Source of the DNA: Fibrobacterales bacterium Fibro_02
Lineage (GTDB): Bacteria; Fibrobacterota; Fibrobacteria; Fibrobacterales; Fibrobacteraceae
Direction of reading: 5' to 3'
Assembly (NCBI GenBank): GCA_001603905.1
Contig: LVAE01000008.1
Coordinates: 1-64,000, forward strand
Length of the DNA: 64,000 nt
Below the pieces are notes generated by a model. The model searched no databases. It saw only the letters and a program-made list of their open reading frames with translations, and was not told the DNA's origin. This document shows positions 1-64,000 of the stretch, piece after piece; position 1 is the stretch's first letter, and every line of letters starts with the position of its first letter. The translations under genes and the position numbers were made by a program.

Positions 1-411
1 CAGTTTACGCTCAAGGACAACGCGGGCGATACCTTTAGTCGCTACATCGGCGTGACGCAACAGCTCGCCGCAGGTTCTGCAACTTCATCGAGCTCTTCTT
101 CGAGCGGCGAAGATCCGGTTTCTAGCAGTTCCTCCGAAACAACGACGCTTGTCAAGCCGACCATCGCAACAAAGTTCCATTCGACGGTTTCGAATAATAT
201 TGTGTTCATGACAGGCCTTCCGCAGAATGCGAAAATCACCGTGACCGATTTTAGTGGCAATAGCATCATGACGCAAAAATCCGTGGTGACTGCCAACGGC
301 TCCGCTTCGGTGAATCTGCAACCTTTCGGCTGTGGAATCTACCTAGTGAACGTCCGCGGAATCGACGACGGAATCAAACTCAACAAGACAATCAAGGTCA
401 TGCGCAAGTAA
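1..411 (+). CDS. C-terminal part of a secreted protein with Ser-rich linker and C-terminal sorting-like domain (5' truncated by window edge)
   Basis: Frame 1 open from base 1; poly-Ser linker followed by a tail ending YLVNVRGIDDGIKLNKTIKVMRK, resembling the tails of the other secreted enzymes here. Confidence 0.75.
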   Translation, partial: QFTLKDNAGDTFSRYIGVTQQLAAGSATSSSSSSSGEDPVSSSSSETTTLVKPTIATKFHSTVSNNIVFMTGLPQNAKITVTDFSGNSIMTQKSVVTANGSASVNLQPFGCGIYLVNVRGIDDGIKLNKTIKVMRK

Positions 412-443
412 ACCGCAAAAGAATACATCATGCATCCTCAAAA

Positions 444-474
444 CCTAGGCTCAAACGAGTCTAGGCTTTTTTAG
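444..474 (+). terminator. Rho-independent terminator
   Basis: CCTAGGCTC-AAAC-GAGTCTAGG hairpin (9 bp) followed by CTTTTTT. Confidence 0.8.
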
Positions 475-490
475 CCTCCTTTCGGTCTGT

Positions 491-1030
491 CTACTGCACC
501 TCCGCTTCCAGCACCTTTCTAATCATATCCGCTTTCGGCATTTGCGGCAAGTAATCCTGCACGAACTGCATGTCCAGTTCGTCAACTATCTTTCTATAGT
601 TTAGGATGATTTCTTTATAGTAGTCGAAGGGCAAGTTTGACTTGTTGCGGATCAGTTCGAGCAGCATGCGTTCCCTGTTATACATTGAAACGGTTGCGCC
701 GTTGACTGATTCTTGTACAGCTCCAAGAAACAGGATATCGCTATTCTCGAACTTCAGCACAACACGGTTGTCGGAAATTTTTGCTCCCCGCTCGGTTGCC
801 AGGTAATATTTCTCGGGAATGGTATCGGTCAAACCGTAATGATAAAAAGCGGTATTCATCGTAAAAACCGCCTTAGGATATTTTGCGGAGATTAGCGAAG
901 TTTCGGAAACATCCTTGCTATCGGAATAGAATCCTTTTGCGATGCGGAACAAACGGCCTTCGGCAATGGCCTTTTTTATCAAGTATTTTGAGCCGAACGT
1001 TTCAATGCATTGGGCGAGCGTCTGAAGCAT
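491..1030 (-). CDS. AbiEi-like antitoxin / transcriptional regulator domain protein, no adjacent AbiEii toxin seen
   Basis: MLQTLAQCIETFGSKYLIKKAIAEGRLFRIAKGFYSD... wHTH N-terminus typical of AbiEi-like proteins; internal Met at 1030 preferred over the 1186 ORF start. Confidence 0.6.
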   Translation of the reverse strand: MLQTLAQCIETFGSKYLIKKAIAEGRLFRIAKGFYSDSKDVSETSLISAKYPKAVFTMNTAFYHYGLTDTIPEKYYLATERGAKISDNRVVLKFENSDILFLGAVQESVNGATVSMYNRERMLLELIRNKSNLPFDYYKEIILNYRKIVDELDMQFVQDYLPQMPKADMIRKVLEAEVQ

Positions 1031-1324
1031 ATTTTTTCCTAAATTCTGTAAAATGCGATTTTTTACAGAATTATAGTAAAAATATACGTTATTTCGCCGA
1101 AAATTCAAGGTGGTAAGCCTACTTTCACTCATATAATCTCCTTTGACAGACAAGCAGAAACTGTCAAGTAATGAACATTTGTTCACTATAAATATAGTTC
1201 CTCAAGGGGAGGATGTCAAGAGATTTTCGAAAAATTCGCATTTTTCTCTCGAACGGGGACATGTTATGGTTGACTGTCGCCTTTTGTCATTCCAATAATC
1301 TATATTATAGGTGTAAAATAGAGT

Positions 1325-1556
1325 TTTTGCTCTTGTTCTCCATCTGGAAACTAGACACTTTCATGAATACGGAGAATGAGGCGAACGCTCACGTCTGCGA
1401 CCGGCTTAGGCCTGCCGCATCGTTTTGGTACATGCATATTTGATAAATCTGCCTGTAGGCAAGCGGCCATTATGGGGCGTGAGTTGTTTGCGCTTATTGT
1501 ATTCGGGCAGTCTAGGCCTCCAGATGATAGGTGCATTCAACTCCACGCCTTTTTTG
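1325..1556 (+). ncRNA. Putative structured RNA, copy A, with intrinsic-terminator-like 3' end
   Basis: Stem CTTGTTCTCC (1332-1341)/GGAGAATGAG (1371-1380), conserved GGCGAACGCTCACG, internal hairpins, closing stem GGCGTGAGTTG (1476-1486)/CAACTCCACGCC (1538-1549) followed by TTTTTT; homologous to 27390-27630. Confidence 0.65.
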
Positions 1557-1583
1557 TATTCAGAAAAAGCTTGGAAGTGTCTG

Positions 1584-1705
1584 CAAGAATGAGAGTGAAC
1601 GCTCGTTGAGTATCGCTCTTGTTCTTCATCTGGAAACTAGACACTTTCACGAATACGAGAATAAGACAATGACTCGCCACAGCCCGTGTATTGCATGGGC
1701 GTAGT
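1584..1705 (+). repeat. Partial copies of the structured RNA element (5'-domain fragments)
   Basis: GCTCTTGTTCTTCATCTGGAAACTAGACACTTTCACGAATACGAGAATAAG (from 1615) is nearly identical to 1330-1380; AGAATGAGAGTGAACGCTCG (from 1585) resembles the GAATGAGGCGAACGCTC part of copy A; hairpin GCCCGTG-TATTG-CATGGGC follows. Confidence 0.6.
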
Positions 1706-1748
1706 GTACCCTGGGCGTACTGTATCCGCTCGGGATTGTTTTGCAACG

Positions 1749-1790
1749 TCATTGCGAACCCTGAAAGGGTGAAGCAATCCATTGCAAGAT
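1749..1790. repeat. Short dispersed palindromic repeat (GTCATTGCGA...TGAAGCAATCC type)
   Basis: CGTCATTGCGAACCCTGAAAGGGTGAAGCAATCCATTGCAAG matches the widespread GTCATTGCGAGCG...CGAAGCAATCC repeat type; flanked by TTGCAA on both sides. Confidence 0.6.
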
Positions 1791-1943
1791 TAGTGCGGGT
1801 GTATTGTATTCTTTTGAAAATGTCGCGCTTTTAGGCGAGGAGTGAGTCGGCTCCCCGCCGTTCTTTTTGTCCGCACCCCGGCCAAGCGAATCGGCCAGAA
1901 CCGCTCCCGCGAGAGTGAACTCGTTCACTTTCAAGGAGTTATT

Positions 1944-3077
1944 GTGGCATCAAAAAAGCCATATACATTCGTCGATTTGTTCGCTGGCTGCGGCGGATTG
2001 AGCACTGGTCTAGAACAAGCAGGATTCACTCCGTGCTTTGTCAACGAAATTGTAGAAACTTACTGCAACACCTACAAAAAAAATCATGTTCTTTCCGATG
2101 AACAATATTTTGTTGGCGACATCAACGAACTTAATAAGAATTTAAGTAATTACAAACGCCATATTTCTAATGCAACACTAGTTTGCGGAGGCCCTCCCTG
2201 TCAGGGATTTTCTATGGCAAATCGTCAAAGAGTCATAGACGATCCAAGGAATAACTTATACAAAGCGTATTTAACATTTTTGCGATATGCTCGTCCCCAT
2301 TTCTTCATTATGGAAAATGTCAAGGGAATGGCGAATAAGATTTCTGAGATAAAGGAAAATTTCAAAGAATATCTTGGTGATGAGTATCAATTTGATTACG
2401 CATTATTAAGAGCGCAAGATTATGGAGTTCCCCAAAATCGTGAACGATTAATCTTTATCGGTAATCGTGATGGGGTTGATCCAAAGCAAATATTTGCTGA
2501 AATAGAAAAGCAAAAGCGACCAGCATTTACGCTGAAAGATGCGTTGATTGGCTTGCCTCATTTGGAGGCTCGAAAAGAGAAAGGTCAGCAAGACGTTGAA
2601 AACGAAGAGTCTGGATTCACAGTAAGGAAATTCAAATACCCCAAGAATGATTTTTATCAATTTATCAATGGCAAAAGAAATATTGACAAACTTTACAATC
2701 ACAAGAATCGCTACAACAACGAACGTGATATAGAAATTTATCGACGTCTGCCGCAAGGAGCCAATTCTTTGCACGAATCAATTGCAGACATAATGCCATA
2801 TAAAAAACGTAATGACATTTTCAAGGACAAGTATTTCAAACTTGACGAGACCCAAATATGTAAGACGATTACGTCTCACATGAAGTTTGATTGCAACATG
2901 TATATCCATCCTTGGGAAGCCCGAGGATTAAGCCCTAGAGAAGCGGCACGAATACAAACCTTTCCGGATGATTACATCTTCACTGGTCCACAAAATTCTT
3001 GGTATGCGCAAATTGGTAACGCAGTTCCTGTAAAGTTGGCTTTTGTGATTGGCAACGCCATAAGGAAGTTCCTATGA
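1944..3077 (+). CDS. DNA (cytosine-5-)-methyltransferase, M1 of LlaJI-like R-M system
   Basis: FVDLFAGCGGLSTGLEQAGF, GGPPCQGFSMANRQR, MENVKGM and C-terminal QIGNAVPVKLA motifs; GTG start at 1944 preceded by AAGGAG. Confidence 0.93.
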   Translation: MASKKPYTFVDLFAGCGGLSTGLEQAGFTPCFVNEIVETYCNTYKKNHVLSDEQYFVGDINELNKNLSNYKRHISNATLVCGGPPCQGFSMANRQRVIDDPRNNLYKAYLTFLRYARPHFFIMENVKGMANKISEIKENFKEYLGDEYQFDYALLRAQDYGVPQNRERLIFIGNRDGVDPKQIFAEIEKQKRPAFTLKDALIGLPHLEARKEKGQQDVENEESGFTVRKFKYPKNDFYQFINGKRNIDKLYNHKNRYNNERDIEIYRRLPQGANSLHESIADIMPYKKRNDIFKDKYFKLDETQICKTITSHMKFDCNMYIHPWEARGLSPREAARIQTFPDDYIFTGPQNSWYAQIGNAVPVKLAFVIGNAIRKFL

Positions 3078-4150
3078 AGCATTTAGAATTATTTGCTGGA
3101 ATAGGGGGCTTCAGAAGAGCTATAGACCTTATAGGGAAAGACCTGTGCATTCCTATAGAATGCGTTGGTTATTCTGAAATAGACACAAAGGCTGTTCAAA
3201 CCTACCAAGCATGTTATTCGCCCAAAGATGATGAAAGGGCGATTGGTGACATCGTTGCATTTACGGCAAAGAAAAGTAATATAAGAAGTTTGCCCAATTT
3301 TGACATTTTAACGGGAGGTTTTCCCTGTCAGACTTTTAGTATGATGGGAAAACAGGCAGGTTTTGGTGAAGAACGAGGTCAAATGTTCTTCAGGATAATG
3401 GATATACTGAATGTAAAGAAGCCTAAGTATGCTCTGTTGGAAAATGTGAAAAATCTAGTCAATCATGATGGTGGCAATACATTTAAACGAATCGTTGCAG
3501 AGTTAGAGGGGTTAGGATATTCAGTCTATTACGATGTTTTTGATACAGCAGATTTTCATCTGCCTCAAAAAAGAAATAGAATAGTGATTTTTGCAACTAG
3601 GGCTCAATCAAAGAAAAAGCCACTTAAAGATTTTAGTGCCCAAAATGTCATAAATCTTTTTGAACAAGATTATAAAAAATTGAGTGTTCTACACTATAAA
3701 AATGTTTGCGGAGTTCTCTCAAAAAAAGTTGATGTCAAATACTTTTTATCAGAGAGAATCAAGCCGACCTTGTTGAGCAATGGCTCTGCAGGCTTTAAAT
3801 CCAAGTCTGATATTAATCAGATTGTTGCACGCCCTTTAACAGCGACGATGCATAAAATGCATCGAGCCTGTCAAGATAATTATTATAGCCAAGATTTTAT
3901 TGAGTCTAATGGTAAAATCAATCCTGTAAAAGCTATGTCAAAAGACGAATTGGCAAAATTGCAAATTCGAAAATTGACACCTGAAGAAGCCTTTATGTTA
4001 CAGGGTTTCCCGTCCGATTTTGCCCTTAAGGGGCGTCAAAAAGGTGTTGCTGACGGAGCTCTATACAAACAAGCTGGAAATGCAGTGAGTGTCAATACAA
4101 TATATGCAGTTCTTTATTTCCTTATAAAAAACAATTATATGGAGGTGTAG
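3074..4150 (+). CDS. DNA (cytosine-5-)-methyltransferase, M2 of LlaJI-like R-M system
   Basis: LELFAGIGGFRRAI, GGFPCQTFSMMGKQ, LENVKNL, KQAGNAVSV motifs; 4-nt overlap (ATGA) with upstream gene. Confidence 0.93.
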   Translation: MKHLELFAGIGGFRRAIDLIGKDLCIPIECVGYSEIDTKAVQTYQACYSPKDDERAIGDIVAFTAKKSNIRSLPNFDILTGGFPCQTFSMMGKQAGFGEERGQMFFRIMDILNVKKPKYALLENVKNLVNHDGGNTFKRIVAELEGLGYSVYYDVFDTADFHLPQKRNRIVIFATRAQSKKKPLKDFSAQNVINLFEQDYKKLSVLHYKNVCGVLSKKVDVKYFLSERIKPTLLSNGSAGFKSKSDINQIVARPLTATMHKMHRACQDNYYSQDFIESNGKINPVKAMSKDELAKLQIRKLTPEEAFMLQGFPSDFALKGRQKGVADGALYKQAGNAVSVNTIYAVLYFLIKNNYMEV

Positions 4151-4151
4151 C

Positions 4152-5795
4152 ATGAATTTTTTAGAAGTTTACAATCTGATTCTCGAATCATGCCCTTTCC
4201 TAGGCGGAAACAGCTACGATGGAATTATCGTAAAAAAACTTGCCGCAACAAATACAATTTCTGATACAGGTTCGTCCCATCAGTCGCATATGGCGTTTAC
4301 AGGGAAACAAAAGGATTTCTTTCCTTTTTTGGAAGCGGATGGATATTTTAACGTTGGGTACGACAGCAAAGACGATGATTTAAAAAAATACTTCACACTG
4401 CGAATTCCGTTAAACATTTATGCAGAAAATGTGAATTCTTTATCTCAAGAACACGCTTCAATAGAATTTAATTCACCAAAAAAAATTGTAAGAGCAAGCG
4501 TCTTACGTAGTAGAAGAAAAGGTCAAGAAGACCAAGTTGAATTATCTATAAAGAGTCTTGACGACAAAGATTTCATTGAATTTCGAAAATTATTACGAGT
4601 AAACGATTTTTTTGTCATACTAAAGAAACAGAATGTATTAGAATATGATTTGATCGGAATATCTGGTTCTGACAAAAACGCTGCGGTTTTGGCGACATGT
4701 ACAGATTTCTACAAGTTGACGACACAGACTCCGGTCGACATTGACTTTTTTGGTGATGTAAAAAAGGATGCTAACGAGAGCAATATACTTCCCTTCACTC
4801 CCTCTCAAATAATCTACTACGGGGTTCCGGGTTGCGGAAAGAGCAATAAAATCAGGGAGCAACTGAAGGATGTTCCTGAGAAAAACAAGATTCGTGTCGT
4901 ATTCCACCCGGAATACACCAACGCCGAATTCATCGGTCAGATTTTACCGAAAGTCAACGGTCACGTCACCTACGAATTTACTCCTGGGCCGTTTACGCAA
5001 ATTATCAAGCGGGCGTACCTTAATCCTAATGAACATTTTTACCTAGTTATCGAAGAAATCAACCGCGGTAATGCGGCCGCCATTTTCGGCGACACCTTCC
5101 AGTTGTTGGATAGGCTCAAGGCTGGCGAGACGGACTCTCTCGGCAACGACCCTGCAAATGCGGCGGTAAACACGTTTACAGAAGGCTGGAGCCAGTATTT
5201 TGTCCAGAACGATGATGTCAACGCCTATATTCGAGGAACTGAAAATAGCATTCAGATTGGGAATATTCGCTTTGATTTGAATACGGCTATCCGCTTGCCG
5301 CCTAACCTTTCCATCTTGGCGACGATGAATACTAGCGACCAGAATGTGTTCACGTTGGATAACGCATTCCAGCGCCGTTTCGACATGGAACTGGTTCGCA
5401 ACGAATTTGACCTCACTAAGCCTGCCGTCAATGCTCAGTACAACGCAGAAATTGACGATACCGGTATTAAATGGGGACAATTCTGGGGATGGATCAACGC
5501 CAAAATTACGGCTACCCTCAAAGGGCTTTCCAGCACTGAAGACAAACGGCTCGGAGTCTGGTTCGTGAGCAACGTGGGTGGTATTATTGACGACAAGGTC
5601 TTTGCAGAAAAGGTCCTGAAGTTCCTGTGGGATGACGTTTTCAAATTCAAGCGTCCGCAGATTTTTGCAGATGGTATCGATACCTTGGAAAAGTTGATCA
5701 ACTCCTTTGAAAAACCGTCTGAAGGGAAAGAACGCTTTGACGTTTTTAAGGACAAGGCGAATCTTGTCGCATTTGTGGCATCGCCAACGCTGTAA
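4152..5795 (+). CDS. McrB-like AAA+ NTPase subunit of LlaJI-like restriction system
   Basis: Walker A YYGVPGCGKSNKIRE, VIEEINRGNAAAIFGDTFQLLDR, ATMNTSDQNVFTLDNAFQRRFD; N-terminal ~210 aa with no motif I recognise. Confidence 0.85.
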   Translation: MNFLEVYNLILESCPFLGGNSYDGIIVKKLAATNTISDTGSSHQSHMAFTGKQKDFFPFLEADGYFNVGYDSKDDDLKKYFTLRIPLNIYAENVNSLSQEHASIEFNSPKKIVRASVLRSRRKGQEDQVELSIKSLDDKDFIEFRKLLRVNDFFVILKKQNVLEYDLIGISGSDKNAAVLATCTDFYKLTTQTPVDIDFFGDVKKDANESNILPFTPSQIIYYGVPGCGKSNKIREQLKDVPEKNKIRVVFHPEYTNAEFIGQILPKVNGHVTYEFTPGPFTQIIKRAYLNPNEHFYLVIEEINRGNAAAIFGDTFQLLDRLKAGETDSLGNDPANAAVNTFTEGWSQYFVQNDDVNAYIRGTENSIQIGNIRFDLNTAIRLPPNLSILATMNTSDQNVFTLDNAFQRRFDMELVRNEFDLTKPAVNAQYNAEIDDTGIKWGQFWGWINAKITATLKGLSSTEDKRLGVWFVSNVGGIIDDKVFAEKVLKFLWDDVFKFKRPQIFADGIDTLEKLINSFEKPSEGKERFDVFKDKANLVAFVASPTL

Positions 5796-5801
5796 TCCTA
5801 G

Positions 5802-7151
5802 ATGCAAAAGTTGAACGAAATATGTTTCTGCGAATCCAAGGCGAATTCGGAGACCGAGTTCGTCGGCATTCGTAGTGAAAAATCAAAGGAAGGTGGTGTG
5901 CTAGAAACAAGCATCATCTTTCCCTTGGGATATTTCAAAGATGACTCGGCCTTGCGCGAGCTCCCCGAAGAAGAATTACGGGAATGTGTCGTCAATCTTT
6001 TTACGGTGCTTTCTGACCGTTCGCTGCAGGAACAGATTCATCAGGATTCGTTCATTTCCACATTCGCAGAGGAACATGGCGAATCTGAATTCCCGATGGT
6101 TTCGTACTTGAATGTTATTCGGAACTTTCTTGATTTCGGCTACCTTGACGAAAAGGAAATTCTGTACAAAAAGGGCGCGAACGGGAAAATCAGTTGGGGA
6201 CGGACAATCAAGGCCGTGCAACCTGTCATTACCGAAGATGCCCAGAATCTTGTGTATCTGGATTTTGTCGCCCGTAAAGTCAGTTATAACGAAGATACGC
6301 TCATTACGCAGGTCCACAAGTTCTGCGTTCATGACGCTCTTGTGAAACTCGGATTTTTGTTTGGCATAGATCCGTCCGAAGAGCCTCAGTTGGATTTTGA
6401 TTATGACCTGTTCTGCAACGCAATTCATTCTAAACTTGCGAAAACGTTTAATGACCGCGATTTACGCTTGCTCGCCGACTTGGCGCGAATTGTGGAGTAT
6501 CTTGCCGGGCATAAAACCGAAGACGGAAAGACTGCAAACGAATTCTATTTTGGGGTAAACAAGTTCGCCCCCGTGTGGGAAGCGATGGTGGATAAGATTT
6601 TCGGGAAGTTGCCTGCGGGTGTATCTCGCGACAAGTTTAATCCGCATTGCAATTGGGACTTGGCTTCGGGCCTACCTTTTAAAGAAAATCCCAATTATGC
6701 CATGCGGCCCGATACGATTATGTCGCTTTCGTCGGGCGTATATGTCATTGATGCGAAATACTATAAGTTTGGTGTGTCGCAGAACCCGATGGACTTGCCG
6801 TCTTCAGGCTCAATCTGCAAGCAGATTGCGTATGCGGAATATGTGGAAACGCATTTAAAGGAGATCCCCGCCTTCGCGGGAATGACCTCGGATTCAATTT
6901 ACAATGCGTTTATTATGCCGTTTTGTGCGGAAGATGAAATGGACTCTATCGCTTCGCTCCAGAGTGACAAACCATATAAGATGAATTTTATCGGGTGTTG
7001 CTCGGGCGATTGGAAAAATCCCGATGCTCGCCCATACCACAAGATTGCGGGCATCCTCCTTGACGTGAAATCCGTCATGCAGAACTATAGCGCGAATTCT
7101 GATGCACAAAAGGCTCTAGCCGACTTGATTTTGTGTAAGAAATCGCGCTAA
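5802..7151 (+). CDS. LlaJI-family restriction endonuclease subunit
   Basis: Position after M-M-McrB-like, and nuclease-like motif RPDTIMSL...GVYVIDAKYYKFGV. Confidence 0.8.
   Translation: MQKLNEICFCESKANSETEFVGIRSEKSKEGGVLETSIIFPLGYFKDDSALRELPEEELRECVVNLFTVLSDRSLQEQIHQDSFISTFAEEHGESEFPMVSYLNVIRNFLDFGYLDEKEILYKKGANGKISWGRTIKAVQPVITEDAQNLVYLDFVARKVSYNEDTLITQVHKFCVHDALVKLGFLFGIDPSEEPQLDFDYDLFCNAIHSKLAKTFNDRDLRLLADLARIVEYLAGHKTEDGKTANEFYFGVNKFAPVWEAMVDKIFGKLPAGVSRDKFNPHCNWDLASGLPFKENPNYAMRPDTIMSLSSGVYVIDAKYYKFGVSQNPMDLPSSGSICKQIAYAEYVETHLKEIPAFAGMTSDSIYNAFIMPFCAEDEMDSIASLQSDKPYKMNFIGCCSGDWKNPDARPYHKIAGILLDVKSVMQNYSANSDAQKALADLILCKKSR
6862..6887. repeat. Intragenic palindromic repeat translated as IPAFAGMT
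   Basis: AGATCCCCGCCTTCGCGGGAATGACC inside the restriction endonuclease gene; matches the widespread CCCCGCCTTCGCGGGGATGAC dispersed repeat type. Confidence 0.7.
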
Positions 7152-7160
7152 AGGAGTTGC

Positions 7161-9194
7161 TTATTTCCTGTTGATCCGCACAGTCTTTTGCAATCCTTTG
7201 CCGTGGATGCGTACTAGATATGTTCCGTGGGCAAGTCCCTTTGTTTCTAAGGAGTGACTGCCGCTTGCAAGGGTCCTATTCGCGATAATTGAACCGTTCA
7301 AATCGAACAAGGTGGCTCTCACCGCGTTTCCTGTGCCGTTATTCACGAATAATGTGCCGCCGACAAATCCTACGGATACAAGGTTCGCTGGTTCAATGAA
7401 TTCACCGGCAAACTGTATTTCGCCGCTTTCAGGGTCAGTATTGCTATCGATTTCTTCACCGGTTTCGTTACTGTTGCTTGGCAGGTTTGCTTCTTGAACA
7501 AAGGCAATGTAGTTGACGCAACCGGAACTCTGTCCGTTGCTGCCGAGTGTGAATGTTGCTCCAGAATCTACCTTAATCTTGTAGATTTCAAAAGTCACAT
7601 CGTTGCTTGCTACAGCCTTCATCTCGGTTTTCTCCGCTATCGAAAGCCATCCGGGGACTTTTTCGACGCGGCTATCCAAGCCGATGTAGACTACGATGTC
7701 TTTTGTAGCTGTAAACGTGGCCGCATCTGTGGTGGAGTTCTTGGAGTTGCAGGCGGTAACGACTTGTTCTGCATTGGCAAGAGCGTCGGGAATGACGCTA
7801 AAGGTGACGTCGCGGTCGCCGAAGACCTTGCCGTCGGTCTTTGCGGTCGAAATGCCCCAGCCGCTATAGTTTGCGCGGTCGATGATGGTGAGGTCTTTTA
7901 CCAGGCTGCCTTCAGGGGTCTCGATAACAATAGGCTCTTTGCCAACGGGCGCGTTCCCGACTTCGATGCTCTTGAGGAAGGGACTTGCGTGCTGGACTGT
8001 GACCCAATCCTTGAAATCGCTATCGGTGATGTATTTCATGCTGGTGGCGGAACTTTGGTCGCCCGCATATTTGGTACAAAAATCCTTTACATCAGTCCCC
8101 TTGGTGTTGTAGGCGTCTATCAGGGAATATCCGTAACTACTTTGTTCTGGCTTCCACGTAGAATTTTTCTTGGGACTGAAACTGACCTTAGAAGGTGTGC
8201 CGTCCAATGTTTCTGAAAGATAGGAGTATTCGTCGCGTGCGGGGTCGGTTCCTCCGCCCATGCTGAGTGCCTGATTACTTGTGTAGCCGTTAAAGCGGTT
8301 GGCGGTGGATACCATGTCGGAGCCGTCTCCACCGATAATTCCCGTTGTCGCGGGGCCGTTGCTCGATTTCCCATAAGCAGAATAGTAATTGTTGTAAATA
8401 TGTGCGGATCCATTGCCTAGCTGCGGACAGCGCCTCACATTTTTATCCCACCAGTTATAAAGAAGCGTTGTGCGGTCGCGGGTAATTTCGTCGTTTTGAG
8501 TTCCGTAAGCAACCGTCCAATATCGATTTTTTAAATGACAGTATGATATCGTTACATAATCAGGAGAGCGGTATCGGTCTAGCGAATCCCTGTAATTGGC
8601 ATATGGGGTATTTATCCATATGAATTTTCCAACTTCATCCTGACCATTGCCGCTGCGATCGTAATTCAGCTGCGATTCGAAATGAATATGATCAATCCAA
8701 ATTTGGCGAGAAGACCAAACATTAATCAGGATACGGTTAGGAATATTTTTTGCAACCATTTTTAAATTTCTAAAGACAATATTGTCCGACGGAACTTCTC
8801 CCGCTGTACCCCAAGCATCGTTCGTTCTGAATTGCGAATCATAAATAGTATGATTGCCATACTGTCCCACAATCGTTTTGTAGTCGCGTACACGAGTATT
8901 GCTTTTCTTTTGCATATCAATGTCGGCGGTAATGACGATGGTCTGAGCTCCTTTTGAATTAAGCTGTTTCTCCAAATCATCTGCGGTAGAAACATAGACA
9001 ACTTCTCCCAGCAATCCACCAATTGTTCCTGCCTTTTCTTTGCTGCCCGCAAGCGCGTTTGCGGCAAAGCCTTCGAGCCCGTCCAGGTTCAGCTTGAATT
9101 TCTGATAATTGTCGCCCGTATAAGTATCTACCGTAAACGAGTTGCTCTGAATATCGAAGGTTATTGCAACCTTATTGTCGGCGTTGCTGACCAC
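7161..9194 (-). CDS. Pectate lyase (PL1-like) with C-terminal sorting-like domain; N-terminus appears truncated (no signal peptide)
   Basis: NIVFRNLKMVAKNIPNRILINVWSSRQIWIDHIHFES...WWDKNVRRCPQLGNGSAHIYNNYY PL1 core; tail THGTYLVRIHGKGLQKTVRINRK-type; GTG start with in-frame TAA shortly upstream. Confidence 0.8.
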   Translation of the reverse strand: MVSNADNKVAITFDIQSNSFTVDTYTGDNYQKFKLNLDGLEGFAANALAGSKEKAGTIGGLLGEVVYVSTADDLEKQLNSKGAQTIVITADIDMQKKSNTRVRDYKTIVGQYGNHTIYDSQFRTNDAWGTAGEVPSDNIVFRNLKMVAKNIPNRILINVWSSRQIWIDHIHFESQLNYDRSGNGQDEVGKFIWINTPYANYRDSLDRYRSPDYVTISYCHLKNRYWTVAYGTQNDEITRDRTTLLYNWWDKNVRRCPQLGNGSAHIYNNYYSAYGKSSNGPATTGIIGGDGSDMVSTANRFNGYTSNQALSMGGGTDPARDEYSYLSETLDGTPSKVSFSPKKNSTWKPEQSSYGYSLIDAYNTKGTDVKDFCTKYAGDQSSATSMKYITDSDFKDWVTVQHASPFLKSIEVGNAPVGKEPIVIETPEGSLVKDLTIIDRANYSGWGISTAKTDGKVFGDRDVTFSVIPDALANAEQVVTACNSKNSTTDAATFTATKDIVVYIGLDSRVEKVPGWLSIAEKTEMKAVASNDVTFEIYKIKVDSGATFTLGSNGQSSGCVNYIAFVQEANLPSNSNETGEEIDSNTDPESGEIQFAGEFIEPANLVSVGFVGGTLFVNNGTGNAVRATLFDLNGSIIANRTLASGSHSLETKGLAHGTYLVRIHGKGLQKTVRINRK

Positions 9195-9289
9195 CTTGTA
9201 GTAAAGATCGTATCCTTCAAAATCTTTTCTTTTTTATCTAAACGGTAAAAATTTATATCCGCAGTAGACAAAAAGGAATCCTTTAAAAA

Positions 9290-9312
9290 ATAAAGAGTTG
9301 TCTGCGAACAAC
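9290..9312 (-). promoter_or_regulatory. Putative operator shared by the two pectate lyase genes (copy 1)
   Basis: Minus strand GTTGTTCGCAGACAACTCTTTAT, 19/23 identical to 11268-11290; 32 nt upstream of TATAAAT. Confidence 0.5.
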
Positions 9313-9323
9313 GGCAACGAATC

Positions 9324-11129
9324 TTATTTCTCGTAGTAGGTCATACCGTTCGGGAGTGTAATCTCGGTCATGTCGCTCGCGTCCACTTGGGCGACTGAAC
9401 TTATGTTGCCTCCGTAAATAATCATGCTGCCGCTAGTGCTGGGCTTGAAGGCCGCGTTGCTTGTGCCGTAGGCTGTTCCTGCCGTGAAACTGGTGGCGCT
9501 GCAGTTGGGGTATTCTTCGGTGCGACTTCCGAATCCGAGCATCACGCCTCCGCTAATGCTGAATCCGCTGTCGGTATCGATTAGGCCGCCGGCCATATTC
9601 GTGCTGCAGGAACCGGTGCCGCTTTGGTTTCCGCTGGGACCTTTCATCATTACGTTGTTACCGCCGCTTGTTCCAATTTCAAGGAGTAGTACGCCGCCGT
9701 TCATAGTTGCCGTACCGTTGGCATCGAGTACATCGATGTCGTTACCAGCGGCGTAAAGGTAGTGGTATCCTCCGCTGATAATAATGTATCCCTTGGAGCT
9801 GCTCATCATACCTGCGCCACCGCCGGGGCCGCCCCACTGCGAACCACTGCTGGCGCCTGCATCGGCGGAACCGCCTGCTGCATTCCAAGCGTCGTCGCTT
9901 GCGACCGTTGCGGTCATGCCGCCTTCGGCTCGGATGTAGAACGCTTCTATTCCTTCGACGGCCTTGGTGATGTTGATTGCTCCATCAGAAATACGCAGGG
10001 TAGAATCTGCATGGATTCCGTCATCACCCGCAGAAATCGTGGTGAGGCCGCCGTTGACGTATATGTTCAGGTTTGAATGTAGGCCATCGTTGGCTGAGGT
10101 TACGTTGGTGATGCCTCCGTTTATATAGAGATGGTTGTCGGTTGCAATTCCCTTTCCCTTGCTGTTGATGGTGATAAAGGGAATGGAGGTGGAGTCTGCG
10201 ATAAAGATGTAGTTGAATGCCTGGATTCCGTCGTCGCCTGCGTTAATCTCGAATTCGCCGCCCGTGATGACCACGACACCCTTGTTCTCGGTGATTGTAT
10301 TTTCATCTTCGCCTTCGTCGCTCTTGATGCCGTCGCCGTTTGTGGCGGTAAGGCTGAAATAACCGCCTTCGATGGTGACGGAACCCTTGCCCTTGATGGC
10401 GTGGTTCTTGGCCTTGACGGTGATTCCCGGCAGATCGCGAATGCGCAGGTCGTTGCTGCATTGAATTCCGTTGTTGTAGTTTCCGGTTACGGTCAGATCG
10501 CCGCTCCCTTTGATGGTCAAGTCATCTTTGGCGTATACGGTAGCATTCGTGGTATCGTTTGTGCCGTTGTCCTTGGCGTAGGACTGTGTGCGGGTAGAGG
10601 CGTCGGCAAGAGTGTTTTTTGTGCCGTCGACAATCATCAAGAATACTTTCTCGGCGTTTTGAACGTAAATGGGTGCGTCTGTTGCGCTGGTGAGTTGTAG
10701 CTCGTTTAAGTAGAGATATACCTTGTCTGTATCTCCGGCATTTACGATGACCTGATTGTCGCTTGAACTGCCGGTGAGTTGGTAATTACCTTGGCAATAG
10801 ATGGTGACAACTTTTTCTTTGTATGCAACACAGTCGTTGTTGTTTCCGATAGAAACGGAATCATTTTCGAAGCGAACAATGGGATCGCCGGCAATAGCGG
10901 ATACATCTACCGGTTCTGCGGCTTCTTGCTCGGATGCGCTGGGAATGCTTATGGAGGTGCCTTGCTCGGAAACTGCGGCTGCTTCGGTGGTAGAATCTGT
11001 TACTGCAACGGAATCTGTTTCCGAGACATTCGTGGCCTCGGCTCCGGTTGTATTGCTGGCGGTGTCGCTGCAGGCAGAAAGCAAGAGTGCGATGCCGCAA
11101 ATAAGGCGTGTGTAATTTAGCGATTTCAT
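9324..11129 (-). CDS. Lipoprotein with carbohydrate-binding beta-helix domain (Cthe_2159 / DUF4353-like)
   Basis: MKSLNYTRLICGIALLLSACSD lipobox; repeated G-D-G-I-x-beta-strand repeats (VVITGGEFEINAGDDGIQAFN...). Confidence 0.75.
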   Translation of the reverse strand: MKSLNYTRLICGIALLLSACSDTASNTTGAEATNVSETDSVAVTDSTTEAAAVSEQGTSISIPSASEQEAAEPVDVSAIAGDPIVRFENDSVSIGNNNDCVAYKEKVVTIYCQGNYQLTGSSSDNQVIVNAGDTDKVYLYLNELQLTSATDAPIYVQNAEKVFLMIVDGTKNTLADASTRTQSYAKDNGTNDTTNATVYAKDDLTIKGSGDLTVTGNYNNGIQCSNDLRIRDLPGITVKAKNHAIKGKGSVTIEGGYFSLTATNGDGIKSDEGEDENTITENKGVVVITGGEFEINAGDDGIQAFNYIFIADSTSIPFITINSKGKGIATDNHLYINGGITNVTSANDGLHSNLNIYVNGGLTTISAGDDGIHADSTLRISDGAINITKAVEGIEAFYIRAEGGMTATVASDDAWNAAGGSADAGASSGSQWGGPGGGAGMMSSSKGYIIISGGYHYLYAAGNDIDVLDANGTATMNGGVLLLEIGTSGGNNVMMKGPSGNQSGTGSCSTNMAGGLIDTDSGFSISGGVMLGFGSRTEEYPNCSATSFTAGTAYGTSNAAFKPSTSGSMIIYGGNISSVAQVDASDMTEITLPNGMTYYEK

Positions 11130-11267
11130 GATGCACCTCCGTTTTCTTGTAAAAGTATTTTTTAAAGGTCCTCGAAAGTCAGGAAAAAAGGATGTAGTCA
11201 AATTGTAAGCGACTTGAATCTGGAACGAAAATGCCCGAACGGGGTGATTTGTTTCAGTTTGTGTGAG

Positions 11268-11290
11268 GTTGTCCCTGGACAACTCTTTAT
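11268..11290 (+). promoter_or_regulatory. Putative operator shared by the two pectate lyase genes (copy 2)
   Basis: GTTGTCC-CT-GGACAAC perfect inverted repeat followed by TCTTTAT; 34 nt upstream of TATATTT; same orientation to its PL gene as copy 1. Confidence 0.5.
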
Positions 11291-11370
11291 GGAATGTAGG
11301 GGTGTTTTTTTCGTAAAATGAAGATATATTTCATAAAGGCGGCCCCTCGTGGGCCCAAAGGCAGGTTGTT

Positions 11371-13140
11371 ATGGGTTTGAAATTTGGTTTTGCTAAAAAT
11401 TTCGCGGTTTCGGCGCTTTGCCTAACAGTGTTTGGTTTTATCGGGGCAGGTGCCGAGCCGCTGGCTTTTCCGGAGGCGCTGGGTTTTGGCGCGCAGGTCA
11501 CGGGTGGCCGTGGCGGCAGCGTTTATCACGTGACGAACTTGAACGATGACGGTGCGGGTTCTTTCCGCGATGCGGTGAGCCAGGGCAACCGCATTGTGGT
11601 CTTTGACGTGGGTGGCATCATCAACATCAAGACGGCTGTTTCTATCAAGAGTAACATTACCATCGCGGGGCAGACTGCTCCGGGCGAGGGAATCGCCATT
11701 CACGGCGGCAAGCTCAGTACCGGCAAGCAGAGTAATATCATTATCCGCTACCTGCGAATCCGTCCGGGCGAAAATACCGCGTCTGAGAAGGATGATGCGC
11801 TCAACCTTTATGATTCCAAGAACGTAATCGTGGACCACTGCTCGGTGGAACTGGCCCCGTGGAACAACTTTGGCGGTTCCTCGGACAACGCAAGCTACCG
11901 CGTGACGGGCATTACGGTGCAGAACTCGTTGATTGCAAACCCTATCGGGCAACAGTTCGGGGCGCACATTGAATCGGTGGACGGCACGTGGGCCTGGTAC
12001 TACAATGCCTTTGTGAACACGCACAACCGCAATCCGCTCGACAAGATTAACGACGTATTCGTGAACAATATCCTCTACAATTTTGAGGCGGGTTACACGA
12101 CGCATACCAGCACTCATTTCAATCACGACATCGTGAACAATTACTTTGTCTATGGCCCGAAGGGAAGTAACCCGTGGTTCCAGGTAGACAAGAACCAGAG
12201 TATCTACGCAAGCGGCAACATGATCGATACGGACCGCGACGGAAAACTGAACGGCGGGCCTTCGAACATTTATTACTATCAGGGTGCGGGCGAAGAACTT
12301 TCGAAACCTTGGAGCGAACTGACGACATCGGGCCCGATGCTAAGTGCGGCAAGCGCTTGGCGCTACGTGACGTCGCAGAGCGGCGTGCTCCCGTACGACG
12401 ACATTGATTCCTTGATATGGCACCAGGTGGGGACACTTGGGAAAGAAGGAGCCCTGGTGAAAAGCGTTGGTGCCATGGGAATCAAAACCAACAACGGCTG
12501 GGGCGAGGTGGTTGCGGGGAAGGCCGCGACCGATTCCGACAAGGACGGCATGCCGGATTACTTCGAAGAGGCGATGGGGTATGACAAGGCGAAAGATGAC
12601 GCGATGACTAAGGAAAGCGATGGCTACGTGCGCATCGAGAAGTATATCAACTGGTTGGGTGCCATGCACGCGACGGCTGCGGGCGGCAAGTCCATCGATT
12701 TCGACCTGCGCACGATTACGCGCGGGTTCAAGGATGTGTCGCCGACCTACAGCGTGTCTGCTGCGGAGAACGGAAGTGTGGAACTTGCGGGTGACGGCTA
12801 TACGGCAAGGTTTGTGCCCAAGGCGAATTTCAGCGGGCTTGCTTCGTTCAAGTACACCGTGAAGGGTAACGACAATACCGAATATACGGGCCGCGTCGAA
12901 GTGCTTGTGGAAAAATCCGCCGGCGCAGATACTTCAACCGTGCAGCCGCAGGATTCGTCATCTGTTGTCGCGGACGATTCAACTGCGCTCGGTGATTCTA
13001 CGGCAAAGGATTCGACAACCGTGATACGGGACCTTCGTCGTGCACGCCCTGCCGACATGCGCGGGGCAACGCATAAAAACTACCGCGACCTGAAGGGCCG
13101 CCGCTTCGACAAGCAGATTCCCTACAGGGTGATGTTCTAG
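11371..13140 (+). CDS. Secreted pectate lyase (PL1-like) with Ser/Thr/Asp-rich linker and short C-terminal tail
   Basis: Signal peptide; AFPEALGFGAQVTGGRGGSVYHVTNLNDDGAGSFRDAV...VIVDHCSVEL..FVNNILYNF typical of bacterial PL1 pectate lyases. Confidence 0.85.
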   Translation: MGLKFGFAKNFAVSALCLTVFGFIGAGAEPLAFPEALGFGAQVTGGRGGSVYHVTNLNDDGAGSFRDAVSQGNRIVVFDVGGIINIKTAVSIKSNITIAGQTAPGEGIAIHGGKLSTGKQSNIIIRYLRIRPGENTASEKDDALNLYDSKNVIVDHCSVELAPWNNFGGSSDNASYRVTGITVQNSLIANPIGQQFGAHIESVDGTWAWYYNAFVNTHNRNPLDKINDVFVNNILYNFEAGYTTHTSTHFNHDIVNNYFVYGPKGSNPWFQVDKNQSIYASGNMIDTDRDGKLNGGPSNIYYYQGAGEELSKPWSELTTSGPMLSAASAWRYVTSQSGVLPYDDIDSLIWHQVGTLGKEGALVKSVGAMGIKTNNGWGEVVAGKAATDSDKDGMPDYFEEAMGYDKAKDDAMTKESDGYVRIEKYINWLGAMHATAAGGKSIDFDLRTITRGFKDVSPTYSVSAAENGSVELAGDGYTARFVPKANFSGLASFKYTVKGNDNTEYTGRVEVLVEKSAGADTSTVQPQDSSSVVADDSTALGDSTAKDSTTVIRDLRRARPADMRGATHKNYRDLKGRRFDKQIPYRVMF

Positions 13141-13143
13141 GAA

Positions 13144-14193
13144 CTATTTGGTGTAAATCTTATGCTCGGCCATATAGAGGGCTAGGTAGTCGATGACGCC
13201 GGATTCTGCGCCCTTTACGGGAATATACCGCAGGTTGTTCTGTGCATCTACAATAATGGCGAGCCCTGCGATATAATTTATCCAGTGGTAATCCTCGTAA
13301 TATTTGAGGGCGACCTTTTTCTGCGAACCGAAAACGGCGAGTGGCATCACGAATATGTCGTGCGATACCATGATGGTGACGCGTTTCCACTTGGACAAGT
13401 TTTTCTGGATGACCATTTGCATGAATTCCTGCGCGCGGGGCTCCATTTCGTAAAATATTTCTGGGTACCCGCCTTCGTATGCCCAGCGTGCCATCAGTTC
13501 GATTGAACTGCCCTTTAGGCCGAGTGCGGTCGCTTGCTTTGCGAGAGAATCGGCCGAAATTTTCAAGAACCAATTGCCGGTGATGTCGTAATTCGTGATG
13601 AGTTTCGGGAGAGTTGCTTCGCCGCGACCTTTCGAGATTTGGTTTGCAGTTTCGTTCGTGCGCACGAATCCCGATGTGACGTATGAGAATTCTTCTTCGC
13701 TTTTGAGGGTGGCCCCTAGATCCTGCGCCATCTGGATTCCGTTTGCGGTGAGTTCGGTTTCCAATGCCACGTCGTCTTCACGTTCGGAATGGCGGATGAT
13801 AAAAACGACCTTTTCGTCGGGGGAGAGGCTCTTGTAGACATCGGCAACGGTAGCAAAGCCATCTTTGTCCAAAACGATTTCCGGAGAGGGTTCAATGACT
13901 TCTGACGAAGAGGATTCCTCGATTGAAGAGGAATAGTCGACATATGGTTCTGCGGACGAAGACAGAGCGTGTGGAATATGTTCGCTAGAAGAGTACGGCG
14001 GAATGCTCGAAGATGACATCGCCGAAGACGACCATTCCGGAGAATCTTGCTCGGACGATGACTCGGGCATCCAGGAGTGATTGGAAGATTCGTCGGACGA
14101 ACCTGATTCAATATCGGGGCTAGAAGCTTTGTCGTTGCATGCCGTGAGCGCTGCAATACATGCGGCGGCAAAGATGAAAAGGTGCGTGCGCAT
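13144..14193 (-). CDS. Histidine phosphatase superfamily lipoprotein
   Basis: MRTHLFIFAAACIAALTACND lipobox, poly-Ser linker, KVVFIIRHSERED phosphohistidine motif (RHxE), MVSHD near the C-terminus. Confidence 0.8.
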   Translation of the reverse strand: MRTHLFIFAAACIAALTACNDKASSPDIESGSSDESSNHSWMPESSSEQDSPEWSSSAMSSSSIPPYSSSEHIPHALSSSAEPYVDYSSSIEESSSSEVIEPSPEIVLDKDGFATVADVYKSLSPDEKVVFIIRHSEREDDVALETELTANGIQMAQDLGATLKSEEEFSYVTSGFVRTNETANQISKGRGEATLPKLITNYDITGNWFLKISADSLAKQATALGLKGSSIELMARWAYEGGYPEIFYEMEPRAQEFMQMVIQKNLSKWKRVTIMVSHDIFVMPLAVFGSQKKVALKYYEDYHWINYIAGLAIIVDAQNNLRYIPVKGAESGVIDYLALYMAEHKIYTK

Positions 14194-16106
14194 TATGACC
14201 CCCACTGGTAATCTCCGGCTTCGTAAACGGGATTTTCGCCGTTGAAGCCGCGGGGACGTTTGACTTTGTCGTCGTAAAGGGTCTTGTTGAATATGCGGAA
14301 ATCGCCTCGCTCATAACTTTGGAATGAAATGTGACAGAAAATGGGGCCTGCTGGCATGTATTCGCTGTAGCTCATGGTGCGTTCGCCAGCGGTGTAAAGG
14401 TAGTTGAAGTATTTCCCGTTCAGCACGATGTGAAGCCCGATGTTACCCACGGTGAACCAGCGGCCTTTTGCGAGAATGTTCTCGTGGTGCGTGTCGTCGT
14501 AATCCATCACTACGAATTCGGCGTCACCATTCTTGTCGAGGTGGAATCGGTACTTGTGGTTGCCTCCGCAACAGCGCCCGTCAAAGAACCAAGTGTATCC
14601 GCTAGCAGCGGCAATACGCGGGTCGCGTACGCTTGTATCGGGGTGGGCGAGTTGTTCGTCGGTCACGAGGCGCTCGGGTTCCACGGCGGCAATCAGCTGT
14701 TCCAATGTTTTCGGGTTGCTTACAGTCGGGGTGTTTACCTTATTTTTCGCTTCGCTCAGGGCGCGACGGTACAGTCGGTAAGGAATGCCGTCGTCACTAA
14801 TCATGGTGAGCTCATCTTGGCTGAATACGTAGTAGGCGTACGTCTTGGTTCCGGTTTTGGTGACCACGTTGAAACTGCGGTTGTTGAGCGTGTACCATTG
14901 GCCGGAAACGTTCGGGAATCCTGAAACGGCTGCAATTCCGTCTTCGCCGATGACAACGGTGTAGTCGTCGCTGATCCAGGCTTCATCGGCTGCGGTAATG
15001 AGGCGGCAGTCGCGGTTTTTGTCTCCGACACAAACCGCGTCGCTCGGGTTCGCCGCTTCGCAGGCGCTAATCATTCCCGTCGGAAGTTCGGTAGAGGCCC
15101 CTAGCCTAAATCCCATATCGGCAGCACCGTCGCGGCTACGGATGGCCCGGCGGCTCACCCGAGCGAATTCGGCGGGTTCGCCGTAACTGCCGCCACGTCG
15201 TGTCTTGTTGCCGGAACCCGTGAGCTGTACCGGGTTGACTTTGTCGCCTGCGGTGTAGCCTACGAGCCAGTCGTACACCCATTCCCAAGAATTGCCGCTC
15301 ATGTCGTAGAGTCCGAGCTTGTTCGGATTCTTGGTGGCAACATCGTGCGCCTTGCCGCCGCTGTTTTCGGAGTACCAGGCGACATCGTCAATGGCGTTGC
15401 CTCCTGAGAATTTGAAGCCGTCGGCAATCCCATCCTTACCTCCGCGAGCGGCAAATTCCCATTCGGCATCGGTGAGCAGGCGGTATTGTCTGCCTGTCAA
15501 TTGCCCTAATTTACAAGCGAAATTGTTCGCGTCAAACCAGCTTACACCTATTTTGGGAGCGTTTCCCGATTCCCACGCGTTTTTCTTGCCGCCCATGACG
15601 GCGTTCCATTGGCTGACCGTGACTTCGGTTTTGGCGGCGAAATAGTCGCTGACGGTTACCTTGTGCGCGGGCGTCTCGTAGATTTTGTCTTGGTCGGCGC
15701 AGTTGTCGCACCCGCGTGTGTACGAACCTCCCGGAACATGAACCATGTCAAATAAAGCCCCGTTCACCGTATCGGTAAAATTTGCGGGTGCAATATATGA
15801 GAATTCAGTTCCGCTCGATGAGCTGGAATGGGTTGCGAGCTCATCTGAAGAGGATGAAATGGCTGAAACTTTGTCTGATGAGCTTGCGGTAAGGAATCCG
15901 CTCGATGAATAGGTGCTGAAATCGTCAACAACTGCTCCGGAGCTGATTCCTTGGAGAGAATCTGCTTTTGTCCATTCCGAAATAGAAGTTGCCGTGGAAT
16001 CGCCCTCGGCGGGGGGAGTTAACCCACTTTCGGACGATTCCGAGCAACCCCCAAACATACCAGCGATAAAAGAAATCGCTATAACACCCGAGGAAATCTT
16101 GTGCAT
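14193..16106 (-). CDS. Lipoprotein with formylglycine-generating-enzyme-like (SUMF1) domain plus additional C-terminal domain
   Basis: MHKISSGVIAISFIAGMFGGCSES lipobox; MVHVPGGSYTRGCDNC...EFAARGG...GLYDMSGNSWEWVYD...RRGGSYGE..MGFRLG; TAATG overlap with the downstream gene. Confidence 0.85.
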   Translation of the reverse strand: MHKISSGVIAISFIAGMFGGCSESSESGLTPPAEGDSTATSISEWTKADSLQGISSGAVVDDFSTYSSSGFLTASSSDKVSAISSSSDELATHSSSSSGTEFSYIAPANFTDTVNGALFDMVHVPGGSYTRGCDNCADQDKIYETPAHKVTVSDYFAAKTEVTVSQWNAVMGGKKNAWESGNAPKIGVSWFDANNFACKLGQLTGRQYRLLTDAEWEFAARGGKDGIADGFKFSGGNAIDDVAWYSENSGGKAHDVATKNPNKLGLYDMSGNSWEWVYDWLVGYTAGDKVNPVQLTGSGNKTRRGGSYGEPAEFARVSRRAIRSRDGAADMGFRLGASTELPTGMISACEAANPSDAVCVGDKNRDCRLITAADEAWISDDYTVVIGEDGIAAVSGFPNVSGQWYTLNNRSFNVVTKTGTKTYAYYVFSQDELTMISDDGIPYRLYRRALSEAKNKVNTPTVSNPKTLEQLIAAVEPERLVTDEQLAHPDTSVRDPRIAAASGYTWFFDGRCCGGNHKYRFHLDKNGDAEFVVMDYDDTHHENILAKGRWFTVGNIGLHIVLNGKYFNYLYTAGERTMSYSEYMPAGPIFCHISFQSYERGDFRIFNKTLYDDKVKRPRGFNGENPVYEAGDYQWGS

Positions 16107-16189
16107 ACGCACCTCCATCGAGTAAGCATCCGTAACCAATTTCAATATAAGCTTAAGCTATAAGAAAAAATATGTACAAAATATTTTAC

Positions 16190-16209
16190 TGTGGACAAAT
16201 GTGTCCACA
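16190..16209 (-). promoter_or_regulatory. Operator-like palindrome TGTGGACA-N4-TGTCCACA upstream of the SUMF1-like lipoprotein gene
   Basis: Perfect 8+4+8 inverted repeat; 17/20 identical to 19507-19526 when read on the minus strand. Confidence 0.5.
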
Positions 16210-16225
16210 CGAAATATCCGTTTGT

Positions 16226-16262
16226 CAAAAGAAGCTCCCCGTTCACATCATCAGGGAGCCTC
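16226..16262 (-). terminator. Putative terminator downstream of the SGNH hydrolase
   Basis: GCTCCC...GGGAGC inverted repeat with T-rich tail on the minus strand. Confidence 0.5.
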
Positions 16263-16290
16263 TTTGTTTGGTTTAAGAAGATTTGCGTTT

Positions 16291-17673
16291 TTACTTTACT
16301 TGTACGGTACTTGTCTGGACAGCATTTTTGCCACGGATGATGGCTATGTACTGGCCCATCGGAAGGTTTTCGAATTGCACTTGTCCTTGATTCTGTGAGA
16401 GCACCTTTTGGGAAATGACTTGCCCCGTCGCAGAAACAAGGGTGACAGAGGATTCGTTCTGGAAATTTCCCTCGACAACGATATTTTTACCTTGCGCGTA
16501 AATTCGATTTGTGTTAAACTTCAGATTTTTCGCCGTATTTATCGCGTCGGAACTATCGGGCTCTGTGGAACAGTCTTTACATACGGTGTCACCTACGGCG
16601 TACAAGGGCGCGAGTGCCTCGGCCCACAAGTGGTGCATGGCTTGCCCGCCCTTCGCCTCGCCATTTGGGTGAACACCGTCGCTCGCGAGCTGTTCCGGAT
16701 GCTCTTTGAAGTAGGCGTAAAAATCGGGGCCTGCAGGCAGATTGTTGTCTTCGACGAGTTTGTCGACAGCCTCCAAAAATGCTGGATTGATTTGCCAGCC
16801 CGCCTTTGCGGAATCGGTTGCTATAATCCGTGCAATCACGGGCGTGATTCCGTGAGCCTTTGCAGAGTCGATAATCGTCTGCATGTTGCTCACGTAGGTG
16901 TTCAGGTTCCAGTCACCGCCGCCCCAGGCGTCGTTCGTGCCCATTTCGATTGCCCAGAACTTGACGTTGCCGGCGTATTCCAGGTATTCGTTCAGGTGTT
17001 CCACGACCTCGGTGCTGTTGATGCAGCCAATGCCGCCGCGCAACATGGCGGGCGTGTATTCCGGGAACTTTGCATGAATGAGCTGCGCCGTGGTGGAATC
17101 GGTATCCTGCTGCTTGATTCCCATCTGGCTGATGCTTGTTCCCATAAAGAACCAGGTGTCGGTGCCGCCATTGCTCATGTCGAAGGCTTCGATTTCAAGA
17201 ATCTGCCCCACATCGCCTTCGCTTGCGAACTTGAACCAGGATTTGCCTGCAAAGTCGATGGTTACACCGCGTGCCATCACGGGGTTGTCCTGGATGGTGG
17301 CGGCCACTTCCCAGTCACCGTCAGTGCCGTCGGTGGAATTCGCCGAGGTCAAAATCTTGAAATTCGAGAGAGCGACGCCTGCGTGTCCACAATTGCTCGT
17401 GAAGTCGGTCGCCCAGGCGCAATCGCCGAACGATTCCCAGTTGATCAGCAATTTGGAAGGACCTTCGCCCACGTTCAGCGCGATTTCCTTGGCGCTGCTA
17501 CTCTTCCAGTTGGTCAAGTAACCGTCCGTCAGATAATCTGTCGTTGTGGCTCCTGTATGAGCCGGCAAACCGCCAGAAACCAACTTGTTCGGGGTAATCC
17601 CGTAAGAGGCGCACATTCCGCACAACAAAAAAGTTGCGGTTGTGTTCGCCTTTTTTAAAGTAAAACAACCCAT
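16291..17673 (-). CDS. Secreted SGNH/GDSL-type hydrolase (carbohydrate esterase-like) with C-terminal sorting-like domain
   Basis: WFFMGTSISQMG block, EMGTNDAWGGGDW, SDGVHPN motif; tail MGQYIAIIRGKNAVQTSTVQVK. Confidence 0.8.
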   Translation of the reverse strand: MGCFTLKKANTTATFLLCGMCASYGITPNKLVSGGLPAHTGATTTDYLTDGYLTNWKSSSAKEIALNVGEGPSKLLINWESFGDCAWATDFTSNCGHAGVALSNFKILTSANSTDGTDGDWEVAATIQDNPVMARGVTIDFAGKSWFKFASEGDVGQILEIEAFDMSNGGTDTWFFMGTSISQMGIKQQDTDSTTAQLIHAKFPEYTPAMLRGGIGCINSTEVVEHLNEYLEYAGNVKFWAIEMGTNDAWGGGDWNLNTYVSNMQTIIDSAKAHGITPVIARIIATDSAKAGWQINPAFLEAVDKLVEDNNLPAGPDFYAYFKEHPEQLASDGVHPNGEAKGGQAMHHLWAEALAPLYAVGDTVCKDCSTEPDSSDAINTAKNLKFNTNRIYAQGKNIVVEGNFQNESSVTLVSATGQVISQKVLSQNQGQVQFENLPMGQYIAIIRGKNAVQTSTVQVK

Positions 17674-17780
17674 AAACACTCCAATTTAAAAAAGCGACGC
17701 TCCAAAAATAAACTCCAACCCCGCTGTGTGTTCATTTTTTTTGCATCGCCTGTAAAAATTCGTTGAAAACGGCTCAATAA

Positions 17781-19430
17781 TTACTTTTTGATGTATACCG
17801 CATTCAGGTTGCGTCCCTGGATTCTTTGACGCACGATGTAGCGACCCTGCGGAAGTCCTTGCGTAGAAATTCCCACGTAATGGCCGTTCATGTCAAAGAT
17901 TCCGATGGTTTCTGCAGCCCCGTAGAACGGCGACACCTTTGCAAGACGCGTCGTCGAAGTGTCCTGCTTGGGCTTGTATTGGTCCCAGCCGGGCATGTCT
18001 TCGAGCGAAATAACACGTTCGTCGTCCATATTGCTCTTCCACACGGCATCCTTCGTTTGGCCGGGCCAGGTTCCGCTCCAGGTGCTGTACCACGGCATCC
18101 ACCAGCTCCATACGGCCTCGTCGGTGTGCATGTTGTTCACGTCGGGAATGGGCCCGTTTTCGCTGAGTGCAAGAATCTTCGTGGAATTCGATGCGCTCTT
18201 GAACTTGTCAAAAGAACTCGCGTTGCTGGAATGGTCATTTGCGTTGTTATAGATGTCGATGGAAAGCACGTCGTAGTATTCGCTACCCGGATCCCAGGAG
18301 GTGACGGTAGAACCTTCGGGATTGAACACCCAGATCATGTTCTTCACACCCTTGACTTTGACCATGCGGTCAAATACCAGGCGGTAGAGGGCCGCGAACT
18401 GGTCGCCCGAATTGATACTCCACCAGAACCACTTTCCGCCCGCTTCGTGCAGGGGGCGGAAAATGCCCGCAACGCCTTCTTTTTGCAATTCGAGGAAGTA
18501 GTCGGCGATGTGGTCGATGTCGGCGACAATTCCCTTGTAGGCAGCACTTTCGGTGTCCCATTCGGTGGTGCCGGGCTTGAAACCCGTAGAGAAGTCGAAG
18601 TCCGTATATTCGTTGGTGCCGGCTGCGCTCTGGATGTAGAAGGCGTCCTTCTTGTCGAGCGGGTCTTTCCAGTGCCAAGTGAATGCGGGAATGCCGCCAG
18701 CCTTCCAAAGGCTTTTTGCAATGGAAATCGCCTTGTCGGTGTATTCCATGTTCCAGCTGCCGGAAGCGTTCGGGCCTGTCGCGAAAAGGAAGTCGAGACC
18801 GACGAGCACCGGGTACTTGCCCGTGCGCGTATAGATGTACTTCACGTCGTCGTGGGTCTTGAAATCGGCGCCCAGCGTGTAACCGCTCATGTCGCCGGTC
18901 ATGATTCCACTAATTGTCTTCTTGCCGAAGTTCTCGCGCAAGAAGTTGTAGAGCTTTACCGCACTTTCGGTCGCGTTCGGGGTAACCGGGGTCGCAGAAA
19001 GCTTGAAGGGAGCGGATTCGTAGGCAGAAATGTCGATGTAGTCCACATCGATCCATCCCCAGTATTTCTCGATGGCGATGGTGTTTGTGCCCGCCTTGAG
19101 CGTGACGGCCGTTGTGACGTCCGCCCATCCGGTTGTTGCCGCAAAGTCGATTGTGCCTGCGGTGGCGCCATTCACCTTGAGGTAGTTCGCCTTGTAATCA
19201 CCCGCCTTGTAATGGATTGTGAGCGTGTATTTGCCAGCGGTTTCGGCTGTGACACCTGTGAAAGAAATGTTGCCTTCCTGCAGACTGACGTAGCCTGTGC
19301 CCGAAACTCCACTGCTGTTGACAATTTTTGCTTCGCTAGATACGGTTGCCGATTCGGCTTCGTACTTGGCGGCGAAAGCTGTTGTTGCGAGGGTTGCCGC
19401 AAGAATGACGGACAATTTCCTTTTAAACAT
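17781..19430 (-). CDS. Glycoside hydrolase family 26 (mannanase-like) with N-terminal CBM35-like module and C-terminal tail
   Basis: MFKRKLSVILAATLATTAFAAKYEAESATVSSEAKIVNSSGVSGTGYVSL (CBM35-like); IPAFTWHWKDPLDK, FRPLHEAGGKWFWWS, MIWVFNPEG, ALSENGPIPD. Confidence 0.88.
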   Translation of the reverse strand: MFKRKLSVILAATLATTAFAAKYEAESATVSSEAKIVNSSGVSGTGYVSLQEGNISFTGVTAETAGKYTLTIHYKAGDYKANYLKVNGATAGTIDFAATTGWADVTTAVTLKAGTNTIAIEKYWGWIDVDYIDISAYESAPFKLSATPVTPNATESAVKLYNFLRENFGKKTISGIMTGDMSGYTLGADFKTHDDVKYIYTRTGKYPVLVGLDFLFATGPNASGSWNMEYTDKAISIAKSLWKAGGIPAFTWHWKDPLDKKDAFYIQSAAGTNEYTDFDFSTGFKPGTTEWDTESAAYKGIVADIDHIADYFLELQKEGVAGIFRPLHEAGGKWFWWSINSGDQFAALYRLVFDRMVKVKGVKNMIWVFNPEGSTVTSWDPGSEYYDVLSIDIYNNANDHSSNASSFDKFKSASNSTKILALSENGPIPDVNNMHTDEAVWSWWMPWYSTWSGTWPGQTKDAVWKSNMDDERVISLEDMPGWDQYKPKQDTSTTRLAKVSPFYGAAETIGIFDMNGHYVGISTQGLPQGRYIVRQRIQGRNLNAVYIKK

Positions 19431-19506
19431 AGTAACTCCTTGATACACCATTATACTCTAAATCTATGCTTATAAATAAATAGGGGGTCATTTTTTTTAG
19501 GCTGGG

Positions 19507-19526
19507 TGTGGACAAAAATGTCAACA
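19507..19526. promoter_or_regulatory. Operator-like palindrome between GH26 and the TIGR02147 gene
   Basis: TGTGGACA-AAAA-TGTCAACA; same 8-4-8 layout as 16190-16209. Confidence 0.5.
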
Positions 19527-19607
19527 TACCTGTAAAAAATCAATAAAAAGTAGTTGTAGAAATTGATTATTTTGATGATAGAAACTATATTCTTGGGGTA
19601 GCAAACC

Positions 19608-20453
19608 ATGTTCGCAAGAAATAAGATAAACATATACGACTATACCGACTACCGCAAGTTCCTGCAGGACTTCTACGAACTGGAAAAGTCGTTAGACCCG
19701 ACATTCAGCTACCGCGTGTTCGCCACTGCGGTCAGTATGGATGCTAGTCTCTTGGTAAAGATTTTGCAGGGCAAACGCCATGTTTCACCCAAGTGCGTTG
19801 AGGCTTTTGTGCAATTTTTCCGTTTCAAGGAGGCAAAGGCGGAATACTTCCGTGAGACGGTCGCCTACGGCAAGGCTAAAACCGACGAAGAAGTGCGTAA
19901 GCATTTTGAGACGCTCCAGAAAATGCGCCCGGCGAGTTGTCGCGAGCTAGATGAGGCTCGGTACCGTTATTTTCAGCAGTGGTACTACCCGATGATCCGT
20001 TCGGCACTAGATGTGTTCGATTATCGTGGCCCGCAAGATGCGGCTGCGCTCGGTGAAGCCTGTATCCCGAAGCTAACCGCTTCGCAGGTCGAGAAAGCAG
20101 TTGAGGCGTTGTTGCAGTTAGGGCTTGCCCGCCAACGCAAGGATGGCCGCGTGGAACCCACCGAGGCGCACCTCCGTACGCAGGAACACTGGCTGAGTGC
20201 AACCATTAGCGATTACCAAGGGCGTATCGCAGAGCTGGCACGAGATTCGATTGCTTACATTCCGAAAGAAAAGCGCGATATCAGTACACTTACCATGGCA
20301 CTCGACTCGAAACAAATCCAGAAAATCCGCGAAATCCTTGCAGAAACGCGAAAAGCCATCGTAAATGTGGTCAATACGATGCCCGCACAGATATGCGACA
20401 GCGTTTATCAATTAAATTTTCAGTTATTCCCGATGATGAAAAAGGAAGAGTGA
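19608..20453 (+). CDS. TIGR02147 family protein (Fibrobacter paralogous family, putative regulator)
   Basis: INIYDYTDYRKFLQDFYELEKSLDPTFSYRVFATAVSMDASLLVKILQGKRHVSPK...YFRETVAYGKAKTDEE. Confidence 0.85.
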   Translation: MFARNKINIYDYTDYRKFLQDFYELEKSLDPTFSYRVFATAVSMDASLLVKILQGKRHVSPKCVEAFVQFFRFKEAKAEYFRETVAYGKAKTDEEVRKHFETLQKMRPASCRELDEARYRYFQQWYYPMIRSALDVFDYRGPQDAAALGEACIPKLTASQVEKAVEALLQLGLARQRKDGRVEPTEAHLRTQEHWLSATISDYQGRIAELARDSIAYIPKEKRDISTLTMALDSKQIQKIREILAETRKAIVNVVNTMPAQICDSVYQLNFQLFPMMKKEE

Positions 20454-21676
20454 TGAAAAGGGTTGTGGAGTGCTTTATTTTTGGCGTGGCATTGCTTGTC
20501 GGATGTACCGAAAAAGGGAATGACGCTGCAGGTGCCACGAGCGAGACGACAAACGGAATCGCCATCGTTGCATTCGATGGGGCGCACATGCCTATACCGC
20601 AGGCGCGCGTTACCTTGTATCAGCGTTCCGGTGCCGTCCCCGTGGAAAGCCCGTCCGAAGACGTGAATATCCAGGAACAGTCGCAATTCCTCCCGTCCCA
20701 TGTTTCAGCGCTGGAAACTGCCACTGCGGATGATTCCGGAATGGTGCAGTTCGGAACTGAACTTGACCAGTGCCAGAATGCAAGGTGCTATGTCGAAGGG
20801 ATTGCCGGTGAGGACTCCTCGCTGATGGTGTGGACGAAACTCGATGCGGTAGATTCCACGGCAGACGAAATTGAACTCCTGCCGTCCGTAACGCTTACGG
20901 TGCGTACCGGGGCTGCGGCCTCTGATTCTATAGTTTCGCGCAGTGTCGTGATGCTTGATGCGACTCCCTATTGGGCAAAAAATGATGGAAGCGAGTTTGT
21001 CTTCTCACATGTTCCTGCGGGCCTATATACGCTTCTTGCGGATGATCAGCCCGTTGCCGCTGTTTCGCTTGATGCGGGGACTTCCGTCGATACGCTCGTG
21101 CGATTCCAGGAATTGACCCGCGAATACGTCTTTGAAGATTTTGACGATGGCGACAGCCTGAACAACTTGGCGAAGACCTACAAGAACTTCGGCTGGTACT
21201 ACATGCCACACAAGGGTGCAACCTTTGAAAGTCCTGACAGTGCCGGCGGTTTTGCGGGTGCGCTTGTAGATGACGGTGCCGGCGGGAAGTATCTCTCGTT
21301 AAAGTATGCCATTCAAGATACGGCCTATGTCATGCTCGGGACGCATCTTGGGCTTGATTCCGGTTACTACGATTTGAGTGCGCTTTCTGCCGTTCGCTTG
21401 AAAGTCCGCGGTGACTGCGATTTTGCTGTTGCGCTGGAACATTACCGTCAAATCGAGAATAACAACTATAACAAGGCGCTGTGGATGGGGACGGCGAACG
21501 ATGAATGGACCGACTTGGTCTTACACCCTGGAAAAGAAGTGTTGGACAGTGAGAATTATCAAGTCTCGTGGGGTGAAATCTCAAACGAAATCGGAATATT
21601 CAGCATCTTCATCTATAACGGTACCCGTCTAGAAATAGACGAAATCGTATTCGAAGGAATTCAAATTATCGATTAA
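20453..21676 (+). CDS. Lipoprotein with carboxypeptidase-regulatory-like repeats and C-terminal CBM11-like jelly-roll region
   Basis: MKRVVECFIFGVALLVGCTEKG lipobox; FVFSHVPAGLYTLLAD; YVFEDFDDGDSLNNLAKTYKNFGWYYM; TGATG overlap with upstream TIGR02147 gene. Confidence 0.7.
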   Translation: MKRVVECFIFGVALLVGCTEKGNDAAGATSETTNGIAIVAFDGAHMPIPQARVTLYQRSGAVPVESPSEDVNIQEQSQFLPSHVSALETATADDSGMVQFGTELDQCQNARCYVEGIAGEDSSLMVWTKLDAVDSTADEIELLPSVTLTVRTGAAASDSIVSRSVVMLDATPYWAKNDGSEFVFSHVPAGLYTLLADDQPVAAVSLDAGTSVDTLVRFQELTREYVFEDFDDGDSLNNLAKTYKNFGWYYMPHKGATFESPDSAGGFAGALVDDGAGGKYLSLKYAIQDTAYVMLGTHLGLDSGYYDLSALSAVRLKVRGDCDFAVALEHYRQIENNNYNKALWMGTANDEWTDLVLHPGKEVLDSENYQVSWGEISNEIGIFSIFIYNGTRLEIDEIVFEGIQIID

Positions 21677-21689
21677 GCAAATAAAGATG

Positions 21690-21720
21690 CCTCGGCGGAT
21701 TGCCGAGGTGCTTTTGCTCT
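21690..21720 (+). terminator. Rho-independent terminator
   Basis: CCTCGGC-GGATT-GCCGAGG followed by TGCTTTTGCTCTT. Confidence 0.65.
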
Positions 21721-21766
21721 TGCTCCCTTTTGTTGATGTGAACCCCAAAAATTGGACAATTAAAAT

Positions 21767-22660
21767 TTAGGATAAAACTCCGTTATGAGTTCGGTATTGA
21801 ACCGGACTCATTCCATTTAAGCGAAGCTTTATCCGATCATTGTTATAGTATTCGATGTATTTTTTTAATTCCCGCTTGAAATGACCTATATCACGAAATG
21901 TATTCGGATAGAGAAATTCAGTTTTCATTATTCCAAAGAAGTTCTCCATCATGGCGTTATCAAGACAATTTCCTTTACGACTCATACTTTGAATAATTCC
22001 ATGCTCTCGTAATGATTTCTGGTATTTTACATGTTGATAATGCCACCCTTGGTCGGAATGTAGAATTAGCCCTTTCCATTTACGTTTTAAGGAGTACGCC
22101 TTGTCAAGCATATTCATAACCATCTTGAGATCCGGATGGTTGGAAATCGTGTAGCAGATTATCTCGCCATTGTACATATCTAGTATGGGCGATAAATAGC
22201 ATTTGTTCACGCCAATATTTATCTGTGTCACATCGGTTGTCCACTTCCTGTCGGGAGCCTTTGGGTTGAAGTTGCGATTGAGCCTATTCGGCGCAGTTTT
22301 CCCAATTTCGCCCTTGTACGAACGGTACTTGCAGCGTTTACGGATGTTTTTCAGATTTTCTTCTCTCATAATTCTGCAAATAGTCTTGTGGTTGATCGTG
22401 TAGCCCTCATTTCTGAGTTGCGCGTCTATCCTGCGGTAGCCGTAACGTCCCTTGTTTGCCGCATGAACAGACCTGATTCGGATACGTTCTTCCGCATAGC
22501 GGTCCGGTTTTCTACGGAGGTTATAGTAGTATGTAGAACGCGATAGTCCGCTGGCCTTCAGAAGATACTTGAGAGCATATTCATTTGTTAATTCCCGGAC
22601 GATTTCGGCCCTATACCGAACATCCCGGCATCTTCTTGGTCTAGGGCCTTCAATTTTTTT
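21767..22660 (-). CDS. IS3-family transposase OrfB (DDE integrase), expressed as OrfAB via putative -1 frameshift
   Basis: DRKWTTDVTQINIG...LHSDQGWHYQH...SRKGNCLDNAMMENFFGIMKTE DDE core; frame stays open upstream to the A7 run (..KKIEGPRPRRCRDVRYRAEIVRELTNEYALKYLLKASGLSRSTYYYNL). Confidence 0.9.
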   Translation of the reverse strand, partial: KKIEGPRPRRCRDVRYRAEIVRELTNEYALKYLLKASGLSRSTYYYNLRRKPDRYAEERIRIRSVHAANKGRYGYRRIDAQLRNEGYTINHKTICRIMREENLKNIRKRCKYRSYKGEIGKTAPNRLNRNFNPKAPDRKWTTDVTQINIGVNKCYLSPILDMYNGEIICYTISNHPDLKMVMNMLDKAYSLKRKWKGLILHSDQGWHYQHVKYQKSLREHGIIQSMSRKGNCLDNAMMENFFGIMKTEFLYPNTFRDIGHFKRELKKYIEYYNNDRIKLRLNGMSPVQYRTHNGVLS

Positions 22661-23106
22661 AAGTAGGCGTTCTCCGCTTTCAAGTATTCATTTTCTTCTT
22701 TAAGTCGATCGATTTCACTTTTCCCTTTTGAAATCCTTGACGTGCTTTTTGACATTTTTCGGGGTCTTCCTCTTGGTTTTATTGCAAGCAGTTCGTCGTA
22801 TCCTCCATGACGAAACCTGCGAACCCAGTCCATTAGTGATTTTCTGCTAATACCATATTTTGCGGTTACTTCATAATATGGCTGCGATTTAACAACGATG
22901 GCTTCTACGGCTTTCTGCTTCAATGCATTCGATGCACGGAATGTACATTTTTTCGGCTCTACTAGTCGCCCCAAAATCTCAAATTCGCGACACTTGTGAC
23001 ATATGTCGCGAACATCAAACGACACTTTTCTGGATATTTCTTTTGGAGTAAGACCTTCTTTATATAGGTCAATGACCTTTTGCCATTCTAATAGTTTATC
23101 GTTCAT
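22588..23106 (-). CDS. IS3-family transposase OrfA (HTH protein)
   Basis: EWQKVIDLYKEGLTPKEISRKVSFDVRDICHK; SQPYYEVTAKYGISRKSLMDWVRRFRHGG; C-terminal leucine-zipper-like coiled coil. Confidence 0.9.
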   Translation of the reverse strand: MNDKLLEWQKVIDLYKEGLTPKEISRKVSFDVRDICHKCREFEILGRLVEPKKCTFRASNALKQKAVEAIVVKSQPYYEVTAKYGISRKSLMDWVRRFRHGGYDELLAIKPRGRPRKMSKSTSRISKGKSEIDRLKEENEYLKAENAYLKKLKALDQEDAGMFGIGPKSSGN

Positions 23107-23169
23107 GAGAACCTCATAGTTGTGTCCAACTTTTGGGGTTCAGTTCATGTATCGGGGAAAGGCTTTCGC

Positions 23170-25062
23170 CTACTTGATCGAAATCGGGTGGACGGAATTG
23201 CCGATGCGGAGAATGTAGCGGCCTGCCTGCGGTGCGCTCAGCTTAATGCTGCTTGCGCTTGCGGTTCCGGAACGTAGTGTTTGTCCGAGAATGTTCGAAA
23301 GCGAATAATGCGTGCCGTTCTTGATGCCGGTGGCGACAATGTTCAATCCGTTGGTGTTTATGCGGTAATTCGCCTTTGCAATCTTCGTCTGGACGGCATT
23401 TGTGTTGTCGGGGATTTTTACGGGTGTGTAGCCTTCGACGCTTTCGATGCACTTGATGTTTTCGACCCAAAGCGAGGTGTCGAAAAAGTCGTTTGTTACA
23501 TTAAAGCGGAACGCGGTCGCCGCCGAAAGAACCGGGGTTAGCGGGAGTGCTGCCTGCCAGCCGTTGCTCATCATCCAGCCTAAATCCACGTAGACCGTTT
23601 CCCATTCGGGTGCATACGGCATTTCGACAAAGGGGTAGTCCCAGGCGCCTTCGCCAAAGACATCGATACTGGCGTTCCAATCGTAGTAGAGGATAAACTG
23701 GTGGTTTGCTCCTTTGTAGCGGTAGCTAACCATTTTGCACTTGGACAAATCGGGTGCGCCGTCGAACGCGTATTCTGCGCGAATGTACGGGGCGTAATCA
23801 AAGCCGGTACCGACGGTGTCAAGCTTCATGTTGTCCATTTTTACGGTAGTTTCGGTAGAGTTGTCGGCGAAGGTGGAGTTTCCCTTGTCGCCCTGTTCGT
23901 CGCCGTAGTCGTCAATGTCGCTAGTGCTACTCCACTTGCCCGGAATTTCGGTGCCTGCGCCGTATGTAATCAAGTTGGGCAAATTGTCGTTGATTTCGGT
24001 TTCCCAGTTCAGATTTTTCTGGTAGGTGGTCTTTGCGGGCAAAATGTTTTCTTTGATGTAGTTGTCGACATCGTTGTTCTCGAGGAAGGGCTTTTCGACA
24101 TCCCACTTGGCACAAGAAATTTTCTTCTCGTTGGTCCATGCGAGGAATTTTTCAAGTTCGGTCTTGTGGGCCTCCTTGGTGAAGATCTCATCGATGCCGC
24201 CCCATTCCGTTACGAATACGCTAAGGCCGGCTTCCATCGCCTTGTTGGAACTGGACAAATGGCTAGAAGTCTGGTGCAGGTTGGCGTAGAAATGGTAAGT
24301 ATAGGCGACGTTATCGTCTTGTACGGGGGCGGCTACAGCATCGCCTGCCATAGAAGACCACATCGGGGTTCCGACGATTACCAGGTTTTTCGAATGTTTG
24401 CGAATAGCGCTGATGACCGTGTCGGCGTAGGCTTTCAGGTCTGCCCAGGATTCACTCACGGGTTCGTTGTAGATTTCGAAAATGACATGCGGATACTTGC
24501 CGTAGCGTTCGGCCATGCGTCCGAAGAAGGCGGCGGCATCGTTTGCGGTAAAACAGGTCTTGTTGTCGTTGAATTCGTACTTTGGCTTTGTTCCCTTATG
24601 GATGCAGTTGTAGTAACCGCCTTCGCTGTGCCAGTCAATTAAGACGTAAACGTCATTTTGAATGGCGGCCTGTACCACGGTGTCCATTTGCGATTCGAAA
24701 TATTCGGGGCGGGTCATGTAGCTTCCATGTCCCCAAGGCGGCACGACGCCCATGGCAGAGCGGACGAGTTCAACGTTCCAGGAGCCGACCAAAGTGTCGA
24801 TAAAGGAACTCCCGTAAAAGCTGCTGCCGTACGGCCAGTACTGACTCCAAGTGAGGCTCATTCCGCGAACCTGGACTTCGGCGCCGTCCTTGATGCCTTG
24901 CACGCTGCCGTAAATGCGGCCTTCGCCAGCGGAGTTCTTGCCGCTTTGCAAAGCGCCGTATTGGCTAACGGGGCCAACGCGCGTGGGTTGAATGGTGGCG
25001 AACGCGCTGCTTGCAAAAGCGAGAGCGCACAAGGCTGCAATAGCCATTTTTGTTCTTTTCAT
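23170..25062 (-). CDS. Glycoside hydrolase family 5 (endoglucanase-like) with CBM11-like module and C-terminal sorting-like domain
   Basis: MKRTKMAIAALCALAFASSAFA signal; VYVLIDWHSEGG, HVIFEIYNEPVSESW, FVTEWGG; tail SAPQAGRYILRIGNSVHPISIK. Confidence 0.88.
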   Translation of the reverse strand: MKRTKMAIAALCALAFASSAFATIQPTRVGPVSQYGALQSGKNSAGEGRIYGSVQGIKDGAEVQVRGMSLTWSQYWPYGSSFYGSSFIDTLVGSWNVELVRSAMGVVPPWGHGSYMTRPEYFESQMDTVVQAAIQNDVYVLIDWHSEGGYYNCIHKGTKPKYEFNDNKTCFTANDAAAFFGRMAERYGKYPHVIFEIYNEPVSESWADLKAYADTVISAIRKHSKNLVIVGTPMWSSMAGDAVAAPVQDDNVAYTYHFYANLHQTSSHLSSSNKAMEAGLSVFVTEWGGIDEIFTKEAHKTELEKFLAWTNEKKISCAKWDVEKPFLENNDVDNYIKENILPAKTTYQKNLNWETEINDNLPNLITYGAGTEIPGKWSSTSDIDDYGDEQGDKGNSTFADNSTETTVKMDNMKLDTVGTGFDYAPYIRAEYAFDGAPDLSKCKMVSYRYKGANHQFILYYDWNASIDVFGEGAWDYPFVEMPYAPEWETVYVDLGWMMSNGWQAALPLTPVLSAATAFRFNVTNDFFDTSLWVENIKCIESVEGYTPVKIPDNTNAVQTKIAKANYRINTNGLNIVATGIKNGTHYSLSNILGQTLRSGTASASSIKLSAPQAGRYILRIGNSVHPISIK

Positions 25063-25088
25063 AAAGCACACTCCTATATGTGAAAATT

Positions 25089-26291
25089 CTAGAATCGCAT
25101 TCCGAGGCTTGGCCACATGCTCGGCGAAATTCCGTCAAAGCGAATGTTGTCCAAGAAAATCTCTGCGTCTTCGGTCACCAAGATGTTGATGGTGTTGACG
25201 GCGATAAGTTCCGTGTCGAAATCGTCGGCGGTAAAAGTGAAATGTTCCCATTCGTCGCCGAGAGTCACGAAGGCGGTCTGGTGGAAGTCTCGCTTGCCGT
25301 CGTTGCCGCGCTTGGTAATTTGCAACGAAATCTTTCCGCTGCCCTTGGCGTCGAACGAAATGGCGGTGGCGCTGCGTAAGTCGTAGAAAGCGAACATTTC
25401 GTCTTCGTCAAAATCGTCGCCGATGGAAAATCCTGCGACGCCGTAATGACCTTCTGTTTCCTGGTCGATATCGAAAATCAGGTGCAGGCTGCTTCCGCTC
25501 TTGGCGCTGTCGCCGCTAACGAGAATCTTGTCGCTGCTGATGCCTTCGGCGACGCGGCTGTTCCCGCCTTGCAGGGAGTCGGTGCAAATAAACCACCAGC
25601 CTTGTCCGAAGCTCTTGCCGATAAAGGTCTGCCTGTGTTTCCAATTTTCAAAGTCTTCGACAACGGTGAAAATGCTGTCGGCGATGTTGATGTGATTTGT
25701 CGTGGCGCCTTCGCTTAGGCCGGTTTCCATCTGGTAAGAGAATTTGCCAAAATAGCCTTCGACGAAGGCGTAGTGCACGCCAGCGGGCAAACCGCTGAAT
25801 TCAAAGTATCCTTGTGCGTCCGTGGTAACGGCTTGGTCTAGAATGCTTACGGTTGCGTTCTCGACGGCCGTGCCGTTGTTGGTGATAATGCCTTTCAGGC
25901 TTTCGCTTTGGGCAATGGCGAGATTCTGCTCCGGACTGCGTTCGAAGTCGACCCAGCGCATAATGGAAAGCGAGTCGCCGGAGCGCATTTCGAGCAGCTG
26001 GACGGGGGCCTTCTTTTCGCTCAAGGCGGCGGAGTTAATCTTGAGAATGCCGTTGTCGTCAAGGGAGTCTTCGTAGGCGACAAGCATGGAATCCTCGTTT
26101 AAAATCCATACACGGGCGACGGCGTTTTTGAGGGGCATTCCGTGATTGGTGGCTGTAACGATGCCGGCAATTTCGGTTTCGCCGGCGTTGCTGCCTGTAC
26201 CGTTTGCGACAGAATTTTCACTTGTGCTGCAGGCGGTGAATGCGATGCCGAGGCTGGCTGCGAAAAGCGAAAGGGCGAGAATAACCTTCAT
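25089..26291 (-). CDS. Lipoprotein, same architecture as 20453-21676 (regulatory-like repeats plus CBM11-like region)
   Basis: MKVILALSLFAASLGIAFTACSTSEN lipobox; GYFEFSGLPAGVHYAFVEG; FTVVEDFENWKHRQTFIGKSFGQGWWFI. Confidence 0.7.
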   Translation of the reverse strand: MKVILALSLFAASLGIAFTACSTSENSVANGTGSNAGETEIAGIVTATNHGMPLKNAVARVWILNEDSMLVAYEDSLDDNGILKINSAALSEKKAPVQLLEMRSGDSLSIMRWVDFERSPEQNLAIAQSESLKGIITNNGTAVENATVSILDQAVTTDAQGYFEFSGLPAGVHYAFVEGYFGKFSYQMETGLSEGATTNHINIADSIFTVVEDFENWKHRQTFIGKSFGQGWWFICTDSLQGGNSRVAEGISSDKILVSGDSAKSGSSLHLIFDIDQETEGHYGVAGFSIGDDFDEDEMFAFYDLRSATAISFDAKGSGKISLQITKRGNDGKRDFHQTAFVTLGDEWEHFTFTADDFDTELIAVNTINILVTEDAEIFLDNIRFDGISPSMWPSLGMRF

Positions 26292-27100
26292 TATTTGCCC
26301 TCCTTCACCTTGGCGCGATTCACGAGCTGAAACCCGACGTGACAGACGCGGTCAGGGTTCTTTTCTTCGCGGGACATGACCAAAATTTTTTCGCGAAGCT
26401 TGGCGATTTCTTCGCGCACCTTTTCGAAACTTTCCTTGGAAAGGCTGCAGGTTACACTGGTGATGCTGCGGTCGTCGCTCGAGAACAGGTCGTAAACTTC
26501 GCTATTGACTTCGAGGTTCTTCAAATGGTATTTGCGCAGAATGGTAGAGCGCACGCGCGGCGGCGTCGAGATAATTGGCTGCTCGATGCGATAAGTTCCG
26601 TCGTCGTTGAGAGTGACGAATCCGGCTTCCATGAGGTACTTGATTCCGCTTTGCACTTGCGGGGCGCGGAGCACTGGCGTGAACATCCGGCCGATTTTCT
26701 CGGCGGGGGTGTTTGCGGGGAGGAGCGGCAACAAGTCGCGCAAGACGGGGTAGTACCACTTCGAAAAGAACTTGAGGGCGGAATCCTGGAGCTCGAATTC
26801 CTGCTTGCTCGCGCGTACGGCGAGGAGTTTCTTGAGCAGGTTTTCGCGCTCGTCCACGTTTTTTTCGTTGCCGAAGCGGACTAGCGTCAGAAAGTATTCG
26901 GTTTCTTCGTCGGAAAGGCCCCAAGCCTTGGCGAGAGTCTTTGCGTTTGCGGTAGAAAGCGGGCGGGATCCGTCCAGAATGCGGTTGAAGAAGGCGGAAC
27001 CCGAGACTCCGGCGCTTTCTTGAATGGAACGGATGGACTGCCCTCTGGATTGCAATGCTTCCACAGCGGCCCGGATATAATCCCGGTAATCAAAGTACAT
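26291..27100 (-). CDS. TIGR02147 family protein (putative regulator)
   Basis: YFDYRDYIRAAVEALQSRGQSIRSIQESAGVSGSAFFNRILDGSRPLSTANAKTLAKAWGLSDEETEYFLTLVRFGNEK; TAATG overlap with lipoprotein gene. Confidence 0.85.
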   Translation of the reverse strand: MYFDYRDYIRAAVEALQSRGQSIRSIQESAGVSGSAFFNRILDGSRPLSTANAKTLAKAWGLSDEETEYFLTLVRFGNEKNVDERENLLKKLLAVRASKQEFELQDSALKFFSKWYYPVLRDLLPLLPANTPAEKIGRMFTPVLRAPQVQSGIKYLMEAGFVTLNDDGTYRIEQPIISTPPRVRSTILRKYHLKNLEVNSEVYDLFSSDDRSITSVTCSLSKESFEKVREEIAKLREKILVMSREEKNPDRVCHVGFQLVNRAKVKEGK

Positions 27101-27389
27101 AAATACACTAATTATGGAAACATTGTTCATATATTTAAAAATAGATAAAATTTTGATATTGTAAAGTAAACTTTTATTATTTATTGATGAAAATACATAA
27201 ATAATGGAAACATAACGGCGGATTTGAACTGTCAAGTATTCCTTGATTGTTCGATTTATAAAATTTACTCCAATTTGGAATATGCAAACCCTTTATTCAA
27301 CGGTGTTTTGGGTGCTTTGTTACAAAAAAATGCGATTTCTTTAAATTTTTTATGCATTTTGTTCAATTTTATATTAGTTTTGAAGTGTA

Positions 27390-27632
27390 AAAGAGTTTTC
27401 CTCTTGCCCTCTAAACGAAATCTCGACCATTTCTAAAACCGAGGACAAGGCGAACGCTCACGCAGGTATGCCGGTTTTGGCGTACTTCAGTTTGCTGTAC
27501 CGACTTTATGGTCGGTCTTTGGTCGTATGGCCAAGGGCAACAGCCCTTTTGGGGCGTGGGTCGTTTGTGTTTATCGGTTTGAGGCAGTCGAGAGCCCCGT
27601 TTAGGTAAATGCAACGATCTGCGCCTTTTCTT
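27390..27632 (+). ncRNA. Putative structured RNA, copy B, with terminator-like 3' end
   Basis: Stem CTTGCCCTC (27403-27411)/GAGGACAAG (27441-27449), conserved AAGGCGAACGCTCACG, hairpins GTATGCC/GGCGTAC, ACCGAC/GTCGGT, AAGGGC/GCCCTT, closing stem GGCGTGGGTCGTT (27553-27565)/AACGATCTGCGCC (27613-27625) then TTTT. Confidence 0.65.
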
Positions 27633-27825
27633 GTATCTACACGAAATTGGCAATCCTTGCTGAGCAGGGGCGAACTCCGGAAATTTCATTGAAGGAGAAA
27701 TGCGTCGCTGTCCCTGCGATTTATTCAATGAAAAAAATGAGCTTTTGCAAACGCAAAACGCACCACGTCGAAACCCGCACGGCATGGTGTGTAACAGTGT
27801 GCGGGGTATACTCTAGAGGTATAAT

Positions 27826-27963
27826 ATGAAAACAACAAAGAAGATGGCTTACAAGAAGCCCCGTCTTATCGCAAAGAACAACCCGACCGGTAGCTTCGCT
27901 GCTGGTTGCCCGACCAATGAGGGCTATGGTGCATTCTGCCGTATTTGTGAACGTACCATGTAA
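27826..27963 (+). CDS. Putative RiPP precursor peptide, 45 aa
   Basis: MKTTKKMAYKKPRLIAKNNPTGSFAAGCPTNEGYGAFCRICERTM*; below the ORF-track size cutoff; basic leader, Cys-containing C-terminus, upstream of a radical SAM/SPASM enzyme; AGAGG Shine-Dalgarno-like sequence. Confidence 0.7.
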   Translation: MKTTKKMAYKKPRLIAKNNPTGSFAAGCPTNEGYGAFCRICERTM

Positions 27964-28028
27964 AAAATTTTCCTAAGGTGGGGCAAATCGCCCTGCTTTA
28001 GGGATATGTGTTAATTTAAGGAAATGCA

Positions 28029-28688
28029 ATGATTATAGCTCGTTATTTACTTCATAAAATGAAAGAAGATGCTTTCGTTCAATTTCAAAAAGCTGTTGGT
28101 TCGATTTTTTCATCTATAAAAGGAAACTCATTTGTTTTTGTTTCTCATAACATCCCAGACAGTTCGCAAGATTCACTTTATTCTATTTTGAATGTTGCTG
28201 GCATCAATAAAGAGCCAAATTCTGAAGATTTACAGATAATTAATCAAATCTTTTCGAATTCGAATCTTCTAACTCAAGATAACATTTCGCAATATCGTAT
28301 TCAGCATGCTGATGTTGTCATTGCCCCCTTTGTAAATGATGAAAAAGATTTAGACTTGTTAAGAAAGATTGAAAATCAGGTTGAATGCCGTATTGTTGTT
28401 TTGCTTGAAGGCTCGTTAAAATCGATTAACCCACTTTTGGATGGTTCCGATAAATTATTAGATATCTATAATATAAAATCTTGTTTTGATAGTCAAAACA
28501 TTTTTTCAAACGATGTTCAGTGTCGTAATGAAGCAAAAAAATGGTTGTATTCTTTACTAAAATATAACTTGTCATTTAAAGAATATTTATCTCTGTTTGA
28601 TGATTATATGGATACATGCGGATTCGATGAACGAGAAAAGAAAAAACAATTTGAACGAATAAACAATCTAGAAATCTATTTGGATTAA
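28029..28688 (+). CDS. Hypothetical protein in radical-SAM locus
   Basis: ORF of 219 aa between precursor and radical SAM gene; no motif recognised. Confidence 0.65.
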   Translation: MIIARYLLHKMKEDAFVQFQKAVGSIFSSIKGNSFVFVSHNIPDSSQDSLYSILNVAGINKEPNSEDLQIINQIFSNSNLLTQDNISQYRIQHADVVIAPFVNDEKDLDLLRKIENQVECRIVVLLEGSLKSINPLLDGSDKLLDIYNIKSCFDSQNIFSNDVQCRNEAKKWLYSLLKYNLSFKEYLSLFDDYMDTCGFDEREKKKQFERINNLEIYLD

Positions 28689-28759
28689 CCCCCTTTTTTA
28701 GAACCTCCCTGTTATCGAGGTCCTTGTTTACTCTCTAAACCTTTTGTAGGAGAAAAAGA

Positions 28760-28981
28760 ATGAAAGCAAAAATTCCGCCGGAGTTAAAAGATCACAAAAT
28801 CAACAACGAAAATGGAATATTAGACGAAAATGAAGATTATATACTGAGGAATACAACAGATCTTTCAGAAGAGGAACGAAAAGAAGAAATTCAATTACAC
28901 AAAAAACAGGAAGATGAACAGCTTCAAAATTCTTCGGAAATATCAAAATTAACAAAATTTATTTCTAGAGAAGAGGTGTAA
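28760..28981 (+). CDS. Small highly charged protein in radical-SAM locus
   Basis: 73 aa, GGAG-type RBS, ends adjacent to the radical SAM start. Confidence 0.6.
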   Translation: MKAKIPPELKDHKINNENGILDENEDYILRNTTDLSEEERKEEIQLHKKQEDEQLQNSSEISKLTKFISREEV

Positions 28982-30439
28982 ATGTTTTACCGTCAATCTC
29001 GCGATACTTTTATCCGTTCCATCGGTGAGTATGGCTATATCTATAGCCAACTTACCAAACACGACCGTACCTACACTCAGGAAGGATGTGCGTTTCTGTC
29101 CGTTATTTCTCGTGAACCGCAAAGTTTGCAAGATCTTTCGGCAAAAGCATGCGAATACTTTGAAGATGTAACTCCTGAAGATATTCAAAATGACATGAAG
29201 GAATTCTTGGATTCCCTAGTTGCCGACCGCTATTTGGTTTGTGCTGAAAATGCTGAAGAATGTGCTGCTAAGGATACATTCTTTAGTTATGCTGAAAATC
29301 CGAAAACATTGTTCACATACAACGCTCAACAAAATCCTGATGACAAAAAACTCTATACCGATACGCAAGAACTTTTAGGAGACTGGTTTCGCGAACATCC
29401 GCAAATTCACAGTTGCCAAATTGAAACGACGAATCGCTGCAACGAGCGTTGTATCCACTGCTACATTCCCCATGAAATGAAAAATGTGGTTTTGCCCTAC
29501 GAAGTGATTGAAAGCGTCCTCAACCAGTTACACGATTTAGGTGTGATGGGATTGACTCTCTCCGGTGGAGAATTATTCACACATCCCGATGCGGAAAAAA
29601 TTCTGCGCAAGGCCCGCGAACTTGATTTTAGTTTCTACGTGCTATCGAACATTACTTTGCTTACTCCGCACATGATAGAAGTTCTCAAGGATGTCAATCC
29701 AAATTATGTGCAGACGTCACTTTACAGCGTTGTTCCCGAAGAGCATGACCATATTACTCAACTAAAGGGATCCTGCGAAAAGACAAAGGCCGCTATTGAC
29801 GCCTTGATTGCGGCGAACATACCCGTGCAAATCAGTTGCCCTGTGATGAAGACGAATTATCACACCTATAAAGATGTATTGAAATACGCTTACGAACGCA
29901 ATTGTAAAGCACAAACTGACTTCGTGATGATGGCTCGATACGATTTTACTACGGATAATCTTGCTGAACGTTTGACGATGGAACAAACAGAAGAGTTACT
30001 CAAGGATATCATTCAGTTTGATCGAGACTATTTAAAGTTGACCGATACACCGGTGCCACCTGTTTCTCGCGAAGAATGGGGAAAACAACCTTTCTGTGGT
30101 ATAGGTATGGATAATCTCTGCATCGCTAGCGACGGCATTGTGTATCCGTGTAGCGGTTGGCAGGGGATGGCTTGCGGCAATGTTCGCGAACAACCTATCA
30201 AGGATATCTGGGAAAAGTCCCCGCAACTGAACAAACTTCGCAACCTTACAAAATCTGCGATTCCGCAATGCTACGATTGTGAAGATAAACAGTTCTGTGC
30301 TCCATGTCTTGTTCGTAATTTCAACGAAAGCGGCGGTGATTATCTGAAGGTTGCTCCGCATTTCTGCAAGGCCGCTCACTTGAATCGCAAACTTGTTGTA
30401 GAAGCAAAGGCTAAAATGCGTAAAGAAAAAGCCGGTTAG
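28982..30439 (+). CDS. Radical SAM/SPASM peptide maturase with N-terminal PqqD-like (RRE) region
   Basis: QIETTNRCNERCIHCYIP (CX3CX2C); C-terminal SPASM Cys cluster CGIGMDNLC..YPCSGWQGMACGNV..CYDCEDKQFCAPC..FC; ~110 aa N-terminal PqqD-like segment. Confidence 0.85.
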   Translation: MFYRQSRDTFIRSIGEYGYIYSQLTKHDRTYTQEGCAFLSVISREPQSLQDLSAKACEYFEDVTPEDIQNDMKEFLDSLVADRYLVCAENAEECAAKDTFFSYAENPKTLFTYNAQQNPDDKKLYTDTQELLGDWFREHPQIHSCQIETTNRCNERCIHCYIPHEMKNVVLPYEVIESVLNQLHDLGVMGLTLSGGELFTHPDAEKILRKARELDFSFYVLSNITLLTPHMIEVLKDVNPNYVQTSLYSVVPEEHDHITQLKGSCEKTKAAIDALIAANIPVQISCPVMKTNYHTYKDVLKYAYERNCKAQTDFVMMARYDFTTDNLAERLTMEQTEELLKDIIQFDRDYLKLTDTPVPPVSREEWGKQPFCGIGMDNLCIASDGIVYPCSGWQGMACGNVREQPIKDIWEKSPQLNKLRNLTKSAIPQCYDCEDKQFCAPCLVRNFNESGGDYLKVAPHFCKAAHLNRKLVVEAKAKMRKEKAG

Positions 30440-30477
30440 AGATTACCGTGTCACGGTGCTTCTCGCAATGGCAAAAT

Positions 30478-31245
30478 ATGCTTTTCGATTTTCATGTTCA
30501 CATGGGGCAGTATTTTGACGACTACTACACGCCGCCACGAATACTGCGTACCCTGCGACTTGCGGGCATTACACACTTCGCGTATTCTAGCACGAGTACG
30601 GTTGTTACCGATGATCCCGATTTTTTGCTAGAAGAGCGAGTTGCCATGCATGAACTTTCGGAAGGTCGTGCCAAGCCTATTTTGTGGGTGACGCACGATA
30701 TGCTAAAACGCTCGCCAAATTTGTCGCTGTACATGAATGATGCCGGTGGTAAAATTTGTGGGTTGAAAATTCACGGTGTATCGGAAAGTTGGTTGCCGAA
30801 TGGCCGCGAACTGCAACGGATATTCAAAATAGCTCAGGAACGGGGCCTGTTTGTGAAACTCCATACCGGTGAACGGGAAGAATGCGAGGCTGGAATGTAT
30901 AGGGAAATCTGCACGAAATTCCCAGATGTCCGAGTTGTTCTCGCCCATGGAAGACCGATTTTGCAAGCTATTGATATGCTGCGTTATTGTCCGAATACCT
31001 TTGTAGACACATCGTTCATGCCGCATAGCCATTTTCAGTTGCTTATAAACGTTGCACAGCAAGAAGGCTTTACGGATCGTATCCTATTCGGTACGGACAC
31101 CCCTATTCCAGGGCGTCACCTTAAAAGTTCGCTCCCTCGCCATTTGCGAAGTAGAATAGACCAAACAAGGCGAATTGCAGGAGAGGACTGGAAGAAAATC
31201 TCTTGGAAAAATGCGAAAAATCTCTTGACTTTCGTATCGAAATAA
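30478..31245 (+). CDS. Amidohydrolase-family metal-dependent hydrolase
   Basis: MLFDFHVHMGQY, GLKIHGVSE, VKLHTGE, VVLAHGRP, ILFGTDTPIP. Confidence 0.78.
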   Translation: MLFDFHVHMGQYFDDYYTPPRILRTLRLAGITHFAYSSTSTVVTDDPDFLLEERVAMHELSEGRAKPILWVTHDMLKRSPNLSLYMNDAGGKICGLKIHGVSESWLPNGRELQRIFKIAQERGLFVKLHTGEREECEAGMYREICTKFPDVRVVLAHGRPILQAIDMLRYCPNTFVDTSFMPHSHFQLLINVAQQEGFTDRILFGTDTPIPGRHLKSSLPRHLRSRIDQTRRIAGEDWKKISWKNAKNLLTFVSK

Positions 31246-31258
31246 GCGATATATATTG

Positions 31259-31993
31259 ATGAGTATGGTTCCCCGCAAGAAAAGTCTTCTAGCGTTTATT
31301 TTTACGTTCCTGTTGCTTTCGGGCTGCGGGCTCAGCGACGATACCCAGGAACAGCTGGAAGATGCCGTTGGCAGGGCTGCAGGTGAAGCTCTGGATTCCG
31401 CGAAATCTAAAACGGCGAACGCTGTTGAAGAACTTTCTACCACTATCGATGAACACGGTGGTGTTCAAGGCTTTTTTGATAGAATAGTCCAATTCATCGA
31501 TGGATTATTTGGAGGCTCTGGAAGCGAGTGCGAAAAAACGCCCGCAAAAAAGATTGAACGTGATGCTCCTAGGACAGTTATCAAGCGCAATGCGGAACAA
31601 CAGAACTACCACGACGAGGTTCTCAGCCTTACCACCTTAAAAACGTCTTCCGTAAACATTGACTGTCTACGCCCTGAACTGGATACCGCCATAAACATAG
31701 TGGTAGCCACCTATCACGAGGTTTTCAAAGACGACAATTATCGCCCAGTAATCACTAGCGGAAACGATTCCGACAAGCACGGCGAACGATCCGCCCATTA
31801 CGCCTGCGCTGCCGTAGACATCCGGATCAAGGATGTGGAAGATGTTAAGATTCGAAAGGCCCTTACAAAGGCCATTACCGAAGACCTTGGCCCCCGATAC
31901 TTCGTTCTCCATGAGGACGTCGGTATGGCAAATGAGCATCTGCACATTCAACTGAAAAGCGGCACCTACAATAGAAACGAAGTGTGGAAATAA
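31259..31993 (+). CDS. Lipoprotein with M15/LAS-type peptidase-like domain
   Basis: LLLSGCGLSDD lipobox; SAHYACAAVDIRIKD and NEHLHIQLK match the SxHxxGxAxD / HxH pattern. Confidence 0.65.
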   Translation: MSMVPRKKSLLAFIFTFLLLSGCGLSDDTQEQLEDAVGRAAGEALDSAKSKTANAVEELSTTIDEHGGVQGFFDRIVQFIDGLFGGSGSECEKTPAKKIERDAPRTVIKRNAEQQNYHDEVLSLTTLKTSSVNIDCLRPELDTAINIVVATYHEVFKDDNYRPVITSGNDSDKHGERSAHYACAAVDIRIKDVEDVKIRKALTKAITEDLGPRYFVLHEDVGMANEHLHIQLKSGTYNRNEVWK

Positions 31994-32094
31994 TCCATAA
32001 ATCTGCTCACCCCCTTTTTACAAATCCCCCATAATTAGCGATATAAATAGGGTGGAGTTGAATGACCTCTACTTCGTTTTTTCTGGAGGCTTGT

Positions 32095-32718
32095 ATGGCG
32101 TCAATTTTGGGTTTTCTCGTTGTCGCGGCGATCGTTATCGTCTTGGCCGTTATCGCCGTCAAGATTCTTATAGCGCTTTTGCCGGTGCTCCTGGTTATTG
32201 GCGGAATCTGCCTAGTGGTTTTTGTTGTGGGTGGCGCGAGTGATGGGGTGAAAGAGGTTAAGAAGGAAATCGCGTATACCCAGAATACCGTTAGGGAGCA
32301 TGTGGTTCAATTTCGGGACGATGTCCAGCGCGAATATCACGAGCAGATGCTTTCGATGACGCGGCATAAATCGGGCGTGAGTTTCAATATGCTCCGCCCC
32401 GAAATGGATAGCGTGATTTCGGTTGTTGCGAGCGTTTATCATACGGCCATGAATGACGACGAGTTCAAACCGCTCATTACGAGTGCAAACGATTACGAAG
32501 GTCATGCGGAAAGGTCTGCGCATTATGTGGGGGCGGCGCTCGACTTCCGCATCAAGGACATTGGCGACAGGGTAGACCGCGAAAAGCTTGTGCAGGCGGT
32601 ACGCGAGGAGCTCGGTAGTCGTTTTGTCGTGCTGCACGAAGATATCGGAAAGGCGAACGAACACCTGCATGTCCAACTGAAAAATGGCACCTACGACCGA
32701 AATGTCGTGTGGAAGTAA
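32095..32718 (+). CDS. Membrane-anchored M15/LAS-type peptidase-like protein (paralog of 31259-31993)
   Basis: N-terminal TM segment; SAHYVGAALDFRIKD and NEHLHVQLKNGTYDRN; GGAGG upstream of the 32095 ATG. Confidence 0.65.
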   Translation: MASILGFLVVAAIVIVLAVIAVKILIALLPVLLVIGGICLVVFVVGGASDGVKEVKKEIAYTQNTVREHVVQFRDDVQREYHEQMLSMTRHKSGVSFNMLRPEMDSVISVVASVYHTAMNDDEFKPLITSANDYEGHAERSAHYVGAALDFRIKDIGDRVDREKLVQAVREELGSRFVVLHEDIGKANEHLHVQLKNGTYDRNVVWK

Positions 32719-32745
32719 AATTTACCGTGTGATAGAGAAGTGTGT

Positions 32746-34149
32746 CTAATCGAACAATTCTTTAATCGTGGTAACCTTGAAGTTATCCTGATTCTTGATT
32801 TTCTTTTTAACTCCAGACGTGATGCCTTTGCGTGAGAAAATCCAGAAATATAGGTTGTCGCGTTTGATGCATGGTGCGCTTGCCTGCAAATTTAAAAGTT
32901 CACTTTCGTCAAAAGGTTTTTCTGTGTATTTGCATTCGCAAATAATTGCATTATTTTGGTCTTGAACAACAATGTCGATTTCTTCTTGCCTTTTTTCAAC
33001 GGGATTGTTTCCCCACCAGCGGCCTATTTCTTCAGCAAAAAATGGTAACTCGCCGTTGTAGGATTTTTCTTTGATGTACTGAGAACACACTCTTTCAAAA
33101 CGATGACCTATATAACCGTTTATGTTTTCAATGGTGAATTCCCGATCGTAGTAAATTTCAGGTGCGATCAATCCGTTCAGCATATTTAAATGTTTGTATA
33201 TGAACCTGAAATAAAAGGCAAAATAGTTTTCCTCAATTGAATAGAGCGTATTGCGCGTTTTGCTTTTTTCACCAACAGGAATTTCGGTTTTGATAAATCC
33301 TAAGTTTTCAAGGACTTTCAAGTATTTCGCTATTTTAGCGCTGTCTCCATCGACTTTAGTCTTTATGTCATTTAGTGTAGATGCGCCCGAATTGATTGCG
33401 AGAAGGATGTTCTTGTAAAAGAGAGTTTCTTTGAGCTCCATACGGAGCAACGTATCAATTTCGTTGTATAGGTAACCCGTCGTGGAAAGGCATGTCTTGA
33501 TGATGTTTTCGCGGATGGAAATCGAATCGTCAAAAAGTGACAGGTATAGGGGAATGCCTCCAAGAATAGAATAGACTGTAAGAACTTCCTCGTTACTGTA
33601 TTTCGGGAAAAACTCTCTTGCTTCTTTGTAAGTGAATGGCTGTAATTTTAAATCTGCTGTTTTGCGGCCGTACAACGGCTTTGTTGAATTGTCGAACAAA
33701 TCTTCAATAACAGAAACTTCGGAACCGCACAATATCAAAAAAATGTTCTTTTTTTTCAGAATGCGGTCTATGGCGTTTTGCAGCCCGGAATCGTATGCGG
33801 GGTTCGAATTGTATAGATAGGTGAATTCGTCAATGATGATGTTAATTCGTTTTGAAAACGAGAATCCGTCGATAAACGAGTAAACATCTTGCCATGTATT
33901 GAGCGCGTTAAGAAAGTCTCCTGTATTCAAGACTCGTTTGAGCTCTGTACAAAAATTGTGAACGTTATCACTTTCGCTACCTTTGTCGGCTGTAAAGAAA
34001 ACGGTATCCTTTTCGTGAAGAGCTGCAAACTGAGCCAAAAGAAAACTCTTGCCGACGCGTCTGCGTCCGTGCATGATGAGCATTTCGAATTTCTTCGAAT
34101 TGTATAGATCTTCGAGTAGCTTGAGTTCCTTTTTTCGGCCGACAAACAT
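32746..34149 (-). CDS. ATP-binding protein, archaeal-type AAA ATPase with DUF234-like C-terminus
   Basis: MFVGRKKELKLLEDLYNSKKFEMLIMHGRRRVGKSFLLAQF; NIIIDEFTYLY; IDIVVQDQNNAIICECKYTEKPF. Confidence 0.85.
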   Translation of the reverse strand: MFVGRKKELKLLEDLYNSKKFEMLIMHGRRRVGKSFLLAQFAALHEKDTVFFTADKGSESDNVHNFCTELKRVLNTGDFLNALNTWQDVYSFIDGFSFSKRINIIIDEFTYLYNSNPAYDSGLQNAIDRILKKKNIFLILCGSEVSVIEDLFDNSTKPLYGRKTADLKLQPFTYKEAREFFPKYSNEEVLTVYSILGGIPLYLSLFDDSISIRENIIKTCLSTTGYLYNEIDTLLRMELKETLFYKNILLAINSGASTLNDIKTKVDGDSAKIAKYLKVLENLGFIKTEIPVGEKSKTRNTLYSIEENYFAFYFRFIYKHLNMLNGLIAPEIYYDREFTIENINGYIGHRFERVCSQYIKEKSYNGELPFFAEEIGRWWGNNPVEKRQEEIDIVVQDQNNAIICECKYTEKPFDESELLNLQASAPCIKRDNLYFWIFSRKGITSGVKKKIKNQDNFKVTTIKELFD

Positions 34150-34150
34150 G

Positions 34151-34195
34151 TTGTTTACTCCAGAGTTATTTACTTTAAAGTTATTTACTCAAGAG
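34151..34195. repeat. 15-bp tandem repeat (3 units) in the leader of the ATPase gene
   Basis: TTGTTTACTCCAGAG / TTATTTACTTTAAAG / TTATTTACTCAAGAG. Confidence 0.75.
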
Positions 34196-34250
34196 TTAAT
34201 ATAAATAAAAACTCGGACGAAAGCAACTCCCTACAGTTTTTTTTCCGTAC

Positions 34251-34332
34251 TTTTGACAAAAACGCCCAAAAACAGCCTGTATTTTTGACAAAAACGCTTT
34301 AAAATGACTTGTGTTTTTGACGGCGTTTTTTT
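34251..34332. repeat. 32-nt period repeat upstream of trxA
   Basis: TTTTGACAAAAACGC at 34251 and 34283, TTTTGACGGCGTTTTTT at 34315, exact 32-nt spacing. Confidence 0.65.
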
Positions 34333-34334
34333 AG

Positions 34335-34349
34335 TGTGACTTAGTCACA
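34335..34349. promoter_or_regulatory. Crp/Fnr-like palindrome upstream of trxA
   Basis: TGTGAC-TTA-GTCACA perfect inverted repeat about 60 nt upstream of trxA; Crp/Fnr regulator gene is next but one. Confidence 0.4.
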
Positions 34350-34409
34350 GACTTTTATCCTCTCAAAATCTAAAATATACCTGTAAACAAGAAAAAAGAG
34401 AGGTAAAAC

Positions 34410-34721
34410 ATGTCTGAAATGAATATCACCAAAAACAACTTCGAACAAGAAGTACTCCACTCCGACAAGCCGGTCCTGATCGATTTCTGGGCTCCTTGGT
34501 GCGGCCCTTGCCGGATGCTTTCGCCCGTGATCTCGGAGATAGCTGAGGAATACGGCGACAAGATCAAGGTCTGCAAGGTGAACGTGGACGATGAAGGCGA
34601 ATTGGCCGCCTCGTTCAATGTCATGAGCATCCCGACGCTTGTGGTCGTAAAGGACGGCAAGGTGACGAATTCTGCAATCGGCGTTCGCCCGAAGGCTCAG
34701 ATTGTAGAAATGATTGGCTAA
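34410..34721 (+). CDS. trxA: Thioredoxin
   Basis: VLIDFWAPWCGPCRMLSPV active site; SIPTLVVVKDGK. Confidence 0.95.
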   Translation: MSEMNITKNNFEQEVLHSDKPVLIDFWAPWCGPCRMLSPVISEIAEEYGDKIKVCKVNVDDEGELAASFNVMSIPTLVVVKDGKVTNSAIGVRPKAQIVEMIG

Positions 34722-34738
34722 TACATATACTCCTTGGG

Positions 34739-34774
34739 CGCCTTTTTTGTATATTGCAAAAGAGGCGTTTTTTT
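34739..34774 (+). terminator. Terminator-like hairpin between trxA and the crp/fnr-like gene
   Basis: GCGCCTTTTTTGTATATTGCAAAAGAGGCG followed by TTTTTTT directly abutting ATG at 34775. Confidence 0.6.
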
Positions 34775-35446
34775 ATGAAAGCAGCTCCGGTTCGTTTGAT
34801 TGTTCCCAGACTCCCGTTCTGGTCGATGCTTTCGTCCGAAGAACAGGCGATTGTGTCGGAACGTGCGGTCGTCAGGCGCTTCGGCAAGGGGCAGCTCGTG
34901 AGCAGCAACAGCTCAGAATGCCTCGGGATTGTCTTCATTCTCGAAGGTGAGATCCGCGTAAGCATGACCTCGGACGAAGGCCGCGAGGTTTCGCTGTACC
35001 ATGCCCGCAAAGATGAAGTCTGCGTATCTACGGCTTCGTGCGTGATTCGGCAGTTGACCTTTGATACGGCGGTGGTGGCCGAAAGGGATACTTCCCTGTT
35101 GGTGGTTCCGGCGATGGTCTGTGCGCGCCTGATGGAATCGAACGTGCATGTGCGCGCCTTTGTCTTCGAAAGCGAAACGGAACGGTTTTCGCAGGCGGTT
35201 CGTGCAATTCAGCTGATGCTGTTCAAGCGCTTTGACCAGCGGCTTGCCTCGTACTTGGTGTCGCATTTTGAAAGGAGCGGCTCCGACGAAATCCGGAAAA
35301 CGCAGGAAGAAATTGCCCGCGACGTGAATTCAGCCCGCGAGGTGGTGGCCCGTATGCTTCGCGAATTTGCAGATAAGGGACTTGTCGAAATCAGACGAGG
35401 CCTCATCAAGTTACACAACGTGGATGGCCTTCGCAAGATTTTGTGA
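34775..35446 (+). CDS. Crp/Fnr family transcriptional regulator
   Basis: cNMP-binding-like N-terminus (FILEGEIRVSMTSDEGREVSLYHARKDEVC) and C-terminal HTH (TQEEIARDVNSAREVVARMLREFADKGLVEIRRGLIKLHN). Confidence 0.88.
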   Translation: MKAAPVRLIVPRLPFWSMLSSEEQAIVSERAVVRRFGKGQLVSSNSSECLGIVFILEGEIRVSMTSDEGREVSLYHARKDEVCVSTASCVIRQLTFDTAVVAERDTSLLVVPAMVCARLMESNVHVRAFVFESETERFSQAVRAIQLMLFKRFDQRLASYLVSHFERSGSDEIRKTQEEIARDVNSAREVVARMLREFADKGLVEIRRGLIKLHNVDGLRKIL

Positions 35447-35525
35447 TGAAATCGGGCGCTTATTCTCATAAATTATCGTAAAATTCGTTCGGGGTGCAGG
35501 TCTTGCGCCCTTAACTTTTGTATTT

Positions 35526-38339
35526 TTGTCCCGAATTTTGTTTATAGGTAGGTTTATTCTGCGCTTTCGCTGGCTGTTTTTATTTGCTGTGTTTGTAGGG
35601 CTTGCACAGGCCCAGCTTTTGGACATGTCCGAAATGTCCGAGAGCTATATGGTCGAAAATAAGATTCATAAGGTCAAGGTCGAAGGGACTGTCCACATGG
35701 ACGATCGTGCGGTGCTCAGCCGCATCGGCATTCGCGATGGGCAGAGCTATTCGCCGACGGCCCTTACCGAAAAGGTTCAGTCTTCGGTGGCTTCCTTGTA
35801 CAAGTCTGGGCTTTTTGACGACGTGACCGCCTGGATCGATTACGTGGGTGACGGCACCGATGTCGACCTCATTTTCAAGATTAAGGAACTTCCCGCGCTC
35901 GATACGGCCGTTTTCGAGGGTCCGGACGAGGTCTCGGAAGAAGACCTGAAACTGAAGACCCGCTTGATTCCGGGCCAGGTCTACAGCAAGAGCCAGCTGG
36001 AACGCGATCGTCAGGCCATTCTGGACTACTACCGCTCCGAGGGCTATTTGCTCGCCGAAGTGGGCTACCGTGAAACGCCGGTCGACGAAAACAAGAATTT
36101 GGTGACCTTCATTGTCCGCGAGGGCGAAAAGGTCAAGGTGCGCCAGTTCGATATCCAGGGGAACGACAACGTGCCCGCCGAAGATATTATGGAGCACATG
36201 GTCACGAAGCTCGACCAGTGGTGGGGCGGTGGCGAATTCAAGGAAAACATTTTCGAGGCGGACCGTGATACGGTGTTGAACGCCATCCGTCATTTTGGCT
36301 ACCTGGATGCGGAACTGACTGAATACAGCGCCGAATACCTGCCGGACTCCACTTGCCTGTTCTATCTGGGCCGGATGGTTCCGCTCGGCGAAAATCTGGA
36401 AGTCCTCTACAAACAGTTGAACCTTGCCCTGGGTGACTCCGCGACGGCCCTCTACAAGATGGCGGGTAAGCCGACCATGCAGGTAACCCACTTCTTCCGC
36501 AAGCATCGCGAAGTCGGCGAAATGCCTTGGGTGTCTAGACCTAAGGTGACGGTCAAGACCGAAGAAGACGCTTGGAACATGTTGAACGACCTGATCCGCT
36601 ACGAAAGTGCCCGCAAGGAATGGCTGGATATCGTGGACGGACGCAAGTGGAAGAACCCGAAGATTGATTCGCTCCGCAAGATCAAGAAACGCTCGACTTA
36701 CCAGGAAAAGCTCCTGGTTCGTTACATGATCGAAGATATGTTCCCGGCCTTGAACAAGTACGACAATATCAAGACCTCTAGCGCGATTTTGATCCATATC
36801 CACATGATCGAGGGCCGCAAGTACTACATGGGCAGTCTGCATTTCTCGGGTAACGAAGTGCTGAACGACAAGATGCTTGCCTACGCCTTCCGTCTTGACA
36901 GTGGCGAAGTCTTTGACCAGTATAAGTACGATGCCTCCCGCAAGGCGCTTCTGGATGCCTACCGCGAAGACGGCTACCTGTTCGCCCAGTACGAGGAAAC
37001 CCGTACCTTCGTGAACGACTCGGTGGTGAACCTCTCCTACAAGATGACCGAAGGCTTGCCGGCGCAGATCCACAAGGTGCATATCCACGGCAATACCAAG
37101 ACGAACGAAAAGGTCATCCGCCGCGAAGTCCGTCTGTATCCGGGCGATACCTACCGCCAGTCCTTGCTGGAACGTAGCTTCCGTGAAATTATGCAGCTGA
37201 ACTACTTCGACATGGTCGTCCCCGACATCAAGGTGGTGGGCGAGCAGGATGTGGACCTCGACTTTACCGTGCAGGAAAAGGAAGCGGGTACCGGCCAGTT
37301 CAGCTTGGGCGTGTCTTACAGCGAAAGCGACGGTATCGTGGGTACGGCGAGCGTGTCTATCCCGAACTGCTGTATGGGTGACGGCCAGGCCGCCTCGTTC
37401 AGCGTGGAATACGGTGCCGACAAGAAGAGTGCTTCCGTGAGTTTCCAGGAACCGTGGTTCCTCGACAAGCCGATTACCTTGGGTACGAGCCTCAGCTACT
37501 CCTGGTGGAATATGTCCAAGTACGATGACCCCGACATTACCCGTTACGGTGGTAGCGTCTACCTGGGTAAGCGCCTCAAGTGGCCCGATGACTACTTCTA
37601 CGGACAGATCGGTTACAGCTGGCTCATGAACAAGCAGGGCCCGAACATCGACGATAGTTACGTTGTCTATACCGGTGTGGAATCTGCCTTGAACTTCCGC
37701 TTGCTCCGCGACGACAAGAACCTGCCGCAGTTCCCGACCGACGGTTCCCGCTACGTGCTCGATGTGCAGTGGGCCGACGATGTCCTGTTCAGCGACTTTA
37801 GCTTCGTGAAGACCGAACTTACGATCAAGTGGTGGTTCCCGCTGTTCCGCGACCGCCTGACGATTGCGCTTACTAACCAGTACGGTGTGATCTTTGGTGA
37901 CCAGCTGCAGTACCGCACGCTCTATACCATGGGTGGCGTGATGGGCTACGAAGGCATGATGCGCGGTTACAGCTCGGGTTCTATCGGGTACCGCCGCTTG
38001 GGCCGCAGCTACCAGTACACGGGTGCTGAACTCCAGCTCGGTCTTGTGCCGCAGACCTTCTACTTGTTGCCGTTCTTCTTTGACGCCGGTAACGTGTTCG
38101 GTGAACGCTACAACCCGCGCACCAAGGTTCCGAAGCCGAGCAGGAGCCCGCTCAGCGAATGGGATCCGACGAGCCTCAAGAAGGATATCGGTTTCGGTTT
38201 CCGCGTGATTGTGCCGATGCTCGGTATTATCGGCTTCGACTTTGCCTGGCCCTTGGATGTGGGTGAAACCTATAGCGGTACGCAGCGTACCGAAGTCGGT
38301 GACATGCAGTTCAACTTCGTGATCGGCCAGGGATTCTAA
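35526..38339 (+). CDS. bamA: Outer membrane protein assembly factor BamA (Omp85)
   Basis: Repeated POTRA-like segments, C-terminal beta barrel (FSLGVSYSESDGIVGTAS...), position before ompH-like gene; TTG start presumed. Confidence 0.88.
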   Translation: MSRILFIGRFILRFRWLFLFAVFVGLAQAQLLDMSEMSESYMVENKIHKVKVEGTVHMDDRAVLSRIGIRDGQSYSPTALTEKVQSSVASLYKSGLFDDVTAWIDYVGDGTDVDLIFKIKELPALDTAVFEGPDEVSEEDLKLKTRLIPGQVYSKSQLERDRQAILDYYRSEGYLLAEVGYRETPVDENKNLVTFIVREGEKVKVRQFDIQGNDNVPAEDIMEHMVTKLDQWWGGGEFKENIFEADRDTVLNAIRHFGYLDAELTEYSAEYLPDSTCLFYLGRMVPLGENLEVLYKQLNLALGDSATALYKMAGKPTMQVTHFFRKHREVGEMPWVSRPKVTVKTEEDAWNMLNDLIRYESARKEWLDIVDGRKWKNPKIDSLRKIKKRSTYQEKLLVRYMIEDMFPALNKYDNIKTSSAILIHIHMIEGRKYYMGSLHFSGNEVLNDKMLAYAFRLDSGEVFDQYKYDASRKALLDAYREDGYLFAQYEETRTFVNDSVVNLSYKMTEGLPAQIHKVHIHGNTKTNEKVIRREVRLYPGDTYRQSLLERSFREIMQLNYFDMVVPDIKVVGEQDVDLDFTVQEKEAGTGQFSLGVSYSESDGIVGTASVSIPNCCMGDGQAASFSVEYGADKKSASVSFQEPWFLDKPITLGTSLSYSWWNMSKYDDPDITRYGGSVYLGKRLKWPDDYFYGQIGYSWLMNKQGPNIDDSYVVYTGVESALNFRLLRDDKNLPQFPTDGSRYVLDVQWADDVLFSDFSFVKTELTIKWWFPLFRDRLTIALTNQYGVIFGDQLQYRTLYTMGGVMGYEGMMRGYSSGSIGYRRLGRSYQYTGAELQLGLVPQTFYLLPFFFDAGNVFGERYNPRTKVPKPSRSPLSEWDPTSLKKDIGFGFRVIVPMLGIIGFDFAWPLDVGETYSGTQRTEVGDMQFNFVIGQGF

Positions 38340-38348
38340 GGAGGCTTT

Positions 38349-38864
38349 ATGCTTAAACGTCTGCTGATGGTTCTGGTACTTGCTTTTGCGACCGTCTCGT
38401 TTGCCGAAGACGGGCTCCGCATTGCGCATGTGGATTCCAAGCTGATCTTTGACGGTTACAAGGGCACCAAGAAGGCCCAGGAAGAATATGACCGCCAGGT
38501 GGCCAAGTGGGAACAGCAGGGCAACCTGTTGCAGAAGGAACTTGCCGCTATCAAGGAAAAGCTCGACAAGCAGGTGCTCATGCTCAGCGACGAAAAGAAG
38601 AATGAGCTCGAAGCCGAGTACAACAAGAAGGACCTTGAACTCAAGACCTTTATCGACCGCGTGTACGGCCGTAAGGGCGAGCTGATTTCTGAAAACGAGA
38701 AGGTGAGTGCCCCGATTATCCAGCTGATCCGCAAGGCAATCAACGAAATCGCCCTGCAGGAAGGCTATGACATGGTGGTGGACCGTGCGACCGGTGCCGT
38801 CGTGTTCTGGAAAAAGGAAAACGACCTTACGCAGAAGGTGCTGGACTACCTGAACAACAGGTAG
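38349..38864 (+). CDS. OmpH/Skp-family periplasmic chaperone
   Basis: Signal peptide, IAHVDSKLIFDGYKGTKKAQEEYDRQVAKWEQQ coiled coil, downstream of bamA. Confidence 0.85.
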   Translation: MLKRLLMVLVLAFATVSFAEDGLRIAHVDSKLIFDGYKGTKKAQEEYDRQVAKWEQQGNLLQKELAAIKEKLDKQVLMLSDEKKNELEAEYNKKDLELKTFIDRVYGRKGELISENEKVSAPIIQLIRKAINEIALQEGYDMVVDRATGAVVFWKKENDLTQKVLDYLNNR

Positions 38865-38885
38865 TTGTTGCGTATTTAAATTTCG

Positions 38886-38970
38886 TCATCCTGGATTCCG
38901 TTGCTACGCTCCAGAAAGACGTTCCTCGAAACTGTCATCCTGGAACCACGGAGTGGTGACGGGATTCAGA
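38886..38970. repeat. Short dispersed repeats (GTCATCCTGGA...GGGATTCAG type), two partial units
   Basis: GTCATCCTGGATTCCG... and GTCATCCTGGAACCACGGAGTGGTGACGGGATTCAG. Confidence 0.5.
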
Positions 38971-38979
38971 GCTGAAATT

Positions 38980-40197
38980 CTACTTGAACTTCCAGAATTT
39001 ATAGAGATACTTTGTTGTTTGAATGGGCGTCTTCAAGAAGGCGCTCTTCTTGTATCCGCTCAAGGCGAATCCCTGCAGCACCTTGTAGAGCCCGACCTGG
39101 TCTTCGCGGTTCAGAGCGAGCAGGAACCTGCGGAACTTGTATTCAAAGTCGTGCATCTTGCCAAAGTAGCTGTAGCAGCGGTTTTCGTACTGCTTCAGGA
39201 AATTGCGGCTGAGGCTAGCGGCTTCGCCGGAGGTTGCCTTGAGGCCTTGGTCAACGTATTCTGCACAGAATCGGCCCGCCCGCATCGCGGCAGCGATGCC
39301 ACCACCCGTGAGCGGGTTGGTGTGGTGGGCGGCGTCGCCCACCAGGGCGAAGCGGTCTAAAGTGTATTCCTTAAGGGTGCTGGAAACCGGCACCATTCCA
39401 CCGACGGTGTGGTTGATTTTTGCACCGGGGAAAAGCTTTTCGAGCCATTCCAGGGTGACTTCGAGGATGTTTCCGCTATGCTTCCCTGCGGCGAGGAATC
39501 CTGCGCCGAAGTTCGTGACGTTCGATTTCTGCTTCGGGAAACTCCAGATGTATCCGTCGTTGATAAAGTCGTGGCCCTGCCAGAAGGTGAGATAGTCGGG
39601 TTTGGTCAAGAGCCCTTGCACCTGGATGTCGACGCCGGTGCAGGTCTCGCGCGGATTCTGGACGCTGTTGAGTCCGACCATGCGGCCGATGCGGCTTTCG
39701 ACACCGTCAGCGGCGATGACCATCTTCGCAAAGATTTCCTGCGTACCGGTTTCGGTGACAGAGCCGTCTCCGTTGCCCTTTCCGAGGACGACGCGGACCA
39801 TTCGCCTGTCGCCCTCGACTTCGCCTACGAATTCGGCGCGGGCGCAAGTTTCAACCTGGGCCCCGTCGTCAGTCGCGAGCTTCGCAAGCCACGGGTCAAA
39901 AATTTCGCGGTTCAGCATGATGCCCGTGTTCGGCTTCGGAACTTCGATGTTCACGCCGTTCGGGCCGTAAATGTAAAGGCCGTTGATAATGCTTTCGATA
40001 CAGCTTTCGTCAATCGGACCGTAAGTCTGCAAGTCGGCGAGTGTGGTACTTGCCTCGCCGCAACGTACCGGGAAACCGATGCGTTCGCGTTTCTCGAGGA
40101 GCAGCACCTTGTGCCCCGCCCGTGCGAGGTTCCTGGCCGCAACGGATCCACCGGGGCCAGCGCCAATCACCACGACATCATACTGGGAATCAAGCAT
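38980..40197 (-). CDS. Geranylgeranyl reductase-like FAD-dependent oxidoreductase
   Basis: DVVVIGAGPGGSVAARNLARAGHKVLLLEKRERIGFPVRCGE; VGDAAHHTNPLTGGGIAAAMRAG. Confidence 0.88.
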   Translation of the reverse strand: MLDSQYDVVVIGAGPGGSVAARNLARAGHKVLLLEKRERIGFPVRCGEASTTLADLQTYGPIDESCIESIINGLYIYGPNGVNIEVPKPNTGIMLNREIFDPWLAKLATDDGAQVETCARAEFVGEVEGDRRMVRVVLGKGNGDGSVTETGTQEIFAKMVIAADGVESRIGRMVGLNSVQNPRETCTGVDIQVQGLLTKPDYLTFWQGHDFINDGYIWSFPKQKSNVTNFGAGFLAAGKHSGNILEVTLEWLEKLFPGAKINHTVGGMVPVSSTLKEYTLDRFALVGDAAHHTNPLTGGGIAAAMRAGRFCAEYVDQGLKATSGEAASLSRNFLKQYENRCYSYFGKMHDFEYKFRRFLLALNREDQVGLYKVLQGFALSGYKKSAFLKTPIQTTKYLYKFWKFK

Positions 40198-40381
40198 CGT
40201 TCACCTCCAAAAGCTTCAGCGCACCGACGGGGCACGCCTTGACGCAAATGCCGCACTTGATGCATTTCTCGGAGTCAATCTGTAAGTCAAGCCCGTACAT
40301 GTCGAGCGCCATCTTGGGGCAAATGCCCACGCACCCGGCGCAGGCAAGACAAACCTTTCTGTCGTGAACGAGATTCTTCAT
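40190..40381 (-). CDS. 4Fe-4S ferredoxin-like protein
   Basis: CLACAGCVGICP and CIKCGICVKACPVGAL, overlaps the reductase start. Confidence 0.88.
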   Translation of the reverse strand: MKNLVHDRKVCLACAGCVGICPKMALDMYGLDLQIDSEKCIKCGICVKACPVGALKLLEVNDA

Positions 40382-40399
40382 TAAAGAAGAATATAGAAA

Positions 40400-42088
40400 T
40401 TAATATACCACTTCGCCAGTCAGGCGCTTCTGGAAGTCGTCGTGGACAAGCGGCTTGTCGAAGAGGAACCCCTGCACATTGTTGCACTGGATGCTCTTGA
40501 GGTATTCCGCCTGGGTCTCGGTTTCGACACCTTCGGCGATGATTTCCTTGTTGAGCTCGTTGGCCATCTTCACCACGTTGCGGACAATGACATCGTCCTT
40601 GGAATTGGGGGTGCCGACATGATCCAGGAGCGACTTGTCGAGCTTGATGGTGGTGATGTTGTAGTCCTTGAGCACGTTCAGCGTGGAATATCCGGTGCCG
40701 AAGTCGTCGATGGATACGGCAATACCGTTTTCGGCCATCGCGTTCACGAACTTCATCATGGCGGCGTTGTCATCGAAATCGGCAGATTCGGTCAGTTCCA
40801 CTTCGACGTACTTGCTTGGCACGTTGTGCTTGCGTACAATGCTCAAGACGTTGTTGGCTAGTTCGGGATTGCGCAAATGGAGCTTCGAGAAGTTGGCCGA
40901 AATGCGGTGCGGCTCGATGCCAGCGTCAAGCCACTGGCGAATGTCGGCGCAGGTTGTCTCGAAAACGTAGAAGTCCAGGTCGCAGATGGTGCCTTCGCGT
41001 TCCAGAATAGGAATGAAGTCCATCGGCGGGACGATTGTCTTGTGGCGAATCCAGCGGACAAGCGCTTCGGCGCCCATAAGTTTCCTGGTGAGCAGGTCGA
41101 CCTTGGGCTGGTAGAAGACCACGAATTCCTTGTTGCGGATGGCATTGTGGAATTCGTTCGAAATTTCCTTCTGGTGCATCGCGCGGACAAGCATTTCCTT
41201 GGAGAAAAAGACGACATCGCGTGTCTTGATGGCCCTTGCGGCCTGCAGCGACATAGCAGCGTTGTTCAGCGCGTCGTGGATTTCGACTTTGTCTTCGATG
41301 GGGTAGACGCCCATGCGCGCCTGGATGCGAATATTCACGGGCTTGGGACCCTGGCCAAGAGTCATTTCGCAGTTGCTGAACTGGGAAATGAATTCTTCCT
41401 GATGCTCCTTCTTGGTGAGAACGAAAAAGTTGTCACCGCCGAGTCGTGCAACGATTTCCTTATCGTTGATGAACTGGGAAATCTTGTTGACGTACATCTT
41501 GAGGGCGAGGTCGCCCTGCTGGCTGCTCGTCGACTTGTTGACGTACTTGAAATTCTTCAGGTTAATAAAGTAGGCGGTGTAATCTGCGAGGTTTCCGCCG
41601 ATGACCTGCTGGCAGAACATGAAGATGCCTGCCTGGTTGTAGGCCCCGGTCATGGGGTCGGAAATGGCTGCCTTGCGGGTATTTCCGATCAGGTGGGCTC
41701 GTCCGGAGAGGATGAAAAAGTCCCAGCTGAGCAGCTGCACGAGCTGCTTTTCGTTGTCGGTGAAGCTGTGGCCGTCTACCGGGTGGGCCTGGAACGTAAA
41801 GGATCCCTGCTCGCCGGTACTTATGGTTTCCGAGAAGTCGGTCGTGGACGGGATGGTCGGGAGCCTGGCTGTGTCGTGGTAGGCCGTGAATTCGCCCGAA
41901 ATTCCGTTGGGGGCGAACTGGCTTACGGGGACATAGTAAATGCAGTGGATGTAGCCGATGTTTGCTTGGAGGGCAAGGTTTACGACGTTTCTTGCCATGA
42001 TGCCGAATATTTCATCTGTACTATAGATAGATCCAAGGAGCTTGGACCTAAAGTCAAGATACATATCGTTCCACAGTGAAATATCCAT
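40400..42088 (-). CDS. GGDEF/EAL domain protein (degenerate GGDNF motif)
   Basis: VARLGGDNFFVLTKKE; FYQPKVDLLTRKLMGAEALVRW; DDFGTGYSTLNVLKDYNITTIKLDKSL; VEGVETETQ. Confidence 0.9.
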   Translation of the reverse strand: MDISLWNDMYLDFRSKLLGSIYSTDEIFGIMARNVVNLALQANIGYIHCIYYVPVSQFAPNGISGEFTAYHDTARLPTIPSTTDFSETISTGEQGSFTFQAHPVDGHSFTDNEKQLVQLLSWDFFILSGRAHLIGNTRKAAISDPMTGAYNQAGIFMFCQQVIGGNLADYTAYFINLKNFKYVNKSTSSQQGDLALKMYVNKISQFINDKEIVARLGGDNFFVLTKKEHQEEFISQFSNCEMTLGQGPKPVNIRIQARMGVYPIEDKVEIHDALNNAAMSLQAARAIKTRDVVFFSKEMLVRAMHQKEISNEFHNAIRNKEFVVFYQPKVDLLTRKLMGAEALVRWIRHKTIVPPMDFIPILEREGTICDLDFYVFETTCADIRQWLDAGIEPHRISANFSKLHLRNPELANNVLSIVRKHNVPSKYVEVELTESADFDDNAAMMKFVNAMAENGIAVSIDDFGTGYSTLNVLKDYNITTIKLDKSLLDHVGTPNSKDDVIVRNVVKMANELNKEIIAEGVETETQAEYLKSIQCNNVQGFLFDKPLVHDDFQKRLTGEVVY

Positions 42089-42318
42089 TACATCCTCAAT
42101 ATACCAAAACGGTGCCAAATTTACAAAAATATTACAATAAATGCAAGCGAGTTTTACAATAATATGCAAAAAATCACTAGTTTTTTAGCCTTGTCTAATT
42201 TGAACCCAAGTGGGTATGGAAGACTCCGTTTAGAAAGTCCTCTTTCCTCCTGTAGACTTCCTGCGTGCTGCATTCTAAAATTCTATCTTTACCGCCGCAT
42301 TTAAAGAGGTAACCTCCT

Positions 42319-42954
42319 ATGAGTAATGAGGCAGAAAAGCCGAATTTCATTACGACCTCTCTTGACTTTCTGGTCAACTGGGGCCGAACGAACTCCCTGT
42401 GGCCGTTCCCTTATGGAACTGCCTGCTGTGCAATCGAATTTATGAGTACCGAAGTGGGCCGCTACGACTTGTCCCGTATCGGGTCTGAATACGTGCGTTT
42501 TACGCCGCGTCAGTCCGATGTGCTGCTCGTGGCCGGAACCATTTCCTATAAGCAGGCGCCGATCCTGAAGCGCATGTACGAACAGATGGCCGAACCCCGT
42601 TGGGTGATCGCCATGGGCGCATGTGCAAGTTCGGGCGGTTTCTATGACTGCTACTGCACCGTGCCGGGTATCGACCATATCATCCCGGTGGACGTGTATA
42701 TCGGTGGTTGCCCCTCCCGTCCGGAAGCGTTCTTCGAGGCCATGTTTGACCTCCAGAAGAAGATCAAGGATGAGTCCTACATGAAACAGCGTGCCGAACG
42801 CGTGAAGGACCAGCTCGAAATGATCAAGGCGAAGACCGAACAGGCTAAGGCGGAAGCCCGTGAATTTGCTCGTGAAAAGCGCGAGGAACTCAAGGAATTT
42901 GTGGCCGAAAAAGAACAGAAACTTGTGAAGAAGGCCCAGTTCTGGAAGGAGTAA
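42319..42954 (+). CDS. nuoB: NADH-quinone oxidoreductase subunit B with C-terminal coiled-coil extension
   Basis: NSLWPFPYGTACCAIEFMST; VDVYIGGCPSRPEA; extra charged ~60 aa C-terminus. Confidence 0.93.
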   Translation: MSNEAEKPNFITTSLDFLVNWGRTNSLWPFPYGTACCAIEFMSTEVGRYDLSRIGSEYVRFTPRQSDVLLVAGTISYKQAPILKRMYEQMAEPRWVIAMGACASSGGFYDCYCTVPGIDHIIPVDVYIGGCPSRPEAFFEAMFDLQKKIKDESYMKQRAERVKDQLEMIKAKTEQAKAEAREFAREKREELKEFVAEKEQKLVKKAQFWKE

Positions 42955-43577
42955 TGATGGAAGCCAATGAAATGACTTTTGCAGAAACGGTCGTTTCTGT
43001 CCTCACCTCCAAGTTTGGTGGCACAAAGGACAATGCGGCCAAGTGGGACGCCTGCGTGGTGGTCCCGAAGGAATACCTGCACAATGCGGTTGAATTCCTG
43101 AAGAACGATGCCTCGATGCAGATGGACATGCTCCTCGACCTCGCCGGTATCGACTACCTGACTTATCCGAACCATGAAGGACCTCGTTTTGCGGTCTCTT
43201 ATGCATTCAAGAGCACCAAGAATCCGGGCCGCCGCGTCCGTCTTAAGGTGCTGGTCAGCGAAGCCGACCTGAACGTGCCGACAATTACTGATCTGTACGC
43301 AAGTGCCAACTGGCTTGAACGCGAAGTCTATGACCAGTTTGGTCTCGTGTTCACGGGCCATCCGGACCTGCGCCGCATTTTGAACCATGTTGAATTTGTG
43401 GGCCATCCGCTCCGCAAGGATTACCCTGCCCAGAAGCGCCAGTGGCTCTCGACGACCGACTTCCTGGTTCCGGAACTCGAAAAGCGTCTGGAAGACAAGG
43501 GCTACAAGGTGATCCAGCGCTCCAAGGAAATCATGCCTGTCGAAGAAGAATATCTTGAAGGGAGTATCAGAGAATGA
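42954..43577 (+). CDS. nuoC: NADH-quinone oxidoreductase subunit C
   Basis: ADLNVPTITDLYASANWLEREVYDQFGLVFTGHPDLRRIL. Confidence 0.93.
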   Translation: MMEANEMTFAETVVSVLTSKFGGTKDNAAKWDACVVVPKEYLHNAVEFLKNDASMQMDMLLDLAGIDYLTYPNHEGPRFAVSYAFKSTKNPGRRVRLKVLVSEADLNVPTITDLYASANWLEREVYDQFGLVFTGHPDLRRILNHVEFVGHPLRKDYPAQKRQWLSTTDFLVPELEKRLEDKGYKVIQRSKEIMPVEEEYLEGSIRE

Positions 43578-44767
43578 TCGTACTTGACCCGAATGGCGAA
43601 AAGATGAACCTGATGGCCCTGAACGTGGGCCCGACGCATCCGGCGACTCACCACTGCGTGCGCCTGCTGGCTGCCCTCGATGGCGAAACCATCGTGGCCG
43701 GTGTCCATGAAATTGGCTTTATGCACCGCGGCTTTGAAAAGATGGTCGAACGCGGCACCTGGCAGCAGGTAATCCCGTACACCGACCGCTTGAACTACTG
43801 CTCTGCAATGATGAACAACATTGCATTCTGCCGCGCAGTCGAAAACATGTACGGTATCGAAATCCCGGAACGCACCAAGGTGCTCCGCGTGATTGTGAAT
43901 GAACTCTCCCGTATCAACGACCACTTTATTTGCGTCGCTGCAGCTTTCCAGGACTTGGGCGGTACGACTCCGTTCATGTACGCCTTTAACCCGCGTGAAG
44001 AAATCATGCTGATTTGGGAAAAGCTCACGGGCGCACGCCTTACGAACAGCTTTGCCCGTATCGGTGGCCTCTACCGCGACAGCTACGACGGCTTCGAAAA
44101 CGACGTGCTCGCCGCTTGTAAGTCGGTGGAAAAGGCCCTCAAGGACCTGCACGCCTGCTTGGACCGTAACCGTATCTTCCTCGACCGTACCGTGGGTGTC
44201 GGCAAGATTTCTGCCGAACGTGCCATCAGCTACGGCTGGACCGGTCCGTGTCTCCGTGCGACGGGTGTCGAAAGCGACCTCCGCAAGGACGAACCTTACT
44301 ATGACTACGAAACCTACGACTGGGAAGTCGTGGTCGGCACGCAGGGCGACGCCAACGACCGTCTGCAGGTGCGCCTTGCCGAAATCGAAGAATCTGTGAA
44401 GATTGTGCGCCAGGCCCTGAAGCGCCTCGCTCCGGGCCCGGTCGACATTGTCGACCCGCGCATCCGCGTGCCTGCGCACAAGCTTGCCTACCAGGACATG
44501 GAAGCCCTTATCGGCCGCTTCAAGAGCGTGTACGAAGGCATCCGCGTGCCCGAAGGCGAATACTACTGCGCAAGCGAATGCGCGAACGGCGAACTCGGCT
44601 TCACCATCGTCTCTGATGGTTCTGGCCACCCGTACCGCATCAAGGTGCGTTCACCTTCGTTTGCCCACGTTTCTGCGTTTAACGAACTCGTCGAAGGCCT
44701 GACCCTTGCCGACTCCATGGCAACGCTCCCTGGCCTCAACATGATTGCAGGAGAACTTGACCGATGA
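43574..44767 (+). CDS. nuoD: NADH-quinone oxidoreductase subunit D
   Basis: LNVGPTHPATHHCVRLLAALDGETIV..GFMHRGFEKM; C-terminal LPGLNMIAGELDR. Confidence 0.95.
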   Translation: MIVLDPNGEKMNLMALNVGPTHPATHHCVRLLAALDGETIVAGVHEIGFMHRGFEKMVERGTWQQVIPYTDRLNYCSAMMNNIAFCRAVENMYGIEIPERTKVLRVIVNELSRINDHFICVAAAFQDLGGTTPFMYAFNPREEIMLIWEKLTGARLTNSFARIGGLYRDSYDGFENDVLAACKSVEKALKDLHACLDRNRIFLDRTVGVGKISAERAISYGWTGPCLRATGVESDLRKDEPYYDYETYDWEVVVGTQGDANDRLQVRLAEIEESVKIVRQALKRLAPGPVDIVDPRIRVPAHKLAYQDMEALIGRFKSVYEGIRVPEGEYYCASECANGELGFTIVSDGSGHPYRIKVRSPSFAHVSAFNELVEGLTLADSMATLPGLNMIAGELDR

Positions 44768-45825
44768 AACAACACATTCAAGGTGCAGTTCAGTTTGTAT
44801 CGAATAACCATTTGAAGTTCGACGGTCCGAGCGAAGCGATTCCCGCTCTTCCGGATCCGGGTCAGACTTTTGGCTACGTGAACAAGGCTGTTCCGCAGCC
44901 CGCTCCGAAGGAAGTGCTCGCAAAGCTTGACACTCCTGAAATCAAGGAACGTTGCGCCGACTTGCTCAGCCGTTATCCGGTGGGCCAGGGCGCTCTCCTC
45001 GAAGTCCTTTGGCTGGTGCAGGGCGTGTTCGGCTGGGTTCCGACCGAAGGCATCCGCTGGGCTGCAAACGTCTGCGGTTGCGCTCCTGCTCATGCTCTCG
45101 GCGTCGCTACTTTCTATACCATGTATAATCACGCTCCCAAGGGCAAGTTCCTGTTGCAGTTCTGCCGCAACATCAGCTGCGCCATCAAGGGTGCCCAGCC
45201 GCTCATCAAGTATGTCGAAAACAAGCTCGGCGTCAAGAGCGGCGAGACGACTCCCGACGGCATGTTTACCGTGCTCCAGGTGGAATGCCTCGGTAGCTGC
45301 GGCAATGGTCCGATGATGCTGGTGAACGATGACTTTGCGACCGACGTGGTCGATGGTCAGCTCAAGATGAAGCGCGGTACGACTCTTACCGAAGCAAGCA
45401 TCGACCGCATTATTGACTGGTGCAAGGCTCACGCGAACAATGTTCCGAAGCACGATGTGCTCGGCGGTGTAGTGAAGGGCCACGGTGGCCACCCCGGTGC
45501 TCCGGGCGCTACGGCAAAGCCGCAGGTCGCTGACTATGCTCCGCCTTCTCCGGTTCTGAACGTGAAGGCTGAAGCCGACGAAAACGGCGCCACCCTCACT
45601 TGGAAGGGCGCTCCCGAATTCACGAAGATTGTCGTCGAGAAGAAGGATGGTTCTTCCTGGGTCGCTGTCGGTGAACCCGGCGTGAAGGACAAGGCTTTTG
45701 TGGACGCAGCCGGTAAGGTCGGCGACGTGTACCGCATGATTGCCACTTCGGGCGAACGCACTGCAAAACCTTCCAAGGAAGCGGTTACCACCCAGAAGCC
45801 CGCTCCGGTAGAGGAGGCTAAGTAA
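44764..45825 (+). CDS. nuoE: NADH-quinone oxidoreductase subunit E with C-terminal fibronectin type III-like domain
   Basis: AHALGVATFYTMYNHAPKGKFLLQFCRNISC..VECLGSCGNGPMM; extra PSPVLNVKAEADENGATLTWKG..KIVVEKKDGSSWVAVGEP..DVYRMIATSGERTAKPSKEAV. Confidence 0.92.
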   Translation: MKQHIQGAVQFVSNNHLKFDGPSEAIPALPDPGQTFGYVNKAVPQPAPKEVLAKLDTPEIKERCADLLSRYPVGQGALLEVLWLVQGVFGWVPTEGIRWAANVCGCAPAHALGVATFYTMYNHAPKGKFLLQFCRNISCAIKGAQPLIKYVENKLGVKSGETTPDGMFTVLQVECLGSCGNGPMMLVNDDFATDVVDGQLKMKRGTTLTEASIDRIIDWCKAHANNVPKHDVLGGVVKGHGGHPGAPGATAKPQVADYAPPSPVLNVKAEADENGATLTWKGAPEFTKIVVEKKDGSSWVAVGEPGVKDKAFVDAAGKVGDVYRMIATSGERTAKPSKEAVTTQKPAPVEEAK

Positions 45826-45827
45826 TT

Positions 45828-47135
45828 ATGGCTGAAGTAGTAAAAGTTTGTACAGGAAATTTTGGCAAGGGCGCCCAGGACATTGAAGTCTACAAGAAAC
45901 TGGGCGGCTACGCAAACATTTCGGATCGCTTGTTCAACATGAGCCAATTCGAAGTGATTGACTACGTACAACGTTCCGGCCTCCGTGGCCGTGGCGGTGC
46001 AGGCTTCCCGACCGGTATGAAGTGGAGCTTTGTTCCGCGTAATTCCGGCAAGCCCGTGTACATCGTGGTGAACGCTGACGAAGGCGAAGGTGGTACGTTC
46101 AAGGATCACTTCCTGATGATGGAAGATCCGCACCGCTTGATCGAAGGTTTGATTATTGCAGCCTGGGCTCTCGGTAGCCGTGCCGCATACATCTACTGCC
46201 GTGGCGAATTCCTGCCTTGCATCGAAAGCCTCAACAAGGCCTTAAACCAGGCATATGCCGCCGGTTACCTCGGCGAAAACATTTGCGGGACCAAGTTCAG
46301 TTTCGATATCTTTGTTCACCGTGGCGCTGGCGCCTACATTTGCGGTGAAGAAACTGCTCTTATCAACTCGCTCGAAGGCCAGAAGGGTCAGCCCCGCTTG
46401 AAGCCGCCTTTCCCGGCGGTGAGCGGTGCATGGAAGTCTCCGACTTGCGTGAACAACGTCGAGACCATTATGTCTCTCCCGTGGATTTTCCAGCATGACC
46501 CGAGCGAATACGCCAAGATGGGTACGCCCCGTGCAGGCGGTACCAAGGTGTTCTGCATCTCGGGTGACGTCAAGAATCCGGGTGTGTACGAAGCTCCGCT
46601 CGGCACTCCGATGATGACGATGATTAACGATTATGCCGGCGGTGTCGTGGGCGGAAACCTGAAGGCTGTGCTTCCGGGTGGTTCTTCTTGCGCTCCGCTG
46701 AACGCGGGCGAATGTGCCGTGGCCACCATGGACTACGAATGCCTCGCCTCGATGAAGACGATGTTCGGTTCGGGCGCCATGATCGTGATTAACGATACGC
46801 ACAACATGGCTGAACTCCTGAACGTGCTCGGCAACTTCTACAGCCACGAATCCTGCGGCCAGTGCACTCCGTGCCGCGAAGGTACGGGCCTCCTGCACCG
46901 CATTCTGAACCAGATTGTGGAAGGCAAGGGTCACGATGGCGATGTGGAACTGATGCAGAGCCTCTCCGGTGGTTTTGGCGGCGTGACGATTTGCCCGCTG
47001 TCTATTTCGCTCGGCGGCCCGGTGTCTAGCTACACTGCGAAGTTCCGCGCCGACTTCGATGAATTAATCGCAAAGAACCCCGACCACGCCAAGCCGCGTG
47101 TTCAGGAAAACTATCGTCCTGGAATTTTCTGGTAA
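45828..47135 (+). CDS. nuoF: NADH-quinone oxidoreductase subunit F
   Basis: GLRGRGGAGFPTGMKW; GAGAYICGEETALINSLEG; ESCGQCTPCREGTG. Confidence 0.96.
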   Translation: MAEVVKVCTGNFGKGAQDIEVYKKLGGYANISDRLFNMSQFEVIDYVQRSGLRGRGGAGFPTGMKWSFVPRNSGKPVYIVVNADEGEGGTFKDHFLMMEDPHRLIEGLIIAAWALGSRAAYIYCRGEFLPCIESLNKALNQAYAAGYLGENICGTKFSFDIFVHRGAGAYICGEETALINSLEGQKGQPRLKPPFPAVSGAWKSPTCVNNVETIMSLPWIFQHDPSEYAKMGTPRAGGTKVFCISGDVKNPGVYEAPLGTPMMTMINDYAGGVVGGNLKAVLPGGSSCAPLNAGECAVATMDYECLASMKTMFGSGAMIVINDTHNMAELLNVLGNFYSHESCGQCTPCREGTGLLHRILNQIVEGKGHDGDVELMQSLSGGFGGVTICPLSISLGGPVSSYTAKFRADFDELIAKNPDHAKPRVQENYRPGIFW

Positions 47136-47139
47136 TAAT

Positions 47140-48783
47140 ATGAGTAACTTCTACAACATGCCGAAACTCCCGACCGAGAACAGCCCGAAGGTGGAAATCT
47201 TCGTGGACGACAAGGCCGTGATGGTTCCTGGCGATACGAACCTGCTCGAAGCTTTGAAGGCTGTCGGGATTGAAACACCTCACGTCTGTTACCACCCGTA
47301 TTTGCCGGTGTCCGGTAACTGCCGCCAGTGCCTGGTGGAACAGGAAGGCCCGCGCGGCCGCATGCTTGTGATTGCATGCTACACGCCGGTCGCTCCGGGT
47401 ATGAAGATTTATACGCCGGCATCCAGTGCCCGTGTGAAGAATGCCCGCAAGGCAACGCAAGAATTCATGTTGGTGAACCACCCCCTCGATTGCCCGATTT
47501 GCGACAAGGCCGGTGAATGCACCCTGCAAGAAAACTATATGGAAGCGGGCCAGAACGAATCTCGTATGCGCCCCGAATACGGCAAGAACTACCATGGTAA
47601 TCCTGCGCACCAGTTCATTGATGCGAAGGGCCAGCTCCGTGGTGGTAAGCATGTGGACCTCGGTCCCCGTGTTTTGCTCGACGAAGAACGCTGCGTGCAG
47701 TGCGACCGTTGCGTGCGATTTATGCGTACGATTGCCGGTTCCGAACAGTTGCAGCTCGCTGGCCGCGCCGACCATACCTACATTACTACGTTCCCGGGTG
47801 AAAAGCTCGATCACGAATATGACCTTTGCGTGACTGACGTTTGCCCCGTGGGCGCCATGACCGCGAAGTACTTCCGCTTCCAGAAGCGTGTATGGCTCCT
47901 GTCCCACACGCCGACGGTTTCGATGGACGACTCTCTCGGTGCAAACATTTGGCTGGATCACGCTGATGGTCACATCTACCGTGTGATGCCGCGTTGCAAC
48001 CCGGAAGTGAACCGCAGCTGGCTCTCTAACACGAGCCGCCTCGCGTTCCAGAACTTTGACAAGAACCGCTTGCCGGCGATGGGCTTCCATGTGATTCAGG
48101 AAGCGATTGCAGAAGCCAAGAAGAACGGGGGCAAGGTCGCCCTCGTTGCTGGTGGCTCCTGCACGATCGAAGATCTCGCCGCACTCCGCATGCTCAAGGA
48201 ATCCTTGGGCGACTCCGCCGAACTTTTCGGCGGGACCTTCAAGAAGGTCGGTGCCCCCGATGGCATTGCCATGAGTGGCGACCCGCTTGCAAACCGCGCC
48301 GCTTTCAAGTTGCTCGGTATTCCTGACGACAACCTCGACAATCTCGTCGATCGTTGCAGAAACGATGTCACGAAGGGTGCTCCCGAATTCAAGGTGCTGG
48401 TGACGGTGAACAACGATATCTTCGGCGAAGGTGGTGCCGCTGTGGCTACCCTCGAAAAGATTCCGACCCGTATCGCGCTCACTCCGTTCAACGATGCCAC
48501 CGCCCAAAAGGCGTCGCTCGCTTTCGGCATTCGCCACTGGAGCGAAGTCCAGGGTACCATGGTGAACAGCTTGAATATTCTTCAGAAGCTGAATGCCTGC
48601 CCGGTTTGTCCCGACGAAAAGATCCGTGCCGCTTACGACGTTCTTTCGGAACTCGCCGGAAACAAGTTCGAAAGCGCATTCGATGCCTTCAAGAAGGCGG
48701 GCGAATATGCTGGCGTGCTTGCAGGACTTTCTTACGATACCATCAAGAGTACAGGCAAGTTGCTCGAAGGAGGTAACGCCTAA
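47140..48783 (+). CDS. nuoG: NADH-quinone oxidoreductase subunit G (short form)
   Basis: HVCYHPYLPVSGNCRQCLVE; HPLDCPICDKAGECTLQ; RCVQCDRCVRF. Confidence 0.93.
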   Translation: MSNFYNMPKLPTENSPKVEIFVDDKAVMVPGDTNLLEALKAVGIETPHVCYHPYLPVSGNCRQCLVEQEGPRGRMLVIACYTPVAPGMKIYTPASSARVKNARKATQEFMLVNHPLDCPICDKAGECTLQENYMEAGQNESRMRPEYGKNYHGNPAHQFIDAKGQLRGGKHVDLGPRVLLDEERCVQCDRCVRFMRTIAGSEQLQLAGRADHTYITTFPGEKLDHEYDLCVTDVCPVGAMTAKYFRFQKRVWLLSHTPTVSMDDSLGANIWLDHADGHIYRVMPRCNPEVNRSWLSNTSRLAFQNFDKNRLPAMGFHVIQEAIAEAKKNGGKVALVAGGSCTIEDLAALRMLKESLGDSAELFGGTFKKVGAPDGIAMSGDPLANRAAFKLLGIPDDNLDNLVDRCRNDVTKGAPEFKVLVTVNNDIFGEGGAAVATLEKIPTRIALTPFNDATAQKASLAFGIRHWSEVQGTMVNSLNILQKLNACPVCPDEKIRAAYDVLSELAGNKFESAFDAFKKAGEYAGVLAGLSYDTIKSTGKLLEGGNA

Positions 48784-50138
48784 TGGATATCATCGAATCC
48801 AAAACCTGGGTGGAATGGCTCATCACGATTGCGAAGTTCGGCTTCTGCTTCGTGCCGGTGCTCTACATCCTGTTGTTGATTCCTATGGAACGCCGTGGTG
48901 CAGGTTTCATGCAGGACCGTCAGGGTCCGAACCGCTCCTACATCAAGGTTCCGTATTTCGGTAAGGTCCGCTTGTTCGGCTATGTGCAGAACATGTGCGA
49001 CGGTACCAAGTTGTTTTTCAAGGAAATGTTTGCTCCGAAGGGCGCAAAGAAGTTCCTTTACTACGTGGCGCCGGCAATCCCGTTTGCCATCGTGTTCCTT
49101 TCTCCGTGCGTGATTCCCTGGTTTGGCCCGATGGTCTTTGAATGGGGCGGCAAGGTGGTGCGCATCGCGGGCCCGATCGTGGATTCCGAAGTGGGTATCT
49201 TGCTCCTGTTCGGTTTCAGTTCGCTTTCCGCCTATGGTGCCGTTCTCGCTGGCTTGAGCTCCCGTTCCAAGTACAGCTACCTCGGTTCTCTGCGTACGAC
49301 CGCAATGACAATTAGCTACGAAGTCTGCCAGGGTCTTTCGATGATGGGCCTCCTGGTGCTCGCCGGTTCTTTCAGCCTCACCGATATCGTGAGCTGGCAG
49401 GAACACCACGTGTGGGGCATTGTCGCCCAACCGGTGGCTTTCTTCTGCTTCTTGATTGCGACGATTGCCGAAACGGGCCGTGCTCCGTTCGACGTTGCCG
49501 AAGGTGAACCCGAACTTGTTGCCGGTTACCATACAGAATATGGTGCCATGCAGTTCGGCCTGTTCTACATGGGTGAATACTCTCACATTTGCATCAGCAG
49601 CCTTCTGGTGGCAACCCTCTTCTTGGGCGGTTACTCGGTCCCGTTCGTGACGACCGAAACCATCCAGGCTCACATGGGTGGCTCGCTCGCTATCCTCTGC
49701 TGGGTGCTCGCTTTCTTCGCTCTCGCGTTCCTCCACATGATCTACCGCTACTCCCGCAAGCTCCGTGCTTCGGCACAGTCCAACAAGATGGAAATCTTGC
49801 AGGAATACAAGCTTTACAAGGGGATCGGTTGGATTGCCGCTTTCGTGCTGGTCTGCGCCGGTATCGCTTCCTGGATGCTTTACAACCCGCAGGTTACCGT
49901 GGTTAATGGAGTCGCTGTGAACACCCTGGGCGCTGCCCTCGGTACGGCTCTCATCCACCTGCTCGTGCTCCTGGTGAAGAGCGTGTTCTTCTGCTGGGTG
50001 TGGATCTGGGTCCGCTGGACGCTCCCGCGCTTCCGCTATGACCACGTGATGCATCTTGGCTGGAAGATCATCTTGAACATCGCTATCTTGAACCTCGTTG
50101 TGACCGCCGTGGTCGCGAAGCTGATGGGAGGTAACTAA
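48783..50138 (+). CDS. nuoH: NADH-quinone oxidoreductase subunit H
   Basis: MERRGAGFMQDRQGPNR; AETGRAPFDVAEGEPELVAGYHTEYG. Confidence 0.95.
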   Translation: MDIIESKTWVEWLITIAKFGFCFVPVLYILLLIPMERRGAGFMQDRQGPNRSYIKVPYFGKVRLFGYVQNMCDGTKLFFKEMFAPKGAKKFLYYVAPAIPFAIVFLSPCVIPWFGPMVFEWGGKVVRIAGPIVDSEVGILLLFGFSSLSAYGAVLAGLSSRSKYSYLGSLRTTAMTISYEVCQGLSMMGLLVLAGSFSLTDIVSWQEHHVWGIVAQPVAFFCFLIATIAETGRAPFDVAEGEPELVAGYHTEYGAMQFGLFYMGEYSHICISSLLVATLFLGGYSVPFVTTETIQAHMGGSLAILCWVLAFFALAFLHMIYRYSRKLRASAQSNKMEILQEYKLYKGIGWIAAFVLVCAGIASWMLYNPQVTVVNGVAVNTLGAALGTALIHLLVLLVKSVFFCWVWIWVRWTLPRFRYDHVMHLGWKIILNIAILNLVVTAVVAKLMGGN

Positions 50139-50710
50139 TGGCTCGCGTTATTAGACAGAGGCCCATGAACTGGGTGGAACGCCTCTACATTTTCGAGGCG
50201 ATTCGCGGCTTGTGGACGACGCTCAAGCACGCCGCCCGCGGTCTTTTCCGCTACGAAGAGCTGCCGACGATTTCTTATCCGGAAGGTCAGCCCGAAGTCC
50301 GTAGCACTTACCGTGCAAAGCATCGCTTGATGCTGCGCCCCGACGGAACGCCCCGTTGCGTGGCCTGCGGCATGTGCGCTGCGGCTTGCCCTGCACACTG
50401 CATTTATATCGAAGCTACCGCAAGTGACGATCCGCGTATCGAAAAGAAGGTGAAGCGCTTCGATATCGACCACCTGACCTGCGTGTTCTGCGGTCTCTGC
50501 GTTGAAGCCTGCCCGGTCGATGCGCTCCGCATGGATACCAAGGAAATCATTTTTGAACACCGCACCCGCGACGAATTCGTGGCGAACCTGAAGACTCTCA
50601 CTAGCTGGGATCCGAAGGATTACCCCGATGACGCGCAGAGCCAGAAGGCTCCGGGCGGAAAACTGAATGCCGAGGCCCGCAAGGTCTGGGGAATGGAGGT
50701 TAAGAACTAA
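50138..50710 (+). CDS. nuoI: NADH-quinone oxidoreductase subunit I
   Basis: CVACGMCAAACPAHCI and CVFCGLCVEACPVDAL. Confidence 0.95.
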   Translation: MARVIRQRPMNWVERLYIFEAIRGLWTTLKHAARGLFRYEELPTISYPEGQPEVRSTYRAKHRLMLRPDGTPRCVACGMCAAACPAHCIYIEATASDDPRIEKKVKRFDIDHLTCVFCGLCVEACPVDALRMDTKEIIFEHRTRDEFVANLKTLTSWDPKDYPDDAQSQKAPGGKLNAEARKVWGMEVKN

Positions 50711-51279
50711 TGCTCGCCCTGATTTACTTTATCATTCTCGCCGTGATTGCCGTTGGGGCCGCCTGCTGCGTGTTCCTCTCGAAGCATCCGCTTTACGGTG
50801 GTCTTTCCCTGGTTCTCACCATGCTTTCGCTCGCCGGTATCTACGGCCTGCTGGGTAGCCCCTTTATCGGTGTTGTCCAGATTATGGTCTACGCGGGTGC
50901 TATCATGATGCTCCTCGTGTTCGTGATTTCGGTCTTGAACGCGGCCAAGGACAACAGGACTCCCATGTTCGACGGCACTTCGATCTTTGTGCTCATCGGC
51001 GTGCTCGGTCTGGCTGGCCTTATTGGTTTTGCCCTCGTGCTCACTCCGCTCGGCTTCGATGCTACTACGCTCCGTGGCTCTGTCGAGATGACCTCCAGTA
51101 ACCTGTTCGATACCGCCCAGACGGGTCCCGGCTACTTCGTGCTTTTCGAGGTGCTTGGCCTGTTGCTGCTCTCTTCGATGGGTGCGGCCGTTCTCATGGC
51201 TAAAAAGCGCCTGGGTTCTGACGCCTCTGTCGAGGCTGCTTCTGAAGAAGCTATCGCCGAAGAAAAGGAGGAAAAATAA
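50710..51279 (+). CDS. nuoJ: NADH-quinone oxidoreductase subunit J
   Basis: [26 protein letters not shown]. Confidence 0.93.
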
Positions 51280-51593
51280 TGGAACTTCAACCGATTTTCA
51301 TCCAGATGCTTGCCCTGTTGCTCTTTGCCATTGGCCTTGCGACGGCTCTTGCTCGCCGTAACGTGTTCTTTGTGCTGATGGGCATTGAACTTGCGCTGAA
51401 CGCCGTGAACCTCTCCTTTGTGGGTTTCGCGAAGACTCTCCCTGCGGCCGAAAGTGTCGCGGGCCAGATCGTTCCGCTGTTCTCGATTGCCGTGGCCGCT
51501 GCCGAAGCGTGCGTGGGCCTTGCACTCGTGATCCTCATTTTCCGCAACCGTGAAAGTGTCGATTCCGATAACTATTCCAATATGAAGGGGTAA
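51279..51593 (+). CDS. nuoK: NADH-quinone oxidoreductase subunit K
   Basis: [42 protein letters not shown]. Confidence 0.93.
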
Positions 51594-51596
51594 GCA

Positions 51597-53552
51597 ATGA
51601 CAAATTTACCGCTTTGGATTATTCCTCTTTTCCCGCTCCTGGGAACGATTCTGCTTGGTACCGTAGCCGTTGTCTCGTCGGGTAGCAAGAAGGGTCCTTC
51701 CGAAGGTTTCGTGGGCGCCCTCTCGGTGTTGTTCCCGGCGCTTTCGTTCGTGAGTGTCGTGTTGCTTGCTTTCGGCATGCCCGAAGAAGGCATCCGCCAG
51801 ACGCTCTGCAACTGGATCGACATCCCTATGCTCAAGGTCAATATCGGATTCCTGTTCGATGGCCTCTCTCGAGTGATGCTCCTGTTCGTGACCGGTATCG
51901 GTTCGCTCATCGCTCTGTACTCGATTGGTTACATGCACGGTGATCGCGGCTTTACCCGCTTCTTCGCCTACATTAACCTGTTCCTGTTCAGCATGATTGT
52001 GCTGGTGCTTTCCGACAGTCTGCTGCTCACCTTCCTCGGTTGGGAAGGCGTGGGCCTCTGCTCCTACCTGCTGATCGGTTTCTGGAACCACGACCTCAAC
52101 AACTGCAAGGCCGCTAACAAGGCCTTCATCGTGAACCGCGTGGGCGATATCGGCTTTTTGCTCGGTATGCTTTGCCTCGCTACTCTCGGTGGCTCCGCCA
52201 TTCTCAACTACGATGCTCTGAACAAGTTCATCGAGATGCTGATTGCCGGCGGACACGTGGAACTGGCGACTCCGATTATCGCGATTGCGGGTCTTCTGTT
52301 CTTCGTGGGTTGCACCGGTAAGTCTGCCCAGATTCCTCTCCTTACCTGGCTCCCGGATGCCATGGCGGGTCCGACTCCCGTGTCTGCGCTTATCCACGCT
52401 GCAACCATGGTGACCTCCGGTGTCTACCTGCTTGCTCGTCTTAGCCGCATGTTCTCGGTGATTCCGGAAGTCCTGATGATTGTCCTGATTGTCGGTATGC
52501 TCACCGCTTTCTGGGCGGCTGTCGCAGGCCTCTTCCAGAACGACATCAAGAAGGTGCTTGCCTACTCCACGATTTCCCAGCTCGGTTACATGTTCATGGC
52601 GGCGGGCGCCTCTGCTTATGACGCCTCGATCTTCCATGTGTTCACTCACGCCTTCTTCAAGGCGGCCCTCTTCCTCGGTGCTGGTGCCGTGATTCACGCG
52701 CTCGCTGGCGAACAGGATATGCGCCGCATGGGTGGCCTCATCAAGAAGACCCCTGTTACCGCTTGCGTAATGATCTTTGCGTTCCTCGCCATTATCGGCT
52801 TCCCGGGCTTTGCCGGTTTCTGGTCCAAGGACCTGATTCTGGAACGCCTCTACACGAATGCCCCGTTCGGTGAGTTCTTCTACGGCGTTGGCCTCTTGAC
52901 GGCTGTCATTACGGCTGTCTACATGGGTCGCCTGATTATCATGACCTTCTTCGGTGAATACCGCGGTCCCAAGGAAAAGGAAGCTCACATTCACGAAGCT
53001 CCGGCCTGCATGCTTTTCCCGATGGTGATTCTCGCTGTCGGTGCCGTGTTTGCCGGTTACCTGTGGGCCGATTCGCTCGGCATCAAGTTCTTCGAAGGGA
53101 CGCTCGCCCCGGTGGTGGGTGTCGCCCAGGACTTTGTTGTGGGCAAGCTCGCTGTTGCCCACGTGAACCCGATGGCCTTTGCCTGCTTCGGCACGGCGGC
53201 GGCTCTTCTCGGTATGTTTATCGCTTATGCAATTTACGGAACCAAGCGTCTGCCGCGCTTGCACGCCAAGTGGGGGAGCGCCCCCGAAGGCTTCAAGGCC
53301 GACTGGACGTTCTTCTTTGACTACATCCATTCCATCTTTATCGTGATGTTCAAGGCGGCTGCCTTCGTGGCCGATGTCTTCGTCGATAAGGTCCTGCAGG
53401 CGATTCAATGGACGATTGGCGCCATTGCCGAAATCGTGGGCGACGGAGTCAGCTCTTTCCAGGCTCGCAAGGTGCGTGTGCAGCTTACGCTTAGCCTGGT
53501 GGGTCTCGTTGCGCTCACTGCTGTTGTTCTTCTGACTGGAGGTTTGTTCTAA
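51597..53552 (+). CDS. nuoL: NADH-quinone oxidoreductase subunit L
   Basis: GKSAQIPLLTWLPDAMAGPTPVSALIHAATMVTSGVYLL. Confidence 0.95.
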   Translation: MTNLPLWIIPLFPLLGTILLGTVAVVSSGSKKGPSEGFVGALSVLFPALSFVSVVLLAFGMPEEGIRQTLCNWIDIPMLKVNIGFLFDGLSRVMLLFVTGIGSLIALYSIGYMHGDRGFTRFFAYINLFLFSMIVLVLSDSLLLTFLGWEGVGLCSYLLIGFWNHDLNNCKAANKAFIVNRVGDIGFLLGMLCLATLGGSAILNYDALNKFIEMLIAGGHVELATPIIAIAGLLFFVGCTGKSAQIPLLTWLPDAMAGPTPVSALIHAATMVTSGVYLLARLSRMFSVIPEVLMIVLIVGMLTAFWAAVAGLFQNDIKKVLAYSTISQLGYMFMAAGASAYDASIFHVFTHAFFKAALFLGAGAVIHALAGEQDMRRMGGLIKKTPVTACVMIFAFLAIIGFPGFAGFWSKDLILERLYTNAPFGEFFYGVGLLTAVITAVYMGRLIIMTFFGEYRGPKEKEAHIHEAPACMLFPMVILAVGAVFAGYLWADSLGIKFFEGTLAPVVGVAQDFVVGKLAVAHVNPMAFACFGTAAALLGMFIAYAIYGTKRLPRLHAKWGSAPEGFKADWTFFFDYIHSIFIVMFKAAAFVADVFVDKVLQAIQWTIGAIAEIVGDGVSSFQARKVRVQLTLSLVGLVALTAVVLLTGGLF

Positions 53553-55279
53553 TGCTTTTGCATCTCCTTGTCTTAGCACCGTTTGTCGCCGCAGTCCTGA
53601 TGGCTGCGACTTCCAAGGAAGACCCGAAGTCTTCTTCTAGACTTGCGTTCCTTTTCGGTTATGCCTTCGTAGCGCTGTCGATTGCCCTGATTGCGAGTGG
53701 CAACCAGGCGACCGAGGCTATCGAATGGTTCCACATTCCTGGCGCGAAGGGTTCTGTCTATTACTACCTGTATAGCCACGGACTGGGTGCCTGGATGGTG
53801 CTTCTGTCGACGTCGCTTTCGCTGGTGGCCTTGATGACGGCCCGCAACACGCTCGACACGAACTACCGTAATTTCGCCATCGGTATCTTTGCCTTGATGG
53901 GCGCAATGAACGGAACCTTCCTCGCTGCCGATGCCGTGCTGTTCTTCTTCTTCTTCGAAGCCATGGTGATTCCTGCTGCGATCCTGATTGCCGCCTATGG
54001 CGGAAAGGAACGCACGAAGGCTGCGATGACGTTCGCGATCTACACACTGGTGGGTTCTGCCCCGATGATGGTTGCCCTTTGGTACCTCGTGACGGTGGCG
54101 GACAATTCCCTGGTGCTTTCGCTTGCTGTCGCTCTCCAGAATCTGGATCCTGCGATGCAGTCGACGCTTCTCGCTTGCTTCCTGCTCGCCTTTATGGTGA
54201 AAACCCCGATTTTCCCGTTCCACGGCTGGCAGGCGATTACCTATGCTGAAGCTCCGGCTCCGCTTTCGGCTATCCTTACGGGTGCCATGAGTAAGGCGGG
54301 CGTGTTCGGCTTTATCGCCTGGATTCTTCCGATTTTCCCGCTCTCGATGGAATGGGTTGATGCCATGATGTGGCTTGGCCTCTTGACGGCTGTTTATGGC
54401 GCCATGCTTGCATTCCGTGCGATGGACGGCAAGAAGCTCTTGGCCTATAGCTCCATGGGTCATTTGGGGCTTGCTGTGGCGGGCGTGTTCAGCCTTTCCG
54501 AATCGATGCTCCCTGCAGTGCTCGTGCTCCTGGTGGCTCACGGTCTCAGCGCCGGTGCCCAGTTCTACCTGATGGGTATTGCCGAACGCTTTGCGGGTAC
54601 TCGCGATATCGAACAGCTCGGTGGCCTTGCCAAGCGTAACCCTGTGTTCGGTTCGCTGTTCGGCTTTGTGGCTGTGCTTTCTCTTGCGGTTCCGGGAACA
54701 GCTGGATTTGTCGGTGAATTTACGGTGCTCATGTCCCTGTGGGATATGGGGCCGCTTCCTGCCCTGGTCGCAGGTCTTTGCCTGATTCTTTCTGCCGCCT
54801 ACATGCTGCGCTTTGTGCAGAAGGTTATTTTCGGTACGCCCGCCCGCCAGTACGAAGACGGCAAGCGCATGACCGCTCTCGAAGGCTCTTCGATTGGCGT
54901 CATGGGTGTCTTGCTCCTGGTGTTCGGTATGCATCCGGCTTTCATTACCAACGCTCTCCAGCTCTTTGACGAAAACGCCGTGCAGGAGATGAACAAGGTT
55001 TCTCATCCGGAAACGGCTCCGGTGGAATCTTCGACAGTCGAAGCTCCTGCCGACGTGGTGGACGATGCGACTGCTGACGAAAATGTCGCTGCCGTGGCGC
55101 AGCCCATGACCGAAGAGGACCTGCGACAGCTCGATTCCAACTTGAAGGCAAACGGCTTTAGCGACGAAGAACGCGCTTCGCTGATTGCCCAGCTCAAGGC
55201 GATGAGCGAAAGCGAAGTTGCCGAAGCTCCTGAACAAAACGAGGCCACAGCAAACGAGGAGGCTTCTGAAAATGAGTAA
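53552..55279 (+). CDS. nuoM: NADH-quinone oxidoreductase subunit M with acidic C-terminal extension
   Basis: KTPIFPFHGWQAITYAEAPAPLSAILTGAMSKAGVFGF; extra ~90 aa Glu/Ala-rich tail. Confidence 0.93.
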   Translation: MLLHLLVLAPFVAAVLMAATSKEDPKSSSRLAFLFGYAFVALSIALIASGNQATEAIEWFHIPGAKGSVYYYLYSHGLGAWMVLLSTSLSLVALMTARNTLDTNYRNFAIGIFALMGAMNGTFLAADAVLFFFFFEAMVIPAAILIAAYGGKERTKAAMTFAIYTLVGSAPMMVALWYLVTVADNSLVLSLAVALQNLDPAMQSTLLACFLLAFMVKTPIFPFHGWQAITYAEAPAPLSAILTGAMSKAGVFGFIAWILPIFPLSMEWVDAMMWLGLLTAVYGAMLAFRAMDGKKLLAYSSMGHLGLAVAGVFSLSESMLPAVLVLLVAHGLSAGAQFYLMGIAERFAGTRDIEQLGGLAKRNPVFGSLFGFVAVLSLAVPGTAGFVGEFTVLMSLWDMGPLPALVAGLCLILSAAYMLRFVQKVIFGTPARQYEDGKRMTALEGSSIGVMGVLLLVFGMHPAFITNALQLFDENAVQEMNKVSHPETAPVESSTVEAPADVVDDATADENVAAVAQPMTEEDLRQLDSNLKANGFSDEERASLIAQLKAMSESEVAEAPEQNEATANEEASENE

Positions 55280-56744
55280 TATCGTGAATCTCTTGCCCGT
55301 AATTCTGGTCGCGGTCGGTGCCCTCGTGACGCTCGCCGCAGAACCGTTCATCAAGGACGACAACAAGCACAAGGTGCTTCCGTGGGTGGCAAGCCTCTTT
55401 GTCGTGCTCGGTGCTGGTGCCTATTACCTCACGACGAACGACACCTTTATGAACCTGTACGCCATGGACCCGATCCGTCGCGTGCTCGGCATCGCGATTG
55501 TCCTGTGTGCGTTCCTCGGTGTTGCCGGTCTCCAGTGGACTCTCGGTCACGAGAAGTTCAAGGGTGGCGAAGCTTATGGCCTGTTGCTGCTTGCAACATG
55601 CGGTGCCCTGCTCATGACGCAGGCAATCGATTTTCTCGCCCTCTACCTGGGTATGGAACTTGCGAGCTTCCCGATTTATGCCCTGGTGGGTCTCCGTCGC
55701 AAGGACATCAATGCGAACGAAGGTGCTTTCAAGTACTTCGTTTCGGGTGCGGTGTTCAGCACGATTTTCCTGTACGGCGTGGCACTCGTTTACGGTGCTA
55801 CCGGTTCGACGCATATCTTTGCCGCTGTTATCGCGGGTCGCGGTATGCTTTACGGTATGGGCATTTTCCTCGCCCTGTTTGCGCTCCTGTTTAAGGCGGG
55901 TGCCGCTCCGGTTCATTTCTGGGTGGCCGACGTCTATACGGGTGCCTCTGTCGCGGTGACGGGCTTTATGGCCGCAGTCGTCAAGGTCGGCGCACTTGCT
56001 GCCCTGGGAACCCTCTGGCTTGGCTCCATGGTCACACGCATCGGCTCTGCTCCGGCATGGAACCTGGCCGAACAGGTGACGATTCATAGCGAAAACAAGA
56101 GCCTGTTCTATGTGATCGTGGTGGTGTCGGTGCTTTCGATGGCAATCGGCGCTTTCGGCGGTCTCGCCCAGAAGTCCATCCGCCGAATCATGGCTTACTC
56201 CGCCGTGATGAATGCGGGCTTTATCGTGATTGGCCTGTTGCTTCCGGACTATGCTGCCGAAGGCACTGTGCAGTTGGGTGCAATGTACTACTTCCTGATT
56301 ACTTATGCGGTCGGTAGCGCAGGTGCCCTGACGGGTATCGCATTCCTCGCCGGTAAGGAAGACAAGAAGGAAACCCTCGACGATATCCGCGGCCGTGGCC
56401 GTAAGCACTCCTACGTGGCGCTCGCAACGTCGGTCTGCTTGGCAAGCCTTGCGGGTATGCCGCCCGTTGCCGGTTTCCTCGCCAAGTTCTCGCTCTTCAC
56501 GGACGCCCTTGCCGGCGGACTCGGAATCATTGCAGCGATTGCTTTCGGTCTTTCGCTCGTGGCGGCGGTGTTCTACCTGCGCATCGCCTTCGTGCTCTTC
56601 ATGCCGCCCAAGGCAGAATGTGAATGCAAGTGCTGCTGCAAGGACAATTCCATGTACGTTTACCTGCTCCGCTTCGGCGTGACGGTTGCCGCCCTTGCGC
56701 TCGTCGTGATCGGCATCTTCCCGAAGCTTGCACTGATTGAGTAA
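55272..56744 (+). CDS. nuoN: NADH-quinone oxidoreductase subunit N
   Basis: Multi-TM; LFKAGAAPVHFWVADVYTGASVAVTGFMAAVVK; overlaps nuoM end by 8 nt. Confidence 0.93.
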   Translation: MSNIVNLLPVILVAVGALVTLAAEPFIKDDNKHKVLPWVASLFVVLGAGAYYLTTNDTFMNLYAMDPIRRVLGIAIVLCAFLGVAGLQWTLGHEKFKGGEAYGLLLLATCGALLMTQAIDFLALYLGMELASFPIYALVGLRRKDINANEGAFKYFVSGAVFSTIFLYGVALVYGATGSTHIFAAVIAGRGMLYGMGIFLALFALLFKAGAAPVHFWVADVYTGASVAVTGFMAAVVKVGALAALGTLWLGSMVTRIGSAPAWNLAEQVTIHSENKSLFYVIVVVSVLSMAIGAFGGLAQKSIRRIMAYSAVMNAGFIVIGLLLPDYAAEGTVQLGAMYYFLITYAVGSAGALTGIAFLAGKEDKKETLDDIRGRGRKHSYVALATSVCLASLAGMPPVAGFLAKFSLFTDALAGGLGIIAAIAFGLSLVAAVFYLRIAFVLFMPPKAECECKCCCKDNSMYVYLLRFGVTVAALALVVIGIFPKLALIE

Positions 56745-56776
56745 TATCAGTCGAAAAACCCAACTTTAAAAAAGGA

Positions 56777-56804
56777 GAATGCCACGAGGCATTCTTCTTT
56801 TTTT
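56777..56804 (+). terminator. Rho-independent terminator of the nuo operon
   Basis: GAATGCC-ACGA-GGCATTC followed by TTCTTTTTTT. Confidence 0.9.
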
Positions 56805-56869
56805 ATGAGAAACGTATGATGAATCGCGTAGGGCGCTTAAGTTCTGTAATTGTTTAGCGGCTTTGGCGA

Positions 56870-57598
56870 TTAACCTTCCAGGATCTTTTTCGCGTGGGCG
56901 ATGCGTTCGGGGCTGGGGGACTTCGTGTCTTTCAGGGCGTAGTCGATACCGAGTTGCTGGTACTTGGCGAGTGCGAGCGAATGGTAGGGGAGCACTTCGA
57001 CCTTTTGGACATTGTGCAGAGTTTGGATAAATTCACGGGTGCGTTCCAGGTAGTCGTCGTTGTCGCTGATGCCCGGCACGAGTACGTGGCGGATCCAGAT
57101 GGGCTTGCCGATTTCGTCGAGGTAACGGAACATGTCCAGGTTATGCTCGATGGGGTGGCCCGTCAGTTTCTTGTGCTCTGCAGGGTCAATAATTTTGAGG
57201 TCAACGAGCAGCAGGTCGGTGGACTTCATGAGCCGTTCGAACTTGCCGAAGAAAGGCTCATTACGAACAAAGTTTACGCCCGACGTGTCAATGCAGGTGT
57301 GGACGCCTGCCGCCTTGGCCGCCTCGAAGAATTCGATGAGAAAATCCATCTGCATCAGGGGCTCGCCGCCGCTTACGGTGATGCCGCCGTCTTTACCCCA
57401 GTAGCTCTTGTAGCGGAGAGCCTTTTTCAGAAGGTCGTTGGCTGAAATGTCGAAAGCTTCTTCGCCCTTGAAGTCCCAGGTTTCAGGATTGTGGCAGAAA
57501 AGGCAGCGCATGGGGCAACCCTGCGTGAACACGACGAAGCGTACTCCGGGGCCGTCCACGGAGCCGAAAGTTTCCAGTTTGTTGATGCGTCCGAGCAT
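56870..57598 (-). CDS. pflA: Pyruvate formate-lyase activating enzyme
   Basis: LETFGSVDGPGVRFVVFTQGCPMRCLFCHNPETW; GGITVSGGEPLMQMDFL. Confidence 0.93.
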   Translation of the reverse strand: MLGRINKLETFGSVDGPGVRFVVFTQGCPMRCLFCHNPETWDFKGEEAFDISANDLLKKALRYKSYWGKDGGITVSGGEPLMQMDFLIEFFEAAKAAGVHTCIDTSGVNFVRNEPFFGKFERLMKSTDLLLVDLKIIDPAEHKKLTGHPIEHNLDMFRYLDEIGKPIWIRHVLVPGISDNDDYLERTREFIQTLHNVQKVEVLPYHSLALAKYQQLGIDYALKDTKSPSPERIAHAKKILEG

Positions 57599-57708
57599 AG
57601 CGTTATTCCATTTTTCCCGCAAAGTTAAAAAAAGAGCCCGTTTTGCGCAATGGCGGTTGCCCGAGTGCGAAAAAAATTCTCTATTTGGACTTGTACTGAC
57701 GTTCGTGG

Positions 57709-58224
57709 GTGCGATTTGGGCTTGAACGAGCCGACTTCGGACCCGTCCGCGAACGCCGTTTGTTATACGAGGTCTATTTGGTAGCCCAGAAGTTGGATAC
57801 ACTCATCGCCCAGGCCTGCGAGGCCGCCGGCGTTACATTGGTGGAACAGGATATGTTCCGCGCAGGCAAAAGGAAGACTCTGCGCCTTTACATAGACAAG
57901 CCCGAAGGGGTTTCGATTGACGATTGCACGAACGTGAGCCGTCACTTGTCCGATGCGCTGGATGCCGATCCGGATATTATCGAAGGTGCCTACACGCTTG
58001 AAGTGTCGTCGCCGGGGTTGGACCGCCCCTTGAAGTCGGTTGCCGATTTTACCCGCAACATCGGACGATTTGTCCGTGTGACCCGCAGTACCGGTAAGCC
58101 GGTGACGGGTAAGCTGAAGGCTGCGGACGAAGAGAATTTGACGCTCACCCTGAAAGGCAATGCAGGTGACGTGGTCGTGCCCCGTAGCGAAGTGCTCGTG
58201 GCAAAAGTGGATGTACAAATATAA
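57709..58224 (+). CDS. rimP: Ribosome maturation factor RimP (start uncertain)
   Basis: LRLYIDKPEGVSIDDCTNVSRHLSDALDADPDIIEGAYTLEVSSPGLDRPLK; precedes nusA; true start probably downstream of 57709. Confidence 0.88.
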   Translation: MRFGLERADFGPVRERRLLYEVYLVAQKLDTLIAQACEAAGVTLVEQDMFRAGKRKTLRLYIDKPEGVSIDDCTNVSRHLSDALDADPDIIEGAYTLEVSSPGLDRPLKSVADFTRNIGRFVRVTRSTGKPVTGKLKAADEENLTLTLKGNAGDVVVPRSEVLVAKVDVQI

Positions 58225-58236
58225 TTGAGGTCTAAA

Positions 58237-59415
58237 ATGGCTATTAGTAAGAAAGAACCGAAGGTTAACCTGCTCGAAGTGCTGAAAGGTGTCGTCGAAG
58301 CCAAGGATATGGATGATTCTGTCGTGCTGAACGCGCTGAAGGAAGCGCTCGTGACGGCGGCCCGCAAGTACCTGCACATCGAAAAGAAGATCGATGTGGA
58401 TTTCGACATGGAAACCAACGAGGTGCATGTCTACCTGCGCGTGGCCGTGGTGGATGACTATCCGGACTACGACCCGAACATGACCGCTGCCGAAGTTGAA
58501 AAGCTCGACCAGGGTTACATGCTGGTGGAAGAGGCCCGCGACTTCAACGAAGACGCACAGGCCGGTGACTTCCTCGAAATGGAAATTCCTATTTCCGCCT
58601 TCGGTCGCCAGGCTATCCAGACTGCAAAGCAGCTCTTGAACCAGCAGATTCGCGATGCCGAACGCCAGAAGATCATGGACACTTACCGTAGCCGTATCGG
58701 CTCCATGGTGAGCGGCGAAGTGCTTCGTCTTGAACAAAGTAACATTATCGTGAAGCTCGGCAAGCAGACCGAAGCGATGATTCCGTTCCGCGAACAGATC
58801 AAGCGCGAACGCTGGGAACAGGGCAACTCCATCAAGGCCGTGATTGCCCGCGTGGAAGAATCCTCCAAGAACGGTGCCCAGGTGATTCTGTCCCGTGCAA
58901 ATGGCGACTTCCTCAAGGAACTCTTCCGTCAGGAAGTTCCCGAAATTTACGAAGGTACGGTCGAAATCAAGGGCGTTGCCCGCGAACCGGGATTCCGCGC
59001 CAAGATTGCCGTGTACTCCCGTGACGAAAAGATTGATCCGGTCGGCGCTTGCGTCGGCATGAAGGGTGCACGCGTGCAGACGATCGTGCGCGAACTCGGC
59101 AACGAACGTATCGACATCGTGCAGTGGAATCCGGACCTGGATGTGTTCATCCAGCGCGCCCTGACTCCCGCTAACGTCATCAAGCAGATCCACGTGCCCG
59201 AAACCCGTCGCACCGTGGTGATCATCAGCGACGAAAACCTTGCCCTCGCTATCGGCAAGAACGGCCAGAATGTGAAGCTCGCTGCGGAACTCGTGCAGCG
59301 TAACCTGGATGTGTTCGGCGAAAAGGAATGGTCCGAAAAGGACGACGAGACCAAGGCAAAGATTACGTCTCCGTCGATGGCCGACCTGAACCAGAATCGC
59401 AAGGCTGCTCGCTAA
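58237..59415 (+). CDS. nusA: Transcription termination/antitermination protein NusA
   Basis: IDPVGACVGMKGARVQTIVRELGNERIDIVQW; ALAIGKNGQNVKLAAEL. Confidence 0.96.
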   Translation: MAISKKEPKVNLLEVLKGVVEAKDMDDSVVLNALKEALVTAARKYLHIEKKIDVDFDMETNEVHVYLRVAVVDDYPDYDPNMTAAEVEKLDQGYMLVEEARDFNEDAQAGDFLEMEIPISAFGRQAIQTAKQLLNQQIRDAERQKIMDTYRSRIGSMVSGEVLRLEQSNIIVKLGKQTEAMIPFREQIKRERWEQGNSIKAVIARVEESSKNGAQVILSRANGDFLKELFRQEVPEIYEGTVEIKGVAREPGFRAKIAVYSRDEKIDPVGACVGMKGARVQTIVRELGNERIDIVQWNPDLDVFIQRALTPANVIKQIHVPETRRTVVIISDENLALAIGKNGQNVKLAAELVQRNLDVFGEKEWSEKDDETKAKITSPSMADLNQNRKAAR

Positions 59416-59445
59416 TTTTTTAAAAAGGAACATTGGAAGCTATTC

Positions 59446-62400
59446 ATGGCTAATGAAGATCAAATTAAACCAGTAGATTGGGCTGAATCCCACGGCATCA
59501 AGGTCGATGTCGTGATGAAGCTGCTTCGCGACGCGGGCGTGACTGTCCGTACTCACATGTCCAAGGTGGATGCCGCGGACTACGAGAAGATCGAAGCGGC
59601 CGCCGAAAGCGAACGCCAGAAGGCCGAAGCCCGCAACAAGAACCTGAAAAAGGCGTCTTCCGCCGAAACTTCCAATGCTTCTGATAAGAAGAAAGAGTCC
59701 GCTTCGGCTGGCGAAGGCAAGTTGAAGGTCAAGCTTATCAAGGGCAAGAAGCCGGCGAAACCCGCAACTGCGACTGCAAAGCCCGCTGCTGCTGCCGCCC
59801 CCGCTGCTCCGGCAAAGCCTGCCGCTCCGGCAGCTGCTCCTGCCGCCCCTGCACCCGCTGCGGTAAAGCCTGCTCCGGTTGAAGCTCCGAAGCCCGCTGC
59901 TCCGGCAGCTGCTCCTGCCGCTCCTGCACCCGTTGCAGAAAAGCCTGCACCGGTTGAAGCTCCGAAGCCTGCCGCTCCTGCCGCCGCTCCTGCAGCTCCT
60001 GCTGCACCGGCTCCCAAGGCCGAGGTGAAGCCCGCTGCTCCGGCCGCTCCGGCTGCACCTGCTCCGAAGCCTGCCGCTCCGGCTGCACCTGCCCCGGCAA
60101 AGCCCGCAATGGTCACGCCCGGCATGGAACTCAAGCAGCCTCCGATGAAGGCCCAGGTGTTCAAGCCCGACGAAGCGATTCTCGCACGTATCAAGAAGTC
60201 CCAGCAGCAGGCCCAGGCCGGTCGCGGTGGTCACCGCAATGGTTCTGGTAACCAGCAGGGCTATACAGGTACTTTTGGCCGTCTTTCGAACAACGGCGAC
60301 AACCGCAATGGCGGACGTCGTAACGACAACCGTGGTGGAAACGGCGGTAATGGGAATAACGGTGGCCGTTCCTTTACAGGCCGCACCGGTGGCTTTACTG
60401 GCAGTTCGATGCAGGATGCCTTCAACGCTAGCAATGGTGGCGGCCAGGGATTTGGCGGCCAGAACCAGGGCGGTAAGGGCGGAAAGCCGCAGAACGGTCG
60501 TCACGGACAGAATGACAAGAACCGTCGCGGAAACGGCAAGGACCGTCAGGACCAGCAGAAGGAAATGCAGCAGGAAGCCGTTCGTCAGAACGTTTCCCGC
60601 GTGATGGCCGACCTGTCCAAGAAGCCTGTCAAGAAAGTTTATCGCAAGGAGCATAACGACAATACTTCTGGCGAAGAAAAGAAAATCCTCAAGACTTCCG
60701 ACTTTATTACCGTGGGTGAACTCGCTGGCCTTATGGACCAGATGCCTGCCCGCGTAATCGCGAAGTGCATGGAAATGGGCATGATGGTGACCATCAACGC
60801 CCGACTCGATTTTGAAACCATCCAGCTCCTGGCCGACGAATTCGGCTACGAAGCCCAGCTGATGGAAGAATACGAAGAAGAAGTGCTCGGCGTGGAAGAG
60901 GAATCTTCCGAGAACCTGAAGCCGCGTCACCCGGTGGTGACGGTGATGGGCCACGTCGACCACGGTAAGACTTCTTTGCTCGACTGGATCCGTAAGACCC
61001 ACGTGGTGGCCGGTGAATCGGGCGGCATTACGCAGCACATCGGTGCATACGAAGTCACGACCTCCCAGGGTAAGGTAACCTTCCTCGATACTCCGGGTCA
61101 CGAAGCGTTCAGCGCTATGCGTGCTCGTGGTTCCCAGGTGACCGACGTGATCGTGCTTGTGGTCGCTGCTGACTCTATGGTGATGCCGCAGACGGTGGAA
61201 TCCATTGAACTGGCCAAGCGCGAAAAGGTGCCGATGGTCGTCGCAATCACGAAGATCGATCTTCCGACGGCCAACCCCGACAAGATCCGCGCCCAGCTCG
61301 CCGAACGCGGCGTGGAAGTGGAACAGTGGGGCGGCTCTACGAGCTGTATCGAAGTGTCTGCCCGTACGGGTCAGGGCATGAACGATCTTCTGGAAACCTT
61401 GGCGCTCGAAGCCGAAGTGCTCGAACTCAAGGCCAACCCCGACGCACACGCACGCGGTGCCGTGGTCGAATCCAAGCTCGACGTGGGCAAGGGTTCCATG
61501 GCGACGATTCTCGTGCAGAACGGTACGCTCCATGTGGGTGACCCGTTCGTCTGCGGTATTTACGCAGGTCGTGTACGTGCTATGTTTAACGAACGCGGTG
61601 AACAGATGAAGGAAGCTCCTCCGTCTTCTCCGTGTCAGGTGCTCGGCTTCGACGGTACTCCGCAGGCCGGTGACGACCTGATTGTGGTCGAAGACGAAAA
61701 GACCGCACGCGAAATTGCTTCCAAGCGCCGTATGGCTGCTCGTGAACGCGACCTTCGCGCCCGTAAGACCGTGTCCTTGGAAAACTCCTTCAACGAAAAG
61801 AAGGAAGGCAAGCTTTCTGAACTCAACCTTATCGTCAAGGCCGACGTGGGCGGTTCTGCCGAAGCTCTTGCCGCAAGCCTCGAAAAGCTTACCAATAAGG
61901 AAGTCCGCGTCAATATCATCCGCAAGGGTGTGGGTACCATTACGGAATCCGATATTCTCTTGGCGACGACCGCTTCTGCAATCATTATTTCCTTCCACTT
62001 GATGCCGTCGCTCTCTATCCGCGAAATGGCAGAAAAGGAAGGCATCGAAATCCGCAACTACCGAGTGATTTACGACTGTATCGAAGATATCACGAACGCT
62101 GTGGAAGGCCTCCTCAAGCCGACACTCCGCGAGGAACTCTCCGGCGAAGCCGAAATCCGCCAGGTGTTCAAGATTCCGAAGATCGGTCTCATCGCAGGCT
62201 GTATGGTTACCGACGGCGAAGTCGACCGTACGAGCCATGTGCGCGTGTACCGCAATGGCGTGGAACTCGGTACGACCGTGGTCCAGTCCTTGAAGCGCAT
62301 GAAGGACGACGTCAAGTCTGTCGCTCGTGGCTTTGAATGCGGTATCGGCCTTAAGGGTTACGAAGACATCAAGGAAGGCGATAGCTTGATCTTCTTCAAG

Positions 62401-62490
62401 GAAATCAAGGTTGCCCGTACCCTGAAGGATGTGGCCCGCGAAGAAGCCGAAGAAAAGGCGAAGAAAGCCGCGGAAGAGGAAGGTAAGTAG
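59446..62490 (+). CDS. infB: Translation initiation factor IF-2
   Basis: VTVMGHVDHGKTSLLDWIRKT; LDTPGHEAFSAMRARG; ITKIDLP; Ala/Pro repeats and Gly/Asn/Arg-rich N-terminal region. Confidence 0.97.
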   Translation: MANEDQIKPVDWAESHGIKVDVVMKLLRDAGVTVRTHMSKVDAADYEKIEAAAESERQKAEARNKNLKKASSAETSNASDKKKESASAGEGKLKVKLIKGKKPAKPATATAKPAAAAAPAAPAKPAAPAAAPAAPAPAAVKPAPVEAPKPAAPAAAPAAPAPVAEKPAPVEAPKPAAPAAAPAAPAAPAPKAEVKPAAPAAPAAPAPKPAAPAAPAPAKPAMVTPGMELKQPPMKAQVFKPDEAILARIKKSQQQAQAGRGGHRNGSGNQQGYTGTFGRLSNNGDNRNGGRRNDNRGGNGGNGNNGGRSFTGRTGGFTGSSMQDAFNASNGGGQGFGGQNQGGKGGKPQNGRHGQNDKNRRGNGKDRQDQQKEMQQEAVRQNVSRVMADLSKKPVKKVYRKEHNDNTSGEEKKILKTSDFITVGELAGLMDQMPARVIAKCMEMGMMVTINARLDFETIQLLADEFGYEAQLMEEYEEEVLGVEEESSENLKPRHPVVTVMGHVDHGKTSLLDWIRKTHVVAGESGGITQHIGAYEVTTSQGKVTFLDTPGHEAFSAMRARGSQVTDVIVLVVAADSMVMPQTVESIELAKREKVPMVVAITKIDLPTANPDKIRAQLAERGVEVEQWGGSTSCIEVSARTGQGMNDLLETLALEAEVLELKANPDAHARGAVVESKLDVGKGSMATILVQNGTLHVGDPFVCGIYAGRVRAMFNERGEQMKEAPPSSPCQVLGFDGTPQAGDDLIVVEDEKTAREIASKRRMAARERDLRARKTVSLENSFNEKKEGKLSELNLIVKADVGGSAEALAASLEKLTNKEVRVNIIRKGVGTITESDILLATTASAIIISFHLMPSLSIREMAEKEGIEIRNYRVIYDCIEDITNAVEGLLKPTLREELSGEAEIRQVFKIPKIGLIAGCMVTDGEVDRTSHVRVYRNGVELGTTVVQSLKRMKDDVKSVARGFECGIGLKGYEDIKEGDSLIFFKEIKVARTLKDVAREEAEEKAKKAAEEEGK

Positions 62491-62579
62491 ACGGTAGGAA
62501 GTAGACAGTAGGAAGGGCTAGTTTGACAGCGAAGCTGTGATTATAAAACTTCTAACTTCCTACTTCCGGCTTCCTACAA
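62491..62579. repeat. Inverted-repeat element between infB and rbfA
   Basis: GTAGGAAGTAGACAGTAGGAAG ... CTTCCTACTTCCGGCTTCCTAC. Confidence 0.6.
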
Positions 62580-62580
62580 A

Positions 62581-62949
62581 ATGCCGAAGGCATCAATGAG
62601 TAGAAGAACCGACAGACTAGACGAACAGTTCCGCGAGGAAATCGGCAAGCTCTTGCAGAAGGGCTTGAAGGATCCTCGTGTGAGCAGCCTCGCAAGCATT
62701 ACTCGCGTGACGATTACCGATGACCTGAGCTACGCAAAGGTGATGGTCTCGGTGATGGGAACCGACAAGGAAAAGCGTGATTCGCTGATTGGCCTGAAGA
62801 ATTCGGCGGGATACATCCGCACGGTCCTTGGCAAGGCTCTCAAGATCCGCAAGATTCCTGAATTGAACTTTGTTCTGGATGAAAACCTGGAACACGCCAT
62901 GCATATCGAAAGCATCCTGGCCGAACTGAAGCAGAAAGGGGATCTCTAG
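62581..62949 (+). CDS. rbfA: Ribosome-binding factor A
   Basis: RTDRLDEQFREEIGKLLQKGLKDPRVSSLASITRVTITDDLSYAKVMVS. Confidence 0.93.
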   Translation: MPKASMSRRTDRLDEQFREEIGKLLQKGLKDPRVSSLASITRVTITDDLSYAKVMVSVMGTDKEKRDSLIGLKNSAGYIRTVLGKALKIRKIPELNFVLDENLEHAMHIESILAELKQKGDL

Positions 62950-63996
62950 TTGAGCAATTCCGGCTTCGTTCTTTTGGACAAGATCGCTGGCGAAACTTCT
63001 TTCAAGGCCCTTTTCCCACTGAAAAGGGTCTTTTCTACGAAACGCGTTGGTCATGCGGGTACGCTGGACTTGCGCGCGTCTGGCTTGATTATTGCGGCCA
63101 CTGGCCGTTGCACGCGTCTTTTGCCGTTTGTCGAGGCGAAGGACAAGTGTTATAGTTTTAGGCTGCATCTGGGCTACGAGACCGACACTTTAGAGTGGGA
63201 CGGCGAGGTCGTCGCTCAAGATGAACGTGCGATTGATATGGCTTCGGCAGCAAATTGCACACTCGCATGGCCTCGGCCTTTGGCCGACGAATGCTCGCTT
63301 AGCGATTCTCAGCCTTCGCCTGGTCAAGAAGGTGTCATCCTGAGCGAAGCGGAGCGAAGTCGAAGGATCCAGTACATCTCTCGCGAAATGCTCGAAGTAG
63401 TCCTTCCGCAGTTCGTTGGCGACATCGAGCAGATTCCGCCGAAGTACTGTGCTGTGAAAATCAATGGTGTTCGCGCCAGTGACCTGATGGAACGCGGCCG
63501 TAATATTGAGTTGAAACCCCGCAAGATTCACATTGGCGAGCTCAAGGTAATCGGCGAGGGAGAAGTGACCGAGGGGTGCTCCGGCAAGGAATTTGCGACT
63601 TTCGACTTGATTTGCGAATGCTCCAAGGGAACTTACATCCGTGCACTCGGACGCGATATCGGGCGAGCCCTCGGGACCTACGCCTGCGTATCGCAGATAC
63701 GCAGACACCGCATCGGCAACGTGGCGGTGGAGAGTGCTGTGCGTGGCGAGGACTTGACCCGTGAAAACCTTTTGCCGGTCGATGCGGTGCTCGACTTTCC
63801 GGTGGTGCGCCTGGCTGACGAACAGGTGGCTGTCATTCGCCAGGGCAATTGGCTCCCGTGGAAAGAGAAAGTCGAGGGCGTAGGCCCCGAGGGCCATATG
63901 TTCGCAGCGAACATGCAGGGCGAGGTCTTGAGCCTGTGTCACTATGAACCGGGCCGCATCAAGCCGAAGTTCTATTTGGGTGAGGATGAAAAATGA
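62950..63996 (+). CDS. truB: tRNA pseudouridine(55) synthase TruB, containing a repeat-derived insert
   Basis: SGFVLLDKIAGETSFKALFPLKRVFSTKRVGHAGTLDLRASGLIIAATGRCTRLLPF; TYIRALGRDIG; TTG start. Confidence 0.92.
   Translation: MSNSGFVLLDKIAGETSFKALFPLKRVFSTKRVGHAGTLDLRASGLIIAATGRCTRLLPFVEAKDKCYSFRLHLGYETDTLEWDGEVVAQDERAIDMASAANCTLAWPRPLADECSLSDSQPSPGQEGVILSEAERSRRIQYISREMLEVVLPQFVGDIEQIPPKYCAVKINGVRASDLMERGRNIELKPRKIHIGELKVIGEGEVTEGCSGKEFATFDLICECSKGTYIRALGRDIGRALGTYACVSQIRRHRIGNVAVESAVRGEDLTRENLLPVDAVLDFPVVRLADEQVAVIRQGNWLPWKEKVEGVGPEGHMFAANMQGEVLSLCHYEPGRIKPKFYLGEDEK
63334..63371. repeat. Intragenic short dispersed repeat (GTCATCCTGAGCGAAGCGGAGCGAAGTCGAAGGATCC)
   Basis: Exact form of the well-known GTCATCCTGAGCG...GAAGTCGAAGGATCC repeat type, in frame in truB (GVILSEAERSRRIQ). 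Confidence 0.8.
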
Positions 63997-64000
63997 AGCG

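Follow-up and report, generated by a model that had tools for sequence, protein, structure and literature searches.

A probable bistable transcription-attenuator leader RNA ahead of restriction–modification and surface-protein genes in Fibrobacterota and Bacteroidota

Several described systems of gene control by leader RNA resemble the element reported here in one trait or another. The trp/his-type attenuators (1:2 and 3:4 versus 2:3) share with it near-duplicate arms that vie for a single terminator arm, as well as a mutually exclusive terminator and antiterminator placed between the promoter region and the gene, and the expression platforms of T-boxes and riboswitches share the terminator/antiterminator switch within a structured leader. 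Plasmid attenuators of the pT181/pIP501 type, which work through kissing antisense RNA, have a counterpart in two complementary loops of the element (b in P2 and b' in P3, defined below) that could nucleate a longer duplex. As in the element, ToxIN (type III toxin–antitoxin) leaders lead from a structured RNA through a terminator to the gene, with limited read-through, and the put, EAR and LoaP-associated RNAs likewise head long accessory operons. A structured-RNA screen of human microbiomes has further reported palindromic terminators of Bacteroidetes, for instance, HMP2_4205 near TPR genes (PMC8040213).

The element was studied in a window of 64,000 nucleotides from Fibrobacterales bacterium Fibro_02, in which an earlier note had recognised two copies (A and B) of a structured RNA family and had read them as an independently terminated small RNA. 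The structured family was confirmed: sequence inspection located all of the shared, ordered blocks in both copies, including (A)GGCGAACGCTCACG, GGGGCGTGrGTyGTTTGyGyTTAT and GGCAGTC, together with the outer stem and the closing terminator stem with its T-run (six T in A, only four in B), and none of 200 dinucleotide shuffles equalled the fold of either copy (z of -3.9 for A and -4.9 for B). The second reading fared less well, and we consider it likely that the element acts in cis, as a transcription-attenuator leader able to adopt two folds that exclude each other. Its 5' half consists of a P0 hairpin, presumed to sit at the transcript start, the 5' strand of P1, a, GAAA, b, TTTC, c and the 3' strand of P1; the middle comprises the core 5' arm CGAACGCTCACG, an apical loop or an 80-nt hairpin insert, and GGGCGTGRGTYGTTTGYRYTTAT; the 3' half continues through c', AGG, b', CC, a', RTAAG and the terminator 3' arm to the T-run. 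In copies A and B these parts lie as follows.

1330-1380, + strand: 5' domain of A, from sequence, with covarying helices; the outer stem P1 (1332-1341 with 1371-1380) encloses a (1341-1347), P2 (GAAA 1347-1350/TTTC 1359-1362), b (1351-1356) and c (1365-1370)
1382-1395, + strand: segment 2 of A, core 5' arm CGAACGCTCACGTC, which hides the terminator 5' arm in the antiterminator fold
1396-1473, + strand: variable apical insert of A with several hairpins, missing from short-class leaders
1474-1497, + strand: segment 3 of A, GGGGCGTGAGTTGTTTGCGCTTAT, terminator 5' arm or 3' arm of the core hairpin
1499-1526, + strand: 3' loop of A, with c' (1499-1504), P3 (1506-1508/1516-1518) displaying b' (1510-1515), and a' (1520-1526)
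1527-1555, + strand: segment 4 and terminator 3' arm of A (1527-1534; 1538-1549), then six T (1550-1555)
27403-27449, + strand: 5' domain of B, with the outer stem P1 (27403-27411/27441-27449), a (27410-27417), b (27421-27427) and c (27436-27441)
27450-27463, + strand: segment 2 of B, core 5' arm GCGAACGCTCACGC
27464-27550, + strand: apical hairpin insert of B, of the GCAGG... class
27551-27574, + strand: segment 3 of B, GGGGCGTGGGTCGTTTGTGTTTAT
27575-27604, + strand: 3' loop of B, with c' (27575-27580), b' (27587-27593) and a' (27598-27604)
27605-27629, + strand: segment 4 and terminator 3' arm of B (the latter at 27613-27625), then four T

Four segments can be paired in two ways: segment 1 (CTTaTtC), segment 2 (GAatAAG plus CGAACGCTCACG), segment 3 (GGGCGTGRGTYGTTTGYRYTTAT) and segment 4 (RTAAG plus the terminator 3' arm). 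Pairing of 1:2 and 3:4 gives the terminator fold, that is, P1 and a long intrinsic terminator. Pairing of 2:3 and 1:4 gives the antiterminator fold, in which the core arm with GGGCGTGRGTYGTTTG is lengthened by c:c', b:b' and a:a', helices that link the 5' loop to the terminator loop, into one hairpin, and the terminator 3' arm is left without a partner. The P1 strands directly abut a and c, so P1 and the long hairpin are hardly compatible. In the terminator fold, b lies in the loop of P2 (GAAA/TTTC) and b' in that of P3 (AGG/CCT), and the modelled loops could kiss. The earlier note had seen the outer stem and the terminator, which stand, but had missed the competing fold and the three covarying long-range helices. 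As for P0 (GAG..CTC, AAGC..GCTT), it starts at or inside a TAnnTTTG-like promoter element both in the window (1312-1332) and in the Bacteroidales loci L338, L339, L347 and L362, and the palindrome may be a DNA operator besides, or in place of, an RNA hairpin.

The compensatory changes noted earlier between A and B are genuine and recur across 56 Fibrobacterota and Bacteroidota copies in a model-based alignment. The top covarying column pairs fall in P1, a, b, c, the core, the inner terminator and P3, and 17 of the 64 pairs of both folds reach a covariation of at least 25, against one of 11,576 background column pairs, on scores that ignore kinship. P1, the core and the inner terminator helix were aligned by a model already holding those pairs; among the 35 pairs outside that model (R1, below), nine score at least 25. 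Within the shared arm, covariation links a column both to its core partner and to its terminator partner, as expected for two exclusive helices. In the antiterminator fold 83.5% of the cells are paired (38-44% in slid controls), with double changes in 29 of 31 pairs; the corresponding values for the terminator fold are 90.3% (41-55%) and 24 of 33. RNAalifold on a sequence-only alignment recovered P1, the core and the inner terminator helix and missed a, b and c, because MAFFT misregisters these variable helices, a matter settled by the model-based alignment and by comparing own with foreign pairing.

This comparison of pairing energies owes nothing to the way in which the copies were detected, since a, b and c lie outside model R1. 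Pairing of the 5' domain with the 3' loop of the same copy averages -36.7 kcal/mol across 82 Fibrobacter copies, compared with -17.8 for foreign and -16.9 for shuffled loops, and the own loop is the best partner in 75; in copy A, too, c', b' and a' partner c, b and a of the 5' domain in reverse order, with own pairing far above foreign. Each helix contributes (own versus foreign, 67 dereplicated copies): a, -12.1 versus -5.1; b, -11.5 versus -5.4; c, -9.3 versus -3.4. The same holds in more diverged material: among 26 copies taken from Bacteroidales and distant Fibrobacterota, the means are -35.7 for own and -18.3 for foreign loops and the own loop is the best in 23, and the eight copies of a wider Bacteroidota draw give -25.9 versus -15.3. 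In all 67 dereplicated copies P1 is predicted to form within the first 62 nt, and the core with a, b and c ahead of the terminator 3' arm; the terminator domain folded alone has at least 10 bp between its arms in 66. The folds are predicted to differ by +1.7 +- 6.2 kcal/mol, out of about -76 in all, the energies of the long hairpin being rough, and such near-equality leaves both folds available, as a regulatory switch needs.

The family is widespread. A search for the pattern GGGCGTGGGTCGTTTGYGTTTAT, allowing up to three mismatches, hits 60 of the 61 Fibrobacter genomes scanned and none of 40 genomes from outside the genus, and the reversed pattern, taken as a control, is near zero; exact matches include F. 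succinogenes and F. intestinalis ATCC 43854. In the window's own genome, a DNA search found fragments on at least 10 contigs, a scan for the GGCGAACGCTCACG block returned complete copies with their parts in the same order, and covariance model R1, built from 38 short-class copies, counted 18 copies, A and B among them, which bears out the earlier expectation of more than one locus. The covariance-model search that the earlier note had proposed extends the family genus-wide and beyond: R1 matches 79 of 80 Fibrobacter genomes, other genera of the same taxonomic family (up to 17 matches) and, as diverged copies, more distant families of Fibrobacterota, at 1-18 matches per genome. An exact match in a Tannerellaceae MAG (L192; model E 2e-8) led us to Bacteroidales, where the model picks up 99 of 296 genomes at E<=1e-4, several of them carrying at least 10 copies; under even sampling of Bacteroidota, 41 of 399 genomes match at E<=1e-5, and in the negative control, the Pseudomonas phylum, 0 of 299 do. 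The genus-only distribution hinted at by the pattern search was accordingly dropped. Exact pattern matches in Pseudomonas trace to one conserved GC-rich, coding-looking sequence without a terminator, in which the model finds nothing, and the weak model matches L307 and L314 are unconfirmed and were left out of the case.

Mis-binning may account for the Fibrobacter-like copies on some short contigs that bear the labels Bacteroidales, Bacilli or Lachnospiraceae; the diverged copies are of another kind. One element sequence recurs unchanged (L145 and L156) in two horse-gut MAGs, named as a Bacteroidales bacterium and as Ca. Colimorpha merdihippi; it lies on a short contig in each, probably as shared mis-binned Fibrobacter DNA or through very recent transfer. 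At another Bacteroidales locus (L340), two Rfam DUF805 RNAs (RF03081; 1693-1758 and 2657-2725) lie about 1.1 kb or less downstream of the copy.

The placement of the copies relative to genes is equally regular. Even by a crude gene caller, 79 of 86 copies are followed by a first gene that runs in the same direction, and the orientation of the upstream neighbour is random (45 versus 42). The spacing to the co-directional gene is usually about 40-120 nt, and 200-400 nt ahead of type II restriction–modification (R-M) genes. An intrinsic terminator upstream of a co-directional gene and a conserved structure that excludes this terminator, with columns shared between covarying folds, are the hallmarks of attenuation; the predicted working of the family is like that of a transcription attenuator. 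Sequence and the statistics given here together establish the helices of both folds and their exclusive nature, as well as the terminators, the placement and orientation relative to genes and the breadth of the family. The genes led encode R-M systems of types I, II, IIG and III, lipoproteins, SusC-like receptors and a RiPP-like cluster; those in the window, with a further element behind copy A, are given below.

1615-1665, + strand: second copy of the 5' domain of A, with the same a, b and c, about 60 nt beyond the terminator (92% identity)
1944-7151, + strand: operon behind copy A, encoding, by Pfam, two C5-cytosine DNA methylases (1944-3077 and 3074-4150), an AAA_5/McrB-like protein (4152-5795) and a LlaJI-type restriction endonuclease (5802-7151)
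27826-27963, + strand: first ORF behind copy B, a RiPP-precursor-like 45-aa peptide MKTTKKMAYKKPRLIAKNNPTGSFAAGCPTNEGYGAFCRICERTM
28982-30439: radical SAM/SPASM protein behind copy B

The first methylase behind copy A has a GTG start at 1944 and the ribosome site AAGGAG. In the RiPP-like cluster (27826-31990), the radical SAM/SPASM protein carries a PqqD-like region, below the Pfam cut-off, and an amidohydrolase and proteins without a Pfam match are also encoded.

Three classes of leader can be told apart. Class M, with a GTCTG-type insert plus GAGTTGTTT or relatives, heads type II R-M operons, whose first genes are C5 methylases in 10 of 16 cases, the others matching EcoRI methylase, Eco57I, N6_N4_Mtase and Tsp45I. 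About half of 40 short leaders precede a methyltransferase gene (HsdM, type IIG, N6_N4 or another), and GCAGG-type leaders precede lipoproteins, Fib_succ_major, collagen-repeat proteins and a JukA-like gene. The Bacteroidota copies stand mostly 45-155 nt ahead of genes for secreted proteins, lipoproteins, SusC-like receptors, an HTH protein and an R-M protein, the SusC-like and HTH assignments being putative readings of the protein sequences. In three GCAGG-class leaders (L010, L012 and the copy at 6347 of L014) and in the window (27677-27708), a short conserved hairpin, CTCCAT...ATGGAG, follows the leader and overlies the likely ribosome-binding site directly ahead of the start codon; it is possibly a second, translational layer.

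Type II R-M leaders have a peculiarity of their own. The second P1-a-b-c copy seen behind A recurs, about 50 nt after the terminator, in all 15 testable leaders of this kind and in none of 66 other leaders tested. It is matched to its locus, pairing at -34.1 kcal/mol with its own c'b'a' loop and at -22.8 with foreign loops, and in one leader (L102) the second c, judged by eye, suits c' better than the first c does. This second half is probably functional: it might take up the c'b'a' loop in the read-through RNA, or be the target of the terminated leader RNA, adding a further layer of control to type II R-M operons. The region past the second half of A (1614-1832) holds another weak model match, of 22.6 bits, and a GC-rich hairpin with a T-run behind it lies at about 1838-1870; together they may represent a degenerate second switch in tandem.

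The layout of the element is that of a classic expression platform, with conserved internal-loop letters (GAAA opposite GCC, AGG) amid variable helices. We nevertheless regard a metabolite- or ion-binding riboswitch, with a single ligand for all copies and the terminator/antiterminator as its platform, as unlikely: apart from the platform no compact invariant pocket is apparent, no Rfam aptamer matches, and R-M systems, lipoproteins, SusC-like receptors, HTH proteins and a RiPP-like cluster have no metabolite in common. Horizontally acquired and often long operons, such as the R-M, SusC-like and RiPP-like ones, are also the gene class typical of processive antitermination, in which, as with HK022 put, EAR or LoaP-dependent leaders, the long hairpin would bind RNA polymerase or a NusG paralogue so that terminators are ignored. 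This reading seems to us quite unlikely, given that the element has its own terminator, that sequestering the terminator arm by pairing suffices without modification of the polymerase, and that the helices vary in sequence.

The strong terminator at the end of the element speaks for a free-standing small RNA, a terminated product of about 230 nt that would be stable and structured and act in trans on other targets, the downstream genes being incidental; the loops b and b' could pair across molecules, and the locus-matched second 5' half ahead of type II R-M operons could serve as a target in trans. The regular co-directional gene close by, with upstream neighbours at random, and the conserved alternative partner of the terminator arm upstream amount instead to the anatomy of a transcription-attenuator leader, and the 18 copies in one genome carry private helices without a conserved seed, which makes the free-standing small RNA very unlikely. 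Under attenuation, the terminated 230-nt RNA would be a by-product, for which a further role in trans is also conceivable. Extremely unlikely, finally, is a DNA-level repeat (a MITE, an attC-like recombination site or a recombination hot spot) folding by chance: many copies per genome and the likeness of A to L009 (~83% over the leader, with different methyltransferases behind) would suit it, but the helices diverge between copies with compensatory changes, the T-run is on one strand only, position and orientation to genes are fixed, the exact core pattern is absent from viral contigs, and copy A has no blastn match in plasmid and phage collections. The same likeness suggests gene exchange behind the leader.

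For the attenuator leader, which we favour, the following course can be envisaged, with the two folds governing termination in the cell. When segments pair as 1:2 and 3:4, P1 and the intrinsic terminator would form and RNA polymerase would halt ahead of the gene; when they pair as 2:3 and 1:4, with c:c', b:b' and a:a' zipping outward from the core, the terminator 5' arm would be buried and transcription would read through. During transcription the core with a, b and c can pair while the terminator 3' arm is still to be made, so that kinetics may favour the antiterminated fold by default. The gene would then be turned off by way of the 5' domain, through a factor, a ligand, a pause or an RNA contact that stabilises P1/P2, b/b' kissing between the P2 and P3 loops being one possible contact. 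The diversity of the genes makes one metabolite unlikely and favours a general signal or general factor. The differences in a, b and c between copies would reflect compensatory drift, and this divergence would hinder cross-pairing and recombination among the copies of one genome.

No match was found in the whole window with Rfam 15 (4227 models, curated cut-offs), A and B gave only chance matches at E<=10, and 20 Bacteroidales loci lacked any Rfam match on the element, so that the family, in which the earlier note had recognised no named Rfam motif, is a member of no Rfam family. A search of the open literature, supplementary motif lists not covered, found no description; an unnamed earlier prediction may stand in such lists, those of PMC8040213 among them. 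The family is apparently undescribed. Present in a third of the sampled Bacteroidales genomes and in nearly all Fibrobacter, at up to 18 copies in one genome, it would rank among the larger gaps in the known gene control of gut and rumen bacteria, and it predicts which genes share one hidden signal. Heading R-M systems of types I, II, IIG and III, the leader also bears on how incoming restriction systems are switched on. This is usually explained by C-proteins and, to our knowledge, has never been explained by a shared attenuator leader. We offer, as a tentative synthesis that goes beyond the attenuator itself and may well prove too broad, that the family is an undescribed class of bistable leader RNA in Fibrobacterota and Bacteroidota, an interchangeable control module that might place horizontally acquired and surface genes under one shared signal, to which type II R-M operons alone would add the matched second 5' half; through it the read-through RNA, or else the terminated leader acting in trans, would feed back on the switch as an RNA-based timing device for R-M.

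Set against the known systems, the element departs from each in a definable way. In contrast to T-boxes and riboswitches, it has no Rfam match, T-box models included, and no recognised tRNA specifier or ligand pocket, and its downstream genes are metabolically unrelated, not being tied to amino acids. Compared with ToxIN, it has no apparent tandem repeat array and, in the downstream-gene tallies, no ToxN-like family, and it serves many gene families. In comparison with the trp/his-type attenuators, no conserved leader peptide was noticed (neither a conserved start codon nor a ribosome site in the 5' domain of the aligned copies, a chance 26-codon ORF of A not being seen in B), whereas it possesses an additional 1:4 side with three long-range helices and is one RNA family serving dozens of unrelated genes. 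Unlike the pT181/pIP501 attenuators, it shows no antisense gene and holds both kissing partners in one transcript, and unlike put, EAR and LoaP-associated RNAs, it holds and sequesters a terminator of its own.
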